NCBI RefSeq assembly: GCF_027595985.1
Contig: NC_073305.1
Coordinates: 181,479,449-181,543,448 of the forward strand
Direction of reading: 5' to 3'
DNA length: 64,000 nt
Origin: Sorex araneus
Taxonomy: Eukaryota; Chordata; Mammalia; Eulipotyphla; Soricidae
This document shows, piece by piece, positions 1 through 64,000 of this stretch (its first letter is position 1; every line of letters begins with the position of its first letter). The notes below the pieces were generated by a model, which made no database searches, was not told the origin of the DNA, and saw only the letters and a program-made list of their open reading frames with translations. The translations under genes and the position numbers were made by a program.

Positions 1-1222
1 TTCTGTAGCTCCTTAGGATGGTAATATAAGACAACTATTTAGGTTTGAAGGTGAGAACTCAGATGCAGCAAAGCAAACCAGGTGAAACCATTCACACACC
101 CCATCAAGTTGGAAACCAAAAGTTGAGGGTCCTGGCGGAGCCTGCCTCTAACTGCTGATGTTTAGCACGGCTGTCAGAGGAGTATTTGGTGGGCAATGAC
201 TTTCTGAACAGACTTTGTGGCAGGTTGTTATCAGATCTTTTTGTCCTGGCCAGCTGTTAGGTCGGCTAATAAGGCATCCTGCAGTTTGAGGACATTTCCC
301 AGATTTTCATCTCGGCGCATATTTCATTCATGAAATTACTGCCAGGAAGTAGAAGAGTATCCAGGAAAATTTCCGTGGGGGACCAGAACCGGACAGCCAT
401 CGCTTTGTGTTTCACTCGCCGCTCTGTGGAAACAGTGAGGGAAAACAACAGCTGGAAGCACATCTGGAATTGCCCGGAGGCCTTCCTGCACGCAGGGCTG
501 CTGAAATGTCATAGGAGATGTCAAATCTCACCCCGGCTCAGAGCAGAGCGGGCAGAGAGCATCCATCCTCCTCGCGTGCTGGGAACATACTTGTTTATTA
601 GTTTGCTTTTCTGACAGGCTCCCATAGTTTCCCACTTTCTGGACCCCAACCTCAACCCCTAGGTAAACAGAAATGTCTCCCAGAGGCTGGAGAGGGCGTG
701 CAACGGGCTAAGTGCCTGCTCAGCGTGCTGGGAGGCCGGCTGGACCCCCTGCACTGCCTGGACCCCGAGACCGGCTGACAGTGACAGGGGCCATTCCTGG
801 GCCCCACCAGCTGCGGCCCCCCAAAAAAATTCTACCAAGTCCAGCACTAAACAGACGCGCTGATGCCTGAGTCTCTGGGAAGTCTGCGGAGTCGTTCCAG
901 GAGCTGGCCACGCCCCTCTCCCTAGGTGTGGGCAGAAACTTCCAGATCCCTCATGCCCACGCGTTTCCCCTGCAAAAGGCCAGAAGGCTTCATGGAGGCT
1001 TGAAGCGGAGAGCAATACCGAGGAGGCGAATCCAGGAAAGGCATGACCGGGATCAGCCCGTGAGGACGTTTTAACATCGAAGGGGAGTTTCCGAGTAGGT
1101 GAGGGTGCAGAGACGGGGGGAAGCTAGCGTTTCCCCACAGAGAAGGCTGGCAAGTCCCAAAGCCTTTCTGAACTATGACACCCCTTCCCTCTAACTGTGT
1201 GTTTCTCGGAGACGGAGAGTGA
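1..1222. other. Unique DNA, no feature recognised
   Basis: Moderate GC, higher at 690-960. Short open frames only (longest 118 codons), with no recognisable domain or splice-bounded exon. Confidence 0.6.
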
Positions 1223-1371
1223 GGGTTGGGGCCACATCCAGCAGTGCTCAGGGAGGACTCCTGGCTTTGTGCTCAGGAATCACCCCTGGCCGTGCGCGGG
1301 ATGCCAGGGATTGAACTGGGGTCAGCCATGTGTAAAGCAAATGCCCTCACCCCTGCGCGATCTCTGCAGCG
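1223..1371 (-). mobile_element. SOR-type SINE, old
   Basis: GGCCACATCCAGCAGTGCTC (3' half), GGGATTGAACTGGGGTCAGCC (B box complement) and GCGATCTCTGCAGC (head). Many substitutions and no TSD seen. Confidence 0.75.
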
Positions 1372-1850
1372 CACTCTTCACTGTACTTTGTAGTGACTTG
1401 GGGACGTTGTGGGGGAAGATGAAGGAGTAAACAGGAGCGCCCAGAAAACAGCTGGAGACCCACGGAAACTGATTCACTCGCCACAATGTTTTGGACCCCC
1501 CCCACGGACATGGTTCCTGAAATGTGGGTGCTCCTTAGCCCCCCCAAAAAATAAGCAACCATGACTCTACAGGGATGATTCGATGTTGGCCATGAGTGTC
1601 AACTGATGGAAAATAGATTTTCTTGTGGAAAATAGATTTTATTACCAGGTTTGCATTCCTCCGGGGAGCTGTAGCAAATTTCACTTGCTGAGTGCTAAGT
1701 TCCTCAGTTCTGGGGGAATCAGTTTAGCACAGTACCCGGACAGAGGCCAGGAGCACAGTGAGGGGTCACCCAGTCCAGAAGACAGGCTCCCCTGCTTCTA
1801 TCCAGGCACCAAAGGACCGATGCAACTTTTACCAAAATCCGAAACAGAAC
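1372..1850. other. Unique DNA
   Basis: GGAAAATAGATTTT occurs twice about 18 bp apart near 1610-1640; otherwise nothing recognised. Confidence 0.55.
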
Positions 1851-2010
1851 TGGGGGCTTCGCGGGTGCCTGACTTGTGTGAGGCCCAGGGTTCGATCCCC
1901 AGCACTGCATATAGTCCCCTAAGTACTGCCAGGAATGGCCCATGAGCACTTCTAGATGTGCTCTAGCACACACATATACACGCCTCCGCTCCCCTCCTCC
2001 CCCCAAAAAA
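1851..2010 (+). mobile_element. SOR-type SINE, old, head truncated
   Basis: B box GGGTTCGATCCCCAGCACTG and TACTGCCAGGAATGGCC are clear; the A box is degraded. The tail degenerates into a CA/C-rich run ending in AAAAAATAAG. Confidence 0.65.
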
Positions 2011-3385
2011 TAAGAGAAAATAAAAGAAAGGGTCAAGATCATAGTATTCCATTCTGGGATCAGCTGCTGGAGCCATGGGGGAGACAGGGACTGGCTGTGA
2101 AATGACAGGTGGTCAGTGGCAGAGCTACACTCCGAGGTAGTGGATAAGGAAGGTTTGATCCCTCCCCCACATGGTGCCACAGTCATCCTGTACTGTAAGG
2201 TCACAGGCCCTGCTGGGAGATCCAGCCACAGAAGGCCCCAGTCAACCTGGCTTGGACAAGGAGGTCCAAGGAAAGTGCCAAGACCAGCAGGTGAAAGGTG
2301 AGAAAGAGTTGTCAGCAAGCTAATGCCAACACACCCACGCCAGCACCCAACTCTCCCACTGCCTTCTCTCTGCTGCCCCCAGCCCACTTTAACCACCTTA
2401 GATTCAAACACGACCTCGACAGGATGGAAATATGAGAAGGGGGACAAAAGATTCCTCACACTGTGGGTTCCTTGACCCTGGTAGGCAGATGTTTGTATAA
2501 TAAAAAAGAAAAAGACAGTAGAAGCAATCCCGCTTCTTGATTTCCACAGATTATCCCGATGTTCTTGAGAAAATCACGGAAGGTATCTAAACTTCATTCA
2601 ACTCATCCATAAATAGGAACTTGCAAAGAACCTGCAAATAACACGCCTTATTTTGAGGATATGTATGTGTGTGTGTGCATGCGCGTGCTCTTGCGTGCAC
2701 ATGTGCGTGTACCCACGCACATGCATGACATGACATTAATAATGCATAAAGCAAGTGCTCGGTACAGTCTATGTTAAGAATTTTTTTTGCTCTTGCTTTT
2801 ACTAATATTCTTTGTCTTTGGGAGTTTTTTTCCAGGAAAAAAAAATTGCAAGGGGTGTTGGAGGCAAGATACTGTTTTCAGAGCTTAAGAAAGTGTTCTA
2901 TCGAAAGAGCAAAGAAATTAGCACTCGCTTTGTCAAGAGAGCTCTGTATCTCAAACAATCAGTTTCTTGTTCATTGTCAAGTTCAATAAAAGTACATCAA
3001 GTCCTAGAGACCTGATAATAATTAAGAATGCTCACAGACTTCTTCCAAGGCTCCTTTTAAACACTGGCTTTAATATCTGGGTGGTCCTTTGGCAGGCTGC
3101 TTTTGTCATTTTTTTTTAAATCTGTTCAGTCTGGGGAGGTGGGGAGATGTATAAATTAGGGCATCTGCTACAACAATTGCCCCTCTATGTTCTGACTTCA
3201 ATAATGACGCATTATTAATTATTATTCAGGAGGAGCCTTTCCTAACCCAAATCCTGTTTCCAAATCTGCTTCGTTACGTTTGGCGTGGGACTTTGGGGAG
3301 CACACTGTGTTCAGTAGGAAACATCTGTCTCTAGAGTAGTTGCCGCCAAGAGACCGTTTGCAGTGGGGCACAGCATGCCAGGCTA
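2011..3385. other. Mostly unique DNA
   Basis: Apart from the TG tract, nothing recognised. A minus-strand frame open across 1719-2459 spans the SINE next door and shows no family signature. Confidence 0.55.
2660..2730. repeat. Degenerate TG/TGCG microsatellite
   Basis: Alternating purine-pyrimidine run (TGTGTGTGTGTGCATGCGCG and onward), a Z-DNA-type sequence, in otherwise unique DNA. Confidence 0.8.
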
Positions 3386-3655
3386 CACAGATAGCCCCTG
3401 ACAGGGCCTGGTCCGTGCTCGCAGGGCCCAGTGACAGCCACGTGCCTGGGTTCACACAGATAACCCCCAACAGGACTTGGTCCATGCTCACATGTCCCCA
3501 CCAACAGCCACGTGCCTGGGTTCGCACAGATAACATCAACAGGGCCTGGTCCATGCTCACAGGCCCCAGTGACAGCCACGTGCCTGGGTTCACACAGATA
3601 ACCCCCAACAGGACTTGGTCCATACTCACATGTCCCCACCGACAGCCACAGCTAT
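3386..3655. repeat. Minisatellite, ~70-bp unit, about 4 copies
   Basis: ACAGATA marks recur at 3386, 3456, 3526 and 3594 (spacings 70, 70 and 68). Alternate units differ: CAGGGCCTGGTCC with CCCAGTGACAG, versus CAGGACTTGGTCC with CATGTCCCCACC. This gives an ABAB order, a two-unit period of about 140 bp. Confidence 0.92.
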
Positions 3656-3969
3656 ATTTTCAACTGAAGGCTCGTGTGCCTGAGCAGAGAACATGGAGAG
3701 GTGCGGTCCAAATGGCAACACCCCTGAGGTGCCAGAAAAAGGGGTGTTGGTTGTGAGAGCTGACCTATGGGTGGAACATTGCTTCAGTATGACAGCTGAG
3801 TTCGGGTCCTCGGCAGGAAGTGCTCTTTGGAAAAATCCTAATGAGTCTCTTCTGCATTGCCCAATGCCATCTGGAACTCTTGGGTGAGTCGTCTTGTAAA
3901 AGTCTCGTTGTAATAATCCGGGGAGCAGGAAGAATTTCAGAAGGTTGATCAGAAGAGTCTCCTGAACAA
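3656..3969. other. Unique DNA
   Basis: No repeat or coding signal read. Confidence 0.5.
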
Positions 3970-4360
3970 AAGGCCCTCTGAGAAAAGTCTTACAAGAAGT
4001 GAGAGATGCACATATGTGGATTATAAAGTAGCAGAGTGGGAGACTAACACCCAAGAGTAGTAGAGATAAGGACCAGGAGGTCTGCCCCACAGCTTGGAAA
4101 CTGGCCTCACATGCTGGGGGAAAAGGCAGCAGAGACAGAGAAGGGAACACCTAGTAGAGAATGTTGGGAGGACCCACTCAGGTTGAAAGCTGCATACCAA
4201 AAGTAGACTATAGACTGAACATAATGGCCACTCAATACCTCTATCGCAAATTACAACATCCAACAGGAGAGAGAACAAAAGGGAATGCCCTGCCGCAGAG
4301 GCAGGATGGGGTAGTGGGGGTTGGGATGGGGGTGGTGGGAGGGTTACTGGATTCATTTCC
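3970..4360 (+). mobile_element. L1 3' end
   Basis: Same order of blocks as the better copy at 23.69-24.15 kb: GACTAACACCCAAGA, GGGAATGCCCTGCCGCAGAG and a G-rich stretch. The terminal CTGGTGGAGGGATGG/AATAAA segment is missing; a CCCTT repeat takes its place. Confidence 0.7.
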
Positions 4361-4361
4361 T

Positions 4362-4438
4362 TCCTATCCCTTCCCTTCCCTTCCCTTCCCTTCCCTTCCC
4401 TTCCCTTCCCTTCCCTTCCCTTCCCTTCCCATCCCTTC
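4362..4438. repeat. CCCTT pentanucleotide repeat
   Basis: About 14 units of TTCCC, replacing the terminal part of the L1 3' UTR. Confidence 0.95.
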
Positions 4439-4969
4439 CCGGAGCCTCCACACCCAACCTCCACCATCTCGACAGACCCAGCTCCATGTCTCAGAACCTC
4501 TGCTTACTCCTTCAAGCAGCTGTGTGTATTCTGACAGGTCCACTCTTCAGACCTCACACAGCACCCTGTACCTCCTGTCCCTGGATGAAGACCAACAGGG
4601 AAGGAAAAGAACAACACCCAGTCTCCTCCCTAAGAAGCTTTTGGTGGGATGAACTACAGGGCTTCCCCTTCAGTAGGGCAGGAGCACAGGAAACCCAGGA
4701 AGCCTCATCAAAGCTCGCCAAGATCAATGAGAGGGTATAGTAATGCAGGAGGCTCTACTGGCATCAACCAACTCTTGTGAACTTGCAGAGAATTGTCTAG
4801 TGACATCATGATGAAGATGTTTAATGAACTCAGAGACGTGATGGTACAGGTAGTCCGCAAAGCACAAGTATAAGAGTGGAAATAAGAAAACTACAATCAG
4901 AAGTGACCTAAATGAAGGTGATCTTTTGGTGGGGCCCTCATACTTCGGGATGACAGTGATACAGATGAC
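4439..4969. other. Unique or very old repeat DNA
   Basis: GATGAAGATGTTTAATGAAC near 4810 vaguely suggests an L1 ORF1-like coiled coil but has stops in all frames soon after. Confidence 0.4.
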
Positions 4970-5100
4970 CAACCCTGGCTTGAATCCCCTGTACTATATA
5001 TGGTCCCTTGAGTATGATCAGGGTCCCTTCTAAACAGAGCTAGGACTAGCCCCTGAGTACCAAAGGTATCTCTCAAAGAGTGACCACCCCCCAAAAAAAT
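4970..5100 (+). mobile_element. SOR-type SINE, old, 5'-truncated
   Basis: Starts at CCAACCCTGGCTTGAATCCC and ends at GTGACCACCCCCCAAAAAAA. The A box is missing. Confidence 0.55.
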
Positions 5101-5175
5101 CAATGAATAAAGATGAACCAAGTGTGTAATCTGGTCATTGCAACAACAATGAAAAGAAGGGAAAATTTTGAGCAC

Positions 5176-5198
5176 ACATGCACACGCGTGCGCGTGCG

Positions 5199-5231
<33 letters not shown>
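5176..5231. repeat. CA microsatellite
   Basis: A GCGTGCGCGTGCGC-type lead followed by about 16 CA units. Confidence 0.93.
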
Positions 5232-5233
<2 letters not shown>

Positions 5234-5914
5234 ACTTAGGTACTCATCACGGTACGCTGTACCTTCAAAACTATGAACATTTTTTGTTGGCAATTTTCTT
5301 CAGTGGTCAGTTAGTTTTGGCAAGTTTCTAAACAAAACGAGTCTCAATATTCCTTTCTATTACACGATATTGCATTCTTAGGGATGTTGGTATCATCATG
5401 TGCTGTTTAATTACACATTGGTCCCCACCAGACCACGAAGGTGGTCCTGATCACCTCTTCATGCAGGCTATGTGTGGATTACACCCCGTTAAGTATGCAC
5501 AAGTTCAGCCAGCCAGAGATATTCGCACACTGGTCATATCACTCAAGAGTACATTTCCAGGAACATAGTCCTAGCCTTAAGTGAGGTGTGATTATTAAAG
5601 GGGGGCAAATATATGTTTAGATGTAGATGAAAGTTGGGGAGTACAACTAGGTTTTCCATTTTCAGAAAAATCCTGCAGGATGTGGGACTTCATCCCTGTG
5701 GGCGACTATGGATGGTGCCCTTAGCCCCATCTGGAAACCAAAAGCTGACATACATTGTTACACACATTTACCTGGTCAGCATAGCCCCTTGGTAACTCAG
5801 AAGTGGCCACACTAGTAATGGATCATTCAATAAGTTATGTCTTAGCTGCAGCTACTGTTATCAAGGAAAGGGAAGGTTCTTTTGTTGTTATTTTATGTTT
5901 GAAGCCCCATGAGT
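5232..5914. other. Unique DNA
   Basis: AT-moderate; nothing recognised. Confidence 0.5.
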
Positions 5915-6695
5915 TACAATATTGTTAAGGATAGGGTTACATGCAAAAAACATTCCAACACCACACCCTCCCCAGAGCGTTCCTTTCCCGCCAACGTTGT
6001 CTCAGGATTCCCCTCCCACCAACCCAATGAGTAAATCTGGTCATTGCAACAAGACTGAAAGGACTCGTCAGAGGGGTGGATTACACCCACCCTTCCATCT
6101 TTGGTGAATTTAGTTCTGTTGACGTTCTCACTTCTCTACCTCTGACCATTTCTTATTTCTACACTGTTTCTTTATATCCCACTTCAGAGACACATCACTC
6201 TGTATCCATTCTCCTCTTCTCCTCTCTTCTCTCTCTTTCTTTATTTTTTTAAGGCCACACCTGGCACCACTCAGGGATTATTCCTGGCTCCGTCTTCAGG
6301 GTTCACTCCTGGTGGTGCTCAGGGAACTGTATGCGGTCGTGGGGATTGAACGTGGGTTGGCATGTGCAGGGCAAATCCTTAACACCCTGGGCTACCTCTC
6401 TGCCATTCCTTCTGCTGACTGGCTTCACTCAGCAAGATTCCCTCTAGTTCCATCCAATGGGATGATTTCATCTTTTCTTATAGCTGAGTAGTATTCCATT
6501 GTGTATATAATCTCAATTTCTTTATCCAGTCATTTGTTCTTGGACACAGGTTGTTCCCAGGTTTGGGCTATTGTGAATAAATAGTGTAGCAATGAACATA
6601 GGGGTACAAATGTCTTTTCAAAATGGTGTTTTGGGACCCTTAGATAGTACTGTTTTGTCAAGATGACCAGGGGAAACTCTATTCAATTATTTTAC
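5915..6695 (-). mobile_element. L1 3' region, antisense, split by a SINE
   Basis: From 6410 to 6690 the complement of the mammalian L1 ORF2/3' UTR junction is clear: GTAGTATTCCATTGTGTATA is the complement of the ATGGAATACTA region, followed by the TATTGTGAATAAATAGTG block. The 3'-UTR part lies at 5915-6240, and the SINE at 6242-6404 separates them. Confidence 0.75.
6242..6404 (-). mobile_element. SOR-type SINE inside an antisense L1
   Basis: GGCCACACCTGGCACCACTC through GGGATTGAACGTGGGTTGGC to GGCTACCTCTCTGCC. The L1 continues on both sides, so the SINE is younger. Confidence 0.75.
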
Positions 6696-6706
6696 ATCTT
6701 CATTTT

Positions 6707-6899
6707 AATTTAATTTTTTATTTTAATTTTTTTCTCTTTTTGGGTCACACCCGGCGATGCACAAGGATTTCTCCTGGCTCATGCACTCAGGAACTACTCC
6801 TGGCAGTGCTCGGGGGACCATATGGGATGCTGGGAATTGAACCCAGGTCGGCCGCGTGCAAAGCAAATGCCCTACCCGCTGTGCTATCGCTCCAGCCCC
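6707..6899 (-). mobile_element. SOR SINE, young, with TSD
   Basis: Consensus-like copy: TTTTTGGGTCACACCCGGCG to GTGCTATCGCTCCAGCCCC. TSD CATCTTCATTTT at 6695-6706 and 6900-6911. Confidence 0.92.
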
Positions 6900-6911
6900 C
6901 ATCTTCATTTT

Positions 6912-7560
6912 TATATTGCTATTAAGGTAACATTCCTCTCAGCCATGTCAATGTTTATGTCTGAGGCATACAATGTTACTGCACCTTTCCCATCACCAAA
7001 GTAGTGTCCCTCACCACTGTCCCTGGTCCTTTCATATCCTCTTGTCGCCTCCCAACCCCCAAATTCTCATCTTCCCGCTTGGTAACCTCCGTTCTTATGT
7101 CAGAATCTGAGAGGTTTTTTTTTTCATGGTCTGTTGTTCATTTCCTTATTTTGTTTCTTTTGCTTTGTTTTGGTGGTGGGGGTAGGGCTCACACCCAGCC
7201 GTGCTCAGGGCTTACTCTTATCTCTGTGCTCAGCGATCACCCTGACAGTGCTTAGGGACTCTGTGTGGGGAAATCACGCAGGTGGCAGCAAACGGCATGA
7301 TCTCACCGTTCCTTGCATCTGAGTAGTACTGAACCCCAGTCAACCACAAGCAAGGCAAGTGCCGTATCCACTGTGCTATCTCCCTGGCCGTCTTTTCTTT
7401 CTTTATATAACACCTGTGAGAGAGAACAGCCAGTATTTGTCTTTCTCTTTTAGGTTTAATTTGCTTCACATAATCCCCTCTAGCTTTATCCACCTTGTTT
7501 CAAAAAAAAGAATTTATCTTCTCTTTTATTTTTTATTTTTTGGCCATATTTCACTGATGA
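6912..7560 (-). mobile_element. Older L1 3' region, antisense, split by a SINE
   Basis: 3'-UTR-type sequence (CATACAATGTTACTGCACC, CCATCACCAAAGTAGTG) at 6965-7020 continues as TTGCTTCACATAATCCCCTC at 7460-7480, on the far side of the SINE at 7161-7389. More diverged than the neighbouring L1. Confidence 0.55.
7161..7389 (-). mobile_element. SOR-type SINE with internal insertion
   Basis: Both ends are recognisable (GGCTCACACCCAGCCGTGC; GTGCTATCTCCCTGGCC). About 50 extra bases lie in the middle (about 7262-7320, including GTGGCAGCAAACGGCATG), making this copy unusually long. Confidence 0.65.
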
Positions 7561-7644
7561 CATTGGTTTTATTGAATTTTACTTTATACAATTGTCCTAT
7601 GAAGACAGTAGACTTTTTTAAAAAGTGGGTGTGTATTACTTATT

Positions 7645-7825
7645 TTTTATAGTTATATTTTTTAATAATTTGCTTATTTTAAATTGCTAATTGCTATGAG
7701 ATAGAGCATTATAAAGCTGTTCATGATTATGTTTCAGTCATACGAGACTCCTCCTAGTCTCTTTTAGCCTAGTAGTATTCCATTGTGTCTATGAGAATCT
7801 ACTTCCGTTGGCCCTTTATGTAAGT
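7645..7825 (-). mobile_element. L1 fragment, antisense, internally deleted
   Basis: The terminal block TTCATGATTATGTTTCAGTC sits only ~35 bp from GTAGTATTCCATTGTGTCT. These two are several hundred bases apart in fuller copies, so most of the 3' UTR is missing. Confidence 0.6.
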
Positions 7826-8303
7826 GTTTCTCTGAAAGGAGCGTGAAATACCCTGGCATCATTCCAGTCCATTCACTCATTCAAGCTCCATCAATGAGTT
7901 TCCATCTTGCCAGTTATAGCAGGTAGATGATTGGCCCAAAGAGACAAACATTTCTGTCCTCCAGGAACGTACCCGTTCACCCTGAGAAACGGTCGTTGAC
8001 CACCCACAGGGCCAAATACCCACAGGTCCTGCCACCCAGAGAGACAGAGGATTGCTGCATCACGATTCCCATTAAGTAGTAAAAAAGGTCACAGGAAGCT
8101 TTGAGTCTACAGAATGGAAGTAAGCAAAGCCTTCTGTCCAAAGCTTGTGTTCCGTGGCAGGACTCGTCTTGAGGAAAGGTTTTTGCACGGCTGAAGACTA
8201 GCCCCCTAGGCAACGCCTGATGATCTGCTTTAATTCTTTTCATAGGTTCCAAGAGACCTACAGATGCTCCCACTTCAGCCCCTCCCCCTGCCTTAGTGAC
8301 AGG
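7826..8303. other. Unique DNA
   Basis: Nothing recognised. Confidence 0.5.
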
Positions 8304-8317
8304 CTCCTGCTCTTCTG

Positions 8318-8496
8318 TATTTTTTTTTTTTTTGCTTTTTGGGTCACACCCAGCGATGCTCAGGGGTTACTCCTGGCTTTGCACTCAGGAACCACTCCTG
8401 ATGGTGCTTGGGGGACCATATGGAATGCTGGGGATGGAACCCGGGCCAGCCGCGTGCAAGGCAAACACCCTACCCATTGTGCTATCGCTCCGGCCC
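8318..8496 (-). mobile_element. SOR SINE, young, with 14-bp TSD
   Basis: Full length. TSD CTCCTGCTCTTCTG at 8304-8317 and 8497-8510. T12 tract from the A tail. Confidence 0.93.
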
Positions 8497-8510
8497 CTCC
8501 TGCTCTTCTG

Positions 8511-8965
8511 GAGCTCAGGTGCTTCGTGTCCCCTTGGCTTTGGAGAAAGTTCTGGTTCACTTTGGTCCATTTCCAGATCATATTCCTTTACACGTGACAG
8601 CTTGAGTTCCAATGACCACATGACATGTTCCACTGATTCCCTGGCCTCTATCTCTTCTCTGATATGGAATCCAGTCCAGGATGCTGGTAAAACACAAGTC
8701 GTCCCATTCCACGGGGGCGGGGGGGGGGGGGCGGTACATTGGGAAGTGAGGAATCTGCAAGTGCAAAAAAATGTGGCACCACAAGAAGGAAAACTGGATG
8801 GGCAGGGATTGTGAGCTCACACCTCTGACCCATGATCTATTTCGTGTGTGTCCTGGGATGAACCTGCTGTGTTTTTCCCCTAAGGTTCAGTAACCTGTAT
8901 ACTAAATCAAGGTCAGTAATAATAACCTTGCTCAGGGGATTCCTTCTGAGGATTGTAATGAAATC
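8511..8965. other. Unique DNA with a G run
   Basis: G-rich run with a single C near each end (about 8714-8734); otherwise nothing recognised. Confidence 0.5.
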
Positions 8966-9132
8966 TGGGCCAGGGAGAGATAGTCTAGGGGTTAAGGTCC
9001 TTGTCTTACATGTGATTGACTCCGGTTCAATTTTTGGTGTTGCATAGGGTCTTCCGAGAATAGAGCCAAAGATAACCCCTGAGCACTGCTGGGTGTGACC
9101 CCACTCCTCTTGCCACCCCCCAACAAAAGAAA
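8966..9132 (+). mobile_element. SOR-type SINE, old
   Basis: GGGCCAGGGAGAGATAGTCT head, CCGGTTCAATTTTTGG in place of the B box and GAGCACTGCTGGGTGTGACC. Confidence 0.7.
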
Positions 9133-10734
9133 TTACATCGTCAGAACTCTCTGGAAGCCGCATAGTATGGCCTAGGTAGATCACATGTCCGTTTGGACAG
9201 TGCTGATGTGCTTAGTGAAGGTGGACAAGCCTGTGGCTGGCTGAAAGGTCCAGGATTCCCGAAAACCCTAGCCCGTGGCTTGCACATGAGATCATGTTGC
9301 TGTTTTTCCAGACCTGGCAGCCTCAGAAAGCTCCTAAACATGTTTTCCAGTTTCTTCTTCCCCTCTGGATTCGCCATCCTCACGGACAGTCTAGCCTCAG
9401 GGTGAAGAGGTTTGGTGCTGAACAGACAGCAAAGTAGATGCATGCGGTACCTGGTCTTGCTTCCGGGCTGAGGATGCTTCTGCTGGGAGCGGGGTGGGGG
9501 GGGGAGTGGGGCTCTCCTGTAAATTGGAAGAGGTCCCCTCGGAGCAATCCTATCCCGACCCCCGGGAAGCTGCGCCTTCCTGGGGCCAGGGAAGGCATGC
9601 TCGCTCCTGTGATCTCCGCAGCCTAGTAAAAAGATGATTGTGGCTTGGGTTGTTGTGTGGGAGTCGGTGAGGCGGTTACAGCCTTCCTCGACAGATGGGA
9701 GGCCCAGGTTTCTGTGCTCGCAAGAATTTCCTGCTGCATCATCAAAATCCGTTCCCCGGTGGCGGATCGGACCAGGCACCCTCTCTTTCCGGGCCTGAGG
9801 CGGCAGCCCATCACCCCCGACCCTCTACTCCAGAGACTCCGATGGCCACGGTGCCACTGGTGTCTGTTCTCTGCCTGTTCCCGCCACTTCCTGTGGTTTC
9901 TCACCAATCCTAAATGTGTGTCTCGGGATAATTGGGCTAACCTGGATTGTCAGATCTGCTTCCAAGTGCCTCTTCGTTGGTTTGCTTTGATTCCATCCTG
10001 CGTGCACTGTTTTAGTATTTTTTTTGGGGGGGGTAGCTCCCAGAAAACCAAACATGGGAATCCCAATGTTGGTGTCCTATGCTCAGCCTGGTGATGACGC
10101 CAGCCCTGTCTCCCCCTGGCTTCTCTCATGCTCCCTCCTTTCCTTGGTGAGGCGTGACGGGGCACGAGATGGAAGGCTGCATCATCCCACCATCGTGAGA
10201 GCTGGGGTTGGAGCGCAGGGCTGAGAATCCTGTTCCTTTCTCTAGACCACACGGGCTCCGGAACCTTCCGTCACTCTGTGGCGTGGCGTCAGAGATAGGT
10301 GCTAGCCCTGAGTTCTCCCTGGGCTCCCTCTCACTTTTCTGTGCAGGTAGAAAGACTCGGCTCTGGGAGGCTTCATATTTTTTTCTTTTTTAAAATAATT
10401 TTGCACATTCCTCAATTCAGAAGCAGATGGCCAGGAGGTACATTTGGCACGAGGCCCTGTCCAGGTTGTGGACATGGGGGCCAGGACCTGGAGCTCAGAT
10501 GCCCTTTGCTCCTTCTCCTTTCAGAGGCCGGAGCAGCCCTTTGAAGGCTCAGGTCCACTCTGGCTTTCCACACACGAGTGTATTGACTTTTGACCATGCC
10601 GTCGTTCCAGCATAAATGCCAGTCTCCCCGAGAGATGCCAGCTGCCTCTCTGGGCAAGGACTGTGGAGCCTCCATTCACTGGGCGATCCAGGCTGTCTGA
10701 AGGGTCTGTTCCTAATCCTTGCTTTTCTTTTTTT
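9133..10734. other. GC-richer unique DNA
   Basis: 1.6 kb free of recognised SINEs, with G8 runs near 9499 and 10025. A 212-codon minus frame (9141-9779) has no recognisable domain and is probably chance in GC-rich DNA. Confidence 0.5.
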
Positions 10735-10902
10735 CCCTGGTTTTTAGACCACACCCAGCAGTGCTCAAGCCTCACTCCTGGCTCTGTGCTCAGGGGGTCA
10801 CTGCTGGTGGGACTCAGGGGACCACATGGAATGCTGGGCAATGAAACTGGATCATTGCATGCAAGGCAAGTGCATCACCCACTGTACTATCTCTCTGACC
10901 CC
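10735..10902 (-). mobile_element. SOR-type SINE, old
   Basis: GACCACACCCAGCAGTGCTC to CTGTACTATCTCTCTGACCCC. The region complementary to the B box has changed to GCAATGAAACTGG. Confidence 0.75.
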
Positions 10903-10916
10903 TGTTCTTAATGTTT

Positions 10917-11340
10917 TAATTAAATTTAATTTAAAAATTTTTTATTTTATTGAATCAGTGTGACAAAAGTTACAAAGCTTTCAGGTTTAAGTCTCAGTGT
11001 TCCAATGATCAAACCCCCATCCCTTCACCAGTGCACATCTTCCACCACCAAGACCCCAATATACACCCCCTCTCCCCACACACCTGAGTGGCTGATGATC
11101 TTCACTTTATTCTCTCTATATTTTGGATACATTCAATATTTAAACAGAGAACTCACTATTATTATTTGGAATTTTCTCCCAACAATCAAACCTGCTGAAA
11201 AGGCATCATTTGATAATTTGTTTTCCATTGCTGAGAATGAAGATTATATGAGCTCGCACGGCCATGATAGCGGCTGCTTGGTTTTGGATTTCTGTTATTT
11301 TAGCTCAGTTCACAGTCTAGATGCATTTCTATGAGAAGCC
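10917..11340 (-). mobile_element. L1 3' UTR, antisense
   Basis: Starts with the tail complement (TTTTATTGAATCAGTGTGAC), then CAATGATCAAACCCCCATCC and CACCAGTGCACATCTTCCAC as in other copies. It extends further into the 3' UTR than most; the inner boundary is unclear. Confidence 0.65.
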
Positions 11341-11459
11341 GCAGGGTGCCAAAACGGGTTAGTAGACCTCCCGGATCATAGTCTTTAAGGAGCAGAGGGG
11401 CCGTGTCATGCATGGCTGCTCCGGATCTCATCTGGGCAGAGCTAACTTAATTTTTGAAG

Positions 11460-12118
11460 TCTCTTGCCCCCGCACCTGGCTGTCTTCACTGGCGCCCCTC
11501 AGAGCAAGGCAGCTTGAGTTTTCCTCCACACTCTGAGCAGAGCCCCAGAAACTGAAGACCTCCAGAACCTAGCCACAGCCATGCTCAAGACCCCTCTCCA
11601 CATATTTGGATGAGCCTCATGTACGAAGGAACCGGCAGAGAAACACAGGTGTGTGGGACCCAGGACTGAGATCTCCAAGCCTGCTCAGATTGGGACTGGG
11701 CCTCCTCCACCCAGACCCCCCATTTTCCAGTAGCTAGGCAGTCACACCCACAAACTGCCCTCAGCCCCGTGTAATCCCACCAATGGCCAAGATCCAGAGA
11801 CTATAAAACAACGCTCCCAGAGGCCTAGTTCTTATAGCCTATTTCTCCCTCTCAGAGAACCTGGCAAGGTACCGAGAGCATCCTGCCCACATGGCAGAGC
11901 CTGGCAAGCTCCCTGTGGCATATTCAATATGCCAAATACAGTAACAATGATGGGTTTCATTCCCCTTACCCTGAAAGAGCCTCCAATGCAGCACTCCTGG
12001 AAAGAACAAGTAAAGATAGGCTGCTAAAATCTCAGGGCTAGGACGAATGGAGACGTTACTGGTGTTTGCTTGAGCAAATCAATGATCAATGGGATGACAG
12101 TGATATAGTGATACAGTG
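11460..12118 (+). mobile_element. RTE-derived non-autonomous element, long form
   Basis: The last ~270 bp (about 11850-12118) contain the same body as the RTE-tailed SINEs (GAGCCTGGCAAGCT, ATATGCCAAA, CAGTAACAA). A block of about 110 bp absent from the SINEs follows (about 11968-12045). The element then ends in the RTE terminus (GGACGAATGGAGACGTTACT) and a GTGATATA/GTGATACA tail. There is no tRNA-like head. About 390 bp of unassigned sequence precede the body and may be RTE 5' UTR. The left boundary is tentative, based on a loose match of AACTTAATTTTT near 11446 with AATTTAATTTTT at 12118. I read it as an internally deleted RTE (5' part joined to 3' end) and a possible ancestor of the SINE body. 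Confidence 0.6.
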
Positions 12119-12119
12119 A

Positions 12120-12405
12120 ATTTAATTTTTAACCATCATTAGTTGAGGCACTGGGATTTACAATACTGTTAATTATACATTTTAATGCATACATTACTCC
12201 AACACCACACTCATCACCAAAAGGCTTACTTTCCTCCACCAGTGTTCCAAGGACCCATCTGAGCCACCCCGCTTCCCCTGTACGCTCAGGGTCTCTAGGT
12301 AAAACCGCCTGTTCCAATGGCTTTGGCCACTGTTCCCATACTAGATTTCTTTATATTCCACAGGTGAGAGATTCCCCTCATTGTGGAAGTGGTGGCAAAA
12401 AATTG
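12120..12405 (-). mobile_element. L1 3' UTR, antisense, older subfamily
   Basis: TACTCCAACACCACACTCATCACC and CTCCACCAGTGTTCC resemble the L1 terminal blocks with many substitutions. It lies between the RTE-derived element and the RTE ORF fragment. Confidence 0.55.
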
Positions 12406-12502
12406 TAAATCAGTAAATTGAAAATTACTTTCAACAACTAAATATCTCTTCCTTACACACATATGGATTTACATTTTATAGTATGAATAATTCTATGCCA
12501 AT

Positions 12503-13273
12503 ACATTGAAATACTTCGACTGCGAGTGTGGAAAGGTTGGACCACAGCTGAATCTCACCAAGACAATGTTCATGAAAAATGAACTAGTCCCTGACGCTCC
12601 ATTTATTCTCAATGGAACAAACATCTCCGAATGCAGCAGCTCTGTGTGCCTGGGTCGAGAACTCAACATGAGGAATGACTTGGCACCAGAACTGCGCAGG
12701 AGGAAGAGAGCAGCGTGGAATGCCTTCAAGAGTGTTGAAGAAGTAGTTAAGAGGACAAAGAACCTCCGGCTCCGGGCACATCTTTTCAACTCCACCGTTC
12801 TTCCTGCACTAACATATGCCTCAGAGACCTGGGCCCTAAGAAAACAGGACGAGAACGCTATTAGGGTATCCCAAAGAGGAATTGAAAGAGCTATGCTAGG
12901 AGTATCATGTTTCACTCAAGTGAGAGATGGAATCCGGAGTTCCAACCTCCATCGACAGCCGAGTATCAGGGTCGCTGTCTCGTTTGCTAAGTTGTCGAAA
13001 ATCAGATGGGCCAGACACGTAATTCGATATGGAGATGACCACTGGACTGGAGCTGCTACTGACTGGATTCCACGGGACGTCAAAAGACCGCGCAGCTGCC
13101 CACGTACGAGAAGGTCAGACTTCTTTGTCAAAACCCTGAACGAATGGTTTGAGGCTCTTCGTGTTCCTTGAATGAGCAGATACCACTGGGCTACACTAGC
13201 ACACGATAGGGACAAATGGAGATGTTACTGGAGCCCGCTCGAGCAAATCAAAGATCAACGGGATGACAAGTGA
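12503..13273 (+). pseudogene. RTE-clade LINE, 3' end of the endonuclease/reverse-transcriptase ORF (fits RTE1_Sar), 5'-truncated and broken
   Basis: An open frame runs from 12506 to a stop at 13169. It encodes the C-terminal part of an RTE polyprotein, downstream of the catalytic RT core. Visible blocks are GKVGPQLNLTK (residues 9-19), PDAPFILNGTNISECSSSV (29-47), RRKRAAWNAFKSVEEVVKRT (65-84), LPALTYASETWALRKQDENA (99-118) and the DWIPRDVKR region (186-194). These are hallmarks of the RTE C-terminal domain, and from memory they are closest to RTE proteins annotated in strongylid nematodes. The TGA at 13169 looks like CpG decay of CGA, because the same frame stays open for 33 more codons (including HWATLA and RDKW) to a TGA at 13271-13273. 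The endonuclease and the FxDD part of the RT are absent, so the copy is inactive. The ORF runs almost to the element's terminus; only a short GTGATA-like tail follows. L1 and SINE sequence on both sides argues against contamination. Confidence 0.88.
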
Positions 13274-13409
13274 TATAAGTGAATACGTTGAGATTTACAT
13301 AAAATGCTACAAATACACAATTTAGTAAGGTGAGGAAATTTTAAAAAATTTAATTTTTGAACAAACATTTTCAACTTTTGAAAATTTTTAAAAATTAAAA
13401 GTAAATGAG

Positions 13410-13550
13410 GTGGGGAAGGGGGGTATACCAGGAATATTGGTGGTGGGGAATGTGCACTGGTGGAGGGATGGGTGTTTGATCATTGTGTGATTGTAACCCA
13501 AACATGAAAGCTTGTAACTATCTCACGGTGATTCAATAAAATGAAAAAAA
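13410..13550 (+). mobile_element. Very short young L1 3' end with perfect TSD
   Basis: Only ~140 bp of L1: CACTGGTGGAGGGATGGGTG, AACATGAAAGCTTGTAAC, GTGATTCAATAAAA and an A tail. TSD AAAAGTAAATGAG at 13397-13409 and 13551-13563. It is close to the consensus of the other copies, hence recent. Confidence 0.9.
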
Positions 13551-13563
13551 AAAAGTAAATGAG

Positions 13564-13742
13564 ACTAGAATGATAGTACAGAGGGGAAGTACAGCCTGCA
13601 CATGGCTGACCTGGGTTTGATCCCTGCCACTCATATGTTCCAGAGCCCTTCCAGGAGTGATCTTTGAGCTCAGAGCCAGGAGTGAGCCCTGAGTACTTCT
13701 AGGTGTGGCCCCAAACCAAACACCAAAGACCAAACAAACAAA
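13564..13742 (+). mobile_element. SOR-type SINE, old
   Basis: ACTAGAATGATAGTACAGAG head, GGGTTTGATCCCTGCC B box, GGTGTGGCCCCAAACCAAAC tail. The L1 at 13410-13550 integrated immediately before it and duplicated its first bases (GAG). Confidence 0.75.
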
Positions 13743-13799
13743 TGAAATTTAAAGTAAAATCTGAATAAGCACTTTATCCTAAAAATGAAATATTATCTT

Positions 13800-13974
13800 T
13801 TATTTTTAGCATTTTGGGTCCTACCCGGTGATGCTCAGGGTTTACTCCTGGCTTTGCACTCAGGAATAACTTCTGACAAAACTTAGGGCACCATATGGGA
13901 TGTTGGGAATAGAAATAGGGTTGGCCGCATGCAAGGCAAATGCCCTCCCTGCTGTACTATTGCTCTAGTCTTGG
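13800..13974 (-). mobile_element. SOR SINE, middle-aged
   Basis: TTTTGGGTCCTACCCGGTGA to CTGTACTATTGCTCTAGTC; full length with scattered changes. Confidence 0.8.
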
Positions 13975-14220
13975 GAATATTGTCTTTGTGTTAAAAAATA
14001 TTACATTTTTTAAGTACGTTAATGTTTAAGTATCTATATTAGTAAGTAAAACACTATACATTAGTAAGTAATATTCTAAAAAAATCTCTATAGGGTAAAG
14101 AACCATTTGAAATGCTATAGAACATTCATATAAATAAGCATTAGTTTATTATTGAAAAAGTATAAAATCTCTTAGCAAGCTAGGAGTAAACAGACTTTTC
14201 TTAATCTAGTAGAGGGCAAC

Positions 14221-14454
14221 CTCATAGCACAGCGGGTAGGGCGTTTGCCTTGCACGCGGCTGACCCAGGTTTGGTTCCTCCATCCCTCTTGCAGAGCCCA
14301 GCAAGCTACCGAGAGTGTCCCGCCCACACGGCAGAGCCTGACAAGCTACCGTGGTGTATTCAATATGCCAAAAACAGTAACAACAAGTCTCACAATGGAG
14401 ACGTTACTGGTGCCTGCTCGAGCAAATTGATGAACAATGGGACAACAGTGATAC
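14221..14454 (+). mobile_element. RTE-tailed tRNA SINE, subfamily B
   Basis: The tRNA-like head begins at the A box (ATAGCACAGCGGGTAGGGCG); the B box is mutated (GGTTTGGTTCC). The CCCTCTTGCAGAGCCC linker and the body follow, then CACAATGGAGACGTTACTGG and the ACAACAGTGATAC tail. Flanking copies of AGTAGA(G/A)GG(C/T)AAC (14208-14220 and 14455-14467) form a TSD. The first few bases of the head are missing. Confidence 0.88.
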
Positions 14455-14599
14455 AGTAGAAGGTAACCATATGCACCATGAGTGAAGGCTGTATACAATG
14501 ACAAAGTGCTGATAAGTTTGCCTTGCCTTTTAAAGAAGCAACTTTAATGCTTCTTGTGGAACTGGTTTCAAGGCTATAAATTCCCCAAGCTGCTGTCCT

Positions 14600-15120
14600 T
14601 GAAGTTCTGCAGTATTCTTCCAAGTCTTAATGATTATCTAGATGGATAGAATATTGTTGGTGAGATGTTCATTTCAATGAGTCTTTCACTCTATATTGCT
14701 CCATTCTTTTCTGGTTCATAGAGTCTTATCTGATCTGTTGTGAATCTTATGGGATTTCCTTAGTATGTAAATTCCTTCTGTCTGCTTTTAATATTCTGTC
14801 TCTGTCTTTAATATTCTGTCTCTGTCTTTGTCTTTTGTCATTCTAATTACAATGATTCTTGAAGTTTTTCTGTTAGGGCCTATTAGCCCCTTAAATCCTT
14901 CTGGGTACCTGTATTCCTCAACTCTGGGAAATTCTTAGCTGTGATTTCTTTATCTCCTGTTTCTTCATCAAATTTACCTTCCTGTTCTTCATGGAGTCTG
15001 GTTGTTCTTATATTGTTCTTCTTGAACTCATGTCATAATTCTCTGTACTATTCATTTCATTTTCCATCTTCTGTTTTTCTTTTTTTAGAGGTTTCCTGAA
15101 TATCATTACTGGAGCTTACT
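14600..15120 (-). mobile_element. Possible ancient L1 internal segment, antisense
   Basis: T-rich sequence with CTGTCTCTGTCTTTGTCTTTTGTC and CTCTGGGAAATTCTTAGCTG resembles, from memory, antisense internal segments of old mammalian L1s. A 27-bp stretch (TAATATTCTGTCTCTGTCTT) is tandemly duplicated near 14790-14830. No diagnostic protein match can be read. Confidence 0.35.
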
Positions 15121-15167
15121 GATCTTTTACTTTTTCTTTAAAAAAAATTCTTTTTAATTGAATCACC

Positions 15168-15213
15168 ATGGGCTGGATGAGCAATGGGATGACAATGAAA
15201 GTGACAGTGACAG
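15168..15213 (+). mobile_element. 46-bp internally deleted RTE-tailed SINE
   Basis: ATGGGCTGG (the SINE's first bases) is joined directly to ATGAGCAATGGGATGACAAT and a GTGACA repeat tail, so everything between head and terminus is missing. It is bracketed by TGAATCACC at 15159-15167 and 15214-15222. Removing it plus one TSD copy restores the antisense L1 3' end seen elsewhere in the window, which confirms a genuine insertion into that L1. Confidence 0.8.
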
Positions 15214-15388
15214 TGAATCACCCTGAGTGGGACAATTACAAAGATGTTCATGATTGGGTTTCAGTCATACAATGTTCCAACACCATCCTTCCACCTGTGC
15301 ACATTTCTCACAACCAGTGACCCTAGTATCCAGCCCATCACCCCCAACTCCTCTCCCCACAAGCCTGCCTCTATGGCAGGCACCATCT

Positions 15389-15655
15389 CCTCCTCCTCCT
15401 CCTCCTCCTCCTCCTCCTCCTCCTCCTCCTCCTCCTCCTCCTCCTCCTCCTCCTCCTCCTCCTCCTCCTCCTCCTCCTCCTCCTCTTCTTCTTCTTCTTC
15501 TTCTTCTTCTTCTTCTTCTTCTTCTTCTTCTTCTTCTTCTTCTTCTTCTTCTTCTTCTTCTTCTTCTTCTTCTTCTTCTTCTTCTTCTTCTTCTTCTTCT
15601 TCTTCTTCTTCTTCTTCTTCTTCTCTCTCTCTGTCTCTCTCTGTCTCTGTCTCTT
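15389..15655. repeat. TCC then TTC triplet microsatellite inside an L1 3' UTR
   Basis: About 31 TCC units (to ~15485), about 46 TTC units (to ~15624), then CT/CTGTCT. All reading frames are open through it, producing meaningless homopolymer-like peptides. Confidence 0.95.
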
Positions 15656-15770
15656 TCTCTCTCTCCTTTTGGGCATTGTGGTCTGATCTTTATCTTAACT
15701 GATGTCATTCTGTTGCTCAGATCTTCTGTTTTATTTTTTAAGATCTTAAATCTTAAAAACTTTAGGGAAG

Positions 15771-15938
15771 GGGCCAGAGAGAGAGTACAGCAGGTAGGGT
15801 ATTCACCTTGCATGTGACCAACCCAGGTTCAATCCCTGGCATCCTATATGGTCCCAAGGCACCACCAAGAGCAATTCCTGAGCTCCTGTAACCCCTGAGC
15901 ATCACCGGGTGTGGCCCCAAAACAAACAAACAAAAAAT
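15771..15938 (+). mobile_element. SOR-type SINE
   Basis: GGGCCAGAGAGAGAGTACAG to GGTGTGGCCCCAAAACAAAC. About ten extra bases (GCTCCTGTAA) lie in the middle of the 3' half. Confidence 0.8.
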
Positions 15939-15995
15939 TGTGGAAAATTCAAAGGGGTTACACAACATACAGAGAAACAAAGGTAAAAATGATCA

Positions 15996-16193
15996 GACGG
16001 TGTCTCTGTTGTGAAACTTGTTGTTACTGTTTTGGGCATATTGAATACACCACGGGTAGCTTGTCAGGCTCTGCCATGTGGGCGAGCTACACTCAGTAAC
16101 TTGCCGAGCTGTCCGAGAGGAGCGGAGGAATCAAACCTAGGTCGGCCATGTGCAAGGCAAACACCCTACCCAGCTATGCTATCACTGCAGTAG
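15996..16193 (-). mobile_element. RTE-tailed SINE, 3'-truncated
   Basis: On the minus strand the copy has a B-box-like region, the body (CAGAGCCTGACAAGCTACCC) and CAGTAACAACAAG, then stops near the TTTCACAACAGAGAC stretch. The terminal GACAGT repeats are absent, so the 3' end has been lost or eroded. The linker contains a few extra bases (GAGGAGCGGAGG on the plus strand). Confidence 0.75.
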
Positions 16194-16221
16194 CAGTAGG
16201 ACAAAATAAATATTATTTAGT

Positions 16222-16421
16222 CATAATATTTTCTTTCTTCCTTCCTTTCTCTCTTCCTTCCTTTCTTCTTCCTTTCTTTCCTACTTTCTTCCTTCCTTCT
16301 TTTCATTCTTTTTTCTTTCTATCTCTTCCTTCCTTCCTTCCTTCCTTCCTTCCTTCCTTCCTTCCTTCTTTCTTTCTTTCCTTCCTTCATTCTTTCTTTC
16401 TTTCTTTCTTTCTTTCTTTTT

Positions 16422-16519
<98 letters not shown>

Positions 16520-16526
16520 CTCTTTC
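16222..16526. repeat. CTTT/CCTT microsatellite adjoining a SINE tail
   Basis: Imperfect CCTT in the left third, nearly pure CTTT to the right, ending exactly at the SINE's A-tail position. Confidence 0.95.
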
Positions 16527-16689
16527 GCTTTTTGGGTCACCCAAATGATGCTCAGGGGTTACTCCTGGCTCTGCACTCAGGAATTACTCCTGGCAATGCT
16601 CACGGGACCATATGGGATGCTAGAGATTGAATCAGGGTTGGCCATGTGCAAAACAAACACCCTATCCACTATACTATCACTCTGGCCCC
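16527..16689 (-). mobile_element. SOR SINE whose A tail abuts a 300-bp microsatellite
   Basis: GCTTTTTGGGTCACCCAAAT to ATACTATCACTCTGGCCCC. On the minus strand its tail position continues directly into a GAAA/GGAA tract. Confidence 0.88.
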
Positions 16690-17174
16690 AATCACAATAT
16701 TCTCCAATGCAAAGATTTTTCATTTAACAAATTTAAGGCTAGTAATCCATTTATTCAACCAATTTTGTTGAAAGTCACTGTATGTCAGACCTATTGAGAA
16801 TAATTTACTTCTCTAAAGAGTAACTTTAATTTTTACCTAACCTAGTGGTTTGCCAATCCACTTAAAGAAAAAAAAAAAAGAATAGCGCTTTCATTAAATG
16901 AAAGTTAACACAGAATTCCAAAAATCTAGTAGATACAAATGAAGATGCAGCATTTAAACATGCAGTGGGGGACCCAGAACCCTGGTAGGCCCCATGCCCA
17001 CAACCTCACCCCCAATAGCTCCTACTATGAGTATCAGGACTGGCACAAGCTTCATACAATATCGTTTGAAGAAAGAATTTCTTTCTTATATAACTGAAGA
17101 TCTTATTTTGCATTTGTACTTCCTGTCTGAATCTTACACTCATAAATGTGAGAAGAGCTACTACATTCAACATA
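16690..17174. other. Unique DNA
   Basis: AT-rich; nothing recognised. Confidence 0.5.
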
Positions 17175-17330
17175 GACTGAGAAGAGAGCTCATTAGGCTG
17201 AGCACCTGCCTTGCATGCAAGAGGCCTGGGTTTCACATCCAGTCTTACGGGATCCCTAAGCACCACCCAGAGTGATTCCTAAACATAGAGCCAGAAGTAG
17301 CCTTCTTGGTGTGACTCCCCCCTCCATAGA
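17175..17330 (+). mobile_element. SOR-type SINE, old
   Basis: ATTAGGCTGAGCACCTGCCT and CCTGGGTTTCACATCCAG (decayed B box); the tail is CTTGGTGTGACTCCC. Confidence 0.6.
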
Positions 17331-17361
17331 ACAATAAAAATATATAAACATAAATATTCAG

Positions 17362-17548
17362 GGGCCAGAGCGATAGCACAGCGGGTAGGGCGTTCGCCTT
17401 GCAAGCGGCCGACCCGGGTTCGATTCCCAGCATCCCTTATGGTCCCCCAAGCACCGCCAGGAGTAATTCCTGAGTGAAAAGCCAGGAGTAATCCCCGAGT
17501 ATCGCTGGGTGTGACCCAAAAAGCAAATACATAAATAAATAAATAAAT
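17362..17548 (+). mobile_element. SOR SINE, very young, with 16-bp TSD
   Basis: Near-consensus copy with intact A box (GATAGCACAGCGGGTAGGGC) and B box (GGGTTCGATTCCC). The tail is AAAT repeats. TSD AAACATAAATATTCAG at 17346-17361 and 17549-17564. Confidence 0.95.
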
Positions 17549-17599
17549 AAACATAAATATTCAGCATAGGTTTCAAAAATTAAATTAGAAAAAAAATGT

Positions 17600-17772
17600 G
17601 AGTAGGACTAGAGTGATAGACAGAAGGGAAGGCGTTTCCCTTGTTGGCAAGGGGCCTGGGTTTGATCCCCCCCGTGCCACATATGGTCCCCAGAGAATGG
17701 CGAGGAGTGATCCCTGAGCGTAGAGCCAAGAGCAAGCTCTGAGCACAAATGCTGGGTGTGGCCAAAAAAAGT
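17600..17772 (+). mobile_element. SOR-type SINE, old
   Basis: GACTAGAGTGATAGACAGAA head and GGGTTTGATCCCCCCCGTGC; an extra ATG lies inside GCACAAATGCTGGGTGTGGC. Confidence 0.72.
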
Positions 17773-19144
17773 CAGCATTTCATCTTGATGCATGACATAT
17801 TGGTGATTAAATATTCCATTTCACGCTAGAGTTGGAAAATTTGCCAGATTGGGGCATTATAAGGCTAGTTGGTTACATTTCCTGTTTGAAGGCAGATAAA
17901 GTTGCCTCAAAATGCAAAGGCAATTTACAACAGTGTATCATAGGATATGATTAGAGATAGACTTTATGATTGTTTCCATGTGCTGAAACTTGCTCCATGT
18001 AGTAAAGCTTTAGTAAAATTTAAATTATGCCAGCACATAAGCTAGAATTGCAATTATATATAATTGACTCTGCCAATGTAATTGAAGTTCTTGGCCTTAC
18101 TATATAATTTACAAATCTGTACACAATTAGTTTTGTGTGATCTTTTTGATCTCTTTCTGCAATGCTATACTTCTCTAAGTTATGTGAAATCCAAAAGCCT
18201 ATTACTAAGAACATTTGTCACGTCACTGACACTCTAATAAAATATCTATCCCTCTGCTGTTTGGGCTCCCAGTGTTCCTGATTAGGCAATAGCTGTAGTT
18301 AAGAGAGTCAAATTGGTCCCCAACTTCAAAGGAAGAAATTATGTTCTTTTTCTTAATTATCTATACTCTTTGTGATCCTCAACCACCACCACCTCTGGAA
18401 AGCGTTGATTAAATATTTCTTTGTATGTTTCATAAAGACTTCACAAATACACACTGCCCACCAGAAAATAACTTACATAGAATATCTGTGAGTCAGCTGT
18501 CTGAACGTGTCAATATTAGTCAACTCTTTGATTTCCCTAATACAAGTATGCCAGATACGCAACACTTTAAATTACAGTTCCAGGAATCCAAGAGCTCTGT
18601 TGACCCTACACACACATATAGAAGGGAGATGGAATTTCCTTCCTTCATGCCAAAGGTTGACTTAGCAGTGTAACAGGACCAAACAATTACTAGAACTTCT
18701 ACTTAGACACTTTCTTCAGTGATTTCATTTGGGTTTTATATAGTCACTGTCTCCCTCATCATCAAGGATTGGCTCAGGAGATTCCCTGGCATTTGCTTAA
18801 CACTCTTGATGAGTTACACTTTCTAGCTTGAGTCTTCTTTCTTCACATCTCCTGCTGTTGAAAGTCTGAAACTTATACAGGGTCATAAACCAATGTTACC
18901 TCTGCTTTATAAGGTTCGCTGCTGGCTCTCGGTTTTATTGCAGCTATCTTTTCCCTTGGGTGAGGTCATTGCACTCCTAATCAGGAACAATGGTTCGTTC
19001 AGCCACTTTAAGAAAAGTGATGACATGTAAAAGTAGATGGGTGTCTGAGCTAAAAGCCCGTAAGAGTGTAAGGAGGTCTAAAGACACTCTCCTTTCTGCC
19101 TCTCTCCTAGCCAGGTGCTCTCTCTTCAAAGTTTCCATACTGGA
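17773..19144. other. SINE-free unique DNA
   Basis: 1.37 kb with no recognised repeat in a SINE-dense neighbourhood. It could contain conserved non-coding sequence; no exon was seen. Confidence 0.5.
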
Positions 19145-19256
19145 AAGACTGGAGAGAGTTCAAAAGGCTGAGCATGCACTTTGCAGGCAGGAGACCCAGG
19201 TTGGATTTCCCTGAGCACCAGTGGGTGTAGCCGGTCCAAAAGCAAATGCATTAGCA
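19145..19256 (+). mobile_element. SOR-type SINE, internally deleted
   Basis: Head GACTGGAGAGAGTTCAAAAG and a decayed B box (AGGTTGGATTTCC) are joined directly to CTGAGCACCAGTGGGTGTAG; about 60 bp of the middle are missing. Confidence 0.6.
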
Positions 19257-19789
19257 AGAACAAAGCAAACAGAAAGTGCCATTGTTACACCTCTAGGTCT
19301 TTATCTTATCCTGTCTTTATTTCCTAGAGACAATTTTGGAGGGAACTAGTCTGATTGGCTGCACCAATTACTCTCCTCCTCTTTGGCAAAGTCCCTCACT
19401 GCCTCACTTCTGGACTTGAACTGGTTGCTCAACGCTGGTTCAATCAGCCGCAACCCCTAAAATCAAGTACTACCTCACCACCAAACAGGGAATTATGCCA
19501 CACTGAGTGCGTGTGCTATTGAAAAAGCAAACCCATCATGCCTCACATATGGAAAGTCACGGGTTTGACTTCCAAAACTACACACACACACACACACACA
19601 CACATTCACACACACACACACACACACAATCCAACAATAATACCCTCATGGCAATAAGTAGTATAATTAACCTGTCCAATCCATGCATAATGAGAAGGTA
19701 CCTCTGATTTTTTATGAAGAGTCATTTATATTCAGTTTACTTAATATCTCCAGCTCTAATTTTTCTCGTATATAAAATATCACTGGACT
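19257..19789. other. Unique DNA around a CA repeat
   Basis: Only the CA repeat is recognised. Confidence 0.5.
19578..19628. repeat. CA microsatellite
   Basis: About 24 CA units interrupted once by CATTCA. Confidence 0.93.
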
Positions 19790-20310
19790 AGAAATGCCGT
19801 CCACTTCTATGTTCATTGCAGCACTATTCACAATAGCCAGAGTCTGGAAACAACCCAAATGCCCATTAACAGACAACAGGCTAAAGAAACTATAATACAT
19901 GTATACAATAGAATACTATGCAACTGTTAGGAAGAATGAAGTTATGAAATTTGTTTGTAAATGGATGGATATGGAAAGTATCATGCTTAGTGAAATGAGT
20001 CAGATGGAAAGGGACAGACACAGAATGATGGCATTCATTTGTGGGATATAAAAAAAAAGTATGAGAACAAGACATATTTACCTCTAAGTACCTGAATTGA
20101 AAACCATAATGCCCAAAAGGAGGGAGGGAGAGAGAAAGAAGAAAAGTGTCTGCTATAGAGGTAGGCTAAAGGAAGATGGGGAGTGGCAGGAGGGATGCTG
20201 GGGACATTGGTGGTGGGAAATGTACACTGGTGAGGGGATGAGGGGATGGGAGATGGAATATTGTATGACTAAAACCCAATCATGAACAGCTTTGTAGATG
20301 TGTATCTCAT
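19790..20310 (+). mobile_element. L1 3' end
   Basis: Reads GCAGCACTATTCACAATAGC, GGAAACAACCCAAATGCC, TAGAATACTATGCAACTG and GAAATGAGTCAGATGGAAAG, typical of the end of mammalian L1 ORF2, then a 3' UTR with ACACTGGTGAGGGGATG. The AATAAA end is replaced by TA-rich sequence. Confidence 0.85.
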
Positions 20311-20329
20311 GGTGATATCATATATATGT

Positions 20330-20330
20330 G

Positions 20331-20363
<33 letters not shown>
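20330..20363. repeat. TA dinucleotide tract
   Basis: About 14 pure TA units immediately upstream of an RTE-tailed SINE. TA-rich sequence also follows it (20613-20662). Confidence 0.93.
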
Positions 20364-20364
<1 letters not shown>

Positions 20365-20367
<3 letters not shown>

Positions 20368-20612
20368 GGCTGGAGCGATAGCACAGCGGTTGGACGTTCG
20401 CCTTTCACTTGGCCAACTCATGTTCGACTTCTCTGCCCCTCTCGGAGAGCCCGGCAAGCTATCAAGAGTATGGAGCCCGCACGGCAGAGCCTGGCAGGCT
20501 ACCTGTGCGTATTGGATATGCCAAAAACAGAAACAATAAGACTCTCAATGAGAGACGTTACTGGTGCTCGCTGAGCAAATTGATGAGCAACAGGATGACA
20601 GTGACAGTGATA
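20365..20612 (+). mobile_element. RTE-tailed SINE, subfamily A, inserted in a TA tract
   Basis: Complete from GTGGGCTGGAGCGATAGC to GACAGTGACAGTGATA. Subfamily A marks are GGTTGGACGTTCGCCTTTCA in the head, TCTGCCCCTCTCGG in the linker and CTCAATGAGAGACGTTACTG near the end. TA-dinucleotide sequence lies on both sides, so the TSD cannot be delimited. Confidence 0.88.
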
Positions 20613-20662
20613 TATCTGTATATATAATATATTATATATATATTATATATAATATATATATA

Positions 20663-21013
20663 TCTCACTAAACCACAGGCTTTGCTGTTCTTTACTACAC
20701 TCCTCTACTCTGCCAGCTCAGTTATCAAAGGGAGCACAGGAACCTGTGATTTAAGGCTTGGTTGGCTAAAAATGATCCCAATAAAAATATCTTCATCTGA
20801 CTTCAAATAGGAACCAAATGCTTCCCCCTGGCTATGCTGTGAGCATTGGGGAAAACTTTGATAAAAGTCCATCTTATTGTCCCAGGAATGCCATCTCCAC
20901 GGCCACCTTCCTTGTCCAATTACCTATACATGCTTGGGATGACTTATGTGGAGTTTTGGTCTGATGATTCCATCTCAAATTCCATTGACTTATCTGTTTA
21001 ATTAAAAACAAGG
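20663..21013. other. Unique DNA
   Basis: Nothing recognised. Confidence 0.5.
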
Positions 21014-21108
21014 GGACTGGGGACGTGGCTCAGCAGAGCCCTTACCTTCCTTGTGTCTGGCTCTGAGTTAAATCTCTGGCATATATGCCTTCTCCCAAGC
21101 TAAAAATA
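21014..21108 (+). mobile_element. tRNA-derived SINE head, ID-like
   Basis: GGGGACTGGGGACGTGGCTC followed by AGCAGAGCCC and GAGTTAAATCTCTGGCA follow a tRNA(Ala)-type layout more than the SOR head does. No 3' module and no clear tail. Confidence 0.4.
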
Positions 21109-21194
21109 ATAACTCACGTGCACTTAAAAGATTGAACTTCTCACATTCTGCTCTGTGTTTATGAATTCAAAGGGTAGATTATAAATCATTTTCT

Positions 21195-21362
21195 GTTCCT
21201 GGTTTTGGGCCCACACCCAGCAATGCCCAGGGGTTACTCTTGCCTCTGCACTCAAGAATCACTCTTGGAGGTGCTCTGGGGACCATATGGGATGCCAGGA
21301 ATTGAACCCAGGTCAGCCGTGTGCCAGGCAAATGCCCTACTCACTATACTATCACTCCAGCC
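21195..21362 (-). mobile_element. SOR SINE, middle-aged
   Basis: TTTTGGGCCCACACCCAGCA to ATACTATCACTCCAGCC, full length. Confidence 0.82.
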
Positions 21363-21404
21363 TGCTTAAACATCTTTTATATATAAACATTTTTTTAATT
21401 GGAG

Positions 21405-21558
21405 AAGGAGGACTTGAACTACACCTGGCTTCCTCCTGGCTCTATGCTCAGGGGCCACTCCTGGCAGGGCTCAAAGAGTGCATAAGTGGTGCCAGGGATA
21501 GAACCGGGGCCAGCCACATGCGAGGCAAGCACCTGACCTCTCTATTATCTCCCCACCC
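21405..21558 (-). mobile_element. SOR-type SINE, old
   Basis: CTGGCTCTATGCTCAGGGGC, GCCAGGGATAGAACCGGGGC, CTATTATCTCCCCACCC; the 3' terminal module is eroded. Confidence 0.65.
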
Positions 21559-22138
21559 TTAAATGAAGTTTTTAATGTTATGAGAACCCCTAATGCCTTC
21601 TGCTCTATCCAGTGGGCTTTGTTGCTGGAATTTTACTCATACTACCTTAGCCTAAATAAATATCAGACTCAAAGCTGTGTCCTTTGCCCCCCTAAGCCAC
21701 ATTGTCCAATTTTATTAGGTTATATCTGCATGAGTCATTCAGGACAAATCCGAGAGTCATAGATAATTGGATTTTAAGAATAAATAAAATGTGCACTTAA
21801 CTATAGGCTCTTTCTCAGTTCCAAGAAAACCCACGCTGACACTATGCTAGGAGCTAAAAATGGGTTTTACAGAGAGGGAGCAAGGCCCCTGTCATTCCAT
21901 CTGGGGACAGTGCTGCTGTATTAAATGGCACCTGCGTCTCTCTGATACAGACTGTGTTTACTCAGGGGACAGGGGACATGGAGCTCCTGACAGCCCTAGA
22001 ACAAACAGCATTTCCCTCCTCACAGCGGGAACCTTTGCACACCTGTCTCTCCTGGAAAGCTTTCAATGGGTTGTTTTCTCAGCTCCACCTATAGTTTCAT
22101 TAGCCCCAGAAACAACCTACTCTGTGTGAACTGTGCTA
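21559..22138. other. Unique DNA
   Basis: Nothing recognised; short open frames only. Confidence 0.5.
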
Positions 22139-22230
22139 GGGGAGAGAGGAGAGAGGAGAGAAGAGAGGAGAGAGAGTAGAGGGGGAAGACAGAGACAGAC
22201 AGAGACAGAAACAGAGACGGAGAGTGACAA
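22139..22230. repeat. Purine-rich GA/GACA tract
   Basis: GGAGAGA units grade into GACAGA units. It resembles the L1 3'-UTR purine tract, but no L1 ends flank it. Confidence 0.8.
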
Positions 22231-22410
22231 AGAGAATTATACACCGGGTTAATTTCTTAGGGGTTTTTCCTATGTCCAACACAAATGTGCAAATTCATCA
22301 TTATAAAATAGTATATGAGACAGTGGTGGAAAATTGCAGTGAAAAGAGGCCCTAACTGAGCCCAGAAGGAGCATGGAAAGGGGATAGGGGAAGCTTCCCA
22401 GAAACAGTCT

Positions 22411-22435
22411 TACACACACACACACACACACACAC
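22411..22435. repeat. Short CA repeat
   Basis: 12 CA units. Confidence 0.9.
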
Positions 22436-22589
22436 TATTCAAAAAGTAGGAGTGAGATGGAAGGAAATTCATTCTCTACAAAGAACATAGCAATGAAATT
22501 GACTTGGAAGCCAAGGACTTTTTTCCTTTCAAAAAAATTAGCTTTATATGGAGAAATTTACTCAGAGGAATATGAGGGGGAGAAGGGGG

Positions 22590-22870
22590 AGAGAGAGCCT
22601 CGGGCGCACTGCTGGGGTGTGTACCTACCTAAACCGCAGAGCCAACAGCACTGCAAGCACGACACCTAAAAGGCAACCAAACTTTAAAATGTGCCTGTTA
22701 AAGAGACAGGCTTCAGGGTGAGAGGGAACCAGGGGACACGGGGTGGGGGGTGGGGGTAGAGGGTAGGGAGGGAAGATGGGCCTGGTGGGGGACTGGTGTT
22801 GTTGGGAAATTGTCTGCCTGAAACTATTAGGAACAACTTTGTAAATTACTGTGCCTAAATATACATATAT
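22590..22870 (+). mobile_element. Older L1 3' UTR
   Basis: CTTAAAGAGACAGGCTTCAGG-like and GGACTGGTGTTGTTGGGAAA blocks match the divergent copy at 56.63 kb better than the young copies. An imperfect ~30-bp direct repeat (AAATTTACTCAGAGGAATAT near 22555, AATTTTACTTAGAGGAAATA near 22911) flanks it and could be a decayed TSD. Confidence 0.55.
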
Positions 22871-22982
22871 GTGTGTATAGACATATGTACATTTATTTAC
22901 TTATTTTGAAAATTTTACTTAGAGGAAATATGAAGGGAGAGGGGAAAGATGTTCGAGAGACAACATGGGCCTCTCTAGAGGG

Positions 22983-23008
22983 ATAAGAATATATATATAT
23001 ATTCTTAT
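22983..23008. repeat. 26-bp perfect AT palindrome
   Basis: ATAAGAAT, ten bases of alternating AT, then ATTCTTAT; it reads the same on both strands. A related TATATAAGAGTATATA stretch follows. Confidence 0.9.
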
Positions 23009-23100
23009 ATATATATAAGAGTATATATCTCAGATCTAGATGCAGGCCAATCTCCAAGGTGGAGAATGTGCAAAAATTTTTTCTTAAAGTCTTTGTAAGT

Positions 23101-23277
23101 CTTGGGGCCAGAGCAATAGTACAGTGGGTAGGGTATTTTCCTGGCACACTGCCGAACCCAGGTTCCATCCCCGGCATCCCATATGGTCCCCTGAGGGTCA
23201 CTAGGAGTAATTCCTGCATGTAGAGCCAGCAGTAACCCCTCAGCATCACCGGGTGTGGCCCAAAAGTAAAGCAAAAC
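23101..23277 (+). mobile_element. SOR SINE with 14-bp TSD
   Basis: GGGGCCAGAGCAATAGTACA head; the B box is mutated to GGTTCCATCCCC. TSD AAGTCTTTGTAAGT at 23087-23100 and 23278-23291. Confidence 0.92.
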
Positions 23278-23291
23278 AAGTCTTTGTAAGT

Positions 23292-23689
23292 GTTCTGGGT
23301 AGAATACTGGACTAGTACACGAAGTTGAATATTGCTAGAACACAAATTATGAGTCCAGCAAGGACTGAGAGATTAGGCACAAAGAGATAAACAGGAATCA
23401 AATTGGGAAGTCTTGCATGCCACGCCATTGGGATAAGACTGTTATGAGAAGCTATTCAACCCAATGTAATGAAAACTAATTATCAAAGCCTCACAAGAGC
23501 TGATCCGAGAGACTTTCATACGCAGGCAGGATATTAAAAACTACTTTCACTCCAAAGACCTTTGACTAATTCTCATCTCTGTAATGTCTGTTCCTTCATT
23601 GTCACATTGTCATGACTTAGGCGTCACAGCAACTTTTTTTTCAGGGTGCAAGAAATATAAACCATTTTCTTATTTTAAATAAACTTTAA
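23292..23689. other. Unique DNA
   Basis: Nothing recognised. Confidence 0.5.
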
Positions 23690-24155
23690 ACAACAGAATG
23701 GAGGCCTAACACCCAAGAATAACAGAAATAAGTACCAGATTTGCTCCATGGCTTGGAGACTAGCCTCACATTCTGGGGGAAAGGGCACTCAGACAGAGAA
23801 GGGAATACCAAGCAAAAATGTGGTGGGAGGACCCGTTCGGGATGGGAGAGGCGTGCACGGAGCAGACTATAGACCGAACACATTGGCCACCCAAGACCTC
23901 CATTACTAACCACAATGCCCAAAGGGAGAGAGGGAGCAGAGGGGAATGCCCTGCCAATAAGGCATGGTGGGGAAGGGAATGGGGTGGGAGGGGGTGGGAG
24001 GGATGATGGGGTCATCAGTGGAGAACGGGCACTGGTGGAGGGATAGATACTCAAGTTGTATATGACTGAAACACAGCACGAGAATATGTAAACCTGTATC
24101 TGTACCCCCACGGTGAATCATTAATAAAAAATTAAAATAAAATAAAATAAAACTA
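23690..24155 (+). mobile_element. L1 3' UTR
   Basis: A long 3' UTR copy: CCTAACACCCAAGAATAACA, TAGCCTCACATTCTGGGGG, AATGCCCTGCCAATAAGGC, CACTGGTGGAGGGATAG, GGTGAATCATTAATAAAA and an A-rich tail of AAAAT repeats. It starts within the 3' UTR. Confidence 0.85.
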
Positions 24156-24380
24156 ATTTATCTTAAAAGCAAAACAGCCAAAAATTCTGCTTAAAGCTCT
24201 GCTTTCTGAGCTGCAAAGATCATGACATACTTAGTAAGCAGGATGGGGGACTTTTCAAATTCGAGAGGCTGAAATCTGCTTGGATGTCACTCAGATATCC
24301 AGAGGCAAAGCTCACACTCACTGAGGAAACTCAGGGCTCGCCTGAGGCCTTCTATGGACCAGTCCCTGAACTGGCGAGTT

Positions 24381-24540
24381 GGGGCTGGAGTGATGGCACA
24401 GTGAGTAGGGCGCTTGCCTTGCACACAACCAACCCAGTTCAGTCCTGAGCACTCAATATGCACTCCCGAGATCCCTGAGTGCAGAGCCGGGAGTAAGCCC
24501 TGAGCACTGCTGCGTGCAGCCCAAAAACAGAAACAGAATT
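24381..24540 (+). mobile_element. SOR SINE
   Basis: GGGGCTGGAGTGATGGCACA head; the CATATGGTCC block is altered; AGCACTGCTGCGTGCAGCCC end. Confidence 0.8.
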
Positions 24541-24619
24541 TGTAAGTTACCCCTCCCCAGCTTGTCCTTCCCTCCCTGTTCTCTCTCTAGCTCTACCCAC
24601 AAGTTAAACCAGGCCCATG

Positions 24620-25355
24620 AACAAATTTGGATTTTCCTCCCTTTGTCCCTCAGAGCATACAGCCCAGCAACATCATTTCTTGGTATTGATCCCCCAAACA
24701 CAAAAACATGAATTTAGACAGATATATGCAGACCTGTGTTCATCACTGCACAAAACAGTGCACCCAAGTGCCCAACTCCAAATGAATGGATCAAGAAGAT
24801 GAGGTGTTGGGGGCTGGCGCGATAGCACAGAGGGTAGGGCGTTTGCATGCACGCAGCCGACCTGGGTTTGATTCCCAGCATCCCATATGGTCCCCGAGTA
24901 CTGCCAGGAGTAATTCCTGAGTGTAGAGCCAGGAGTCACCCCTGAGCATCACTGGGTGTGACCCAAAAAGAAAAAAAAAAAGACGAGGTGTATATAGACA
25001 GCACGGAATACTCTGCAGCGCTAAGAAAGAACCAAATCATGCCATTCACAGCAACACAGATAACGCTGGAGGCATGCTGGTGAAGTCAGTCGGAAGAAAA
25101 GGGACAGAGACAGACAATCTCTCCTATGTGGGACTCAGAGAGACACAGCAATGCAGCAACAGAAACCCAAAGTCTCCGTAACAGGAGACTCAGGCACAAT
25201 TGAGTTGGGGGCTGTGTGAAGAGACAACGCATGAGAGAGAGGGATGGGAGACGGTACACAGGTGATGGGTGTGATGTCGAAATTACGTCCGAGAGAGACC
25301 ACTATTGGTAGTATTGTAAGTCAAAATAAATAAATAAAATTTATTTTTAAAAAAA
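24620..25355 (+). mobile_element. L1 3' end, older subfamily, interrupted by a SOR SINE
   Basis: ORF2-end sequence runs from about 24620 (TTTCTTGGTATTGATCCCCC, GTGTTCATCACTGCACAAAA) into the SINE at 24808-24980. It resumes with ACGGAATACTCTGCAGCGC and GACAGACAATCTCTCCTATG and ends in AATAAATAAATAAAA. Confidence 0.8.
24808..24980 (+). mobile_element. SOR SINE inserted in an L1, with TSD
   Basis: GGGCTGGCGCGATAGCACAG to GTGTGACCCAAAAAGAAAAA. TSD AGATGAGGTGT at 24797-24807, and with one change at 24981-24991. L1 sequence resumes at once on the right. Confidence 0.92.
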
Positions 25356-25489
25356 TCAAGGTCCCTTCACATGGACAAAGGCGAGCTGGACGCCTTGGTT
25401 TCTGCTTTCCTAAAGGCCAGGACGGTCGTGGCCAAGACAGAATAGGGTGTCAAGATGCTTTGCACAAGGCCACCCTCAGTTTCAGCACC

Positions 25490-25575
25490 ACGAGGAGGGA
25501 CCCCTGAGCACGGAGGCAGGAGGGGCCCTTGAGCACTGCTTGAGAAGTGGCCCCAAGGCCCCCCAAAATAAACAA
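25490..25575 (+). mobile_element. SOR-type SINE, 3' half only
   Basis: CACGAGGAGGGACCCCTGAG, AGCACTGCTTGAGAAGTGGC, then CCCAAAATAAACAAAT. The head is missing. Confidence 0.5.
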
Positions 25576-26081
25576 ATACAAGTCGGGATGCGCAGCTGTC
25601 CTGCACTTGCAGGCACAGGCTCAGCTTGGTCTGTGCCGTCCTCACACGCCTCAACAGCGGCTTCTCCCCCACGCCAGACACCAGGCCGCCGGCCTCTGGC
25701 CAGTCCCGACAGCATCTGCCCGGCCCTCCTGCCCGGCCCTTGCGCGGACAGAGCGCCCCGCGCCTTCTGCAGAAACAAGAACCTGAGCAGCGCGGCCGGG
25801 CCGAGAGTCTGGGCTGTCATTCATGCATTCCAGGAAACGGCAGCTGCATTACAGGATTACGTTGAATAAACATGAACCCTGCCGCATTCCTCAGAAAGTA
25901 AATGGGTAATTTTTGAAAACACGAGGAACGCCCCCTCCCCCCACCTCCAGCAGAGAGTTGGAAGGATCCCCCCAGAGGGACTGTCCGGGAGAAACGGGCC
26001 TCCCAACCCTGCGCTCATCCGTGGCTTCTCCAGGGCTTTCTCGAGCACATTTCCTAGCAATGGGCTCCGTAACCTTCTGTA
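25576..26081. other. GC-rich unique DNA
   Basis: CpGs cluster at 25670-25800 (CCCCGCGCC, GCGCGGCCGGGCC). Too short for a confident CpG island, and no transcript signal was seen. Confidence 0.5.
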
Positions 26082-26240
26082 TTGTGTGAATGTAAGTGTG
26101 TGTACGTGTGTCTGTGCATATGCACATTTGTGTAAATGGATACAGTACCTATGGGTGTTGAGTGTGCGGCGTGTGTGTATACAGTGTGTTCACATGTATG
26201 TGTGTGTCTGTGGGTATGGTTTGCACATGTGTGTGGTATT
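26082..26240. repeat. Degenerate TG-rich microsatellite
   Basis: Repeated GTGTGT/GTGTGC motifs interspersed with unique bases over ~160 bp. Confidence 0.75.
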
Positions 26241-26429
26241 TGGGATCAAGCCCAGTGTGTTACACACGAGTATCGTATGTTCCACCCCTGGACCCACATC
26301 CCTAGCCCCTGTCTGCTCTTCTCTACTACTTGGAATAATTGAGTCTAGAATCCTTTGCTTTTCTCTCTTCTCTAAGCCTGAAGCTTCAATAGAGGAGTTT
26401 GAAGCATCATTTCATTACTTTACTTATAT

Positions 26430-26665
26430 AAGAACAATAGCACAGCGGGTAGGGCATTTGCCTTACACATGGCCGACCCTTCATCCTGCTTGGAGAGCCC
26501 AGCAAGCTACCGAGAGTATCCTGCCCACATGGCAGAGCCTGGCAAGCTACCCGTGGCGTATTCGATATGCCAAAATCAGTAACAACAAGTTTCACAATGG
26601 AGACGTTACTGGTGTCCACTCGAGCAAAACGATGAACAACAGGGTGACAATGCTACAGTGCTACA
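26430..26665 (+). mobile_element. RTE-tailed SINE, subfamily B
   Basis: The head is AATAGCACAGCGGGTAGGGC. The B box is degraded, with GACCCTTCATCC in place of the GTTCGATTCC stretch. The body and CACAATGGAGACGTTACTGG are intact. The tail is an octamer repeat (CTACAGTG, about three units). Confidence 0.85.
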
Positions 26666-26689
26666 GTGCTATATATTTTTTAAATTTTT

Positions 26690-26842
26690 GGTCCTTTAGG
26701 ATCAGGCCCACATTAGCAGTGCGGGGGGGGGGGGGCTGCACGAGGCACAATGTTCAGGGTCCCGCGTGGAGTTTCGAATCAAACCTTGGGCTGTCACAGG
26801 CACCGCACATGCTTGAGTCCTTTGGGCCATCTAACCTGGCCT
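26690..26842 (-). mobile_element. SOR-type SINE, very old, with a G run
   Basis: AGGCCCACATTAGCAGTGC, TCGAATCAAACCTTGGGCTG, CCATCTAACCTGGCC. A run of 13 G (about 26721-26733) disrupts the 3' module. Confidence 0.5.
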
Positions 26843-26867
26843 CTGCTTTTTTTTTTTTTAATTTGGT

Positions 26868-27022
26868 TGGGACCAGACAGTTTGTATAGAGATTAAGGCA
26901 CTGGCATTGCGTGGTGCTGACCCCAATTGTTTGCTCCCCGGTACTCCCAGGAGCGACCCCTCCCTGCAAGCACAGAGCCAGGAATAGTCCCTAGCATTGC
27001 CAGGTGGAGCCAAAACCAACAA
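26868..27022 (+). mobile_element. SOR-type SINE, very old
   Basis: GACCAGACAGTTTGTATAGA head, CTCCCAGGAGCGACCCCTCC and CACAGAGCCAGGAATAGTCC; the tail is CCAAAACCAACAAAAT. Confidence 0.6.
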
Positions 27023-27961
27023 AATTAACTAATTTTCTAAAATGTTGTTAGGATGTCATGGATATGAAGAAAATGCACACCCTAAAATCATATAGCCTAA
27101 TTCTTTTTTTATGTATTTTTTTGCCTGTGACAGCTTCATCATCCTGAAATAACAAACATGTCCACCACTCTGAAACTTTCCTCCTGTCGCTGGGAATTTC
27201 TTCCCCTTGGCTCTGAGCTCCCCGACTCCCTTCCCCAGGCAGCTTGCATGTGGAACCCTACAGAAGAAACCAACAAAAGATTTCCTTTTAAAAAGTGTTC
27301 TTGTCTAATGTTTTTGAAAAGTTGCTGATGTAAACCTCCTGAAGCTCTAAACTTACTTGCTAATCCATGTGAAACAGAGTGATCTGCTTTGATTGTCTGG
27401 CACACTCCTCACACTAAGAAATAAATAACATACAAGAAAATTGCCAGACAGCCAGGAACATACCGGCCTTGTTTTAATAAGCCTATGGAAGAGAAGTATT
27501 TGCTCTGCTTACAGCCACACAAAGCATTCTTTCCTATGGAAAAGGGGGTGCCAGCTCATTGAAATGGTCCAAGTTTTTGTTAAAAAGTGAGAAAAGCACA
27601 TGGTTAAAGAAAATATCCACTTAGGTAAAAAGAAGTCAACCCCATTTCACCAGAGTGGAAATATCCACAGACTTGTCAATTACTGAGTAACTTCTCCATC
27701 AATACTTAACAAATGAACTGGCAACTGCAACTTGGAAAAAGAAAAACAAATGTTCAGTGTTTCTTCTTTGTTTGGATTGCACTTGAATCTGGGGAGAAAA
27801 TGCCTTCTTTTTTAGTGATGGGAAACGTCAGGGAAAGTTCTGAAGATCTGGAGCACCTTGCGGGAACTATGTGCGCCTAGAGTCACAGACTTCAACTCCT
27901 GCTGGTGTGATGGGAAGGTTCACCTGAAGAACCACCAGGGTCCCCTCAAGATCTAATAAAT
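27023..27961. other. Repeat-free unique DNA
   Basis: 940 bp without recognised repeats, ending at the L1 TSD; candidate conserved non-coding region only by its lack of insertions. Confidence 0.5.
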
Positions 27962-27971
27962 TGTGTGGCCA

Positions 27972-28542
27972 ATGGAATACTATGCAGCTGTTAGGAAAGA
28001 TGAAGTCATGAAATTTGCTTATAAGTGGATGGACATGGAGAGTATCATGCTAAGTGAAATGAGTCAGAAAGAGAGGGACAGACATAGAAGGACTGCACTC
28101 ATTTGTGGAATGTAAAATAACATAATATGAGACTGACACCCAAGGACAGTAGACACAAGGGCCAGGAATATTGTCCCATAGTTGGAAGCCTGCCTCATGA
28201 GCTGGCGGGAGAAGGCAGCTAGAATAGAGAAGGGATCGCTAAGACAATGATGGCTGGAGGGATCATTTGGGATGGGAGATGTGTGCTGAAATTAGATAAA
28301 GGACCATGCGTGATAGCCTCTCAGCATCTGTATTGCAGACCATAATGCCCAAAAGCATGGGGAAAATTGCCTGCCATGGAGGCAGAGGGAGGCTTGAAAA
28401 GGGAGGGTATACTGGGGACATGGGTCGTGGAGAATGTGCACTGGTGGAGAGGTGGGTGTTTGATCATTATATGACTGAAACTCAAACATGAAAGCTTATA
28501 ACTGTTATCTCATGGTGATTCAATAAAATAATGATAATAAAG
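27972..28542 (+). mobile_element. L1 3' end with TSD
   Basis: Starts exactly at ATGGAATACTATGCAGCTG (end of ORF2). It continues through AAGTGAAATGAGTCAGAAAG, GGTATACTGGGGACATGGG and TTTGATCATTATATGACTG to GTGATTCAATAAAATAATG. TSD TGTGTGGCCA at 27962-27971 and 28543-28552. One of the cleanest L1 copies here. Confidence 0.92.
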
Positions 28543-28621
28543 TGTGTGGCCATTCCAAGACTTTGTCCGGTGTCCAGTAAAGAGCTTGACAGAGTTAAAT
28601 TTACTTTGAAGTGAACCTTTA

Positions 28622-28772
28622 CCTTTTGGGGGAGGGAGGAAGCATGTACCTGCATGCTCAGGGGCTACTCACCATCAGTACTCAATGTTCCTCCCTGCAA
28701 CGCTGGGGATCGAACCCGGAACTCCTGCCTGCAAAGCACGGTCCCCTTCCCTCTACCACTGTCTCGATTTTC
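28622..28772 (-). mobile_element. SOR-type SINE, old
   Basis: GCTGGGGATCGAACCCGG is a good B-box complement; the CTACCACTGTCTCGATTTTC head is diverged. Confidence 0.6.
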
Positions 28773-30154
28773 CCAACCACCCCTCACACCTGACCCCGTA
28801 GCAGGCCCACATACTTCATTTTATATTGCTTGTCACCATTAATTGGCTAATGGAGTGTTCAACATATATTTCCATAGAAGAAAAGGTGTGCAAACTGTTG
28901 CATCTCACCCTGGGGACATTAAGTGCTTGTATGAGTGTTTACCAAGTTGTTGTTGCAAGTTAAGCCTTCTGTGTTCATGTTTTGTCAGTCGAAACAGGTT
29001 GGCTTCTACATTACATCCCATCCAACCTGGTGTGCTCCTACCAGGATATCAGTGCTGTAGAGTTTGGAGATGTTGCTCCAGAAAATCCAGAATGTTTCCC
29101 TGGACGGTTGGCCAGAGGCATGAGGCAGCTTTGGAGTGTGGGAGCATCTACGGGGCTCTTTTATAGGGTGGGAGCAGTCCTGCCCCCACTTCGAGATCAC
29201 CCCCAAGGTCTCAGCCAGGAGTAGGTGTCTAAGAAACTTTTGTGGCTAGTCGATATCTTCTGAGATGTTATTTGTGAGTTTCTGCACCAGAGCTGGAAGA
29301 TGAGCTTACGTGGCAGCAGTCGCGGGATGTGGGTCCCAGCCTTATCTAGGTCCAATTTGTTCCCCAGAACCTGATACTGACCTCTCTCCCAGACCCATCC
29401 GGGTTTCTCAGGACCTGCCACTCTTCGTATCAGCTTCTCACATCTGAGCGCGCTTGGCAGATGCCCTTCTCATAGTGAGCCTCTCTCCACCCTCCGTGGT
29501 GGAGGGGCTCTCCTGAGTCCAACCCCGACCAGCAGGGACCCCCACCCCCAGTTCCATGAGGCCACGAGTGACAAGCCGGGACTCCCATGACGCAGGCCAG
29601 CGCCTTCCAGACCAGTCGGGCACAGCTGCGCTGGACACATTTCCGCGCCAACGTAAAAATCCCATCAGACACAGCGTTTACACAGGTCCCCCCTTCTAAA
29701 TAGAAGCTGTCACCGTGAAGATCACAGAAGCACTGGCACTGGGGAAATGCCGTTCTCAGCAGAGCAAGGTCTTAATCGGAGTGGGCAGTAGGTGAAATTG
29801 CTCATCGAGTCATTCTCCAGAGGACGCCTGCGATGATTTGAGCAAAGCACCCAAAGGGACCTCACCCCACCCCACCCCCACCCATGGGAGCTAAACGCGC
29901 GCAGTGGGACAGCTGGCGACGGCCCGTCCTCTCCTTAGCAGTATGAAAGGTGACTAAAGCTCCATCCAAGCAGACTGTCTCCCATTGCTTTTTTTTTTTT
30001 CTGCAACTGCATTTTTTTTTTTACCACTTTGCGGTTTAGGTCATCAGAAAGCGGCCAGCACTGCTTATCTGGGAACTCAAATTCTCCTGCAACACAATGA
30101 ACCCCTGAAAGCAATGGAGGCTTTGCCAAGTGGCTAGAGCTGAAGCTCTTTGAT
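28773..30154. other. Repeat-free unique DNA, GC-rich centre
   Basis: 1.38 kb. The 29.4-29.65 kb part is GC-rich with short open frames on both strands (up to 107 codons); no family match. Confidence 0.5.
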
Positions 30155-30420
30155 GTCCTCCAGACAGAGGTTCCCCCTTTACCCCTTGATCTTTGTCTAT
30201 GCCCCCCAGCCCTGCCCTGGTTCCACCCTTCCACTCTTCCCATTGAAATCCCAGCTCCTCTTCCAGGCCCAGCTCAAATTGCACCCCGATTGTCAGCAAT
30301 CTTTCTCACAGCCCTGGAGTCTGATAGCGTGGAGTCCCCACACCACAAATCAGGCTCCTGGCAGGTATTGCTTTCCTCATGAGATCAAAGTGTTCTCTCT
30401 AATCTCCTTGGAATTCTGAA
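30155..30420 (+). mobile_element. L2-like relic
   Basis: GAAATCCCAGCTCCTCTTCC and AGGCCCAGCTCAAATTGCAC match what I know of the L2 LINE 3' region. Ancient and diverged. Confidence 0.5.
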
Positions 30421-30556
30421 ATCTCTTAGCATCCCACCCTCTGACTCTATCACTACATAGAGCACTTGGGAAATGGTTTCGATTGAATTAGAATATTCAT
30501 AAATGAGGAGTTTCATGACATACAAGCTGGTTTTTAAATACAACAAAAGTTTGGTT

Positions 30557-30730
30557 TGGGGTTGGAATGATAGGACAACAGATAGGGCATTTGCCTTGCA
30601 TGCAGTTTGACCTGGGTTCAATTCCCAGCATCCCATATGGTTCCCAGAGCACTGCCAGGAGTAACTCCTGAGTTCAGAGCCAGGAGTAACCCCTGAGCAT
30701 TGCAGGATGTGTCTCAAAAAAGCAAAAAAT
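30557..30730 (+). mobile_element. SOR SINE
   Basis: GGGTTGGAATGATAGGACAA head, CTGGGTTCAATTCCCAGCAT and ATGTGTCTCAAAAAAGCAAA; no TSD found. Confidence 0.85.
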
Positions 30731-31024
30731 ATTAGTCTGGATTGATTATGTTGTAGATGGAGGGGAAATCTGACTACGGTCCTGAGGAAGCCAGGTCTGA
30801 AGATCAAGTTCAGGACCTGAGAGGCATCCCAGAAAATAGAAAACTCAGAGGAGAAAACGAGCCACTGTAGGGAATGGTTCAAGGTACCTTTGTGCTGAAT
30901 TTGTGCTGAAATATCTGCAGAGACTTGTATGCGCGACCAAGGACATGCAAACGGTGAAAGTTGAGCCTTACAGTGACCGTACAGGGCTGGAAAGTGATTC
31001 CTACAGACTATCGTATTTCCACTT

Positions 31025-31300
31025 CGGAGCTTGTACAGATCTGCTCATTCCCTCCACCTAGGCACGCCCCCTCATCTATATCTCTGTCTAAGCCAGCACT
31101 TCCACTTGTGTTGCTATTCCTCCAAAGTGCACCATCATGCCTAAAACCAACAACAGTCTCCGTTACAATAAATTCACTTTCCTCTAAGCCTAACTTAGCT
31201 GCAGGTCAAGGTTATATGCTCAGTATCCCCAGTTGTGCTCACAGAGAGTACACTCAGTGAATTCCGGAAGAACACAGAAGAATGAATGAATGAATTGGTG
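31025..31300 (+). mobile_element. Possible old MIR/L2-type relic
   Basis: Ends with AATGAATGAATGAATTGGTG after a decayed GTACACTCAGTGAA, like the 3' terminus of ancient L2/MIR-age repeats. No firmer match can be read. Confidence 0.3.
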
Positions 31301-32039
31301 AACAGATCCTGCCAACTTGCCAGACCCTTCCTAGGGGCTAGCAAACATGAACTTTCCTTCTAGTGTGTTAAAGGAATTAAATGATGACTGCATATATTAT
31401 TCATTGATGCCTTCTACAGGCAGTGAATACAGGACAGTCGGAGAACTTCATTAAATAGAAATGAATGTGAAACAACCCCTGAGTCAACTGAAACCAAATA
31501 GCCCCAGATTATCTAAATCTAGGATTAGAAACAATTAAATGTAAGACTATTCAGTCATTGATCCATTAACAAAGACTTGGACTAAATGTACAGGGCAATA
31601 TAAATGTCATAGGATGATTGAATTCCATGTCATGCTCTCTCCTCGATATTTGTGAGAACAAAAGCCTCTATGAGACATATTTCCTATTTTCCGTTTGGAG
31701 TTGGAACCAAGAATTGACTGACTTCACTGACTTTTTCTCCTCATCTAAATCCTGGTTTTACCTATTGCTGTTTTGTCTTGATTTTTAGGTTTTTTTATAC
31801 TGTAGGCTGTTATTGTGTTCACATGTAGAGTTCTGAATATACATGTTTTACCACCTCATTGCCTCCAGAGTGGCCAGAACTTTCTCCCAAGGACCTCATG
31901 TCACTTCCATTTCACCTCATCACTCTCCTGCTCCCCTACTCCCACTGTTAATAAGTTTTGTGATCCAGGACCAGAGTTTGTCCTGGTTCAGTACTCTTTA
32001 TTCCTTAGTCCGGACTCTTGGTGTTTCACAGATGAGTGA
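31301..32039. other. Unique DNA
   Basis: Nothing recognised. Confidence 0.5.
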
Positions 32040-32640
32040 GTCCATCTGATATTGTCCCTTTTCTCTCTGTTTCCTTTCACTTAACATGATGCCCTCCATT
32101 TCCAACCAGGTTTCAATGAACAGCAAGATTTCTTCCTTTTTACAGCTGCATAGTAGTCCATTGTACATTTACACACAACTTCTTCATCTATTCATATATT
32201 GTTGAACATTTGGTTATTTCCATATCTTGGCTATTACACTATGGACTGCAATGAATGTAGATGTGCACTTATCTTTTCAAATGAATGTTTTTGTGTTTGG
32301 GGATAGACATGAAGAATTGGAATCATTGCATGATATGAAAGCTCTATTCTTACTTTTTTGAGAGATCTCATACTGTTTTCCATAGAGGCTGAGCCAGATA
32401 AAATCCCAACTAACGGTGCAGAAGGGCTCCTTTCTCACCACATCCCACCAACATCGGTTATGTCCGGCCTCTTGGACAGATCTGTCCTCTCACAAGTAGC
32501 TCACTGTTGTTTTGGTTTGTATTTCCCTGATGCAAGGGACAATGAACACAATCATATGCCTCCTGGCCTTCTGCATATTCTTCAGGGAAGTTTAATCATC
32601 TCTTCTCCTTATTTTTGAATGAGATTGTTGGTTTCTTTGG
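32040..32640 (-). mobile_element. L1 ORF2 end, antisense, older
   Basis: The complement reads through mammalian L1 ORF2/3' sequence: GCATAGTAGTCCATTGTACA, CCATATCTTGGCTATTACAC, TGCACTTATCTTTTCAAATG, AGAGATCTCATACTGTTTTCC and CCACCAACATCGGTTATG. It covers more of ORF2 than other copies but is frameshifted throughout. Confidence 0.75.
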
Positions 32641-33040
32641 TGGCCATTCTGAAGCTTTTCAGAGTATCTTTCTGCATTAGGTGAGGGACAGCTCTCAGCC
32701 ATGAGCAGTCACCAAATTGATGGGAGAACAAGAAAGGCTGAAGAAAATAATTTAGTAATTCCCTAGAGGGGGTCCAGAGAAAACAAACCCTTGGACTATG
32801 ACAGAAGAACTGAAGTTCCGTGTGAAAGGGTGGGGACAACAGGACTGGGACATCTAGGGTGGACAGGAAGGACGCAGGGACAGAGGAAAAAGCTTTGAGG
32901 CACATTTGTGGTAGTTATGGTACAGAAACTTTAATGCCAAAAGCATAAATGCCATCACTGATGCAAACCATATTTCCTGAATAATAGGAATAGATGAAAA
33001 TAGTCACTCACTGAAACACAGTTCCAAAGTATGGGATGCA
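32641..33040. other. Unique DNA
   Basis: Adjoins the antisense L1; the first ~50 bp may belong to it. Confidence 0.45.
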
Positions 33041-33212
33041 GGGGCCAGAGAGATAGTACAGAGGGTAGGGTGCTTGTCCTGCATGTGGCTGACCCAAGTT
33101 CAATCCCCAGGATCCCATATGGTCCCCTGAGCACTGTCAGGAGTGATTCCTGAGCACAGAGCCTGGACTAAGCCCTAAACACTAACAGCTGTGGCCTGTA
33201 AATAAACCCAAA
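33041..33212 (+). mobile_element. SOR SINE, middle-aged
   Basis: GGGGCCAGAGAGATAGTACA to AGCTGTGGCCTGTAAATAAA. Confidence 0.82.
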
Positions 33213-33419
33213 AAATTACTGGGGACATCAGGGAGTTGCTCATTTGTTAACTCACTTAGTCTTTCTTCATGCATTAAACATACATTCAATTCTTGTTCCT
33301 GCCAAATAATTTTCTAGATATGTAAAGACCCAAAGCCAAAAATAAGGCATGCTCCTTATCTACAAGAAGACCACAGGAAGATCCATCAGGAAAAAGAGTT
33401 GGTCAGAAATCACTGTGGA

Positions 33420-33535
33420 CCAGGGAGAGAATCCAAAGGACAGAAGCACTCACTTTGCATGTGGAAACCCCAGGTTCAATTCCCAGCATCTTGTGACCCA
33501 GAGTACTGCAAGGAGTAGGTAGATCCCAGGAAGTC
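33420..33535 (+). mobile_element. SOR-type SINE, partial
   Basis: CAGGGAGAGAATCCAAAGGA head and CAGGTTCAATTCCCAGCATC; the 3' module is lost after CAAGGAGTAGGTAGATCC. Confidence 0.6.
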
Positions 33536-33614
33536 AACTCATGATTATCACTGAGCTGTGTTTGACTCACAAATATATTGTCTGGAGTAATAGAGCTTGG
33601 ATTCACTGAGAAGA

Positions 33615-33815
33615 TGAATTAAATGGGAGAGAGAGAGAGAGAGAGAGAGAGAAGAAAAGTGGGTTGGGAAGTTAGCAGGAAGGAAATTGTGGATATTGGT
33701 GATGGGAAATATACACTGGTGAAGGGATGGGTGTTGGAACACTGTATGACTGAAACCCAATCATGGACAACTTTTGAACTATTTATCTTGCAGTGATTTA
33801 ATAGAAAAAAAAATT
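33615..33815 (+). mobile_element. L1 3' end with a GA tract
   Basis: A GA dinucleotide tract (33630-33653) in the usual purine-rich position is followed by TACACTGGTGAAGGGATGGG, AACACTGTATGACTGAAACC and a degenerate AATAGAAAAAA end. Confidence 0.85.
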
Positions 33816-34051
33816 TAAGAATACATGAAAAAAAAAGTCACGCTTGCTCTTCAAGTCCATGTTCCCCCCTGCACACGTATCTCACTTGCTCCTCTCTTTC
33901 TTTGCTGCCTGTTTCCACTCTGGAGAAACCTGTGTTCTCTCTTAAACTTCTTGCTTTCTCTCCCCGTACATCTTTTGAAATAAGTTGTAATAAAAACTAT
34001 ATTGCTTAAAGATAAAAGATTAAGAAGTCATTTCCCATCTCTGAGAAATAG

Positions 34052-34218
34052 AAGAGTTCTGTTTTTGGCCACATCCAGTTGTGCTCAGGGCTTACTCCTG
34101 GCGTGCACTCAGGGATCATTCCTGGCAGGGTTGGGACATTATGGAATACTCGGGATAGAACCTGGGTTGGACACATGCAAGGCAAGCACCCGACCCACTG
34201 TACTATCTCTCAACCCTA
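34052..34218 (-). mobile_element. SOR SINE, middle-aged
   Basis: TTTTTGGCCACATCCAGTTG to GTACTATCTCTCAACCC. Confidence 0.8.
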
Positions 34219-34754
34219 GGAGAAAGCCCCTTAGAAGAGGGATAGTGAAGAAACGGCCTGGAGTCTTCATAGCTAAGCAAATCGGGCCTAAACACCAACA
34301 AAGGCAACTTTCCTAGATAATTCCAACACTTCCCGACTTGTCTGGGAAGCGATTCTTCTGGTCCAGGGACCATCTCCTCCTCCAATCTGTGGCCAGCCAG
34401 AGGAACTCCTCCCTTCATTTGCTGTCACCCTGGATGTGTTTATTTTTCATCATTGTCGCTAATTCATTAACCTCGCTCAGAGGAATGCGGGCTCATCAAA
34501 GGACCGTTACCAATACTTGTGTCAGTTTTCCGACTTAATTTCTCACCATGGAGGAGAAGCCACAGAGCTGTGGGATGTTTCTGTTTCATGAGCACAGAGT
34601 TTTTCCTCACATTCCTGGATTCCTGGATGAGAAAGAAAATTAACGACTGCAAAATATTATTATACATACATGTATATATTGGATAGTTTTATATATAAAT
34701 ACATAATTCTGCCTAATTTTATAAATAATAAATTATATATATTATAAAATATAT
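34219..34754. other. Unique DNA, AT-rich right end
   Basis: TA-rich from 34655 to 34755. Confidence 0.5.
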
Positions 34755-34915
34755 AAAACAGAGGTGGAAGGGAAACTGGGGACACTGGTACTGGAAAATT
34801 ACAATGGTGAAGGGATGGGTGTTGGAACATTTTATGACTGAAGCACAATCATGAACGATTTTATAATGCTCTATCTCACGGTGATTCAATAAAAATTATG
34901 AAAATTTTGAAAATG
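34755..34915 (+). mobile_element. Short L1 3' end
   Basis: GGGACACTGGTACTGG, GTGAAGGGATGGGTGTTGG, CTCACGGTGATTCAATAAAA, embedded in AT-rich DNA. Confidence 0.85.
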
Positions 34916-35149
34916 GATGTGCTCTATGCAATAATGATGATAATGATGCAATAACAATGACAACCATTTCTTGGTAATTGGTTCATTAAATACTTTGAAC
35001 TAGTTTAAATAGATATAAAACATATTTTATATGAATATATAAAGTTATAAATATATAAAACATTTAATATGAATATATAATCATAAACATACAAAATAGA
35101 TTTATATATAATTATACAAAAATTATATATAAATGTATTTAATTGGACA

Positions 35150-35312
35150 CTTTTAAGCTACCAGGAGTATCTCGCCTGCATGGCAGAGCCTCACAAGCTA
35201 CCCGTGGCGTATTTGATATGCCAAAAACAGTAAAAACAAGTCTCACAATGGAGACGTTACTGGTGCCCGCTCGAGCAAATCGATGAGCAACAGGATGACA
35301 GTGACAGTGACA
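35150..35312 (+). mobile_element. RTE-tailed SINE, 5'-truncated, subfamily B
   Basis: Starts inside the body at AGCTACCAGGAGTATC and continues to CACAATGGAGACGTTACTGG and a GACAGTGACAGTGACA tail. It lacks the whole tRNA-like head. AT-rich sequence lies on the left and a perfect hairpin follows 12 bp to the right. Confidence 0.85.
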
Positions 35313-35324
35313 TGTATATAAAAT

Positions 35325-35364
35325 CTCAGGTCAGAACTCAAACAATGTTGAGTTCTGACCTGAG
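35325..35364. repeat. Perfect inverted repeat, 19-bp arms, 2-nt spacer
   Basis: The left arm at 35325-35343 starts CTCAGGTCAG; the right arm at 35346-35364 is its exact reverse complement. It begins 12 bp after the tail of an RTE-tailed SINE. A hairpin with almost no loop. Confidence 0.95.
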
Positions 35365-35365
35365 T

Positions 35366-35452
35366 TCCCGGGGAACCAAACAATGCCAAGAACTGAACCC
35401 CAGCTTCCTGCATTCACCACATGCCGTCAGCCTCCGCCCACTGGCCTCTCTC
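35366..35452 (-). mobile_element. SOR-type SINE, 5' half only
   Basis: GGGGAACCAAACAATGCC, AGAACTGAACCCCAGCTTCC, ACTGGCCTCTCTCTCAGC; starts right after the inverted repeat at 35325-35364. Confidence 0.45.
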
Positions 35453-35499
35453 TCAGCGCCATGAGCTATATTTATAACTTTAACTTTTAAGTGTAGGAG

Positions 35500-35626
35500 G
35501 GGGGCATACCAGGCAGTACTCAGGGATCAGTCCTGGTGGTGCTCAGGGAACCACAGGCACTGCCAGGGACCAAAACATAGTTGGCGAGTACAAGGCTTAT
35601 CCCGTGCACTATCACTCTGGCCCGCT
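35500..35626 (-). mobile_element. SOR-type SINE, old
   Basis: GGCAGTACTCAGGGATCAGT, GGGACCAAAACATAGTTGGC, GCACTATCACTCTGGCCC. About 25 bp of the normal 3' half are missing. Confidence 0.7.
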
Positions 35627-36209
35627 GCCTCCTATGTGCAAGTGTAATAAACACCGGGTGAGATATTCCTCACGAAAGAAGGTGGGCTTGGGATGGCTGC
35701 TTCCCTGGTGTGGCACCTGCAATCCCCGCTGAGCCTGCCCGGGCAGCCTGTCTCCACTTCTTCCCTGGCGTGCAGATGGTACGGCGGTCACCCTGTACCT
35801 TGACTCGGCTCTCTCCCCTCAGTCTCGAGGCACAGCCGGGGTCCAAAGGAGCACGGGGCCCACCCTGTTCCCTGCTGCTTCTGCAGCATCTTAAGTGCCT
35901 GGTAGATAACAGGATTCTGATCCTCATTAAATAAATGATTGGTTGAATTACCCCCAAATAGCTTTTCAGTCATCCTCTGGGTTTGCTGAAGAAACGTTAT
36001 CTGTTACCAGGGGAAGGAACCCAGTGAAACAGTTTAGGGCCGCTGCCCAGAGGACAAAAGGGCAAAACACTGATCAGAGAAGGAACTGGAGCTTGGGATA
36101 ACTATAAGGCATCACCCGTGCTGAATCTCACCGTCCTGTCCAGTGCCGGGGAAATACCGTCAGCAAGGAGGACCTTGCTCTTCATCCTACAACGTTAGAG
36201 CATCAAAAC
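35627..36209. other. Unique DNA
   Basis: Nothing recognised. Confidence 0.5.
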
Positions 36210-36217
36210 CAGGAGAC

Positions 36218-36389
36218 ACAGGGCCAGAGATAGTACAGCGAATAGGTCGTCTGCCTTGCACACGGCTGATGCAGGTTCAATCCCCGGCATCCCATATGTC
36301 CCCCAAGTACCACCAGGAGTAATTCCTGAGTGCAGAGCCAGGATAACCCCTGAGCATCACTGGGTGTGACCAAAAAAAAAAAAAAAAAA
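36218..36389 (+). mobile_element. SOR SINE, young
   Basis: GGGCCAGAGATAGTACAGCG to CTGGGTGTGACC, then an A17 tail. TSD CAGGAGAC at 36210-36217 and 36390-36397. Confidence 0.9.
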
Positions 36390-36460
36390 CAGGAGACGTT
36401 TTTGTTGGCAATTTTCTGAGCCCAAAGCAAGCAGCTAATGACAATTAAAAGTAAATGCAT

Positions 36461-36634
36461 TGGGGCTGGAGCAATAGTACAGCGGGGAGAGCGTTTGTCT
36501 TGCACACGGCCGACCCGGGTTCAATTCCCAGCATCCCATATGGTCCCCTGAGCACCGCCAGGGGTAATTCCTGAGTGCAGAGCCAGGAGTAACCCCTGTG
36601 CTTCGCCGGATGTGACCCAAAAAGCAAAAAAAAA
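36461..36634 (+). mobile_element. SOR SINE, young, with 14-bp TSD
   Basis: GGGGCTGGAGCAATAGTACA to GGATGTGACCCAAAAAGC and an A tail. TSD AAAAGTAAATGCAT at 36447-36460 and 36635-36648. Confidence 0.95.
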
Positions 36635-36648
36635 AAAAGTAAATGCAT

Positions 36649-37044
36649 CACTCTGTCCAATGGAGTAAAGGCAGCCAGGTTCTGCACACGGCCCAATTGG
36701 GCCAGTCACAGGGATGGGTGCTGGAAGGAGCTGCGGGGCAGTCTTGCGTATGTCCCCAGCACCCTGTGACCTCCCAAGCACTGTTAGGTGAAGGCCTAGA
36801 GGCTCCTGGGCATGGCTGGAGTTTCCTGCATGGTCAGCCTGAGCAACACCACATTCTCCAACCCTGCATTGAACCACCAATCCTGTTGACCAGGTAATCA
36901 CTGGTTTGGCCCCTGAGCCCCTGGAGCACCACTTGGGGAGGTCCCCTATAACGGATGCATGTTAGGGAAAGGTGGTTATAAAGGGCTGTGATAATATGCA
37001 CAAGCCCAGAGCAAGAAGGGCCTGTGGAGCACTTGTTTTGTCTT
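36649..37044. other. Unique DNA
   Basis: CTGAGCCCCTGGAGCACCAC near 36915 may be a scrap of an old SINE; otherwise nothing. Confidence 0.45.
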
Positions 37045-37178
37045 TGCTTGGGGACCCACACCCAGCTGTGCTCAGGGATCACTGCTGGTGGTCCTCAGAG
37101 GGTCATACATGGTCCCAGAGATTGAACCATGTCAGCCACTTGCAAGGTAAGTGCCCGAAGCCCTGTACTGACTTTCCA
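37045..37178 (-). mobile_element. SOR-type SINE, old
   Basis: CCCACACCCAGCTGTGCTCA, GAGATTGAACCATGTCAGCC; the head complement CTGTACTGACTTTCCAGTC is altered. Confidence 0.7.
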
Positions 37179-37200
37179 GTCTCATGGCTGTTGTTTTTTT

Positions 37201-37384
37201 GTTTTGTTTTGTTTTGTTTTTTGCTTTTTGGGTCACACCCGGCGATACACAGGGGTTACTCCTGGCTTTGCACTCAGGAATTACCCCTGGCGGTGCTCAG
37301 GGGACCATATGGGATGCTGGGATCCAAACCCAGGTTGGCCGTGTCAAGGCAAACTCCCTACCCGCTGTGCTATCACTCCAGCCC
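37201..37384 (-). mobile_element. SOR SINE, young, with TSD
   Basis: GCTTTTTGGGTCACACCCGG to GTGCTATCACTCCAGCCC. TSD CTGTTGTTTTTTT at 37188-37200 and 37385-37397; the A tail became TTTTG repeats. Confidence 0.93.
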
Positions 37385-37435
37385 CTGTTGTTTTTTTTTT
37401 TTTTAACTTTTATGAAACTTAAAGATTTCTCTTTA

Positions 37436-37594
37436 GGGGCTGGAGAGATAGCACAGCGGGTAGGGCGTTTGCCTTGCACGCGGCCGACCCGGGTTCAAAT
37501 CCCAGCATCCCATATGGTCCCCTGAGCACGGCCAGGGGTAATTCCTGAGTGCAGAGCCAGGAGTAACCCCTGCCAAAAAGCAAAAAAAAAAAAA
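37436..37594 (+). mobile_element. SOR SINE, young, with 15-bp TSD and a 3' deletion
   Basis: GGGGCTGGAGAGATAGCACA head. TSD AAAGATTTCTCTTTA at 37421-37435 and 37595-37609. About 20 bp (the GCATCGCCGGGTGTGACC block) are missing between AACCCCTG and CCAAAAAGC. Confidence 0.93.
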
Positions 37595-37609
37595 AAAGAT
37601 TTCTCTTTA

Positions 37610-38302
37610 ACCCATGCCCAAACATTGGAGTGTGCTTCTCCCAGAAAAAGGACTAAAAAACTGAATTGAATAAATGAGTCCATTTCTACCTGTGATGCAG
37701 TTGTGTTGCAAGGCTCTAGAATCTCAGTTATTAAATCTTTACTGCTTTGGCTTTCACAAAATGATTCATTTAGCCCGCAATATGGATTTACAAATTGCTC
37801 ATCTATTTCTGGACCTCGAGAGACGTTATACAGGAATTGAGTTCCAGTTGAGTAGCAGGTGGAATGGGCACAAAAAGTCCCTACACGTACAGATCGGGCT
37901 TAAAAGAGCACAGGGGTGTGAGGCGGCGAGCCATAAGTGTGCTGGGGGGCTGGGCTTTTGATGGTGACACCTCCCCCACCTTTACCCACAGAACACCAGC
38001 AGACACGTACAGGCGCTGGCCTGAGTAAGGAACAGACACCCCACACTCCTTATTCTCCCAGGAGAGAAGGGGACAGGGCTCTCCGGGGTGCTGTTGCTTC
38101 ACCCCAATCTTGTCTGATTCCTGGTGGGGCTGGAGGAGGGCCTCAGAGAGAGGGAATTAAGCGACACTGTGGGTTGACGGAGGCAACGGTGCAGCTTCTG
38201 AATGTTTATGGAATTGATCTGATGCTGGTTAACACTCCTTAAGGGTCAGAGGGGTGCTTTGGGGGTCTAGAGCACAGAGAGGTGCTAACTGGTGTCACAT
38301 AA
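37610..38302. other. Unique DNA
   Basis: Nothing recognised. Confidence 0.5.
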
Positions 38303-38370
38303 ACACACACACACACACACACACGCACACACTCACACACACACGCAGGCACGCACACGCACGCACGCAC
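38303..38370. repeat. CA microsatellite with CG interruptions
   Basis: CACACA with GCAC and GGCACGCAC variants. Confidence 0.92.
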
Positions 38371-38516
38371 TATTCTACCTCGCTCCTCCCAGTCGGCCCA
38401 GCAGGAAGCAGAGTGTCTGAGCAGGGAAGTCTCAGTTTACCCACGACATTTCCTAAAGTATATACCATCTTTGAAAAAACAAAAAATAATAATAAGGATT
38501 TATTGGAGCTGATAGT

Positions 38517-38703
38517 GGGGCTGGAGTAATAGCACAAGGGTAGGGCATTTGCCTTGCACGCGGGCGACCTCGGTTTGATTCCCAGCATCCCATATGGTCC
38601 CCTGAGCACCGCCAGGGGTAATTCCTGAGAGCAGATCCAGGAGCAACCCCTGTGCATCGCCAGGTGTGACCCAAAAAGAAAAAATAAAATAAAAGACACG
38701 ACC
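38517..38703 (+). mobile_element. SOR SINE, young, inserted in the head of an older SINE
   Basis: GGGGCTGGAGTAATAGCACA to GTGTGACCCAAAAAGAAAAA. TSD TATTGGAGCTGATAGT at 38501-38516 and 38704-38719. The duplicated target is itself a SOR head (GGAGCTGATAGTACAAGC). Confidence 0.95.
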
Positions 38704-38719
38704 TATTGGAGCTGATAGT

Positions 38720-38875
38720 ACAAGCAGGGCACTGGTCTTGCAGCAGACTGACCCGGGTTCAATCCACAACACCCCTCATTGTCCCCTAATCTAGGAATGA
38801 TCCCTGAGCACAGAACCAAAAGTAAGCCCTGATTACTACCCACTGTGGCTCAAAAACCAAAATAATAATAAAAAA
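38720..38875 (+). mobile_element. Older SOR-type SINE (host of the nested copy)
   Basis: Continues from the TSD: ACAAGCAGGGCACTGGTCTT, CCCGGGTTCAATCCACAACA, CACTGTGGCTCAAAAACC, then AAT repeats. Confidence 0.8.
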
Positions 38876-39424
38876 TTTTTTAAAGAAATAAATGGAACGA
38901 TTATCTGCCTACCGGGTTCTTAAAAACTGTTTCATTGTAGGCACTGTGGTTTCCAACACTGCAGATGGTGGTTTTCTGGCACAAAACGGTCCAGCACATC
39001 CTCCACCGCTTCCTTCCCCCCGCCCCCCACTCTGGATGCACTCAGGCTCAGCAATTAACACACTGGTGGGGGGGGGGGACCAACCCACCTCCGGATTAAG
39101 CAGGGCGAGGACCCAGGTGGGTGATGACAATCTACTGAAAAGGCTGCCTCTGGCGCTGGAAAGCCAGGTTTGCAAAACTCACCGGTTCAAAACTCTCCTT
39201 TCGGGAAAAAAAGAGGACGAGCAAACCCTCCTCATTACGAAGCTCATCCTCCTTGAAGGTGAGGCGAGGGACAGGACAGCAGGGCGATGGCCGGGGACGA
39301 GGCTTTGACCTCACGTCTGGGAACTAGAGGATCCAAACACTGTTTCCTGCACTGAACGGGACTGCCAACACTGACTTCTGAGCCGCTGCCTTAACTGACA
39401 CATGAAACACCCAGCCCCGGGCAC
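38876..39424. other. GC-rich unique DNA
   Basis: Contains a G run near 39067-39079; nothing else recognised. Confidence 0.5.
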
Positions 39425-39590
39425 CAATGACTCCGTACAAACGTTGGCACTTGGTGCACAGGCTCGGGGCTCAATCCCTGGCGCTGGGGTCCCCCGGCAC
39501 CCCCCAGGAGTTATTGATGCCTTATAAGCACGGAGCCAGGAAGAGTCCCTGAGCCTGGAGAGCTGCGGCTCCAAGCCCCCAAACCAAGGC
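39425..39590 (+). mobile_element. SOR-type SINE, old
   Basis: GGCTCGGGGCTCAATCCCTG at the B box and CACGGAGCCAGGAAGAGTCC; the 3' end is GCGGCTCCAAGCCCCC. Confidence 0.65.
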
Positions 39591-39962
39591 ACCTGGCCCT
39601 GACGCCCACCCTGCGCCTCCAGCCTGGCCCATTTCTCCTCCTTTCCCCGGCCCCACCTCCACACCAACTCGGGGCGCCTTTGCTCCGCCTACCCCCAAAG
39701 ATCTCCACTTCACAGATTCGTCTTGGCCCCCCACCCACTGTGGGCTCCGTCCCAGAGACCTTGAGGCTTCCGACGAAGCCAGGCACGTCCGGGGCTTTCC
39801 TGGCCTGTGTGTATTTGTGGGGGTGAGGCACGGGGGGTGGGGGGACAGCCCCTTACCGGCCGCTCCCCTCTGCAGTCTCTGCAGGTTCAGAGCCTTGAGG
39901 CTTGCAAGGGTGGAGCTGAGAAAGATGTGGCGAATTGGAGTCATCTCTCTGGGTCAAAGAAC
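39591..39962. other. GC-rich unique DNA
   Basis: Rich in CCCC and CpG, with overlapping minus-strand open frames of up to 140 codons but no domain. Confidence 0.45.
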
Positions 39963-40145
39963 CCCTGGAGCGATAGCACAGCGGGTAGGGCATTTGCCTT
40001 GCATGCAGCCCACCTGGATTCGATTTCCAGCATCCCTTATGGTCCCGGAGCACCACCAGGAGCCATCCCTGAGTGCAAAGCCAAGAGTAACCCTTGTGCA
40101 TCGCTGGGTGTGACCCAATAAGCAAAAAAAAAAAAAAAAAAAAAA
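39963..40145 (+). mobile_element. SOR SINE, young
   Basis: CCTGGAGCGATAGCACAGCG to GTGTGACCCAATAAGC with an A tail of ~22. The first few head bases are missing and no TSD is evident. Confidence 0.88.
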
Positions 40146-40458
40146 GCCCACCACAGCTGTGCCAGCTGCTGGCGGGGCCGCCTTGTGAAGGGGTCACCTG
40201 GAATCCCCGAGGCCCCTTCCTTTGGAAACCGAGGACCACCTGACCCTCCTGTTCCCTCACAACCCTTGCCAGGAAGAAATTCAGCTCTGACTGTTTCCCA
40301 CCCGCACTTCTGCCTGGCCCCCTGCCCTAGCCAGGGCCTCAGGGGAGCGTCAAGGGGGCAGGAGGGCCGCGCCCTTGTCAGCTGTGCTCACATAACAGAT
40401 GCCCCAGTGGCATGCGGCTGCCTGAGCAGGGCTCAAACTGGGACCCAGGGAGTCTCCT

Positions 40459-40789
40459 GGCAAAGAGATCACTGAGTCAGTGATGGTCGGAGGGATCGTT
40501 CGGGATGGGAGATGTGCGCTGAAAGTAGGTAAAGGACCAAACGCGATAGGCTCTCAGTATCTGTATTGCAAACCATCATGCCCAAAAGGAGAGAGAGAGT
40601 ATGGGGGAAAATGTCTGCCATGGAGGCAGGGGGAGAGGAGGGATGGTGCAGGAAAAATACTGGGGACATTGGTGGTGGAGAATGTGCACTGGTGGAGGGA
40701 TGGATGTTTGATTATTGTATGACGGAAACTCAGACATGAAAGCTTTGTAACTGCATCTCGGGGTGATTCAATAAAAATAAAAGGGGGTG
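40459..40789 (+). mobile_element. Young L1 3' end with TSD
   Basis: A clean 3' UTR from GATGGTCGGAGGGATCGTTC to CGGGGTGATTCAATAAAAAT. TSD GGGAGTCTCCT at 40448-40458 and 40790-40800. Confidence 0.92.
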
Positions 40790-40835
40790 GGGAGTCTCCT
40801 TCATGGCCTCAGCACTCTGTGCAAATGCCCCACTG

Positions 40836-41010
40836 GGGGCCAGGGAGATAGTACAGTGGGTAGGGCGCTTGCCTTGCGCTTGGCCCAAAGGGTTTCATTC
40901 CAGGCATCGCATATGGTCCCACAAGCCACGCCAGGAGTGACCCCTGAACCAAGAGTAAGCCCTGGGCACTGCCAGATGTGGACTCCCCCCCAAAAAAAAT
41001 AAAATAAAAA
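40836..41010 (+). mobile_element. SOR SINE, middle-aged
   Basis: GGGGCCAGGGAGATAGTACA; the B box is decayed (GGGTTTCATTCC). The CACAGAGCCAGGA part is shortened to CCAAGAGTAAGCCC. Confidence 0.8.
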
Positions 41011-42268
41011 CAGAAGTGTCCCATGGCTGTGTCTCCCCTGGCCGGTCTTTTGTGGCTTGGGATCAGCTGTGCCAACTGAAACACAGTCCGGAGGAAGGGG
41101 CCCTGGAGAGAGCGAGGTGGCATGGCCGTTCTGGGCTTCTATGGTCCAGAACTGTCATTTGCCTTGAGGACTATGGTGTTTCCAGGAATAAATCTGAAAG
41201 TCCAGGAAAGAACAGCCACTCTAGCACTGGCAAGAAAGGCAGGCGAAGACCTTCCTCGGGGAAAAGAGAGGCTCCCGATGCCCAGAGAAGGCTGGCACTG
41301 TGCAAAAGGCAGGCGTCGAGAAACGTCCCGATTCCCTTCCCCTAAAATGAAGCCAAAAGCCAACAGGCCCTCCCTCCCAAGCTCTCCGCCCACCCGGCCC
41401 ACTGCCCAGGGGCTGAGGACCTTCGCAAGAAGCAAAGAAGGAATTTTTTTTCCACCTCTCAAATCTAAACAGTGTTCTTCCTCCTCGGGTTTCATCAGCT
41501 TTTCTCACTTGTGATCGTTCTTTTCCCAGAAAGATAACGGTGACAGAGAATCTCTCTCCCCTGGACTGTGCCATTCACATCTGGTGTTAGAGTCGGTTCC
41601 AAATTCCTTTGTTGTTTCACTTCCTTGTAAGATTTTCCATAGGTAACAGTTTCTATTAAGTCCATAAATCAGCCATTTGCAGATGGCCTGGCCTTTTTTT
41701 TCTTTGTCATAAAATATCTTGCACAAGGTTCACTTCATCCACTTGATATTTTCATTGGGTCTATATATTTTTGCTCTGAGTCATAATAAATAATGTAGCA
41801 GACAAAAGACACATTCCCTGAGGCCAAGGGCAAGGAAGATTTTAAACACAGATTTCATTGAGTTGGACCTGCCCACAAGTGATATTAATAATTCCCCTTT
41901 GTAGACCACTTGAAGCCTATTTCGTTGAATGCAATATATAATTGTACAATTGGAAGTCTGGAAAACATGTTAGAATTCATCCCCTTCACCATCCCCTTTA
42001 CTTTTCCAGAAGAAGACACAACTGCTTGATGGGAAATTACTTTCCTGGAGCCTCCTGGTCGAAGGAAGCCCGGGAAAACAGTTTACCCCATTCACCGGCG
42101 AGGTTTGTCAGAGAAAAACAAAACAATGTTTAGTAAAACTGTTCCTCACACATCGTAGGACTTTTATGAATATCTGTTTACTCAACATTCGATTCATGAC
42201 AATTATGAAAAAGTCCTGGTAATAAATGTGGAAGAAGAACCAACTCACTTTTGCAGAATTCCAAACGT
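41011..42268. other. Repeat-free unique DNA
   Basis: 1.26 kb without recognised repeats; GC-richer left half, AT-rich right half. Confidence 0.5.
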
Positions 42269-42466
42269 GGGGCCAGAGAGAGAATACAGAGGTTCGAGCA
42301 TCCACCTTGCATGCAGCCCTGTTTGTTACTCAGCACCACTCTCATCGGCAGTGGAGTGCTTACCTTGCACGCAGCCAAGCTGGGTTTGGTCCCCAGAATC
42401 CCATACGGCCATCACCAGGAGTGATCCCTGAGCGCAGAGCCAGGAGTCAGCCCTAAGCACAGCTAG
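42269..42466 (+). mobile_element. Two partial old SOR-type SINEs in tandem (host)
   Basis: A first head (GGGGCCAGAGAGAGAATACA) breaks off after CTTGCATGCAGCC. A second begins near 42350 (GTGGAGTGCTTACCTTGCAC) and runs to CCTAAGCACAGC. Its final module reappears at 42648-42672 (GCACTGCTGGGTATGGCACA), beyond the nested copy. Confidence 0.7.
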
Positions 42467-42647
42467 GGGGGCTGGAGCAATAGCACAGTGGGTAGGGCGT
42501 TTGCCTTGCACGTGGCCGACCCTGGTTCAGTTCCCAGCATCCCATATGGTCCCTTGAGCACCGCCAGGGGTGATTCCTGAGTGCAGAGCCAGGAGTAACC
42601 TCTGTGCATTGCCGGGTGTGACCCAAAAAGCAAAAAAATAAAATAAA
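42467..42647 (+). mobile_element. SOR SINE, young, inserted in the 3' end of an older SINE
   Basis: GGGGCTGGAGCAATAGCACA to GTGTGACCCAAAAAGCAAAA plus an AAAT tail. The flanking AAGCACAGCTAGG and AAGCACTGCTGGG are an imperfect TSD. Confidence 0.9.
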
Positions 42648-42675
42648 ATAAGCACTGCTGGGTATGGCACAAAAA

Positions 42676-42677
42676 CA

Positions 42678-42720
<43 letters not shown>
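42676..42720. repeat. AAAT microsatellite
   Basis: About 11 AAAT units forming the tail of the older SINE interrupted at 42467. Confidence 0.93.
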
Positions 42721-42721
<1 letters not shown>

Positions 42722-42939
42722 GAATTGGTGCCATCTCTTATATGAACTCAAGTCTCAAATGCTATTCCTTGATTTTTCCGAGTAGACCCAAAGCAAACTG
42801 TCTGTAAATGGGTGCAGGCCCTTCAAAGCTGTTCCTTTGGCAGGCACATACCCTTCTGCTGCTCTTACTTTAAATAACTTTAGAATTCTTCCCAAGGATT
42901 TTTTTTTTTACACTTACAGGATCAGGTCCAAACGTGAAA

Positions 42940-43350
42940 AATGAAACCTTCGTGCTCTGGACCCTGTCAAGCTCTCAGGACTTGTTACTATTCTCTCCCC
43001 TCCGACTGCTTCCTTGAAATCACAAACGTTCTCCTGCCCAAACTCACCCCCAGCCCTCATCTTCATCCATAAAAAAATAAATAAAAATTAAATTAAAAAA
43101 ATTAAAAATCTTTGCCCACAGACATGTTCTCTCACAAATCCTCACTTCTCCTCCCATCCCTGACAGGCCAAGAGAGAGTTGGCCACTTTGGGGTCCTCCC
43201 TCTGTCCCCCATAACTGCCCTTATTGTGAGGGGCTGTGCTGACCTGTCTATCTTAGTTTGCCCTGTCAGCGTGTGAGCTTCTCGAAGCCCAGAGCAGTAT
43301 CCTTCGCGGGGATATCCGCTACCACTTACACAGCCAGCTCCCTGCGAGTC
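42940..43350 (+). mobile_element. L2-like relic
   Basis: TGCTTCCTTGAAATCAC near 43010 and TGTGAGCTTCTCGAAGCCCA near 43274 follow the order of L2 3'-region motifs (CCTTCCTGAAATCAC, then GTGAGCTCCTTGAGG). Confidence 0.4.
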
Positions 43351-43439
43351 ATTGAGATGGAAGAGAATCGGCCTGAAGCAGGTAAGGCCAACGTTGTGTG
43401 ACCCATTCCTTTCAACACCCTCTGTGTGCTCAGGTCAAA

Positions 43440-43622
43440 GCTGGAGCCAGAGAGCTAGAACAGCAGCTGAGGCACTTGCCTTTCATGCAGCTGGCCCAGG
43501 TTCAAGTCCTGAGATCCCATGGGGTCCCCTGAGCCCAGCCAGGAGTGATCCCTGAGCACATAGCCAGGATTAAGCCCTGAGCATCACTGGGTCTAGTCTC
43601 CACACACAAAACCCACCCCCCA
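43440..43622 (+). mobile_element. SOR-type SINE, old
   Basis: GCTGGAGCCAGAGAGCTAGA head, CCCAGGTTCAAGTCCTGAGA and CATCACTGGGTCTAGTCTCC. Confidence 0.75.
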
Positions 43623-43767
43623 AAACAGAAGCTCCTGGATGGATGGATGCCTCTTCAGAGGTGGACTCAGAGAGACTCAGTGAGAGACTGGGTGGGGTGG
43701 GAAGGTGGGGTGGAGTGGCCTGGGAGAGAAAAGAAGCTAAGTTGATTCTGATTGGTTTGGTTTGGTT

Positions 43768-43915
43768 TCTGAATCACACCCAGTGGGGCTCAGGGCTTAC
43801 CCTGGCTCTGCGCTTCCGGTGGTACTCAGGGGACCATGTGCAGCGAAGGGGACTGAACCAGGCTCAGCAGGATAAGAAGTAAGCACCTTGCCTACTCTAC
43901 CGTCTCTCCAGCCAA
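43768..43915 (-). mobile_element. SOR-type SINE, old
   Basis: AATCACACCCAGTGGGGCTC to CTCTACCGTCTCTCCAGCC. Confidence 0.72.
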
Positions 43916-43939
43916 AACATTTTTTTCCCAGGGGCAGGA

Positions 43940-44046
43940 GTTTGGGGCCACCTTTGGCGGTACTTGGGGCTCACTCTGGTTCTGTCTCCAAGGTCACTCC
44001 AGGAAGTACTCAGGGGACCATGGGCAGTGCCAGGGATCAACCCTGT
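43940..44046 (-). mobile_element. SOR-type SINE, 3' part
   Basis: GGGGCCACCTTTGGCGGTAC to GGGCAGTGCCAGGGATCAAC; the tRNA-like head is absent. Confidence 0.6.
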
Positions 44047-44065
44047 CCAAAATGACTCTGATTTG

Positions 44066-44232
44066 GTTTCCTTTGGGGGCCACATCCGGCAGTGTTCAGG
44101 GCTCGCTCCTGGCTCACACTCTGGGGTCACTCCCTGTGGGGCTTGGAGGAACCATTTGGGATGCCGGGGATCAATGCCGGGCCGACGACAAGCAGGGTGA
44201 ATGCCCTACCCCCTGCACTATGGCTCTGGCCC
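44066..44232 (-). mobile_element. SOR SINE, middle-aged
   Basis: GGGGGCCACATCCGGCAGTG to TGCACTATGGCTCTGGCCC. Confidence 0.8.
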
Positions 44233-44259
44233 TCACATCACACTTTAGAACCCTTCCCT

Positions 44260-44432
44260 GGGCTGGAGCCATAGTACAGCAGGTAGGGCATTTGCCTTGC
44301 AAGTGGCCAACCCGGGTTCAATCCCCAGCATCCCATATGGTCCCCTGAGCACTGCCAGGGTGATTCCTGAGTGCAGAGCTAAACTAAGCCCTAAACAACG
44401 GCTGGGTGTGACCCAAAAAGCAAAAGCAAAGA
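44260..44432 (+). mobile_element. SOR SINE
   Basis: GGGCTGGAGCCATAGTACAG, B box GGGTTCAATCCCC, CTGGGTGTGACCCAAAAAGC. Fourth SINE in under 700 bp. Confidence 0.88.
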
Positions 44433-45116
44433 AAAAACACCTCTTCCCTATTCTTTCTTTAATCTTCCTGTTGAAATTCTAAGCAAGCCCACAGGCATCT
44501 ACCCATGAAGAATCTGCAAATCTCTCCCTCCTCCCAAAGAGCATCTAACCCAGACCCAGCCTGTCACCTACTAATGATCCACCCGCCACCTCACCCACCA
44601 TCCCTGCATGATGCTCTAGTGCTGGACCAGATGCTTTGCCTGTGCCGCCTTCCAGAGTCTATCCTGGCACCACAGAGCCCTGAGGACCCCAGCCCCCAGC
44701 ACTGCCAGGAGGGTTACCCGCACACTAGAGAACAGTGAAAATAAGTGCCCAAGTGGTGGGCACCGACTAAATGAACGGCAGCTGCTCAGTAATTTTCTGA
44801 GTCCTCCAATGAGAGACCCAAGCGACTGGTTGCCTTTGAAGCACTATCGGATTCTGTTTCGTAAGGCAGCTGACTTCAGTTCTATCGCTGTGAGAACAAT
44901 TGAGCAGTCACCCCACCACACCCCGAGACACGCCCCTGAGCCGGTTGTCAGGAAGGTGGGTGCGCTCCCTGCGTTCACTTTCACTGAAAGCCCAACTGGC
45001 AAGGTGTCAACTGGCAGAACCAGATCAAAGTCGATGTTTTCTTTCCTGAACTAGGAAATCGATTTGTGATGGTGAGGACAGAACCTGAACTCATTCTTTT
45101 AAATGTTAAACACTTG
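44433..45116. other. Unique DNA
   Basis: Nothing recognised. Confidence 0.5.
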
Positions 45117-45463
<347 letters not shown>

Positions 45464-46237
45464 ACTTGAAATTCTTTTAAAAAGGTAAAAGTTGGTGGGG
45501 CACCACTCAGAGGGTCCAGGGCCCCCACTGGAGAATGTGCTGGCCCACCCAGCAGCTCAGCACAGATCCGAGGATGAGAAACTGCTCAGGTCCTGCAGTG
45601 TGGAGGACCCCAGGGGGCACCCGGGGACCTCCAGGGCTGCATCCTAGAACCATGAGGTGGGCAAGATGAAAGCTGGGCAGAGCACCAGGCACTCTTTCCT
45701 GGCCCTGAAATATCAATGTACCCCAGTACATTGCTCCTCTCTCCTCCCTCCAGTGCTCTTTCTAGAACCAGGTCACACATAGGTGGGGGTGCCCAAGACA
45801 CATGGGCCCGAGTTATGGTACCTGTGCACCCTCTCATTCTCAAGCTCACTGGGGTCCCACACCGTCCACAATGCTCGTACTTCCCTGGTTGGGGTGCTAG
45901 CCTGGGGCCGCACACTTTGGTAGCTGTGATTCTTCCTCAACCCTGGACCAGAGATCACACAGTCTCTGGCAAAACCACGAAACCACAGGGCCCCAGAGGC
46001 CTGGCCAGTGATTCTGACTCGACTCTGTTCTCCACCCTCCTGATGTTTGGCCTGTCGCTCAATGAGGGCGCTGAGTCTGGCTCTCTCCAGCGTTTCACCT
46101 CAGGCTTCCTCTTGCCTTCTGCCCTGGCACTCCACCTCGCTCCGTGCATGGCGGCCGTGAGGTCTGTCACTGCCCCCAAAATCGTCTAGATACAACTGAA
46201 AATGATCACACTGGACAAGAACTGAATGTTGAAAGGA
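45464..46237. other. GC-rich unique DNA
   Basis: A 157-codon plus frame (45716-46189) and a 109-codon minus frame overlap; neither shows a family signature. Confidence 0.45.
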
Positions 46238-46352
46238 GGTGAGGTGCTAAGCATGGTACCCTTTCAGGAACAGTATTGCAAACCGCAGTGCCTAAACTCA
46301 GTCATGAACAACTTTGTCACTCTATCTCATGGTGATTCAATGAAAAATATAA
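46238..46352 (+). mobile_element. Short L1 3' end (left of a tail-to-tail pair)
   Basis: TATTGCAAACCGCAGTGCC, CATGAACAACTTTGTCAC, CATGGTGATTCAATGAAAAA; the polyadenylation hexamer is mutated to CAATGAAA. Confidence 0.75.
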
Positions 46353-46354
46353 AT

Positions 46355-46600
46355 TTTAATTTTTTTAAATTTTATTGAATCACCGTGAGATAGCTTTCAT
46401 GTTTGGGCTACAATTACACAATGATCAAACACCCATCCCTCCACCAGTGTACATTCCCCACCACCAATATTGCCAGTATACCCCCCTTTCCCACCCTCCC
46501 CCTGCCTCCAGGGCAGACCATATTCCCCATACTCTCTCTCTCTACTTTTGGGCATTTTGGCTTGCAACACAGACCCTGAGAGGTCACTCATCCCTGTTTC
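46355..46600 (-). mobile_element. L1 3' end, antisense (right of a tail-to-tail pair)
   Basis: Begins with the tail complement TTTTATTGAATCACCGTGAG and carries CAATGATCAAACACCCATCC, CCACCAGTGTACATTCCCC and TTTTGGGCATTTTGGCTTGC, close to the young consensus. Confidence 0.88.
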
Positions 46601-47317
46601 TTGGAAACAAGAGAGGTGGAAGTAAAAATAAACCAGAATCAAATGCCAGCTTGTTTTCCAAAAGCAAAGTGTCCGTGCGGCATCGCTAGAGCAGCAGATC
46701 GCCTTTCAAAGACCCCAAACATCAAAATATATAGCTGCAGCGTTCTGTTTAATTGACTTCAAAATATTCTTGTGAGTTCAACTGTGAAGCCTGACCTCAC
46801 AGTCAAGGGTATCAACCTCCCAACACAGCTATTTTGGTCTCGCCCTGACCTTGGGCGGCGTGTCCGTTTCCTTCTGCAGCAGATACGAGTCCTGTAACCC
46901 GGCCCCGCGTCCCTGGGCGAAGGAGTCAACCGTTTATCACGGTACATCCGGCTGAGCGCCAAGCCTGCTCACTGAAGCTTGGGCCGGATGGGTCAGATAT
47001 CTAAATCTTTGAAAAGGGACTCCCTTTCATGTAAAGAGAAGGAGAGAAAACATAAAAGGAGGTCATAATCATGAGCACGTTGCCTGCTTGTGTGTCTCTA
47101 TCCACATAATTAAATGGGTGGGCTAAGACTAATCCTTTAAGAAGGTTGGGTTGAGACATGGTAAGAGATGGTAAAAGATACATGGTAAGTATCTTTCAAA
47201 TAACCTCTCGTCCTCCACACTGTACCAATAAGCAAGTTGTCGTTTGCATTTTATACTTTATAAAATCATTCCTCTTCGAAAAATACTCCTTTTGGTGGAT
47301 GCTTGGGTTTGAGTTTG
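46601..47317. other. Unique DNA
   Basis: Short CpG-rich patch at 46845-46930; nothing else recognised. Confidence 0.5.
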
Positions 47318-47476
47318 GGTTTGGGGCCACACCCAACAATGCTCAGGGATTACTCCTGACTCTCAGGAATAACGCCTGGCTGTGCTTCAGGGACCGAATG
47401 GGATGCTGGGGATGGAACCCAGGTGAGCCACATGGAAGGCAAACACTCTATCTGCTATAGTATCACTCCAACCCTC
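47318..47476 (-). mobile_element. SOR SINE, middle-aged
   Basis: GGGGCCACACCCAACAATGC to ATAGTATCACTCCAACCC, with a ~7-bp deletion at ACTCTCAGGAATAACG. Confidence 0.8.
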
Positions 47477-48335
47477 CTTTTGTTTCATTTTAAGAAAACA
47501 ATTGTTAAAAAGGAAAAAAAAACAATTGTTAACTATTGTCATGTTTATCACAAACTAGCTTCCACATTCTCTCAAAACAACCCAAGACAGAATTTAGAAC
47601 TCAGCGATCTATTTTCTCCTTGGTTTACTGGATTGGCAATGAATTTCAAGTTCTTAAAATTCAAAAGGCAAAATAGCCACTGTGCATAGCCACTTTCCCT
47701 GACAAAGCATCCTTGGATGAATGATTAAGTAAGTTGGAAAAGAATTCCAAGTCAAAGTTCCTCGTGGTTTTACTGTAACTATTGATGGTGACCTCCGGCT
47801 TCCCGGGGGTCGTTGATGGACCCTTTGACACGCTGCTCTCATCTTTATCAGACTGGTATGCCTCCTGCCCCCACCGTGATGGCTGCTACCTGCTAGAGGC
47901 TCACAGTTGCCCCTCTCTGCAGATCTGGCTTCACCCTCCCTCCCCACAGGCCCAGGGCACCACTGGGTGAGCTTCCCGCTACAGTCATCTTGCCTCAAGG
48001 TACCTCAGACTGCAGTAGTACCCTGGATGAGCATCAAAAACCATGACTTTTGCTTGCTTTTTTACTGTTTTCCTCCAGTTTGTAGGTTTGTCTCTCCACA
48101 AATCACCTGTACAAGGAAGTAAATCACTCCCTTCTGGCCTAAGACAGTGCCTTCAGATGCCCTAGTGAGGAACATTTATAGTTGATATTTAGATTTGTAA
48201 AATTCATGTCATGTATGATTTCATCTGAATTTAATATGATTTGCAATAGATTAAAATATTTTCAGAGGAACAGAGAGAGTACAGAGGTTAAGTACTCTCT
48301 TACTTAATTGGTATTATAAACCAATACCCCTTAAG
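47477..48335. other. Unique DNA
   Basis: AACAATTGTT occurs twice at 47498-47532; otherwise nothing recognised. Confidence 0.5.
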
Positions 48336-48348
48336 AAGATATTTTGTC

Positions 48349-48516
48349 AGGGCTCAAGCAAGAGCACAGCACGTAGGGCATTTGCCTTGCATGCAGCCAT
48401 CCTGAGTTTGATTCCCAGCATCCCATAGGGTTCTCTGAGAACAGCCAAGAATAATTCCTGAGTGCAGAGCAAGGAGTAACCCCTGTGCATTGGCAGGTGT
48501 GAAGCCAAAAAAAAAA
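48349..48516 (+). mobile_element. SOR SINE with 13-bp TSD
   Basis: AGGGCTCAAGCAAGAGCACA to GGTGTGAAGCCAAAAAAAA. TSD AAGATATTTTGTC at 48336-48348 and 48517-48529. Confidence 0.92.
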
Positions 48517-48540
48517 AAGATATTTTGTCTATTTGGTTTT

Positions 48541-48694
48541 TTGTCCGCACCCATGATGTTCCCCTAAGCCCATGATGCTTGGAGACTACTGCTGGTTCAG
48601 TGGTGAGTGTTGTTCCTGGCAGTGCCAGGAAAGGGGCCTGAGTCTCCTGCATGCAAAGCATACCTCAAGCCTGCTGAGCTATCTCTCTGGCCCA
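48541..48694 (-). mobile_element. SOR-type SINE, old
   Basis: GTCCGCACCCATGATGTTCC to TGAGCTATCTCTCTGGCCC. A short internal repeat (AAGCCCATGATGCT) is unusual. Confidence 0.65.
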
Positions 48695-48787
48695 AAATTT
48701 TTTTTTAATTTTATAAATTACTTCAAAGAAACTACCAGCTTTCCAACCCTCTTATTCAGGTATGATGAAATCTAAAATGCTATCCTC

Positions 48788-48886
48788 TGAGTGTTTGAGC
48801 ATTGTATAACTGAGACTTTAACCTGAACGCTTTGTAACTTTCCATATGGTGAATTAATAAAAGAATTAAAAAAAATAAAAATAAAT
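48788..48886 (+). mobile_element. 99-bp L1 insertion with perfect 14-bp TSD
   Basis: Holds only the terminal TGAGCATTGTATAACTGAGA, CTTTGTAACTTTCCATATGG, GAATTAATAAAA and an AAAT-type tail. TSD AAAATGCTATCCTC at 48774-48787 and 48887-48900. Confidence 0.9.
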
Positions 48887-49018
48887 AAAATGCTATCCTC
48901 ATTAGCAGAATGATCGAATGCTCTGAAGCAGGGAAATCAAATTCAAGAATACTTATTGTACTTGACATTCATGGGGGACATCGAAAATACACGTAACAAT
49001 AAGACACAGTATTTTTTT

Positions 49019-49186
49019 TTGGTTTTTGGGTCACACCTGGCAATGCACAGGGGGTTACTCCTGGCTCTGCACTCAAGAGTTACCCCTGACGGTGCTCAGG
49101 GGACCATATGGGATGCTGGAAATCGAACCCGGGTCAGCCACGTGCAAGGCAAACGCCCTACCCGCTGTGCTATTGCTCCAGCCCCA
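49019..49186 (-). mobile_element. SOR SINE, young, with TSD
   Basis: GGTTTTTGGGTCACACCTGG to GTGCTATTGCTCCAGCCCC. TSD ACAGTATTTTTTT at 49006-49018 and 49187-49199. Confidence 0.93.
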
Positions 49187-49268
49187 ACAGTATTTTTTTA
49201 ATTGGTGAAAGATAATTCCCAATACAAGAATAAAGCTGACTGATAAGATGGTTCTAAAATCTTATATC

Positions 49269-49449
49269 TTTTTCTTTTTTTTTTTTGCTTTTTGGGTCAC
49301 ACCCGGCGATGCTCAGGGGTTACTCCTGGCTCTGCACTCAGGAGTTACTCCTGGCAGTGCTCAGGGGACCATATGGGATGCTGGGAATCAAACCTGGGTC
49401 GGCCGCGTGCAAGGCAAATGCCCTACCTGCTGTGCTATCGCTCCAGCCC
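49269..49449 (-). mobile_element. SOR SINE, very young
   Basis: Near consensus: GCTTTTTGGGTCACACCCGG to GTGCTATCGCTCCAGCCC. TSD CTTATATC at 49261-49268 and 49450-49457. Confidence 0.93.
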
Positions 49450-49735
49450 CTTATATCATTTTTTTTAAATCTCAGAATGCCCTCTTCCCATGAATAGATA
49501 ACACTATAAAACTGGGAAATGGGCGGGGGGGAGGGAAGAGAGTTTGGGCTATACTCCAACTGTCATTGCAAAGTCAATGTAAGCAGAACCCCATTATCAA
49601 ATCTTGAAGTCAGAATAAAGGGTGAACTCTGTCATCAGCCCAAAGGATTCTTTGTGTCTCTGAATATGCCTGGAATGCCAGGCTACAAGATTTATGAAAT
49701 AATGATGAAAACACATTAAAGCACATTGATATTTC

Positions 49736-49803
49736 AGGGCCAGAGAGGTAGCTGAGCGGTAGGTGCAAGCTTTGCAGATAGTCTCATTCCCAGACCAAAT
49801 ACA
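49736..49803 (+). mobile_element. SOR-type SINE, head only, running into a CA repeat
   Basis: GGGCCAGAGAGGTAGCTGAG and CAGATAGTCTCATTCCCAG (decayed B box), then CACTCACACAAACACA. Confidence 0.55.
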
Positions 49804-49837
49804 CTCACACAAACACATACACTCACCCACACACACA

Positions 49838-49873
<36 letters not shown>

Positions 49874-49874
49874 G
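49803..49874. repeat. CA microsatellite ending in TATATA
   Basis: An imperfect left part, about 15 pure CA units, then TATATATA; it grows out of a truncated SINE head. Confidence 0.9.
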
Positions 49875-50583
49875 ACAACTGAAATTTCTTTTTTGAAGTC
49901 TTAGGTGGTAGATCAATCTATTAGTAAGGGGCACAAAAAATAAGAAGCAAAAACTGATGTGTTGGTCATTTAGTTAAAAGTAATCTATATTTTATTCCTA
50001 GGGATAAATTGGGATTTTTACTTTTAATCAGGAATGTCTGTTTTGTAACATGATCTTGACCCAGAAGGACTGCATATAAAAGACAAATAATCTCCTTACC
50101 AACTGAGGATCAAGTCGTAATGCTAAAAGCCAAAAGGAAAATATACTGCCTTATTTTCCTAAAGAATGAAAGCAAATGAGAGGAATGCAGCTTAATCATC
50201 TCTGCATATACACAGGGATTAATCCCATTGTTAGTTCTCTTGGAGCTCTAACCATAAAACAAATCCGATTTAAAATTAACTATCCATGACTTGAACATCT
50301 GAAGAGCCTTTCTACTTGTGAAGGAACTCGACGGGAGAATGTGTACTTTACAAAAGAGGTTACCATTGTTGGAACAACTCAGGAGCCACTCTTTTAGAAC
50401 TACCTTCACAGTATATTCTTTTGAAATTTTTCAGTGGTGAAAATCTTGGCCTTTGAGGTTGGATTGGGTCTCACGAACAACCTGGAACACCACTCTACCC
50501 TCAGACAAGCCTGAGGACAACAGAGAGGTAGGGTAAAAGTGTAGTTAATGATAGTTGTGAAGTCCTTGGCAGAAACATTCAAG
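49875..50583. other. Unique DNA
   Basis: Nothing recognised. Confidence 0.5.
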
Positions 50584-50593
50584 CACAGATGTG

Positions 50594-50770
50594 TTTTTTT
50601 TCTTTTTGGGTCACACCCAGCAATGCACCGGGGTTCCTCCTGGCTCATGCACTCAGGAACTACTCCATATGGTCCTGGCTCGGGGGACCATATGGGATGC
50701 TGGGAATCGAACCTGGGTCGGCCGAGTGCAAGGCAAACACCCTACCCACTGTGCTATCGCTCCAGTCCCT
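50594..50770 (-). mobile_element. SOR SINE, young, with TSD
   Basis: CTTTTTGGGTCACACCCAGC to GTGCTATCGCTCCAGTCC. TSD CACAGATGT at 50584-50592 and 50774-50782. A ~10-bp extra segment (GGTCCTGGCT, 50672-50681) duplicates nearby sequence. Confidence 0.9.
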
Positions 50771-50789
50771 AAACACAGATGTTAACACA

Positions 50790-50950
50790 CAGACTGGAGC
50801 GATAGTACTACAGGTAGGGTGTTTGCTTTGCACCAGCCAACCCGAGTTCAATCCCCGCATCCCATATGGTCCCCCAGGCACCGCCAGGAGTAATTCCTGA
50901 GTGCAGAGCCAAGAGCATCACTGGGTGTCACACCCCCCCCCAAAAAAAAG
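50790..50950 (+). mobile_element. SOR SINE
   Basis: AGACTGGAGCGATAGTACTA to GGGTGTCACACCCCCCCCCA; TAACCCCTG is missing from the 3' half. It lies head to head with the previous copy. Confidence 0.85.
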
Positions 50951-51764
50951 AAGCTAACACAATGGGGTCCTAGCCTGTACTCAATGTCCTACCCCAGCCA
51001 TCTCTCTCTCAGACTCTTTTAAGCCACAGGAAGTGACTATATCAAGTAATTTAATCTGCGCAACTTAATCTCATACTAAAATTTGTTGAGTTTTTCTTAT
51101 AGACCTTAACTTCAACTCTCTGGACACAAAACAAAACTTCTGAAAATAATACTCTAAGCAATAATTCCTCTGTTTGAGAACTTGACCAGTATGAAGTTTG
51201 AGTCCTTGTAGCTGACTGCTAATCCGTTACTTTGCCTTCAATCTTTAAATTGAAGGCGGTGCTGATAAAAGCGTGGGTACTGCATTCAAGTCCTGCAACC
51301 ACAGGTGATATACGAGAGCCATCACTCACCCAATCTAGGCTCAAATTAAGCACTCGTTAGACGGAGACAATCATCTTCCTTCTTTACATTGCTGTTGCAC
51401 AGAGCTGCTGGAGACACACTAAATCAGTCTCTATGAGTCATGGTTACTCTGTGTAGCCCTTGAGAAGCATGGCCTTCAGAGAGAAAGGACTCCCTGTGGA
51501 ACGCCAGCCCAGGAGGACACGGCTGGAAGGAACGTGGTGGTGAGACTGAGCAGGGGAAGGAAAGGGTGACGACAAGGCGAGTCACAGCTGAAAACAGTTG
51601 GTTTTGTTCTTCCAGGTTTGGGACTGTCTGAAAACAGAAGGTTTTTCAGCTGGAGGTAGACTAACCTCAATGGTCTTTCAACTGAAGGCAAAGCAATTCC
51701 TGTATTATTGCTCCAGCCACATAAGGCATTTATTTCATTTTTTTATCTTTTAAATTTTGGAGGT
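50951..51764. other. Unique DNA
   Basis: Nothing recognised. Confidence 0.5.
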
Positions 51765-51918
51765 CACACCCGACGATGCTCAGGGGTAACTCCTGGCTCT
51801 TCACTCAGGAATTACTCCTAGTGACTGCTCAGGGGACCTTATGGGAAGTCAGGAATAGAACCCAAGTAGGTTGCTTGCCTTGCAAGCGCCCTACCCACTG
51901 CATTATCTCTCCAGCTCC
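51765..51918 (-). mobile_element. SOR SINE, middle-aged
   Basis: GGTCACACCCGACGATGCTC to GCATTATCTCTCCAGCTCC. Confidence 0.82.
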
Positions 51919-52214
51919 TATCCTAAGTATCCTAAGAAGTTCACGTGCTCCTGAGTCTGAAATGCAGTGTGCTAGAACCCAAATAGTTCTCATCTTTGAT
52001 GTAAATAAGATGGTGAAGCCAAACCCAAGCAAAAGGTGGAACAAGCTTCTTGTGGAAGCCTTGTGGGAAGTTCCTTCTAGTTGGTATTTACTAAAAATCT
52101 TGAATTTATTATGACCATCATTAATAAAAGAAAATTTGTCATAAAGAAGCAGAGGAACTAAGTTTCCATCATTAGGTTGAATACATGTTGCTGTTGTTTT
52201 TTTCATTTTTAAAG

Positions 52215-52271
52215 TTTTATTTATATATATAATCACTATATATATAGTGATATATATTCAACTATATATAT
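52215..52271. repeat. TA-rich tract with a 20-bp palindrome
   Basis: ATCACTATATATATAGTGAT (52232-52251) is a perfect palindrome in the TA sequence that precedes an RTE-tailed SINE. Confidence 0.88.
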
Positions 52272-52455
52272 ATTTGATTCCTCCATCCCTCTTGGAGAGC
52301 CTGGCAAGCTACCGAGAGTATCAAGCCCGCGCGGCAGAGCCTGGCAAGCTACCCGTGCATATTGGATATGCCAAAAACAGTGACAATAAGTCTCTCAATG
52401 AGAGACGTTACTGGTGCCTGCCCGAACAAATCAATGAGCAACGGGATGACAGTGT
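52272..52455 (+). mobile_element. RTE-tailed SINE, 5'-truncated at the B box, subfamily A
   Basis: Begins at TTTGATTCCTCCATCC with no A box and carries the subfamily A mark CTCAATGAGAGACGTTACTG. Its GACAGTGTGATAT tail runs straight into a TA tract shared with the next copy. Confidence 0.85.
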
Positions 52456-52456
52456 G

Positions 52457-52496
<40 letters not shown>

Positions 52497-52497
52497 T
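52456..52497. repeat. TA tract between two RTE-tailed SINEs
   Basis: About 20 TA units with one TACATA interruption. Confidence 0.93.
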
Positions 52498-52695
52498 CGA
52501 TTCCTCCGTCCCTCTTGGAGAGCCTGGCAAGCTACCGAGAGTATCCTGCCTGCATGGCAGAGCCTGGCAAGCTACCTGTGGCGTATTCGATATGCCAAAA
52601 GCAGTAACAACAAGCCTCACAATGGAGATGTCACTGGTGCCCACTCGAGCAAATCAATGAGCAACAGGTTGACAGTGATACAGTGATACAGCAGC
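52498..52695 (+). mobile_element. RTE-tailed SINE, 5'-truncated at the B box, subfamily B
   Basis: Begins at the same internal position as the copy just upstream (TTCGATTCCTCCGTCC) but carries the subfamily B mark CACAATGGAGATGTCACTGG. The two are therefore separate subfamily members rather than a simple recent duplication. The tail is GTGATACAGTGATACAG, running into CAG repeats. Confidence 0.85.
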
Positions 52696-52859
52696 AGCAG
52701 CATTTATCATTTTTTAAATTAGGTCATTACATTTATCTATTAAAAAGTTATTTTTAAGATAGGTGTAGTGTTAGAATTATGTGCATGGGAAACCATCAAT
52801 ATTAGTATTATAAATCATAAAACTTATATCCATTTTTAATTTTTTAAGTTCTCTTTAGG

Positions 52860-53022
52860 GACCAGAGAAATAGTACAGTGGTGAAGGCCCTTGGCTTGCT
52901 CACTTCTGGTTCTATCCCCAACACCGTACATCTGTTCTATCCCCTGAGCAGCTCCGGGAGTGATCTCTGAGCACTGAGCCCAAAATAAGCACTACAGTGT
53001 GCTCCCAAAACAAAATAAAAAA
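52860..53022 (+). mobile_element. SOR-type SINE, old
   Basis: GACCAGAGAAATAGTACAGT head, GGTTCTATCCCCAACACCG and GTGTGCTCCCAAAACAAAAT. Confidence 0.72.
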
Positions 53023-53201
53023 TTATTACAATAAACATTCATGTTTCAGTCGTTTCAGTTATTTAATAATATTGCTCATAAGCTTTCACAAGGAAAGAAA
53101 TTCTCACCTGTTTCATGCCTTCTGTTGCAAGCAGATAGAAGGGGAGAAAGGCTGGTAAGAGCTTTTTGGAAAAAAATTAAAACTTATGAAGAAATTGCCT
53201 A

Positions 53202-53370
53202 GGGCTGGAGATAGAGCAGTTGCCTTGAATGCACCCAACTCGGCTTCAATCCCCAGCATCCCATATGGTCTCCCGAGCACCGCCAGGAGCAATGCCTGAG
53301 TGCAGAGCCAGGAGTAACACAGCATCACACGGTATGGCCCCAAACCAAAAACAAGCAAACAAACAAAAAA
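53202..53370 (+). mobile_element. SOR SINE, A box damaged
   Basis: GGGCTGGAGATAGAGCAGTT lacks part of the A box; CCCAGCATCCCATATGGTCT; tail of CAAACAAACAAAAAA. Confidence 0.8.
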
Positions 53371-53821
53371 CACATTACCTGAATTAGATCATGGAACATC
53401 TGGGACTTGGAGAGTATCTGTTTCCAGGAGGGTATTTTGAAAACAAAATAGGCATTTGTTACAGCAGGAATTGTCCAGGATCTGTCAGGAGACTATCATC
53501 GAACATTCTTGGCCTAACTCAACTTTTCCTTGTTTTTTCACCTGTGTATTGTTTTTAAAGCAGCCGTCTGAACCATAGAAATGGATGAGTTTGGGCAAAT
53601 AGTTTCTATCTCTTTGATAACTACCATCAATGTTACACTGAAAGTTTTTCTGTCATGTGTTTCTCGAAGAAATAGTCACAGCTGGTCAAATCTCACTGGT
53701 TACCTTTAATACCTGAGGTCTTAGCAGTAAATTTGTCTTCTTCACCCCAGCCCCCATACAATCTGCAATTTTTCTGACATATCAGATCTCAAGCATTTTG
53801 TCTAAGTACCTAAAAGATGGC
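53371..53821. other. Unique DNA
   Basis: Nothing recognised. Confidence 0.5.
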
Positions 53822-53935
53822 TGTCACTATCACTGTCATCCCGTTGTTCATCAATTGCTCAAGTGGGCACAAGTAGCATCTTCATTCGTCCCTGTCGCAT
53901 GGTAGTGTAGCCCAATTGCGTCTGCTCACTCCAGA
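53822..53935 (-). pseudogene. RTE LINE 3'-terminal fragment
   Basis: The minus strand carries the RTE C-terminal coding end itself, not the SINE body. An NWATLP..DRDE-like block is followed by a stop, then the CCACTTGAGCAATTGATGAA terminus and the GGGATGACAGTGATAGTGAC tail. It parallels positions about 13184-13280 of the larger RTE fragment and is a second, independent RTE copy, heavily 5'-truncated. Confidence 0.75.
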
Positions 53936-54055
53936 AACACAGTAACAGTAAAAGATGGCTATGACTTAAAAAAATATATATGTATATGACATTGCGTAAA
54001 CTATGTTCTTTGACTTGTAAGTTTTTCTTTGTTTGGGATTGGTTGGGTTTGGGTT

Positions 54056-54194
54056 TGGGGACCACATAAGCTCAGGGCTGACTCCTGGCTCTGTGATCAG
54101 GGATCTCTTCTGGCGGGCTCTGGGGACCATATGGGATGCCGAGGATCAAACCAGTTCTGTGGCACCCTACCTGCTGTACTACCTCTCCAGCACC
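54056..54194 (-). mobile_element. SOR-type SINE, old
   Basis: GGGGACCACATAAGCTCAGG to TGTACTACCTCTCCAGC. Confidence 0.72.
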
Positions 54195-54700
54195 AGGAGT
54201 TGTAAGTTCTTCTTAACTATAATTCCTGGTTAAGGCTGCCAGGAGGTTTGGCAAAGGCCAACCTGGCTTTATCCTACGTGGGTGAAAGAATTCTTCAGCC
54301 TTATGGATTTTTGTGGTCTCCACAAACAGCTTCTCCTTTCCAATATCAACTTCATCTTTGGTGTTGACTCAAATGTGCTTGGCCCAGGAGTCCTTCTTTT
54401 AATGAGAATGCACTTTTCCTGCCAGAAGCTCCATTTGGATCATTGACTTTTTCTTTGTTTATCACATCAAGGAAATTATTACAAATAGTAACACTGTAAC
54501 AACAGTCTTTCCAGGAAAATTTCATTTCGCTGATGGCATCGAAGACTGGATATTATTAAAATATGACTTCTTTTATTTATTCCAACTACACTACAATTTG
54601 ACACCCTTCAAGAGAGAGATTGTGGAAAGATTTACTGGCTTGTAATCAGCATTTCATGTTGGTGGTCGGTGAAAGCTCGGACAGAATTCTTTCCAAAGTA
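54195..54700. other. Unique DNA
   Basis: Nothing recognised. Confidence 0.5.
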
Positions 54701-54872
54701 GGGCCAGAGCAAGAGTACAAAGGGTAGGGTACTTTGCACATGACTGACCTGACTTCAATTCTGGGCATCCCATATGATCCCCAGAGCACCACCAGGAGCA
54801 ATTTCTGAGTGTAGAGCCAAGAGTAACCCCTGAGCATTTCTAGGTGTGGCCACCCCTACAGTCCCCCACAAA
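54701..54872 (+). mobile_element. SOR SINE, middle-aged
   Basis: GGGCCAGAGCAAGAGTACAA; the B box is decayed (CTTCAATTCTGG); GTGTGGCCACCCCTACAG. Confidence 0.8.
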
Positions 54873-54955
54873 TATTTGTTATGCATGCTCAAACTCCTTG
54901 TTCTGGGCTGACTTAACCTGCTTAATAAAATATGTCTGTGAAAAATAACCAACAA

Positions 54956-55120
54956 GGGCCAAAGAGATAGTCCAGGGGCTTAAGGCATTTGCCTGGCACT
55001 CAGCCAAGCCCAGTTCAACTCTCAGCACCACATTTGGCCCCAGAGAACTTGCAAGACTGATCCCTGAGCACGGAGCTAAAAGTAAGACCGCAGCACTGCC
55101 AGGTGGAGCCCAAAAATCAA
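54956..55120 (+). mobile_element. SOR-type SINE, old
   Basis: GGGCCAAAGAGATAGTCCAG, AGTTCAACTCTCAGCACC, GCCAGGTGGAGCCCAAAAAT, then AAT repeats. Confidence 0.75.
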
Positions 55121-55372
55121 AATAATAATAACAATAATAAGTCAGTACATCATTTTACAATTCAAGAAAACATAGTTTCAGTTTTTCAACATGTGTAATC
55201 CAAATAACTTTGTCTCCTAATGACAATGAATATAAAATATTCAAATCTTATTGCAAAATCCTCTAAATTTTCTGTATGGAAATGAGACATTTTATCTACA
55301 CTTATTCTTCTTCTTACAATGTGTGTGTATATATATAAACATATATATACATATATATGTGTATGTATGTGT

Positions 55373-55514
55373 ATACACCCAGCTGTGTTTGGGGCTCTAC
55401 TCTTGAAACACATTTGGTGGACTCAAGTGACTATATAGGTTTCTGGGGATCGAACCAGGGTCAACTGTGTGGAAGACAAGTGCTTTACCTACTGTTAGTA
55501 TCTCTCCAGTCCCT
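55373..55514 (-). mobile_element. SOR-type SINE, old
   Basis: TACACCCAGCTGTGTTTGGG, GGGGATCGAACCAGGGTCAA, TTAGTATCTCTCCAGTCCC. Confidence 0.68.
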
Positions 55515-56327
55515 CCATCTAGTCTGTCATCTGACCAGTCACACAGAAGGAGACTCTCTAGAGTTAAAGAAGCAAATGGTTCTGGTTTTGATTTAACATG
55601 CAAAATCTTTCCAAAGAAATATTAGTTTCCAATGGAGTTTTCTAGAACATATTAAGTAAATTATACAAAAATAGCAATAAGTAATTCTTTGGCAGTAGAT
55701 GGATAACAATTAAAAAATGGGGTGGGAGGGGAGAATAGAGTTTAAGGCGGTAAGAAAAAAAATTCAACCATAGTGTCAGATGGGTTTGGCTACCGTTACA
55801 GAATGCCCAATCAAAATTAAGCATTCCTCCTCCGGTGCCTCCTTGAAAGAGGGGCAGGTCAAGTGAAGCTGGAGCACAGGCGGCCACGGCCACACTCCAC
55901 AGCCTCCACCTTGTAAACTGCCCAGCTGGACTACTTGAAGAGCAATCCCCGAAGAGACGCCAAGCATATGAAACTCTCAGGTCTGTGGGGTCTTCAGACT
56001 GAAAACTCTGGGGCTCCTCAAAAGGAGGCAGGCCAAGAATTGTCCCAGGTGTCCAGGTCCTGATCTCCTGGGATGTGTAGCCACATATGTAGCCACACAA
56101 CACCTCCCAACTCCACAACACTGACAGCCCCGTAGGAGCACACTGAGTTAGATGGGGGAGCAGCACAAAAGCCCAGTGAGGCTCAATAAGCAAAAACAAG
56201 AACACAGAAGACTCAACTAGCAACAAACGGGTCAGTAAATTCTCAGACAAAAACTTTAGTAACACCAATGTGAGATATAACAATAATTTTCTTTTAGTGG
56301 ATTATTGTTTTGTAATTTCACTAAGTG
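55515..56327. other. Unassigned DNA with a 213-codon minus-strand open frame
   Basis: The frame runs 56283 to 55642 on the minus strand. It has a hydrophobic leucine-rich start and finish and a mixed middle, with no motif I know. The plus strand (GGCTCAATAAGCAAAAACAA, AATTCTCAGACAAAAACTTT) has a loose L1 5'-region look. Status open. Confidence 0.3.
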
Positions 56328-56337
56328 TTTTGTTGTA

Positions 56338-56593
56338 GCACTGGAGCACTGTCATCCCGTTGTTCATCAATTTGCTCGAGCGGGCACCAACTAGTAATGT
56401 CTCCATTGTGAGACTTGTTGTTACTGTTTTTGGCATATCGAATACACCACGGGGGGCTTGCCAGGCTCTGCCAGGCGGGTGGGTGGGATACTCTCAGTAG
56501 CTTGCCGGGTTCTCCGAGAGGGACGGAGGAATAGAACCCGGGTCAGCCTCATGTAAGACAAACGCCCTACCCGCTGTGCTATCACTCCAGCCA
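56338..56593 (-). mobile_element. Full-length RTE-tailed SINE, subfamily B
   Basis: Complete from the GGCTGGAGTGATAGCACAGC head to a CAGTGCTCCAGTGCTAC octamer tail. It has a perfect 10-bp TSD, TTTTGTTGTA, at 56328-56337 and 56594-56603. There is a small insertion (AGTT) just before GGTGCCCGCTCGAGC. Confidence 0.92.
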
Positions 56594-56629
56594 TTTTGTT
56601 GTAACAAGAAATATAAAATAAATTATTTT

Positions 56630-56800
56630 GTGCCTGCTACAGGGACAGGCTTAGGGGGATGTGTGGGAAAATGAGGACAATGTGGAGAAAGATCACACTG
56701 GTGGTGGGATTGGTGTTGGAACATTGATTGCCTGAAATAGCTGTATTATGAACAGCTTCATAAACCACAGTGTTTCAATAAAGTTAGGGGGAAAAAAGAT
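56630..56800 (+). mobile_element. Older L1 3' end
   Basis: GTGGTGGGATTGGTGTTGG, GAACAGCTTCATAAACCAC, TGTTTCAATAAAGTT. Same divergent subfamily as 22.6-22.87 kb (GACAGGCTT block near 56644). Confidence 0.7.
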
Positions 56801-57329
56801 TTAAAAACTAAGTATTTTGTCTTGCTTAACCAGTAACCAATTAAAGAATCAGTTTCTTAGAAAGTGATCACCCAACCCAACAATATCAGAGCCCTGAGCT
56901 GGTTACCTACTAGAATGTTCCATCCTTTCACTCATCCAATCAGTGTTTCTTTCTATATCCTCTTGGTCTCCTCTGGCAATCACGTGCAAGGGGAAGGCAG
57001 AACATGCTGAGCCTGGACCACGGCAAGAGCTCCATGATGGTGAGGAAAAGAAAACAGGGCAGAAATTCACAGCTTAAATGTTAACTCCTGTTTTCGATCA
57101 GGAAACGGCTCAGCTAAATGAAGCCAAAGCCAAATCGTCTGACACAGTCATTAGTAATTCACTGGATTGTTTCAGACTATATCCACCTGGCTCAGCAAAC
57201 TTAAACACAGAAAGAACTTTCTGGAAAGTTATTAAGTGTCTCATAAAATTGACTAAAAAAAACTGAAGGCCTAAAGATGGAAAAGAGGCCAAAACTAAGG
57301 AATCTACAACCAGATCACAGTCCTTGGAG
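56801..57329. other. Unique DNA
   Basis: Nothing recognised. Confidence 0.5.
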
Positions 57330-57690
57330 ACAGACCCAGAGCAATAGCCCAGGAGCCCAGAACTCCTGCCTTGCAAACGTATGGTCACGAGTTCAAATCC
57401 ACAGAGTCCCATATGCGCTAAACATGATCCTGAGAGTTCTGCTCTTTGAGCCTTGCAGCTCTGCTGTCTGTGATGCCAGGGGCTACAGGAGATTTCTGTC
57501 GGGACCAGAGCCAGAACAGAGCGTGAGAACCACAAAAAGGGATGCAGACTGCAGTGAACTACACAACAAAAAAGATAAACAAGTTCGAGTTCCACAGTCA
57601 GGAAGCACAACCCCCAAGGAGCAAATGTGTGAGTGCCACAGCGACCCCTGGCGAGCACACACATGTGTGCCTCAGCTGTGAATACAGGCC
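57330..57690 (+). mobile_element. Unclassified tRNA-headed composite element
   Basis: AGCAATAGCCCAGGAGCCC and CACGAGTTCAAATCCACAGA form an A/B-box pair unlike the SOR head (GTTCAAATCC is a canonical B box). What follows (GGGACCAGAGCCAGAACAGA, CTGCAGTGAACTACACAAC) occurs nowhere else in the window. It could be a different, rarer tRNA SINE or an exapted fragment. Confidence 0.4.
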
Positions 57691-57732
57691 AATGCTCACA
57701 GCATCAAATCCTGGTCAGGAAAAACGTGCAAA

Positions 57733-57905
57733 TGTGGCCCAATATATAGTATAGAAGTCAGTGCTTGTCTTGCACACTGCTGAGACTAGTTTGATCTCTC
57801 GCACACAGATGGTCTCCTAGGCACCACCAGGAGTGATCTCTGAGCATCCAGCCAGGAATAAGCCCTGGACAAAGCCAGGAGTGACCCAATTGCAAATATT
57901 ACTAC
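57733..57905 (+). mobile_element. SOR-type SINE, old
   Basis: CTAGTTTGATCTCTCGCAC, CACCACCAGGAGTGATCTCT, GCCAGGAGTGACCCAATTGC. Confidence 0.7.
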
Positions 57906-58282
57906 TTAAAAAAAGACAGGTGGGAAGTAAAATAAGGGAAGGATGCCAACTTGAGCAGAAGTACTCCAGTTATTCTCAGGCTATAATTTCCTACGCTCAG
58001 CTGTATTTCTAAACGTGTTGTTTTCAGTCCAGGAACATCTTGAACTTCTGTTATGGGAAGACAAAGTAAAGTATTATAATAAGGAAAGTGTTATATTTCC
58101 CTTTTCAGGCTCTGAAAATTGTGCCAACACAACTCTGATAAGACAGCTGTCTGTTTTCAATTCTCATGTCAATGGCCATAAAAAGTCCCTATTCTATTCC
58201 ACTTCCCAGTTACCTATATAATTCAAGAATCACATCATCAAGCTTGGACTCAGAGAGGTTGTATTAAACACAAAAGAAAATG
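57906..58282. other. Unique DNA
   Basis: Nothing recognised. Confidence 0.5.
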
Positions 58283-58442
58283 GGGGCTGCAATGTTAGCA
58301 CTAGTGTTAAGGCCTTTGTTTGTCCTGTGACTGATACAAGTTCAATCTGCACCACTGCTCAGGGTCTCCTGAGCCCCACCAGGGGTAACCCCTGAGCACA
58401 GAGCCAGAGTGATCCCAGAGTACCCAACACCCTAAATAAATA
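58283..58442 (+). mobile_element. SOR-type SINE, old
   Basis: GGCTGCAATGTTAGCACTAG, CAAGTTCAATCTGCACCACT, GGTAACCCCTGAGCACAGAG; AAAT tail. Confidence 0.65.
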
Positions 58443-59073
58443 AACAGAAGAACTCTCTCTGTTTCCTTTCCCCTATGTATTTAACCACAAGAAGAAGGAA
58501 AAAATAACCAGGTGAAGTCGCCTTTCTTTCTGAAGGGTGAGTGGCCTCACTGGAACTAGTCAGGAAGGCCTGTCACCTCAGCCTTGGGGCTCAGGTCACT
58601 GATGACAAGGACACGGGGGGAGGTGTCTCAGGAGAACCTGCTTCCAGCTGTCTGATGTTTATTGGTTTTCTCTACCATTTTGAGAAGAGCCCAGAGGGGT
58701 AGAGGACGTTTTTTTCTGATTCCCTTATAGGAAACACATAAGATGTGTACCCAGAGGACCCCTGTTCTGTATCGTCATCTTGTCCTGGATCTCCAAGAAC
58801 ACAGAAGGGTTGAAATGACAAAAGTAGCACAGAATCAACCTTACTGCCAAAGATGACAATCCTATATCCTAAAAAAAAAAAATAATAGATTGGGAAATAG
58901 AATTTCTTATTTTGTTCCCAAATACAGAGAATAAAAGATTGTACCACTCCCAAGTTTCTTCTTGGATTTATATATCCAATATCCAAAATGCATTATAATA
59001 TATATGGTAGTGACATCATTTGACAGCACCAATGAGAATGCAAGTGGGGTAAAGTTAAATCATTGTAACTTCT
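58443..59073. other. Unique DNA
   Basis: Nothing recognised. Confidence 0.5.
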
Positions 59074-59206
59074 GGGCTGGAGACATAGTCCAGGGTCACG
59101 GCCGACCACAGTTGGACCCCAGTGCCACAGAGATGTCGCAGCACCTTCTGCAGTGCTAGTAGTGATTCCTGAGCACAGCAATGTGTGAGCAAAAAAATCT
59201 GGAACC
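59074..59206 (+). mobile_element. SOR-type SINE, old, shortened
   Basis: CTGGGCTGGAGACATAGTCC, ACAGTTGGACCCCAGTGCC, AGTGATTCCTGAGCACAGCA. Confidence 0.6.
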
Positions 59207-59299
59207 AAAAGAAAATAAAACAACAAAAAAAAGAATTTTATCCTCTTAGGCATGGAGCCCTATTTCACTGACTCTGAATTTCAAACCATGTGGACTCAT

Positions 59300-59563
59300 G
59301 GGCTGGAGCAATAGCACAGTGCTTGGGCGTTCACCTTACAGTGATTGGGGATTCACCTTTCATGCGGCCGACCCGAGTTCGATTCCTCTGCCCCTCTCGG
59401 AGACCCCAGCAAGCCACTGAGAGTATCCTGCCCGAACGCCAGAGTCTGGCAAGCTACCTGTGGGGTATTGGATATGCCAAAAACAGTAACAATAAGTCTC
59501 ACAATGAGAGACGTTACTGGTGCCCGCTTGAACAAATCGATTAGCAACAGGATGACAGTGACA
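59300..59563 (+). mobile_element. Full-length RTE-tailed SINE, subfamily A, with a head duplication
   Basis: Perfect 10-bp TSD, GTGGACTCAT, at 59290-59299 and 59564-59573. Within the head a ~22-bp segment is present twice (CTTGGGCGTTCACCTT and ATTGGGGATTCACCTTTCAT, about 59322-59361). The linker is CCTCTGCCCCTCTCGG and the tail GACAGTGACA. Confidence 0.92.
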
Positions 59564-59714
59564 GTGGACTCATATTTTGAGGGAAATTTCTTATTTTCTC
59601 CCCAAAGACTATCTTCATTCATAGAAACGTAGAACTAGGTGTTGGAAGGATGCAACTCTGATGTTTTTCTTTTCTTTTTCATTTTCTTCTTTTTAAAAAA
59701 TTAATTAATTAATT

Positions 59715-59868
59715 ATTGCGTCACACCCAGAAATGCTCAGGGGTTACTCCTGGCTCTGCATTCAGGAATTACTCCAGGCTGTGCTCGGGGTGGGATGCTG
59801 GGATTCAAACCTGGGTCGGCCGCGTGTAAGGCAAACGCCCTACCCGCTGTGCTATGGCTCCAGCCCCC
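59715..59868 (-). mobile_element. SOR SINE inserted in the poly-A tract of the RPS11 pseudogene
   Basis: GCGTCACACCCAGAAATGCT to GTGCTATGGCTCCAGCCCC. TTTCTTCTTTTT occurs on both sides (59683-59694 and 59872-59883). The whole lies inside the pseudogene's own 15-bp TSD. Confidence 0.88.
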
Positions 59869-59916
59869 AGTTTCTTCTTTTTCCTTTTTCTTTTCTTTAC
59901 TTTTCTTTTCTCTTCT

Positions 59917-60295
59917 TTCTTTTTTTAAGACTAGAAAAGATCTTTATTCTTCAGGCCCACACAGACTCAGAGCTTCTAGGACTGCTTCTTGGTGCCCACA
60001 GCCTTAGTCCTCCTGGTCACCTTGAGTTGCCTGGAGAGGGCCGGACACTGGCCCACAGGGACCATGTCGCTGAGACACAAATCCCTGAAGCAGGGGGACA
60101 GGTGCATGCACCTTCTTGTGACAGTTTCTCAGTGCCGGATTCTCCCAGCACGACCCTCTTCTTGTTTTGGAAGATGGTCGGTAGCTCTTGGTAGATTCAC
60201 GGAGTCTGAATATCCGCCGTCTCCGCGGACCCCTGGAAAAAGGAAGTCGCCACAGTGTCTGTTTTTCCTTATCGACTGTGCCTGGGCTGGCTCTG
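59917..60295 (-). pseudogene. RPS11: Processed pseudogene of ribosomal protein S11
   Basis: Read on the minus strand, a 5'-UTR-like CTTTTTCCAGGGG precedes an ACG in place of the start codon (60220-60218). Fragments recognisable as RPS11 follow: ADIQT, then a stop, then PTIFQNKKRVVLGESGTEKL. The frame then jumps to HLSPCFRD (M at the N-terminal side), DMVPVGQ and LKVTRRTKAVGTKKQS. The stop is at 59978-59976, AATAAA at 59948-59943, and a T-rich (poly-A derived) tract lies beyond. RPS11 is normally 158 residues; this copy keeps about 81 codons because the middle (roughly 75-80 codons) is deleted, with frame slips around the join. It has no introns. A perfect 15-bp TSD (TCTGATGTTTTTCTT, 59657-59671 and 60296-60310) encloses the copy together with a SINE that landed in its tail. 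This shows L1-mediated retroposition of 40S ribosomal protein mRNA; it is not functional. Confidence 0.88.
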
Positions 60296-60310
60296 TCTGA
60301 TGTTTTTCTT

Positions 60311-60618
60311 ACAGGAGGAAGTCAGGCTTAGAAAACTCCAGAATGTGAAAGAACAAGGGGGAGTCCAGAGAGAGAGGCCAGGTGTGAACGCTCAGGTCTT
60401 GCACACAGCTGATTTTATTTAGGCACCAGTGACCTCCAAAGCATCACAGGGTGTAACTCTGGGGACTCCCAAACACAGATGGGCAAACCAGAAACTCCCG
60501 ACACCGAAAACCTAAGCCCTCATATTGAACCATTGACCTGGATGGCCAAGAACCTTTCAGAGTGGCCGCACATGCCCCTGAGCACTGGTTGGGAAGCCCC
60601 TCAAAAAATAATAAAATA
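60311..60618. other. Unique DNA with SINE scraps
   Basis: CTTGCACACAGCTGATTTT near 60400 and CACAGGGTGTAACTCTGG near 60446 look like remnants of an old SOR-type SINE. Confidence 0.4.
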
Positions 60619-60800
60619 GGGGCTGGAGGAATAGCACAGCAGGTAGGGCGTTTGCCTTGCATGCAGCCGACTCGGGTTTGATTCCCAGCATCCCATATGG
60701 TCCCCTGAGTACAGCTAGGGGTAATTCCTGAGTGCAGAGCCAGGAGTAACCCCTGTGCATCGCCAGGTGTGACCCAAAAAGCAAAAAAATAAAATGAAAT
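60619..60800 (+). mobile_element. SOR SINE, young
   Basis: GGGGCTGGAGGAATAGCACA to GTGTGACCCAAAAAGCAAAA with an AAAT/AAT tail that later received an RTE-tailed SINE. Confidence 0.92.
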
Positions 60801-60813
60801 AATAATAATAGTA

Positions 60814-61066
60814 GCACTGTAGCACTGTCATCCCGTTGTTCATCGATTTGCTTGAGCGGGCACCAGTAATGTCTCCATTGTGAGACTCGTTGTTACTGTT
60901 TTTGACATATTGAATACTCAACACCATGGGTAGCTTGCCAGGCTCTGCCGTGCGGGCAGGGTACTCTCGGTAGCTTGCCGAGCTTCCCGAGAGGGACAGA
61001 GGAATCAAACCCAGGTCAGCCGCATGCAAGGCAAATGCCCTACCCCCTGTGCTATTGCTCCATTCC
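60814..61066 (-). mobile_element. Full-length RTE-tailed SINE, subfamily B, inside the tail of a SOR SINE
   Basis: TSD AATAATAATAGTA at 60801-60813 and 61067-61079. The target was the A-rich tail of the SOR SINE ending near 60800, so this insertion is the younger one. The tail is an ACAGTGCT octamer repeat. Confidence 0.92.
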
Positions 61067-61254
61067 AATAATAATAGTAAAAGACATAAATAAATAAATA
61101 AACAAAAGCCTCAGGATCCAACACAAATCAGTCAGGGCGGGAGCAATAACTCAGACACTGTCTCAGGGAATTCCACTCCTCGTGCTCCCTGTCCCCGTCT
61201 TGCCCACCCTCCCTCTTCACTGTTCTGAAATGACATCACTCTCCTTCATTGTGT

Positions 61255-61336
61255 TTTGTTTTGGGGGCCGCACCGGCAGTGAGGTGCTGGGGAATGTACA
61301 GCAGTCTCCTGTGGCACGCACTAGCTCTCTGACCCC
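61255..61336 (-). mobile_element. SOR-type SINE, heavily deleted
   Basis: TTTTGGGGGCCGCACCGGCA, GTGCTGGGGAATGTACAGC, ACTAGCTCTCTGACCCC; about half the element remains. Confidence 0.45.
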
Positions 61337-61374
61337 ATCCCTTCCCTTTTAATTATAATTTTTTAATTTTTATT

Positions 61375-61549
61375 TATTTATTTGCTATTTGGGTCATACC
61401 CGGCGATGCACAGGGGTTACTCCTGGCTCTGCACTCAGTAATTACTCCTGGCAGTGCTCAGGGGACCATATGGGATGCTGGGAATCGAATCTGGGTCGGC
61501 TGCATGCAAGGCAAATGCCCTACCCGCTGTGCTATCGCTCCAGCCCCCC
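61375..61549 (-). mobile_element. SOR SINE, young
   Basis: GCTATTTGGGTCATACCCGG to GTGCTATCGCTCCAGCCCC. CTTTTAAT flanks at 61346-61353 and 61551-61558. Confidence 0.9.
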
Positions 61550-61579
61550 ACTTTTAATAAACAATTTTTAAACCAAATT

Positions 61580-61748
61580 GAGGGGATGTACAGATAGTAG
61601 AGCAGGGAGGGCACTTGCCTTGCACACAACCAGCCCAGATCCCATCCCAGTATCTGGTAAGTCCCCCGAGCAACACGAGGAGTGAACCCTGAGTGCAGAG
61701 CCACGAGTAAGCCCTGAGCACTGCCAAGTGGGACCCAAAATCACCACA
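61580..61748 (+). mobile_element. SOR-type SINE, middle-aged
   Basis: GAGGGGATGTACAGATAGTA; the B box is lost (CCCAGATCCCATCC); CACTGCCAAGTGGGACCC. Confidence 0.75.
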
Positions 61749-62595
61749 AATACATTTTTTCATATAGTCTGCCCAAGGACCACCCAAAAAAAATCAAGTC
61801 ATGAAGTCAACAGCACAAAATAATTTATTTTCAATCCCTTGGTTTGCTCTGAAGACGTTTTTGATTTTAAGTCCAAAGATAAAGATTTGGGGGGGAGTTT
61901 TTTGTATTCATTCTAAAAGAAAACAACCAGTGTGATCAACTGATAAGAATATGTGGCAAATTCTAAACATAAAGCCTGATTGCATTTAAGTATCCCCCTG
62001 GTTATCGTCCCCAAGGGATTCTGATTACCAACATTCCTTTCTTTTGTCATTTCACAAATCTGAATTTCCCTGAACTTCTTTCTTGACAAGTTTCCAGCCA
62101 CCACAAAGGGCAATTGACTCTATTGATTGGCTAATAGTGGGGGCAGTTAGGGCAAAAGAAACTCATTTTTCATGATTGTTCCCAATATTTGACTTTCATT
62201 TGTAAGGGGAAATATTTTGAAGGGCACTCTTTAGTTGCTGGGAGAAGCATGTCATTTATATTTAAAATGACTTTCTTAGATCTCTTCAGAATGGGTCAAA
62301 CCCTATTCCTGAGGGAGATTGTTCTGGAAAACCATAGATGCCTTCCACTAAGTTAAGCTCGAGAGGTCAAAATGTACTTCAGAAAAGTCTAGTTTTTCTT
62401 AATAATTATAATCATCCATATACTTACTCTCTCTGGAATTTAGCAAGGAACACTTTATAATAAGCTCTGTTCCAAGAATTTAATCTTCACTTAGAAAAAT
62501 CATTCTTCTGCCCTAAAATAACTTAAACTTTCAACTCTCTCTGTAAATATATTTCTGATATTTAAAAACTTCTTTCAAATGAAATATTTTTTGCA
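61749..62595. other. Repeat-free unique DNA
   Basis: 850 bp, AT-rich, no recognised repeats, with a CCAAT-like TTGATTGGCTAATAG at 62123-62137. Candidate conserved non-coding region by absence of insertions only. Confidence 0.5.
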
Positions 62596-62660
62596 GCGCC
62601 AGAGATCAAATCCCAGGGCCTCACACTTACGCACTTGCTGGATTACATTCCCAGCCCCTC
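62596..62660 (-). mobile_element. ID-like tRNA(Ala)-type SINE head
   Basis: The minus strand reads GGGGCTGGGAATGTAATCC, then AGGCCCTGGGATTTGATCTC, following a tRNA(Ala)-derived layout rather than the SOR head. It is short, with no 3' module. Confidence 0.4.
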
Positions 62661-62732
62661 AAAGAATTGTCTCTATTAGATAGCACATTTTAATGTTTCT
62701 AGGGGGGAAAACCACAAATTAAATTACTTTTG

Positions 62733-62905
62733 GCGGGCCAGAGAGCTAGGGCAGGGTGCTTGCCTCACACTCGGTCAACCCTGGTTTGATCCCCAACATC
62801 CCATACGGTCCCCCAAGCACTGCCAAGAGTGACTCCTGAGTGCACAGCAGGAGAGCCAGGAGTGACCCCTGAATAATACCAGTGTGGCCCAAAAACCAAA
62901 AAATA
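62733..62905 (+). mobile_element. SOR SINE, middle-aged, with internal duplication
   Basis: CGGGCCAGAGAGCTAGGGCA to AGTGTGGCCCAAAAACCAAA. CACAGCAGGAGAGCCAGGAG shows a small duplication. Confidence 0.82.
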
Positions 62906-62991
62906 AATTACTCTGTGTGTGTGTATGTATGTATGTGTGTGTGAAGTAAGATCATTTTTGTTGGGTTTTCATTGTTGTTGTTTGGTAATTT

Positions 62992-63034
62992 GGGGGGCTT
63001 GGGGGAGAGTTTGGGGGGAGTTCTTTTGGGGGGG
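62992..63034 (+). other. Potential G-quadruplex
   Basis: Four G runs of 6, 5, 6 and 7 bases at 62992-62997, 63001-63005, 63013-63018 and 63028-63034, with loops of 3, 7 and 9 nt. It fits the G-quadruplex pattern on the plus strand. Confidence 0.6.
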
Positions 63035-63070
63035 TTTCACTTGCTGAGACAGTCAAAATAAAGGAATGCA

Positions 63071-63327
63071 TACAGAAAGATCTCACACGTGGAGCTTAAA
63101 AATACATAGCAAGGTAGAAACAAAAGTCCACAGGCAACACAACAGGACAGTTGACCCACACAACTGAATCCGAGGGAGGGGAGTTGAAAGTGAGGAGCAC
63201 TGGGAACCTCGGGGAGGTAGGGAGAAACGCCGGTGCACAGTGCGATGCTGGAATGACATACATGCGAAACCATCACCAGCAATACTGTAAATCGCAGTGC
63301 CCCAATAAAACAACACAAAACGTAAAA
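63071..63327 (+). mobile_element. L1 3' end, older subfamily, with TSD
   Basis: Same subfamily as the 24.6-25.3 kb copy (AGATCTCACACGTGGAGC, CGGTGCACAGTGCGATG, CCAATAAAACAACAC). TSD AAAGGAATGCA at 63060-63070 and 63328-63338. Confidence 0.8.
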
Positions 63328-63338
63328 AAAGGAATGCA

Positions 63339-63929
63339 AACAAGGTATTTAAAGAAATGTCAAGCAAGCCTCTTGTACTCTGATATACAAAAGAAAAAAA
63401 TCAATACATAGTGTCAGGCGAGGAGAAGCAAGCTGTTGGGTATCGTATGGGTGAAAATGAGAGGCTCATAGGCAGACATTCTCTCCGAGAAAAACAAACA
63501 AGAGACTGGCAAGAGGTGCCTCCAAGAGAATTACACAACCAGAGAACACCACCAGCCAAGCGTGACTTTCCCTAAGACCCGACCGGTGATTACTGGGTCT
63601 AAACCACACGTATTGCTTGCCTTCGGTTACCAAGCTGTGTCACTCGGGCAGAATTTCTGCTCTTCTCAAGATGTGCTCCTCCAGAAGGAGGAAGGACATA
63701 GAGAAGATTGGTTAGACACCACCGTGGAGTCCACTGCTTGAACACCTCCCGCTAAAAGCAATGCCACGGAAATGCAGAGGAACTCGGACAAGACGCAAAG
63801 GCAAGCTGGCAGAGACAAAGCTAGTGCCGGTGCACAGGCAGAGGCCCGCAAACAAAGGCGGGCCAGGGCAGAGGGACAGCTGCCCAAGCCGGAAACTGGC
63901 TTAGAGAAACTCAACTACTTCTCTGCCCT
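63339..63929. other. Unique DNA
   Basis: Nothing recognised. Confidence 0.5.
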
Positions 63930-64000
63930 CCTTGCCTTCCTTCCTTCCATCCTCCCTCCCTCCTTCCCTCCCTCCCTCCCTTCCTCCTTCTCTCCCTCCC
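63930..64000. repeat. CCTT/CCCT microsatellite, cut by the window end
   Basis: TTCC and TCCC units to the last base; true length unknown. Confidence 0.93.

Follow-up and report, generated by a model that had tools for sequence, protein, structure and literature searches.

Which machinery copies a SINE whose 3′ end reads like the end of a LINE protein, and where did the SINE obtain that end? The question was raised by a tRNA-headed element at 14.2 kb in a stretch of 64,000 nucleotides of the Sorex araneus genome (hereafter, the window). The initial annotation had proposed that this element and eight others like it finish with the last codons of an RTE element lying in the same stretch. We call the family SINE-R and describe here its layout, its head, body and tail, and the ways in which it could have been mobilised.

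RESULTS

Copies of SINE-R in the window

A BLAST search using the 14.2 kb copy as query detected 10 SINE-R copies in the window (Table 1). The nine SINEs listed in the initial annotation were all recovered; that list had missed the copy at 16.1 kb, a longer relative whose end lies at ~12.1 kb (SINE-B) and a second RTE insertion at 53.82–53.95 kb. The RTE tail is present in 9 of the 10 copies, the exception being the one at 16.1 kb. The RTE junction is identical across the nine tailed copies, each of which occupies a distinct locus and has flanking sequence of its own. SINE-R has a tRNA-like head with both promoter boxes, and its copies are dispersed, four of the ten with well-placed target-site duplications (TSDs), as in a tRNA-derived SINE.

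Table 1. Positions of the SINE-R copies, the RTE insertions and related features in the window
Feature	Position	Strand	Remarks
SINE-R, 14.2 kb copy, short form	14222..14454	+	TSD 14208-14221 / 14455-14468, 12/14 nt
tRNA-derived head of 14.2 kb copy	14222..14278	+	5′ end shortened
Central body of 14.2 kb copy	14279..14393	+	Similarity to the RTE copies at shuffle level
RTE-derived tail of 14.2 kb copy	14394..14447	+	Last ~18 RTE codons; followed by terminal repeat
SINE-R	20367..20620	+	ATGAGAGACG variant
SINE-R	26437..26664	+	
SINE-R	35156..35312	+	5′-truncated
SINE-R	52274..52461	+	5′-truncated; ATGAGAGACG variant; within TA tract
SINE-R	52501..52694	+	5′-truncated; adjoins the 52274..52461 copy
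SINE-R	56340..56590	-	TSD ~10 nt, TACAACAAAA
SINE-R	59300..59566	+	ATGAGAGACG variant; head with 21-nt insertion; exact TSD GTGGACTCAT
SINE-R	60811..61064	-	TSD up to 13 nt, TACTATTATTATT
SINE-R without RTE tail	16000..16190	-	Most diverged copy; no TSD found
SINE-B, longer relative	11840..12118 (approximate limits)	+	Head missing; no TSD found
RTE13.2	12510..13281	+	5′-truncated; stop 13271-13273
Possible TSD of RTE13.2	12500-12509 / 13282-13291		9/10 nt; equalled by 7% of random upstream pieces
C-terminal coding block of RTE13.2 common to the SINEs	13215..13268	+	Matches SINE consensus at 49/54 nt
RTE53.8	53823..53948	-	Strongly 5′-truncated; same 3′ end
TSD of RTE53.8	53949-53960 / 53811-53822		Exact, 12 nt; equalled by 0/300 random upstream pieces

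For the TSDs, each copy was tested against 300 random upstream pieces. The match was equalled by ≤2% of the random pieces for 7 of the 10 SINE-R copies. Among these matches, those at the 20.4 and 52.3 kb copies are mere TA runs, and the one at the 35.2 kb copy lies some 20 nt away from the element. Well-placed TSDs adjoin both ends of four of the 10 copies (14.2, 56.3, 59.3 and 60.8 kb; 0–2% of random pieces). By the same random-piece test, TSDs were absent at the 26.4, 52.5 and 16.1 kb copies and at SINE-B.

We observed the following in individual copies. The TA-rich tract at 52274–52694 holds two 5′-truncated copies in succession, and the copy at 20367–20620 lies in another TA tract, as if such tracts were favoured targets. 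In the head of the 59.3 kb copy (59300–59380), the 21-nt insertion resembles a partial duplication of the head. The copies at 20.4, 52.3 and 59.3 kb have ATGAGAGACG and TTGGATATGCC in common. The 6-nt ACAGTG repeats occur in the 20.4 and 59.3 kb copies and also in the 35.2 kb copy, which is without the ATGAGAGACG/TTGGATATGCC marker. SINE-R would seem to comprise at least two subfamilies that differ in their terminal repeats.

The SINE-R tail corresponds to the C-terminal codons of an RTE element

The SINE-R consensus and RTE13.2 could be aligned without gaps over 13215–13268, with 49 of 54 positions identical. The score of this alignment was 39, against 13 for the best of 300 dinucleotide shuffles; for RTE53.8 it was 28 against a best shuffle of 12. 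BLAST within the window matched the 14.2 kb SINE to the RTE tail with an E-value of 9e-11. The shared block is in frame in RTE13.2, forms the protein end ..DKWRCYWSPLEQIKDQRDDK and finishes just before the stop, as the initial annotation had it. Read in the RTE frame, the consensus tail of the SINEs is QWRRYWCPLEQIDEQRDD, and the C-terminus of the Nippostrongylus protein is EWRRYWRPLEQIDDQRDD; the two agree at 15 of 18 residues (E 7e-10, in a search against two short sequences). Both the nucleotide identity and this conserved protein end bear out the proposal that the SINE tail is RTE C-terminal coding sequence; a terminal repeat follows it.

The sequence motifs on which that proposal was built are found at the sites given for them, in the form of a consensus from which individual copies depart. 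GGAGACGTTACTGG occurs unchanged in three of the nine listed copies (14.2, 26.4 and 35.2 kb) and has ≤2 mismatches in all nine. CCCGCTCGAGCAAAT occurs unchanged in two (35.2 and 56.3 kb), has ≤3 mismatches in eight and, in the 20.4 kb copy, is interrupted by the loss of 1 nt. The motif placed at 13219–13268 in the RTE is indeed there, except that it starts at 13218, within the longer shared block. Neither kind of element finishes with poly(A). Repeats of ACAGTG type terminate the nine tailed SINE-R copies, and repeats of AGTGAT type terminate the RTE copies.

The RTE sample in the window consists of two copies, both 5′-truncated. The frame of RTE13.2 is open to its stop but for one TGA. The stop codon lies inside the terminal repeat; the reverse transcriptase ORF of the RTE runs almost to this repeat, as is characteristic of the RTE clade. 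The reverse transcriptase domain PF00078 is present in many of the listed homologs of the window RTE; it was not found in Pfam with the window piece alone, presumably because this piece lies C-terminal of the domain. For the RTE protein (P0001), there were no confirmed relatives in viral_contigs (4 pattern stretches) or in genome_contigs (10 pattern stretches).

A stem-loop in the tail was also considered and rejected as a supported structure. In both the SINE and the RTE the 3′ arm of the stem is the terminal repeat, and z is about −1 in both. The structure was derived from the consensus, and column shuffles were as good or better, 469 of 500 having as many paired cells; covariation in the stem did not go beyond column shuffles. 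When the arms were slid, pairing fell from 88% to no more than 48%.

The C-terminus is conserved among nematode relatives of the RTE

The protein search with the window RTE yielded 696 relatives, 120 of which were listed. Among those listed, 111 are named as nematodes, two as Sorex fumeus and seven as neither. The nematode genera are Nippostrongylus, Haemonchus, Necator, Ancylostoma, Angiostrongylus, Parelaphostrongylus and Heligmosomoides; Nippostrongylus is placed in Strongyloidea, and we take the other genera to be strongylids. With the two Sorex rows excluded, 60 of the 118 listed relatives carry the full C-terminal motif (four of these 60 are named neither nematode nor Sorex), and the protein end comes a single residue after QRxx in 51 of the 60. 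The remaining 58 are without the full motif, and many of the 40 inspected were shortened, frameshifted or diverged. Because the nematode relatives carry the same C-terminus, we judge from these alignments that the shared segment is native coding sequence of the RTE and that the transfer went from RTE to SINE.

The two Sorex fumeus proteins (P0027 and P0048) terminate at ..EQIDD, five codons short of the position at which the RTE usually ends. Their endonuclease part passes straight into the C-terminal part. These proteins may represent a deleted RTE subfamily, or an artefact of intron-containing gene models.

The SINE-R head is a Sor head

The SINE-R and Sor heads are identical at 65 of 66 consensus nucleotides. 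The Sor set comprised 44 window copies of at least 100 bp that we assign to Sor. The polymerase III A and B boxes of the SINE-R consensus head read TAGCACAGCGG and GGTTCGATTCC. ARAGORN called tRNA-Ala at four sites in the window, all of them Sor copies and none in SINE-R. The two families diverge after the B box, where the inspected Sor copies continue into a different body and an A-rich tail. As SINE-R has the head of Sor, yet Sor tails here are A-rich, a Sor-type promoter has apparently been re-tailed with the RTE end. In PMC8466645 Sor is described as a T- SINE of shrews; SINE-R is like it in its head and unlike it in body and tail.

The body and the longer relative SINE-B

The consensus body of SINE-R is 116 nt long. 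Compared as DNA with both RTE copies, it gave nothing beyond shuffles, and with RTE proteins nothing convincing was obtained, the best match outside the tail having an E-value of 0.007 in another frame. A 22-nt word of the body had no match in viral_contigs. SINE-B consists of the SINE body, 88 extra nt and an RTE tail, and its RTE part starts 2–3 codons further upstream (..DEWRRYW) than the SINE-R tail. The score of the 88 extra nt, read in the tail frame, was at shuffle level (184 of 1000 shuffles as high). Judging from this one copy of SINE-B, the short form, SINE-R, may be its deletion product.

Ages of the copies and a hint of a subfamily link

Divergence was measured from a consensus built from the same ten SINE-R copies. 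The K2P values of the nine tailed copies are 0.071–0.135 at all sites and 0.027–0.100 without CpG; those of the tail-less 16.1 kb copy are 0.216 and 0.154, respectively. Pooled over all ten copies, the non-CpG value is 0.069. The Sor copies diverge by 0.014–0.326 without CpG (median 0.13, 44 copies), and the oldest of them are older than every SINE-R copy in the window. RTE13.2 differs at 22 of 150 residues when the comparison is confined to sites at which both S. fumeus copies have the nematode majority residue. The S. fumeus rows align badly over their first ~50 residues. This rough amino-acid estimate corresponds to an age of ~0.07 per nt under neutrality, with CpG sites counted. By comparison with the all-site range of SINE-R, the SINE copies appear to match RTE13.2 in age or somewhat to exceed it. 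With few copies and one dated RTE copy the ages of the two elements are not separable, and a single RTE copy cannot date the arrival of the RTE. A SINE family older than the RTE, the second condition that the initial annotation had named as a refutation, is compatible with these ages, as is the reverse order.

The codon before CAA has a purine as its third base in the nine tailed SINE-R copies and in RTE53.8, and T in SINE-B and RTE13.2. The residue encoded there could be read in 63 of the 118 listed non-Sorex proteins and is Asp in 60 of them, with one Asn, one Val and one Glu. This Glu belongs to a Haemonchus protein (P0037), so the Asp/Glu change can arise more than once. The single site, in few copies, gives a hint that SINE-R is linked with the subfamily of RTE53.8 and SINE-B with that of RTE13.2.

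DISCUSSION

Mobilisation of SINE-R

We conclude, with a probability of about 0.83, that SINE-R is composed of a Sor head, a body and a C-terminal coding tail of RTE1_Sar type, and that it was copied by the RTE reverse transcriptase. RNA polymerase III would transcribe SINE-R from the Sor-type head, the reverse transcriptase of the RTE would take the SINE tail like its own RNA end, and the SINE would be copied into the nicked target by target-primed reverse transcription. The RTE seen in the window would be the active partner, and SINE-R would depend on it. Since the RTE stop lies inside the terminal repeat, recognition beyond the repeat, if needed, must rely on the C-terminal codons.

Mobilisation by L1 is assumed for Sor. 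The same could hold for SINE-R, with the RTE tail as a passenger, given that its head is that of Sor and that the inspected Sor copies are A-rich at their 3′ ends; however, the nine tailed copies end in ACAGTG-type repeats without poly(A) and have the same RTE junction, which makes mobilisation by L1 improbable. Independent capture of a third repeat by both RTE and SINE, which the initial annotation had named as a refutation of a SINE tail derived from the RTE, would explain the SINE/RTE similarity and draws on that similarity only. We consider it very unlikely, because the nematode RTE proteins carry the segment as their conserved C-terminus, up to their very end. Template switching between SINE RNA and RTE RNA at single insertions would produce such junctions with no heritable SINE family, and PMC4476161 describes chimeras of U6 and an RTE-like LINE in Anolis. 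It is hardly credible here, as one junction and the subfamily markers recur in nine copies at separate loci.

A variant of the main explanation differs on the source of the body. It derives body and tail together from an internally deleted RTE (5′ UTR plus 3′ end) that acquired the Sor head. The bipartite tails of the AviRTE SINEs, made of 5′ and 3′ UTR (PMC4844689), and the non-autonomous elements that begin with RTE or BovB 5′ ends (PMC3747384) are consistent with this variant, and so is the element at 11.8–12.1 kb with its longer body and longer RTE tail. On the other hand, the body is unlike the two 5′-truncated RTE copies, its RTE protein match is weak and in another frame, and the extra nucleotides of SINE-B score at shuffle level. 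We give this variant a nearly even chance.

For the history of the composite element itself, the following course of events is possible, and we propose it tentatively, at rather less than even odds. A nematode-related RTE would have entered the shrew lineage, the resident A-tailed Sor would then have been re-tailed with its C-terminal codons, and within this stretch the SINE and RTE subfamilies would have changed together. In the RTE, the shared stretch would be at once a protein end and a signal for the element's own reverse transcriptase.

Relation to known SINE/LINE pairs

The SINE-R/RTE pair is a fresh case of a type of partnership already known from birds and ruminants. According to PMC4844689, AviRTE is shared horizontally with parasitic nematodes, its 3′ UTR measures ~40 bp, and the tails of new SINEs in birds come from its 5′ and 3′ UTRs. 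SINE-R is like these SINEs (ManaSINE1, GymnSINE and others) in joining a promoter head to the 3′ end of an RTE that is shared with nematodes. It is unlike them in its tail, which consists of C-terminal codons and a terminal repeat and not of a 5′ UTR fragment and the ~40-bp 3′ UTR, and in its setting, a shrew-type genome and an RTE1_Sar-type element. The accessible part of PMC3747384 tabulates RTE/SINE pairs for ruminants, Afrotheria, horse, springhare and marsupials; a shrew entry is not among the pairs listed there. As in BovB with Bov-tA and Bov-A2 (same source), the SINE tail is common to an RTE-clade LINE, whereas the RTE lineage, the head and the terminal repeat are different.

The description of the SINE-R tail as coding sequence and not 3′ UTR seems right, but in this respect BovB is probably no different. 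A presumed BovB C-terminus served as query; 8000 proteins were scored and 120 listed, none of them with a ruminant name. Among these 120, 65 end exactly at ..LSD, and others are longer, some of them running into WTELN. The ..LSD end apparently falls inside the tail of Bov-A2, a ruminant SINE tail that would translate to this same end. This is a strong lead that the BovB layout is the same as that found here, with the SINE tail inside the coding end of the LINE. Two matches to the BovB query (P0151 and P0177, 95–96%) come from contigs assigned to Klebsiella pneumoniae (878 bases) and Finegoldia magna (1250 bases), an assignment that suggests contamination.

Horizontal transfer of RTE1_Sar between nematodes and the common shrew has already been published (PMC6542046). 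Among the relatives listed for the RTE in the window, nematode proteins prevail and the two from Sorex fumeus are included, which is what RTE1_Sar would lead one to expect. Words beginning with 'SINE' are absent from the main text of that paper. In searches of open-licence papers we found no SINE partner of RTE1_Sar and no RTE-tailed shrew SINE; either may be catalogued in Repbase, Dfam or SINEBase.

What lifts SINE-R above the routine is that the LINE which seems to have given a resident SINE head its new tail is one for which other authors infer horizontal acquisition. One genome holds the same head in two combinations, joined to an A-rich tail in Sor and to an RTE tail in SINE-R, and so offers a natural experiment on partner switching. 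Because the bases of the SINE tail also encode protein in the LINE, a comparison of SINE with LINE copies could tell apart the constraints that act on them through protein and through RNA. If the proposed partnership is true, SINE-R would be a mammalian counterpart of the AviRTE system of birds, in which a foreign LINE gives a resident SINE a second copying machine.
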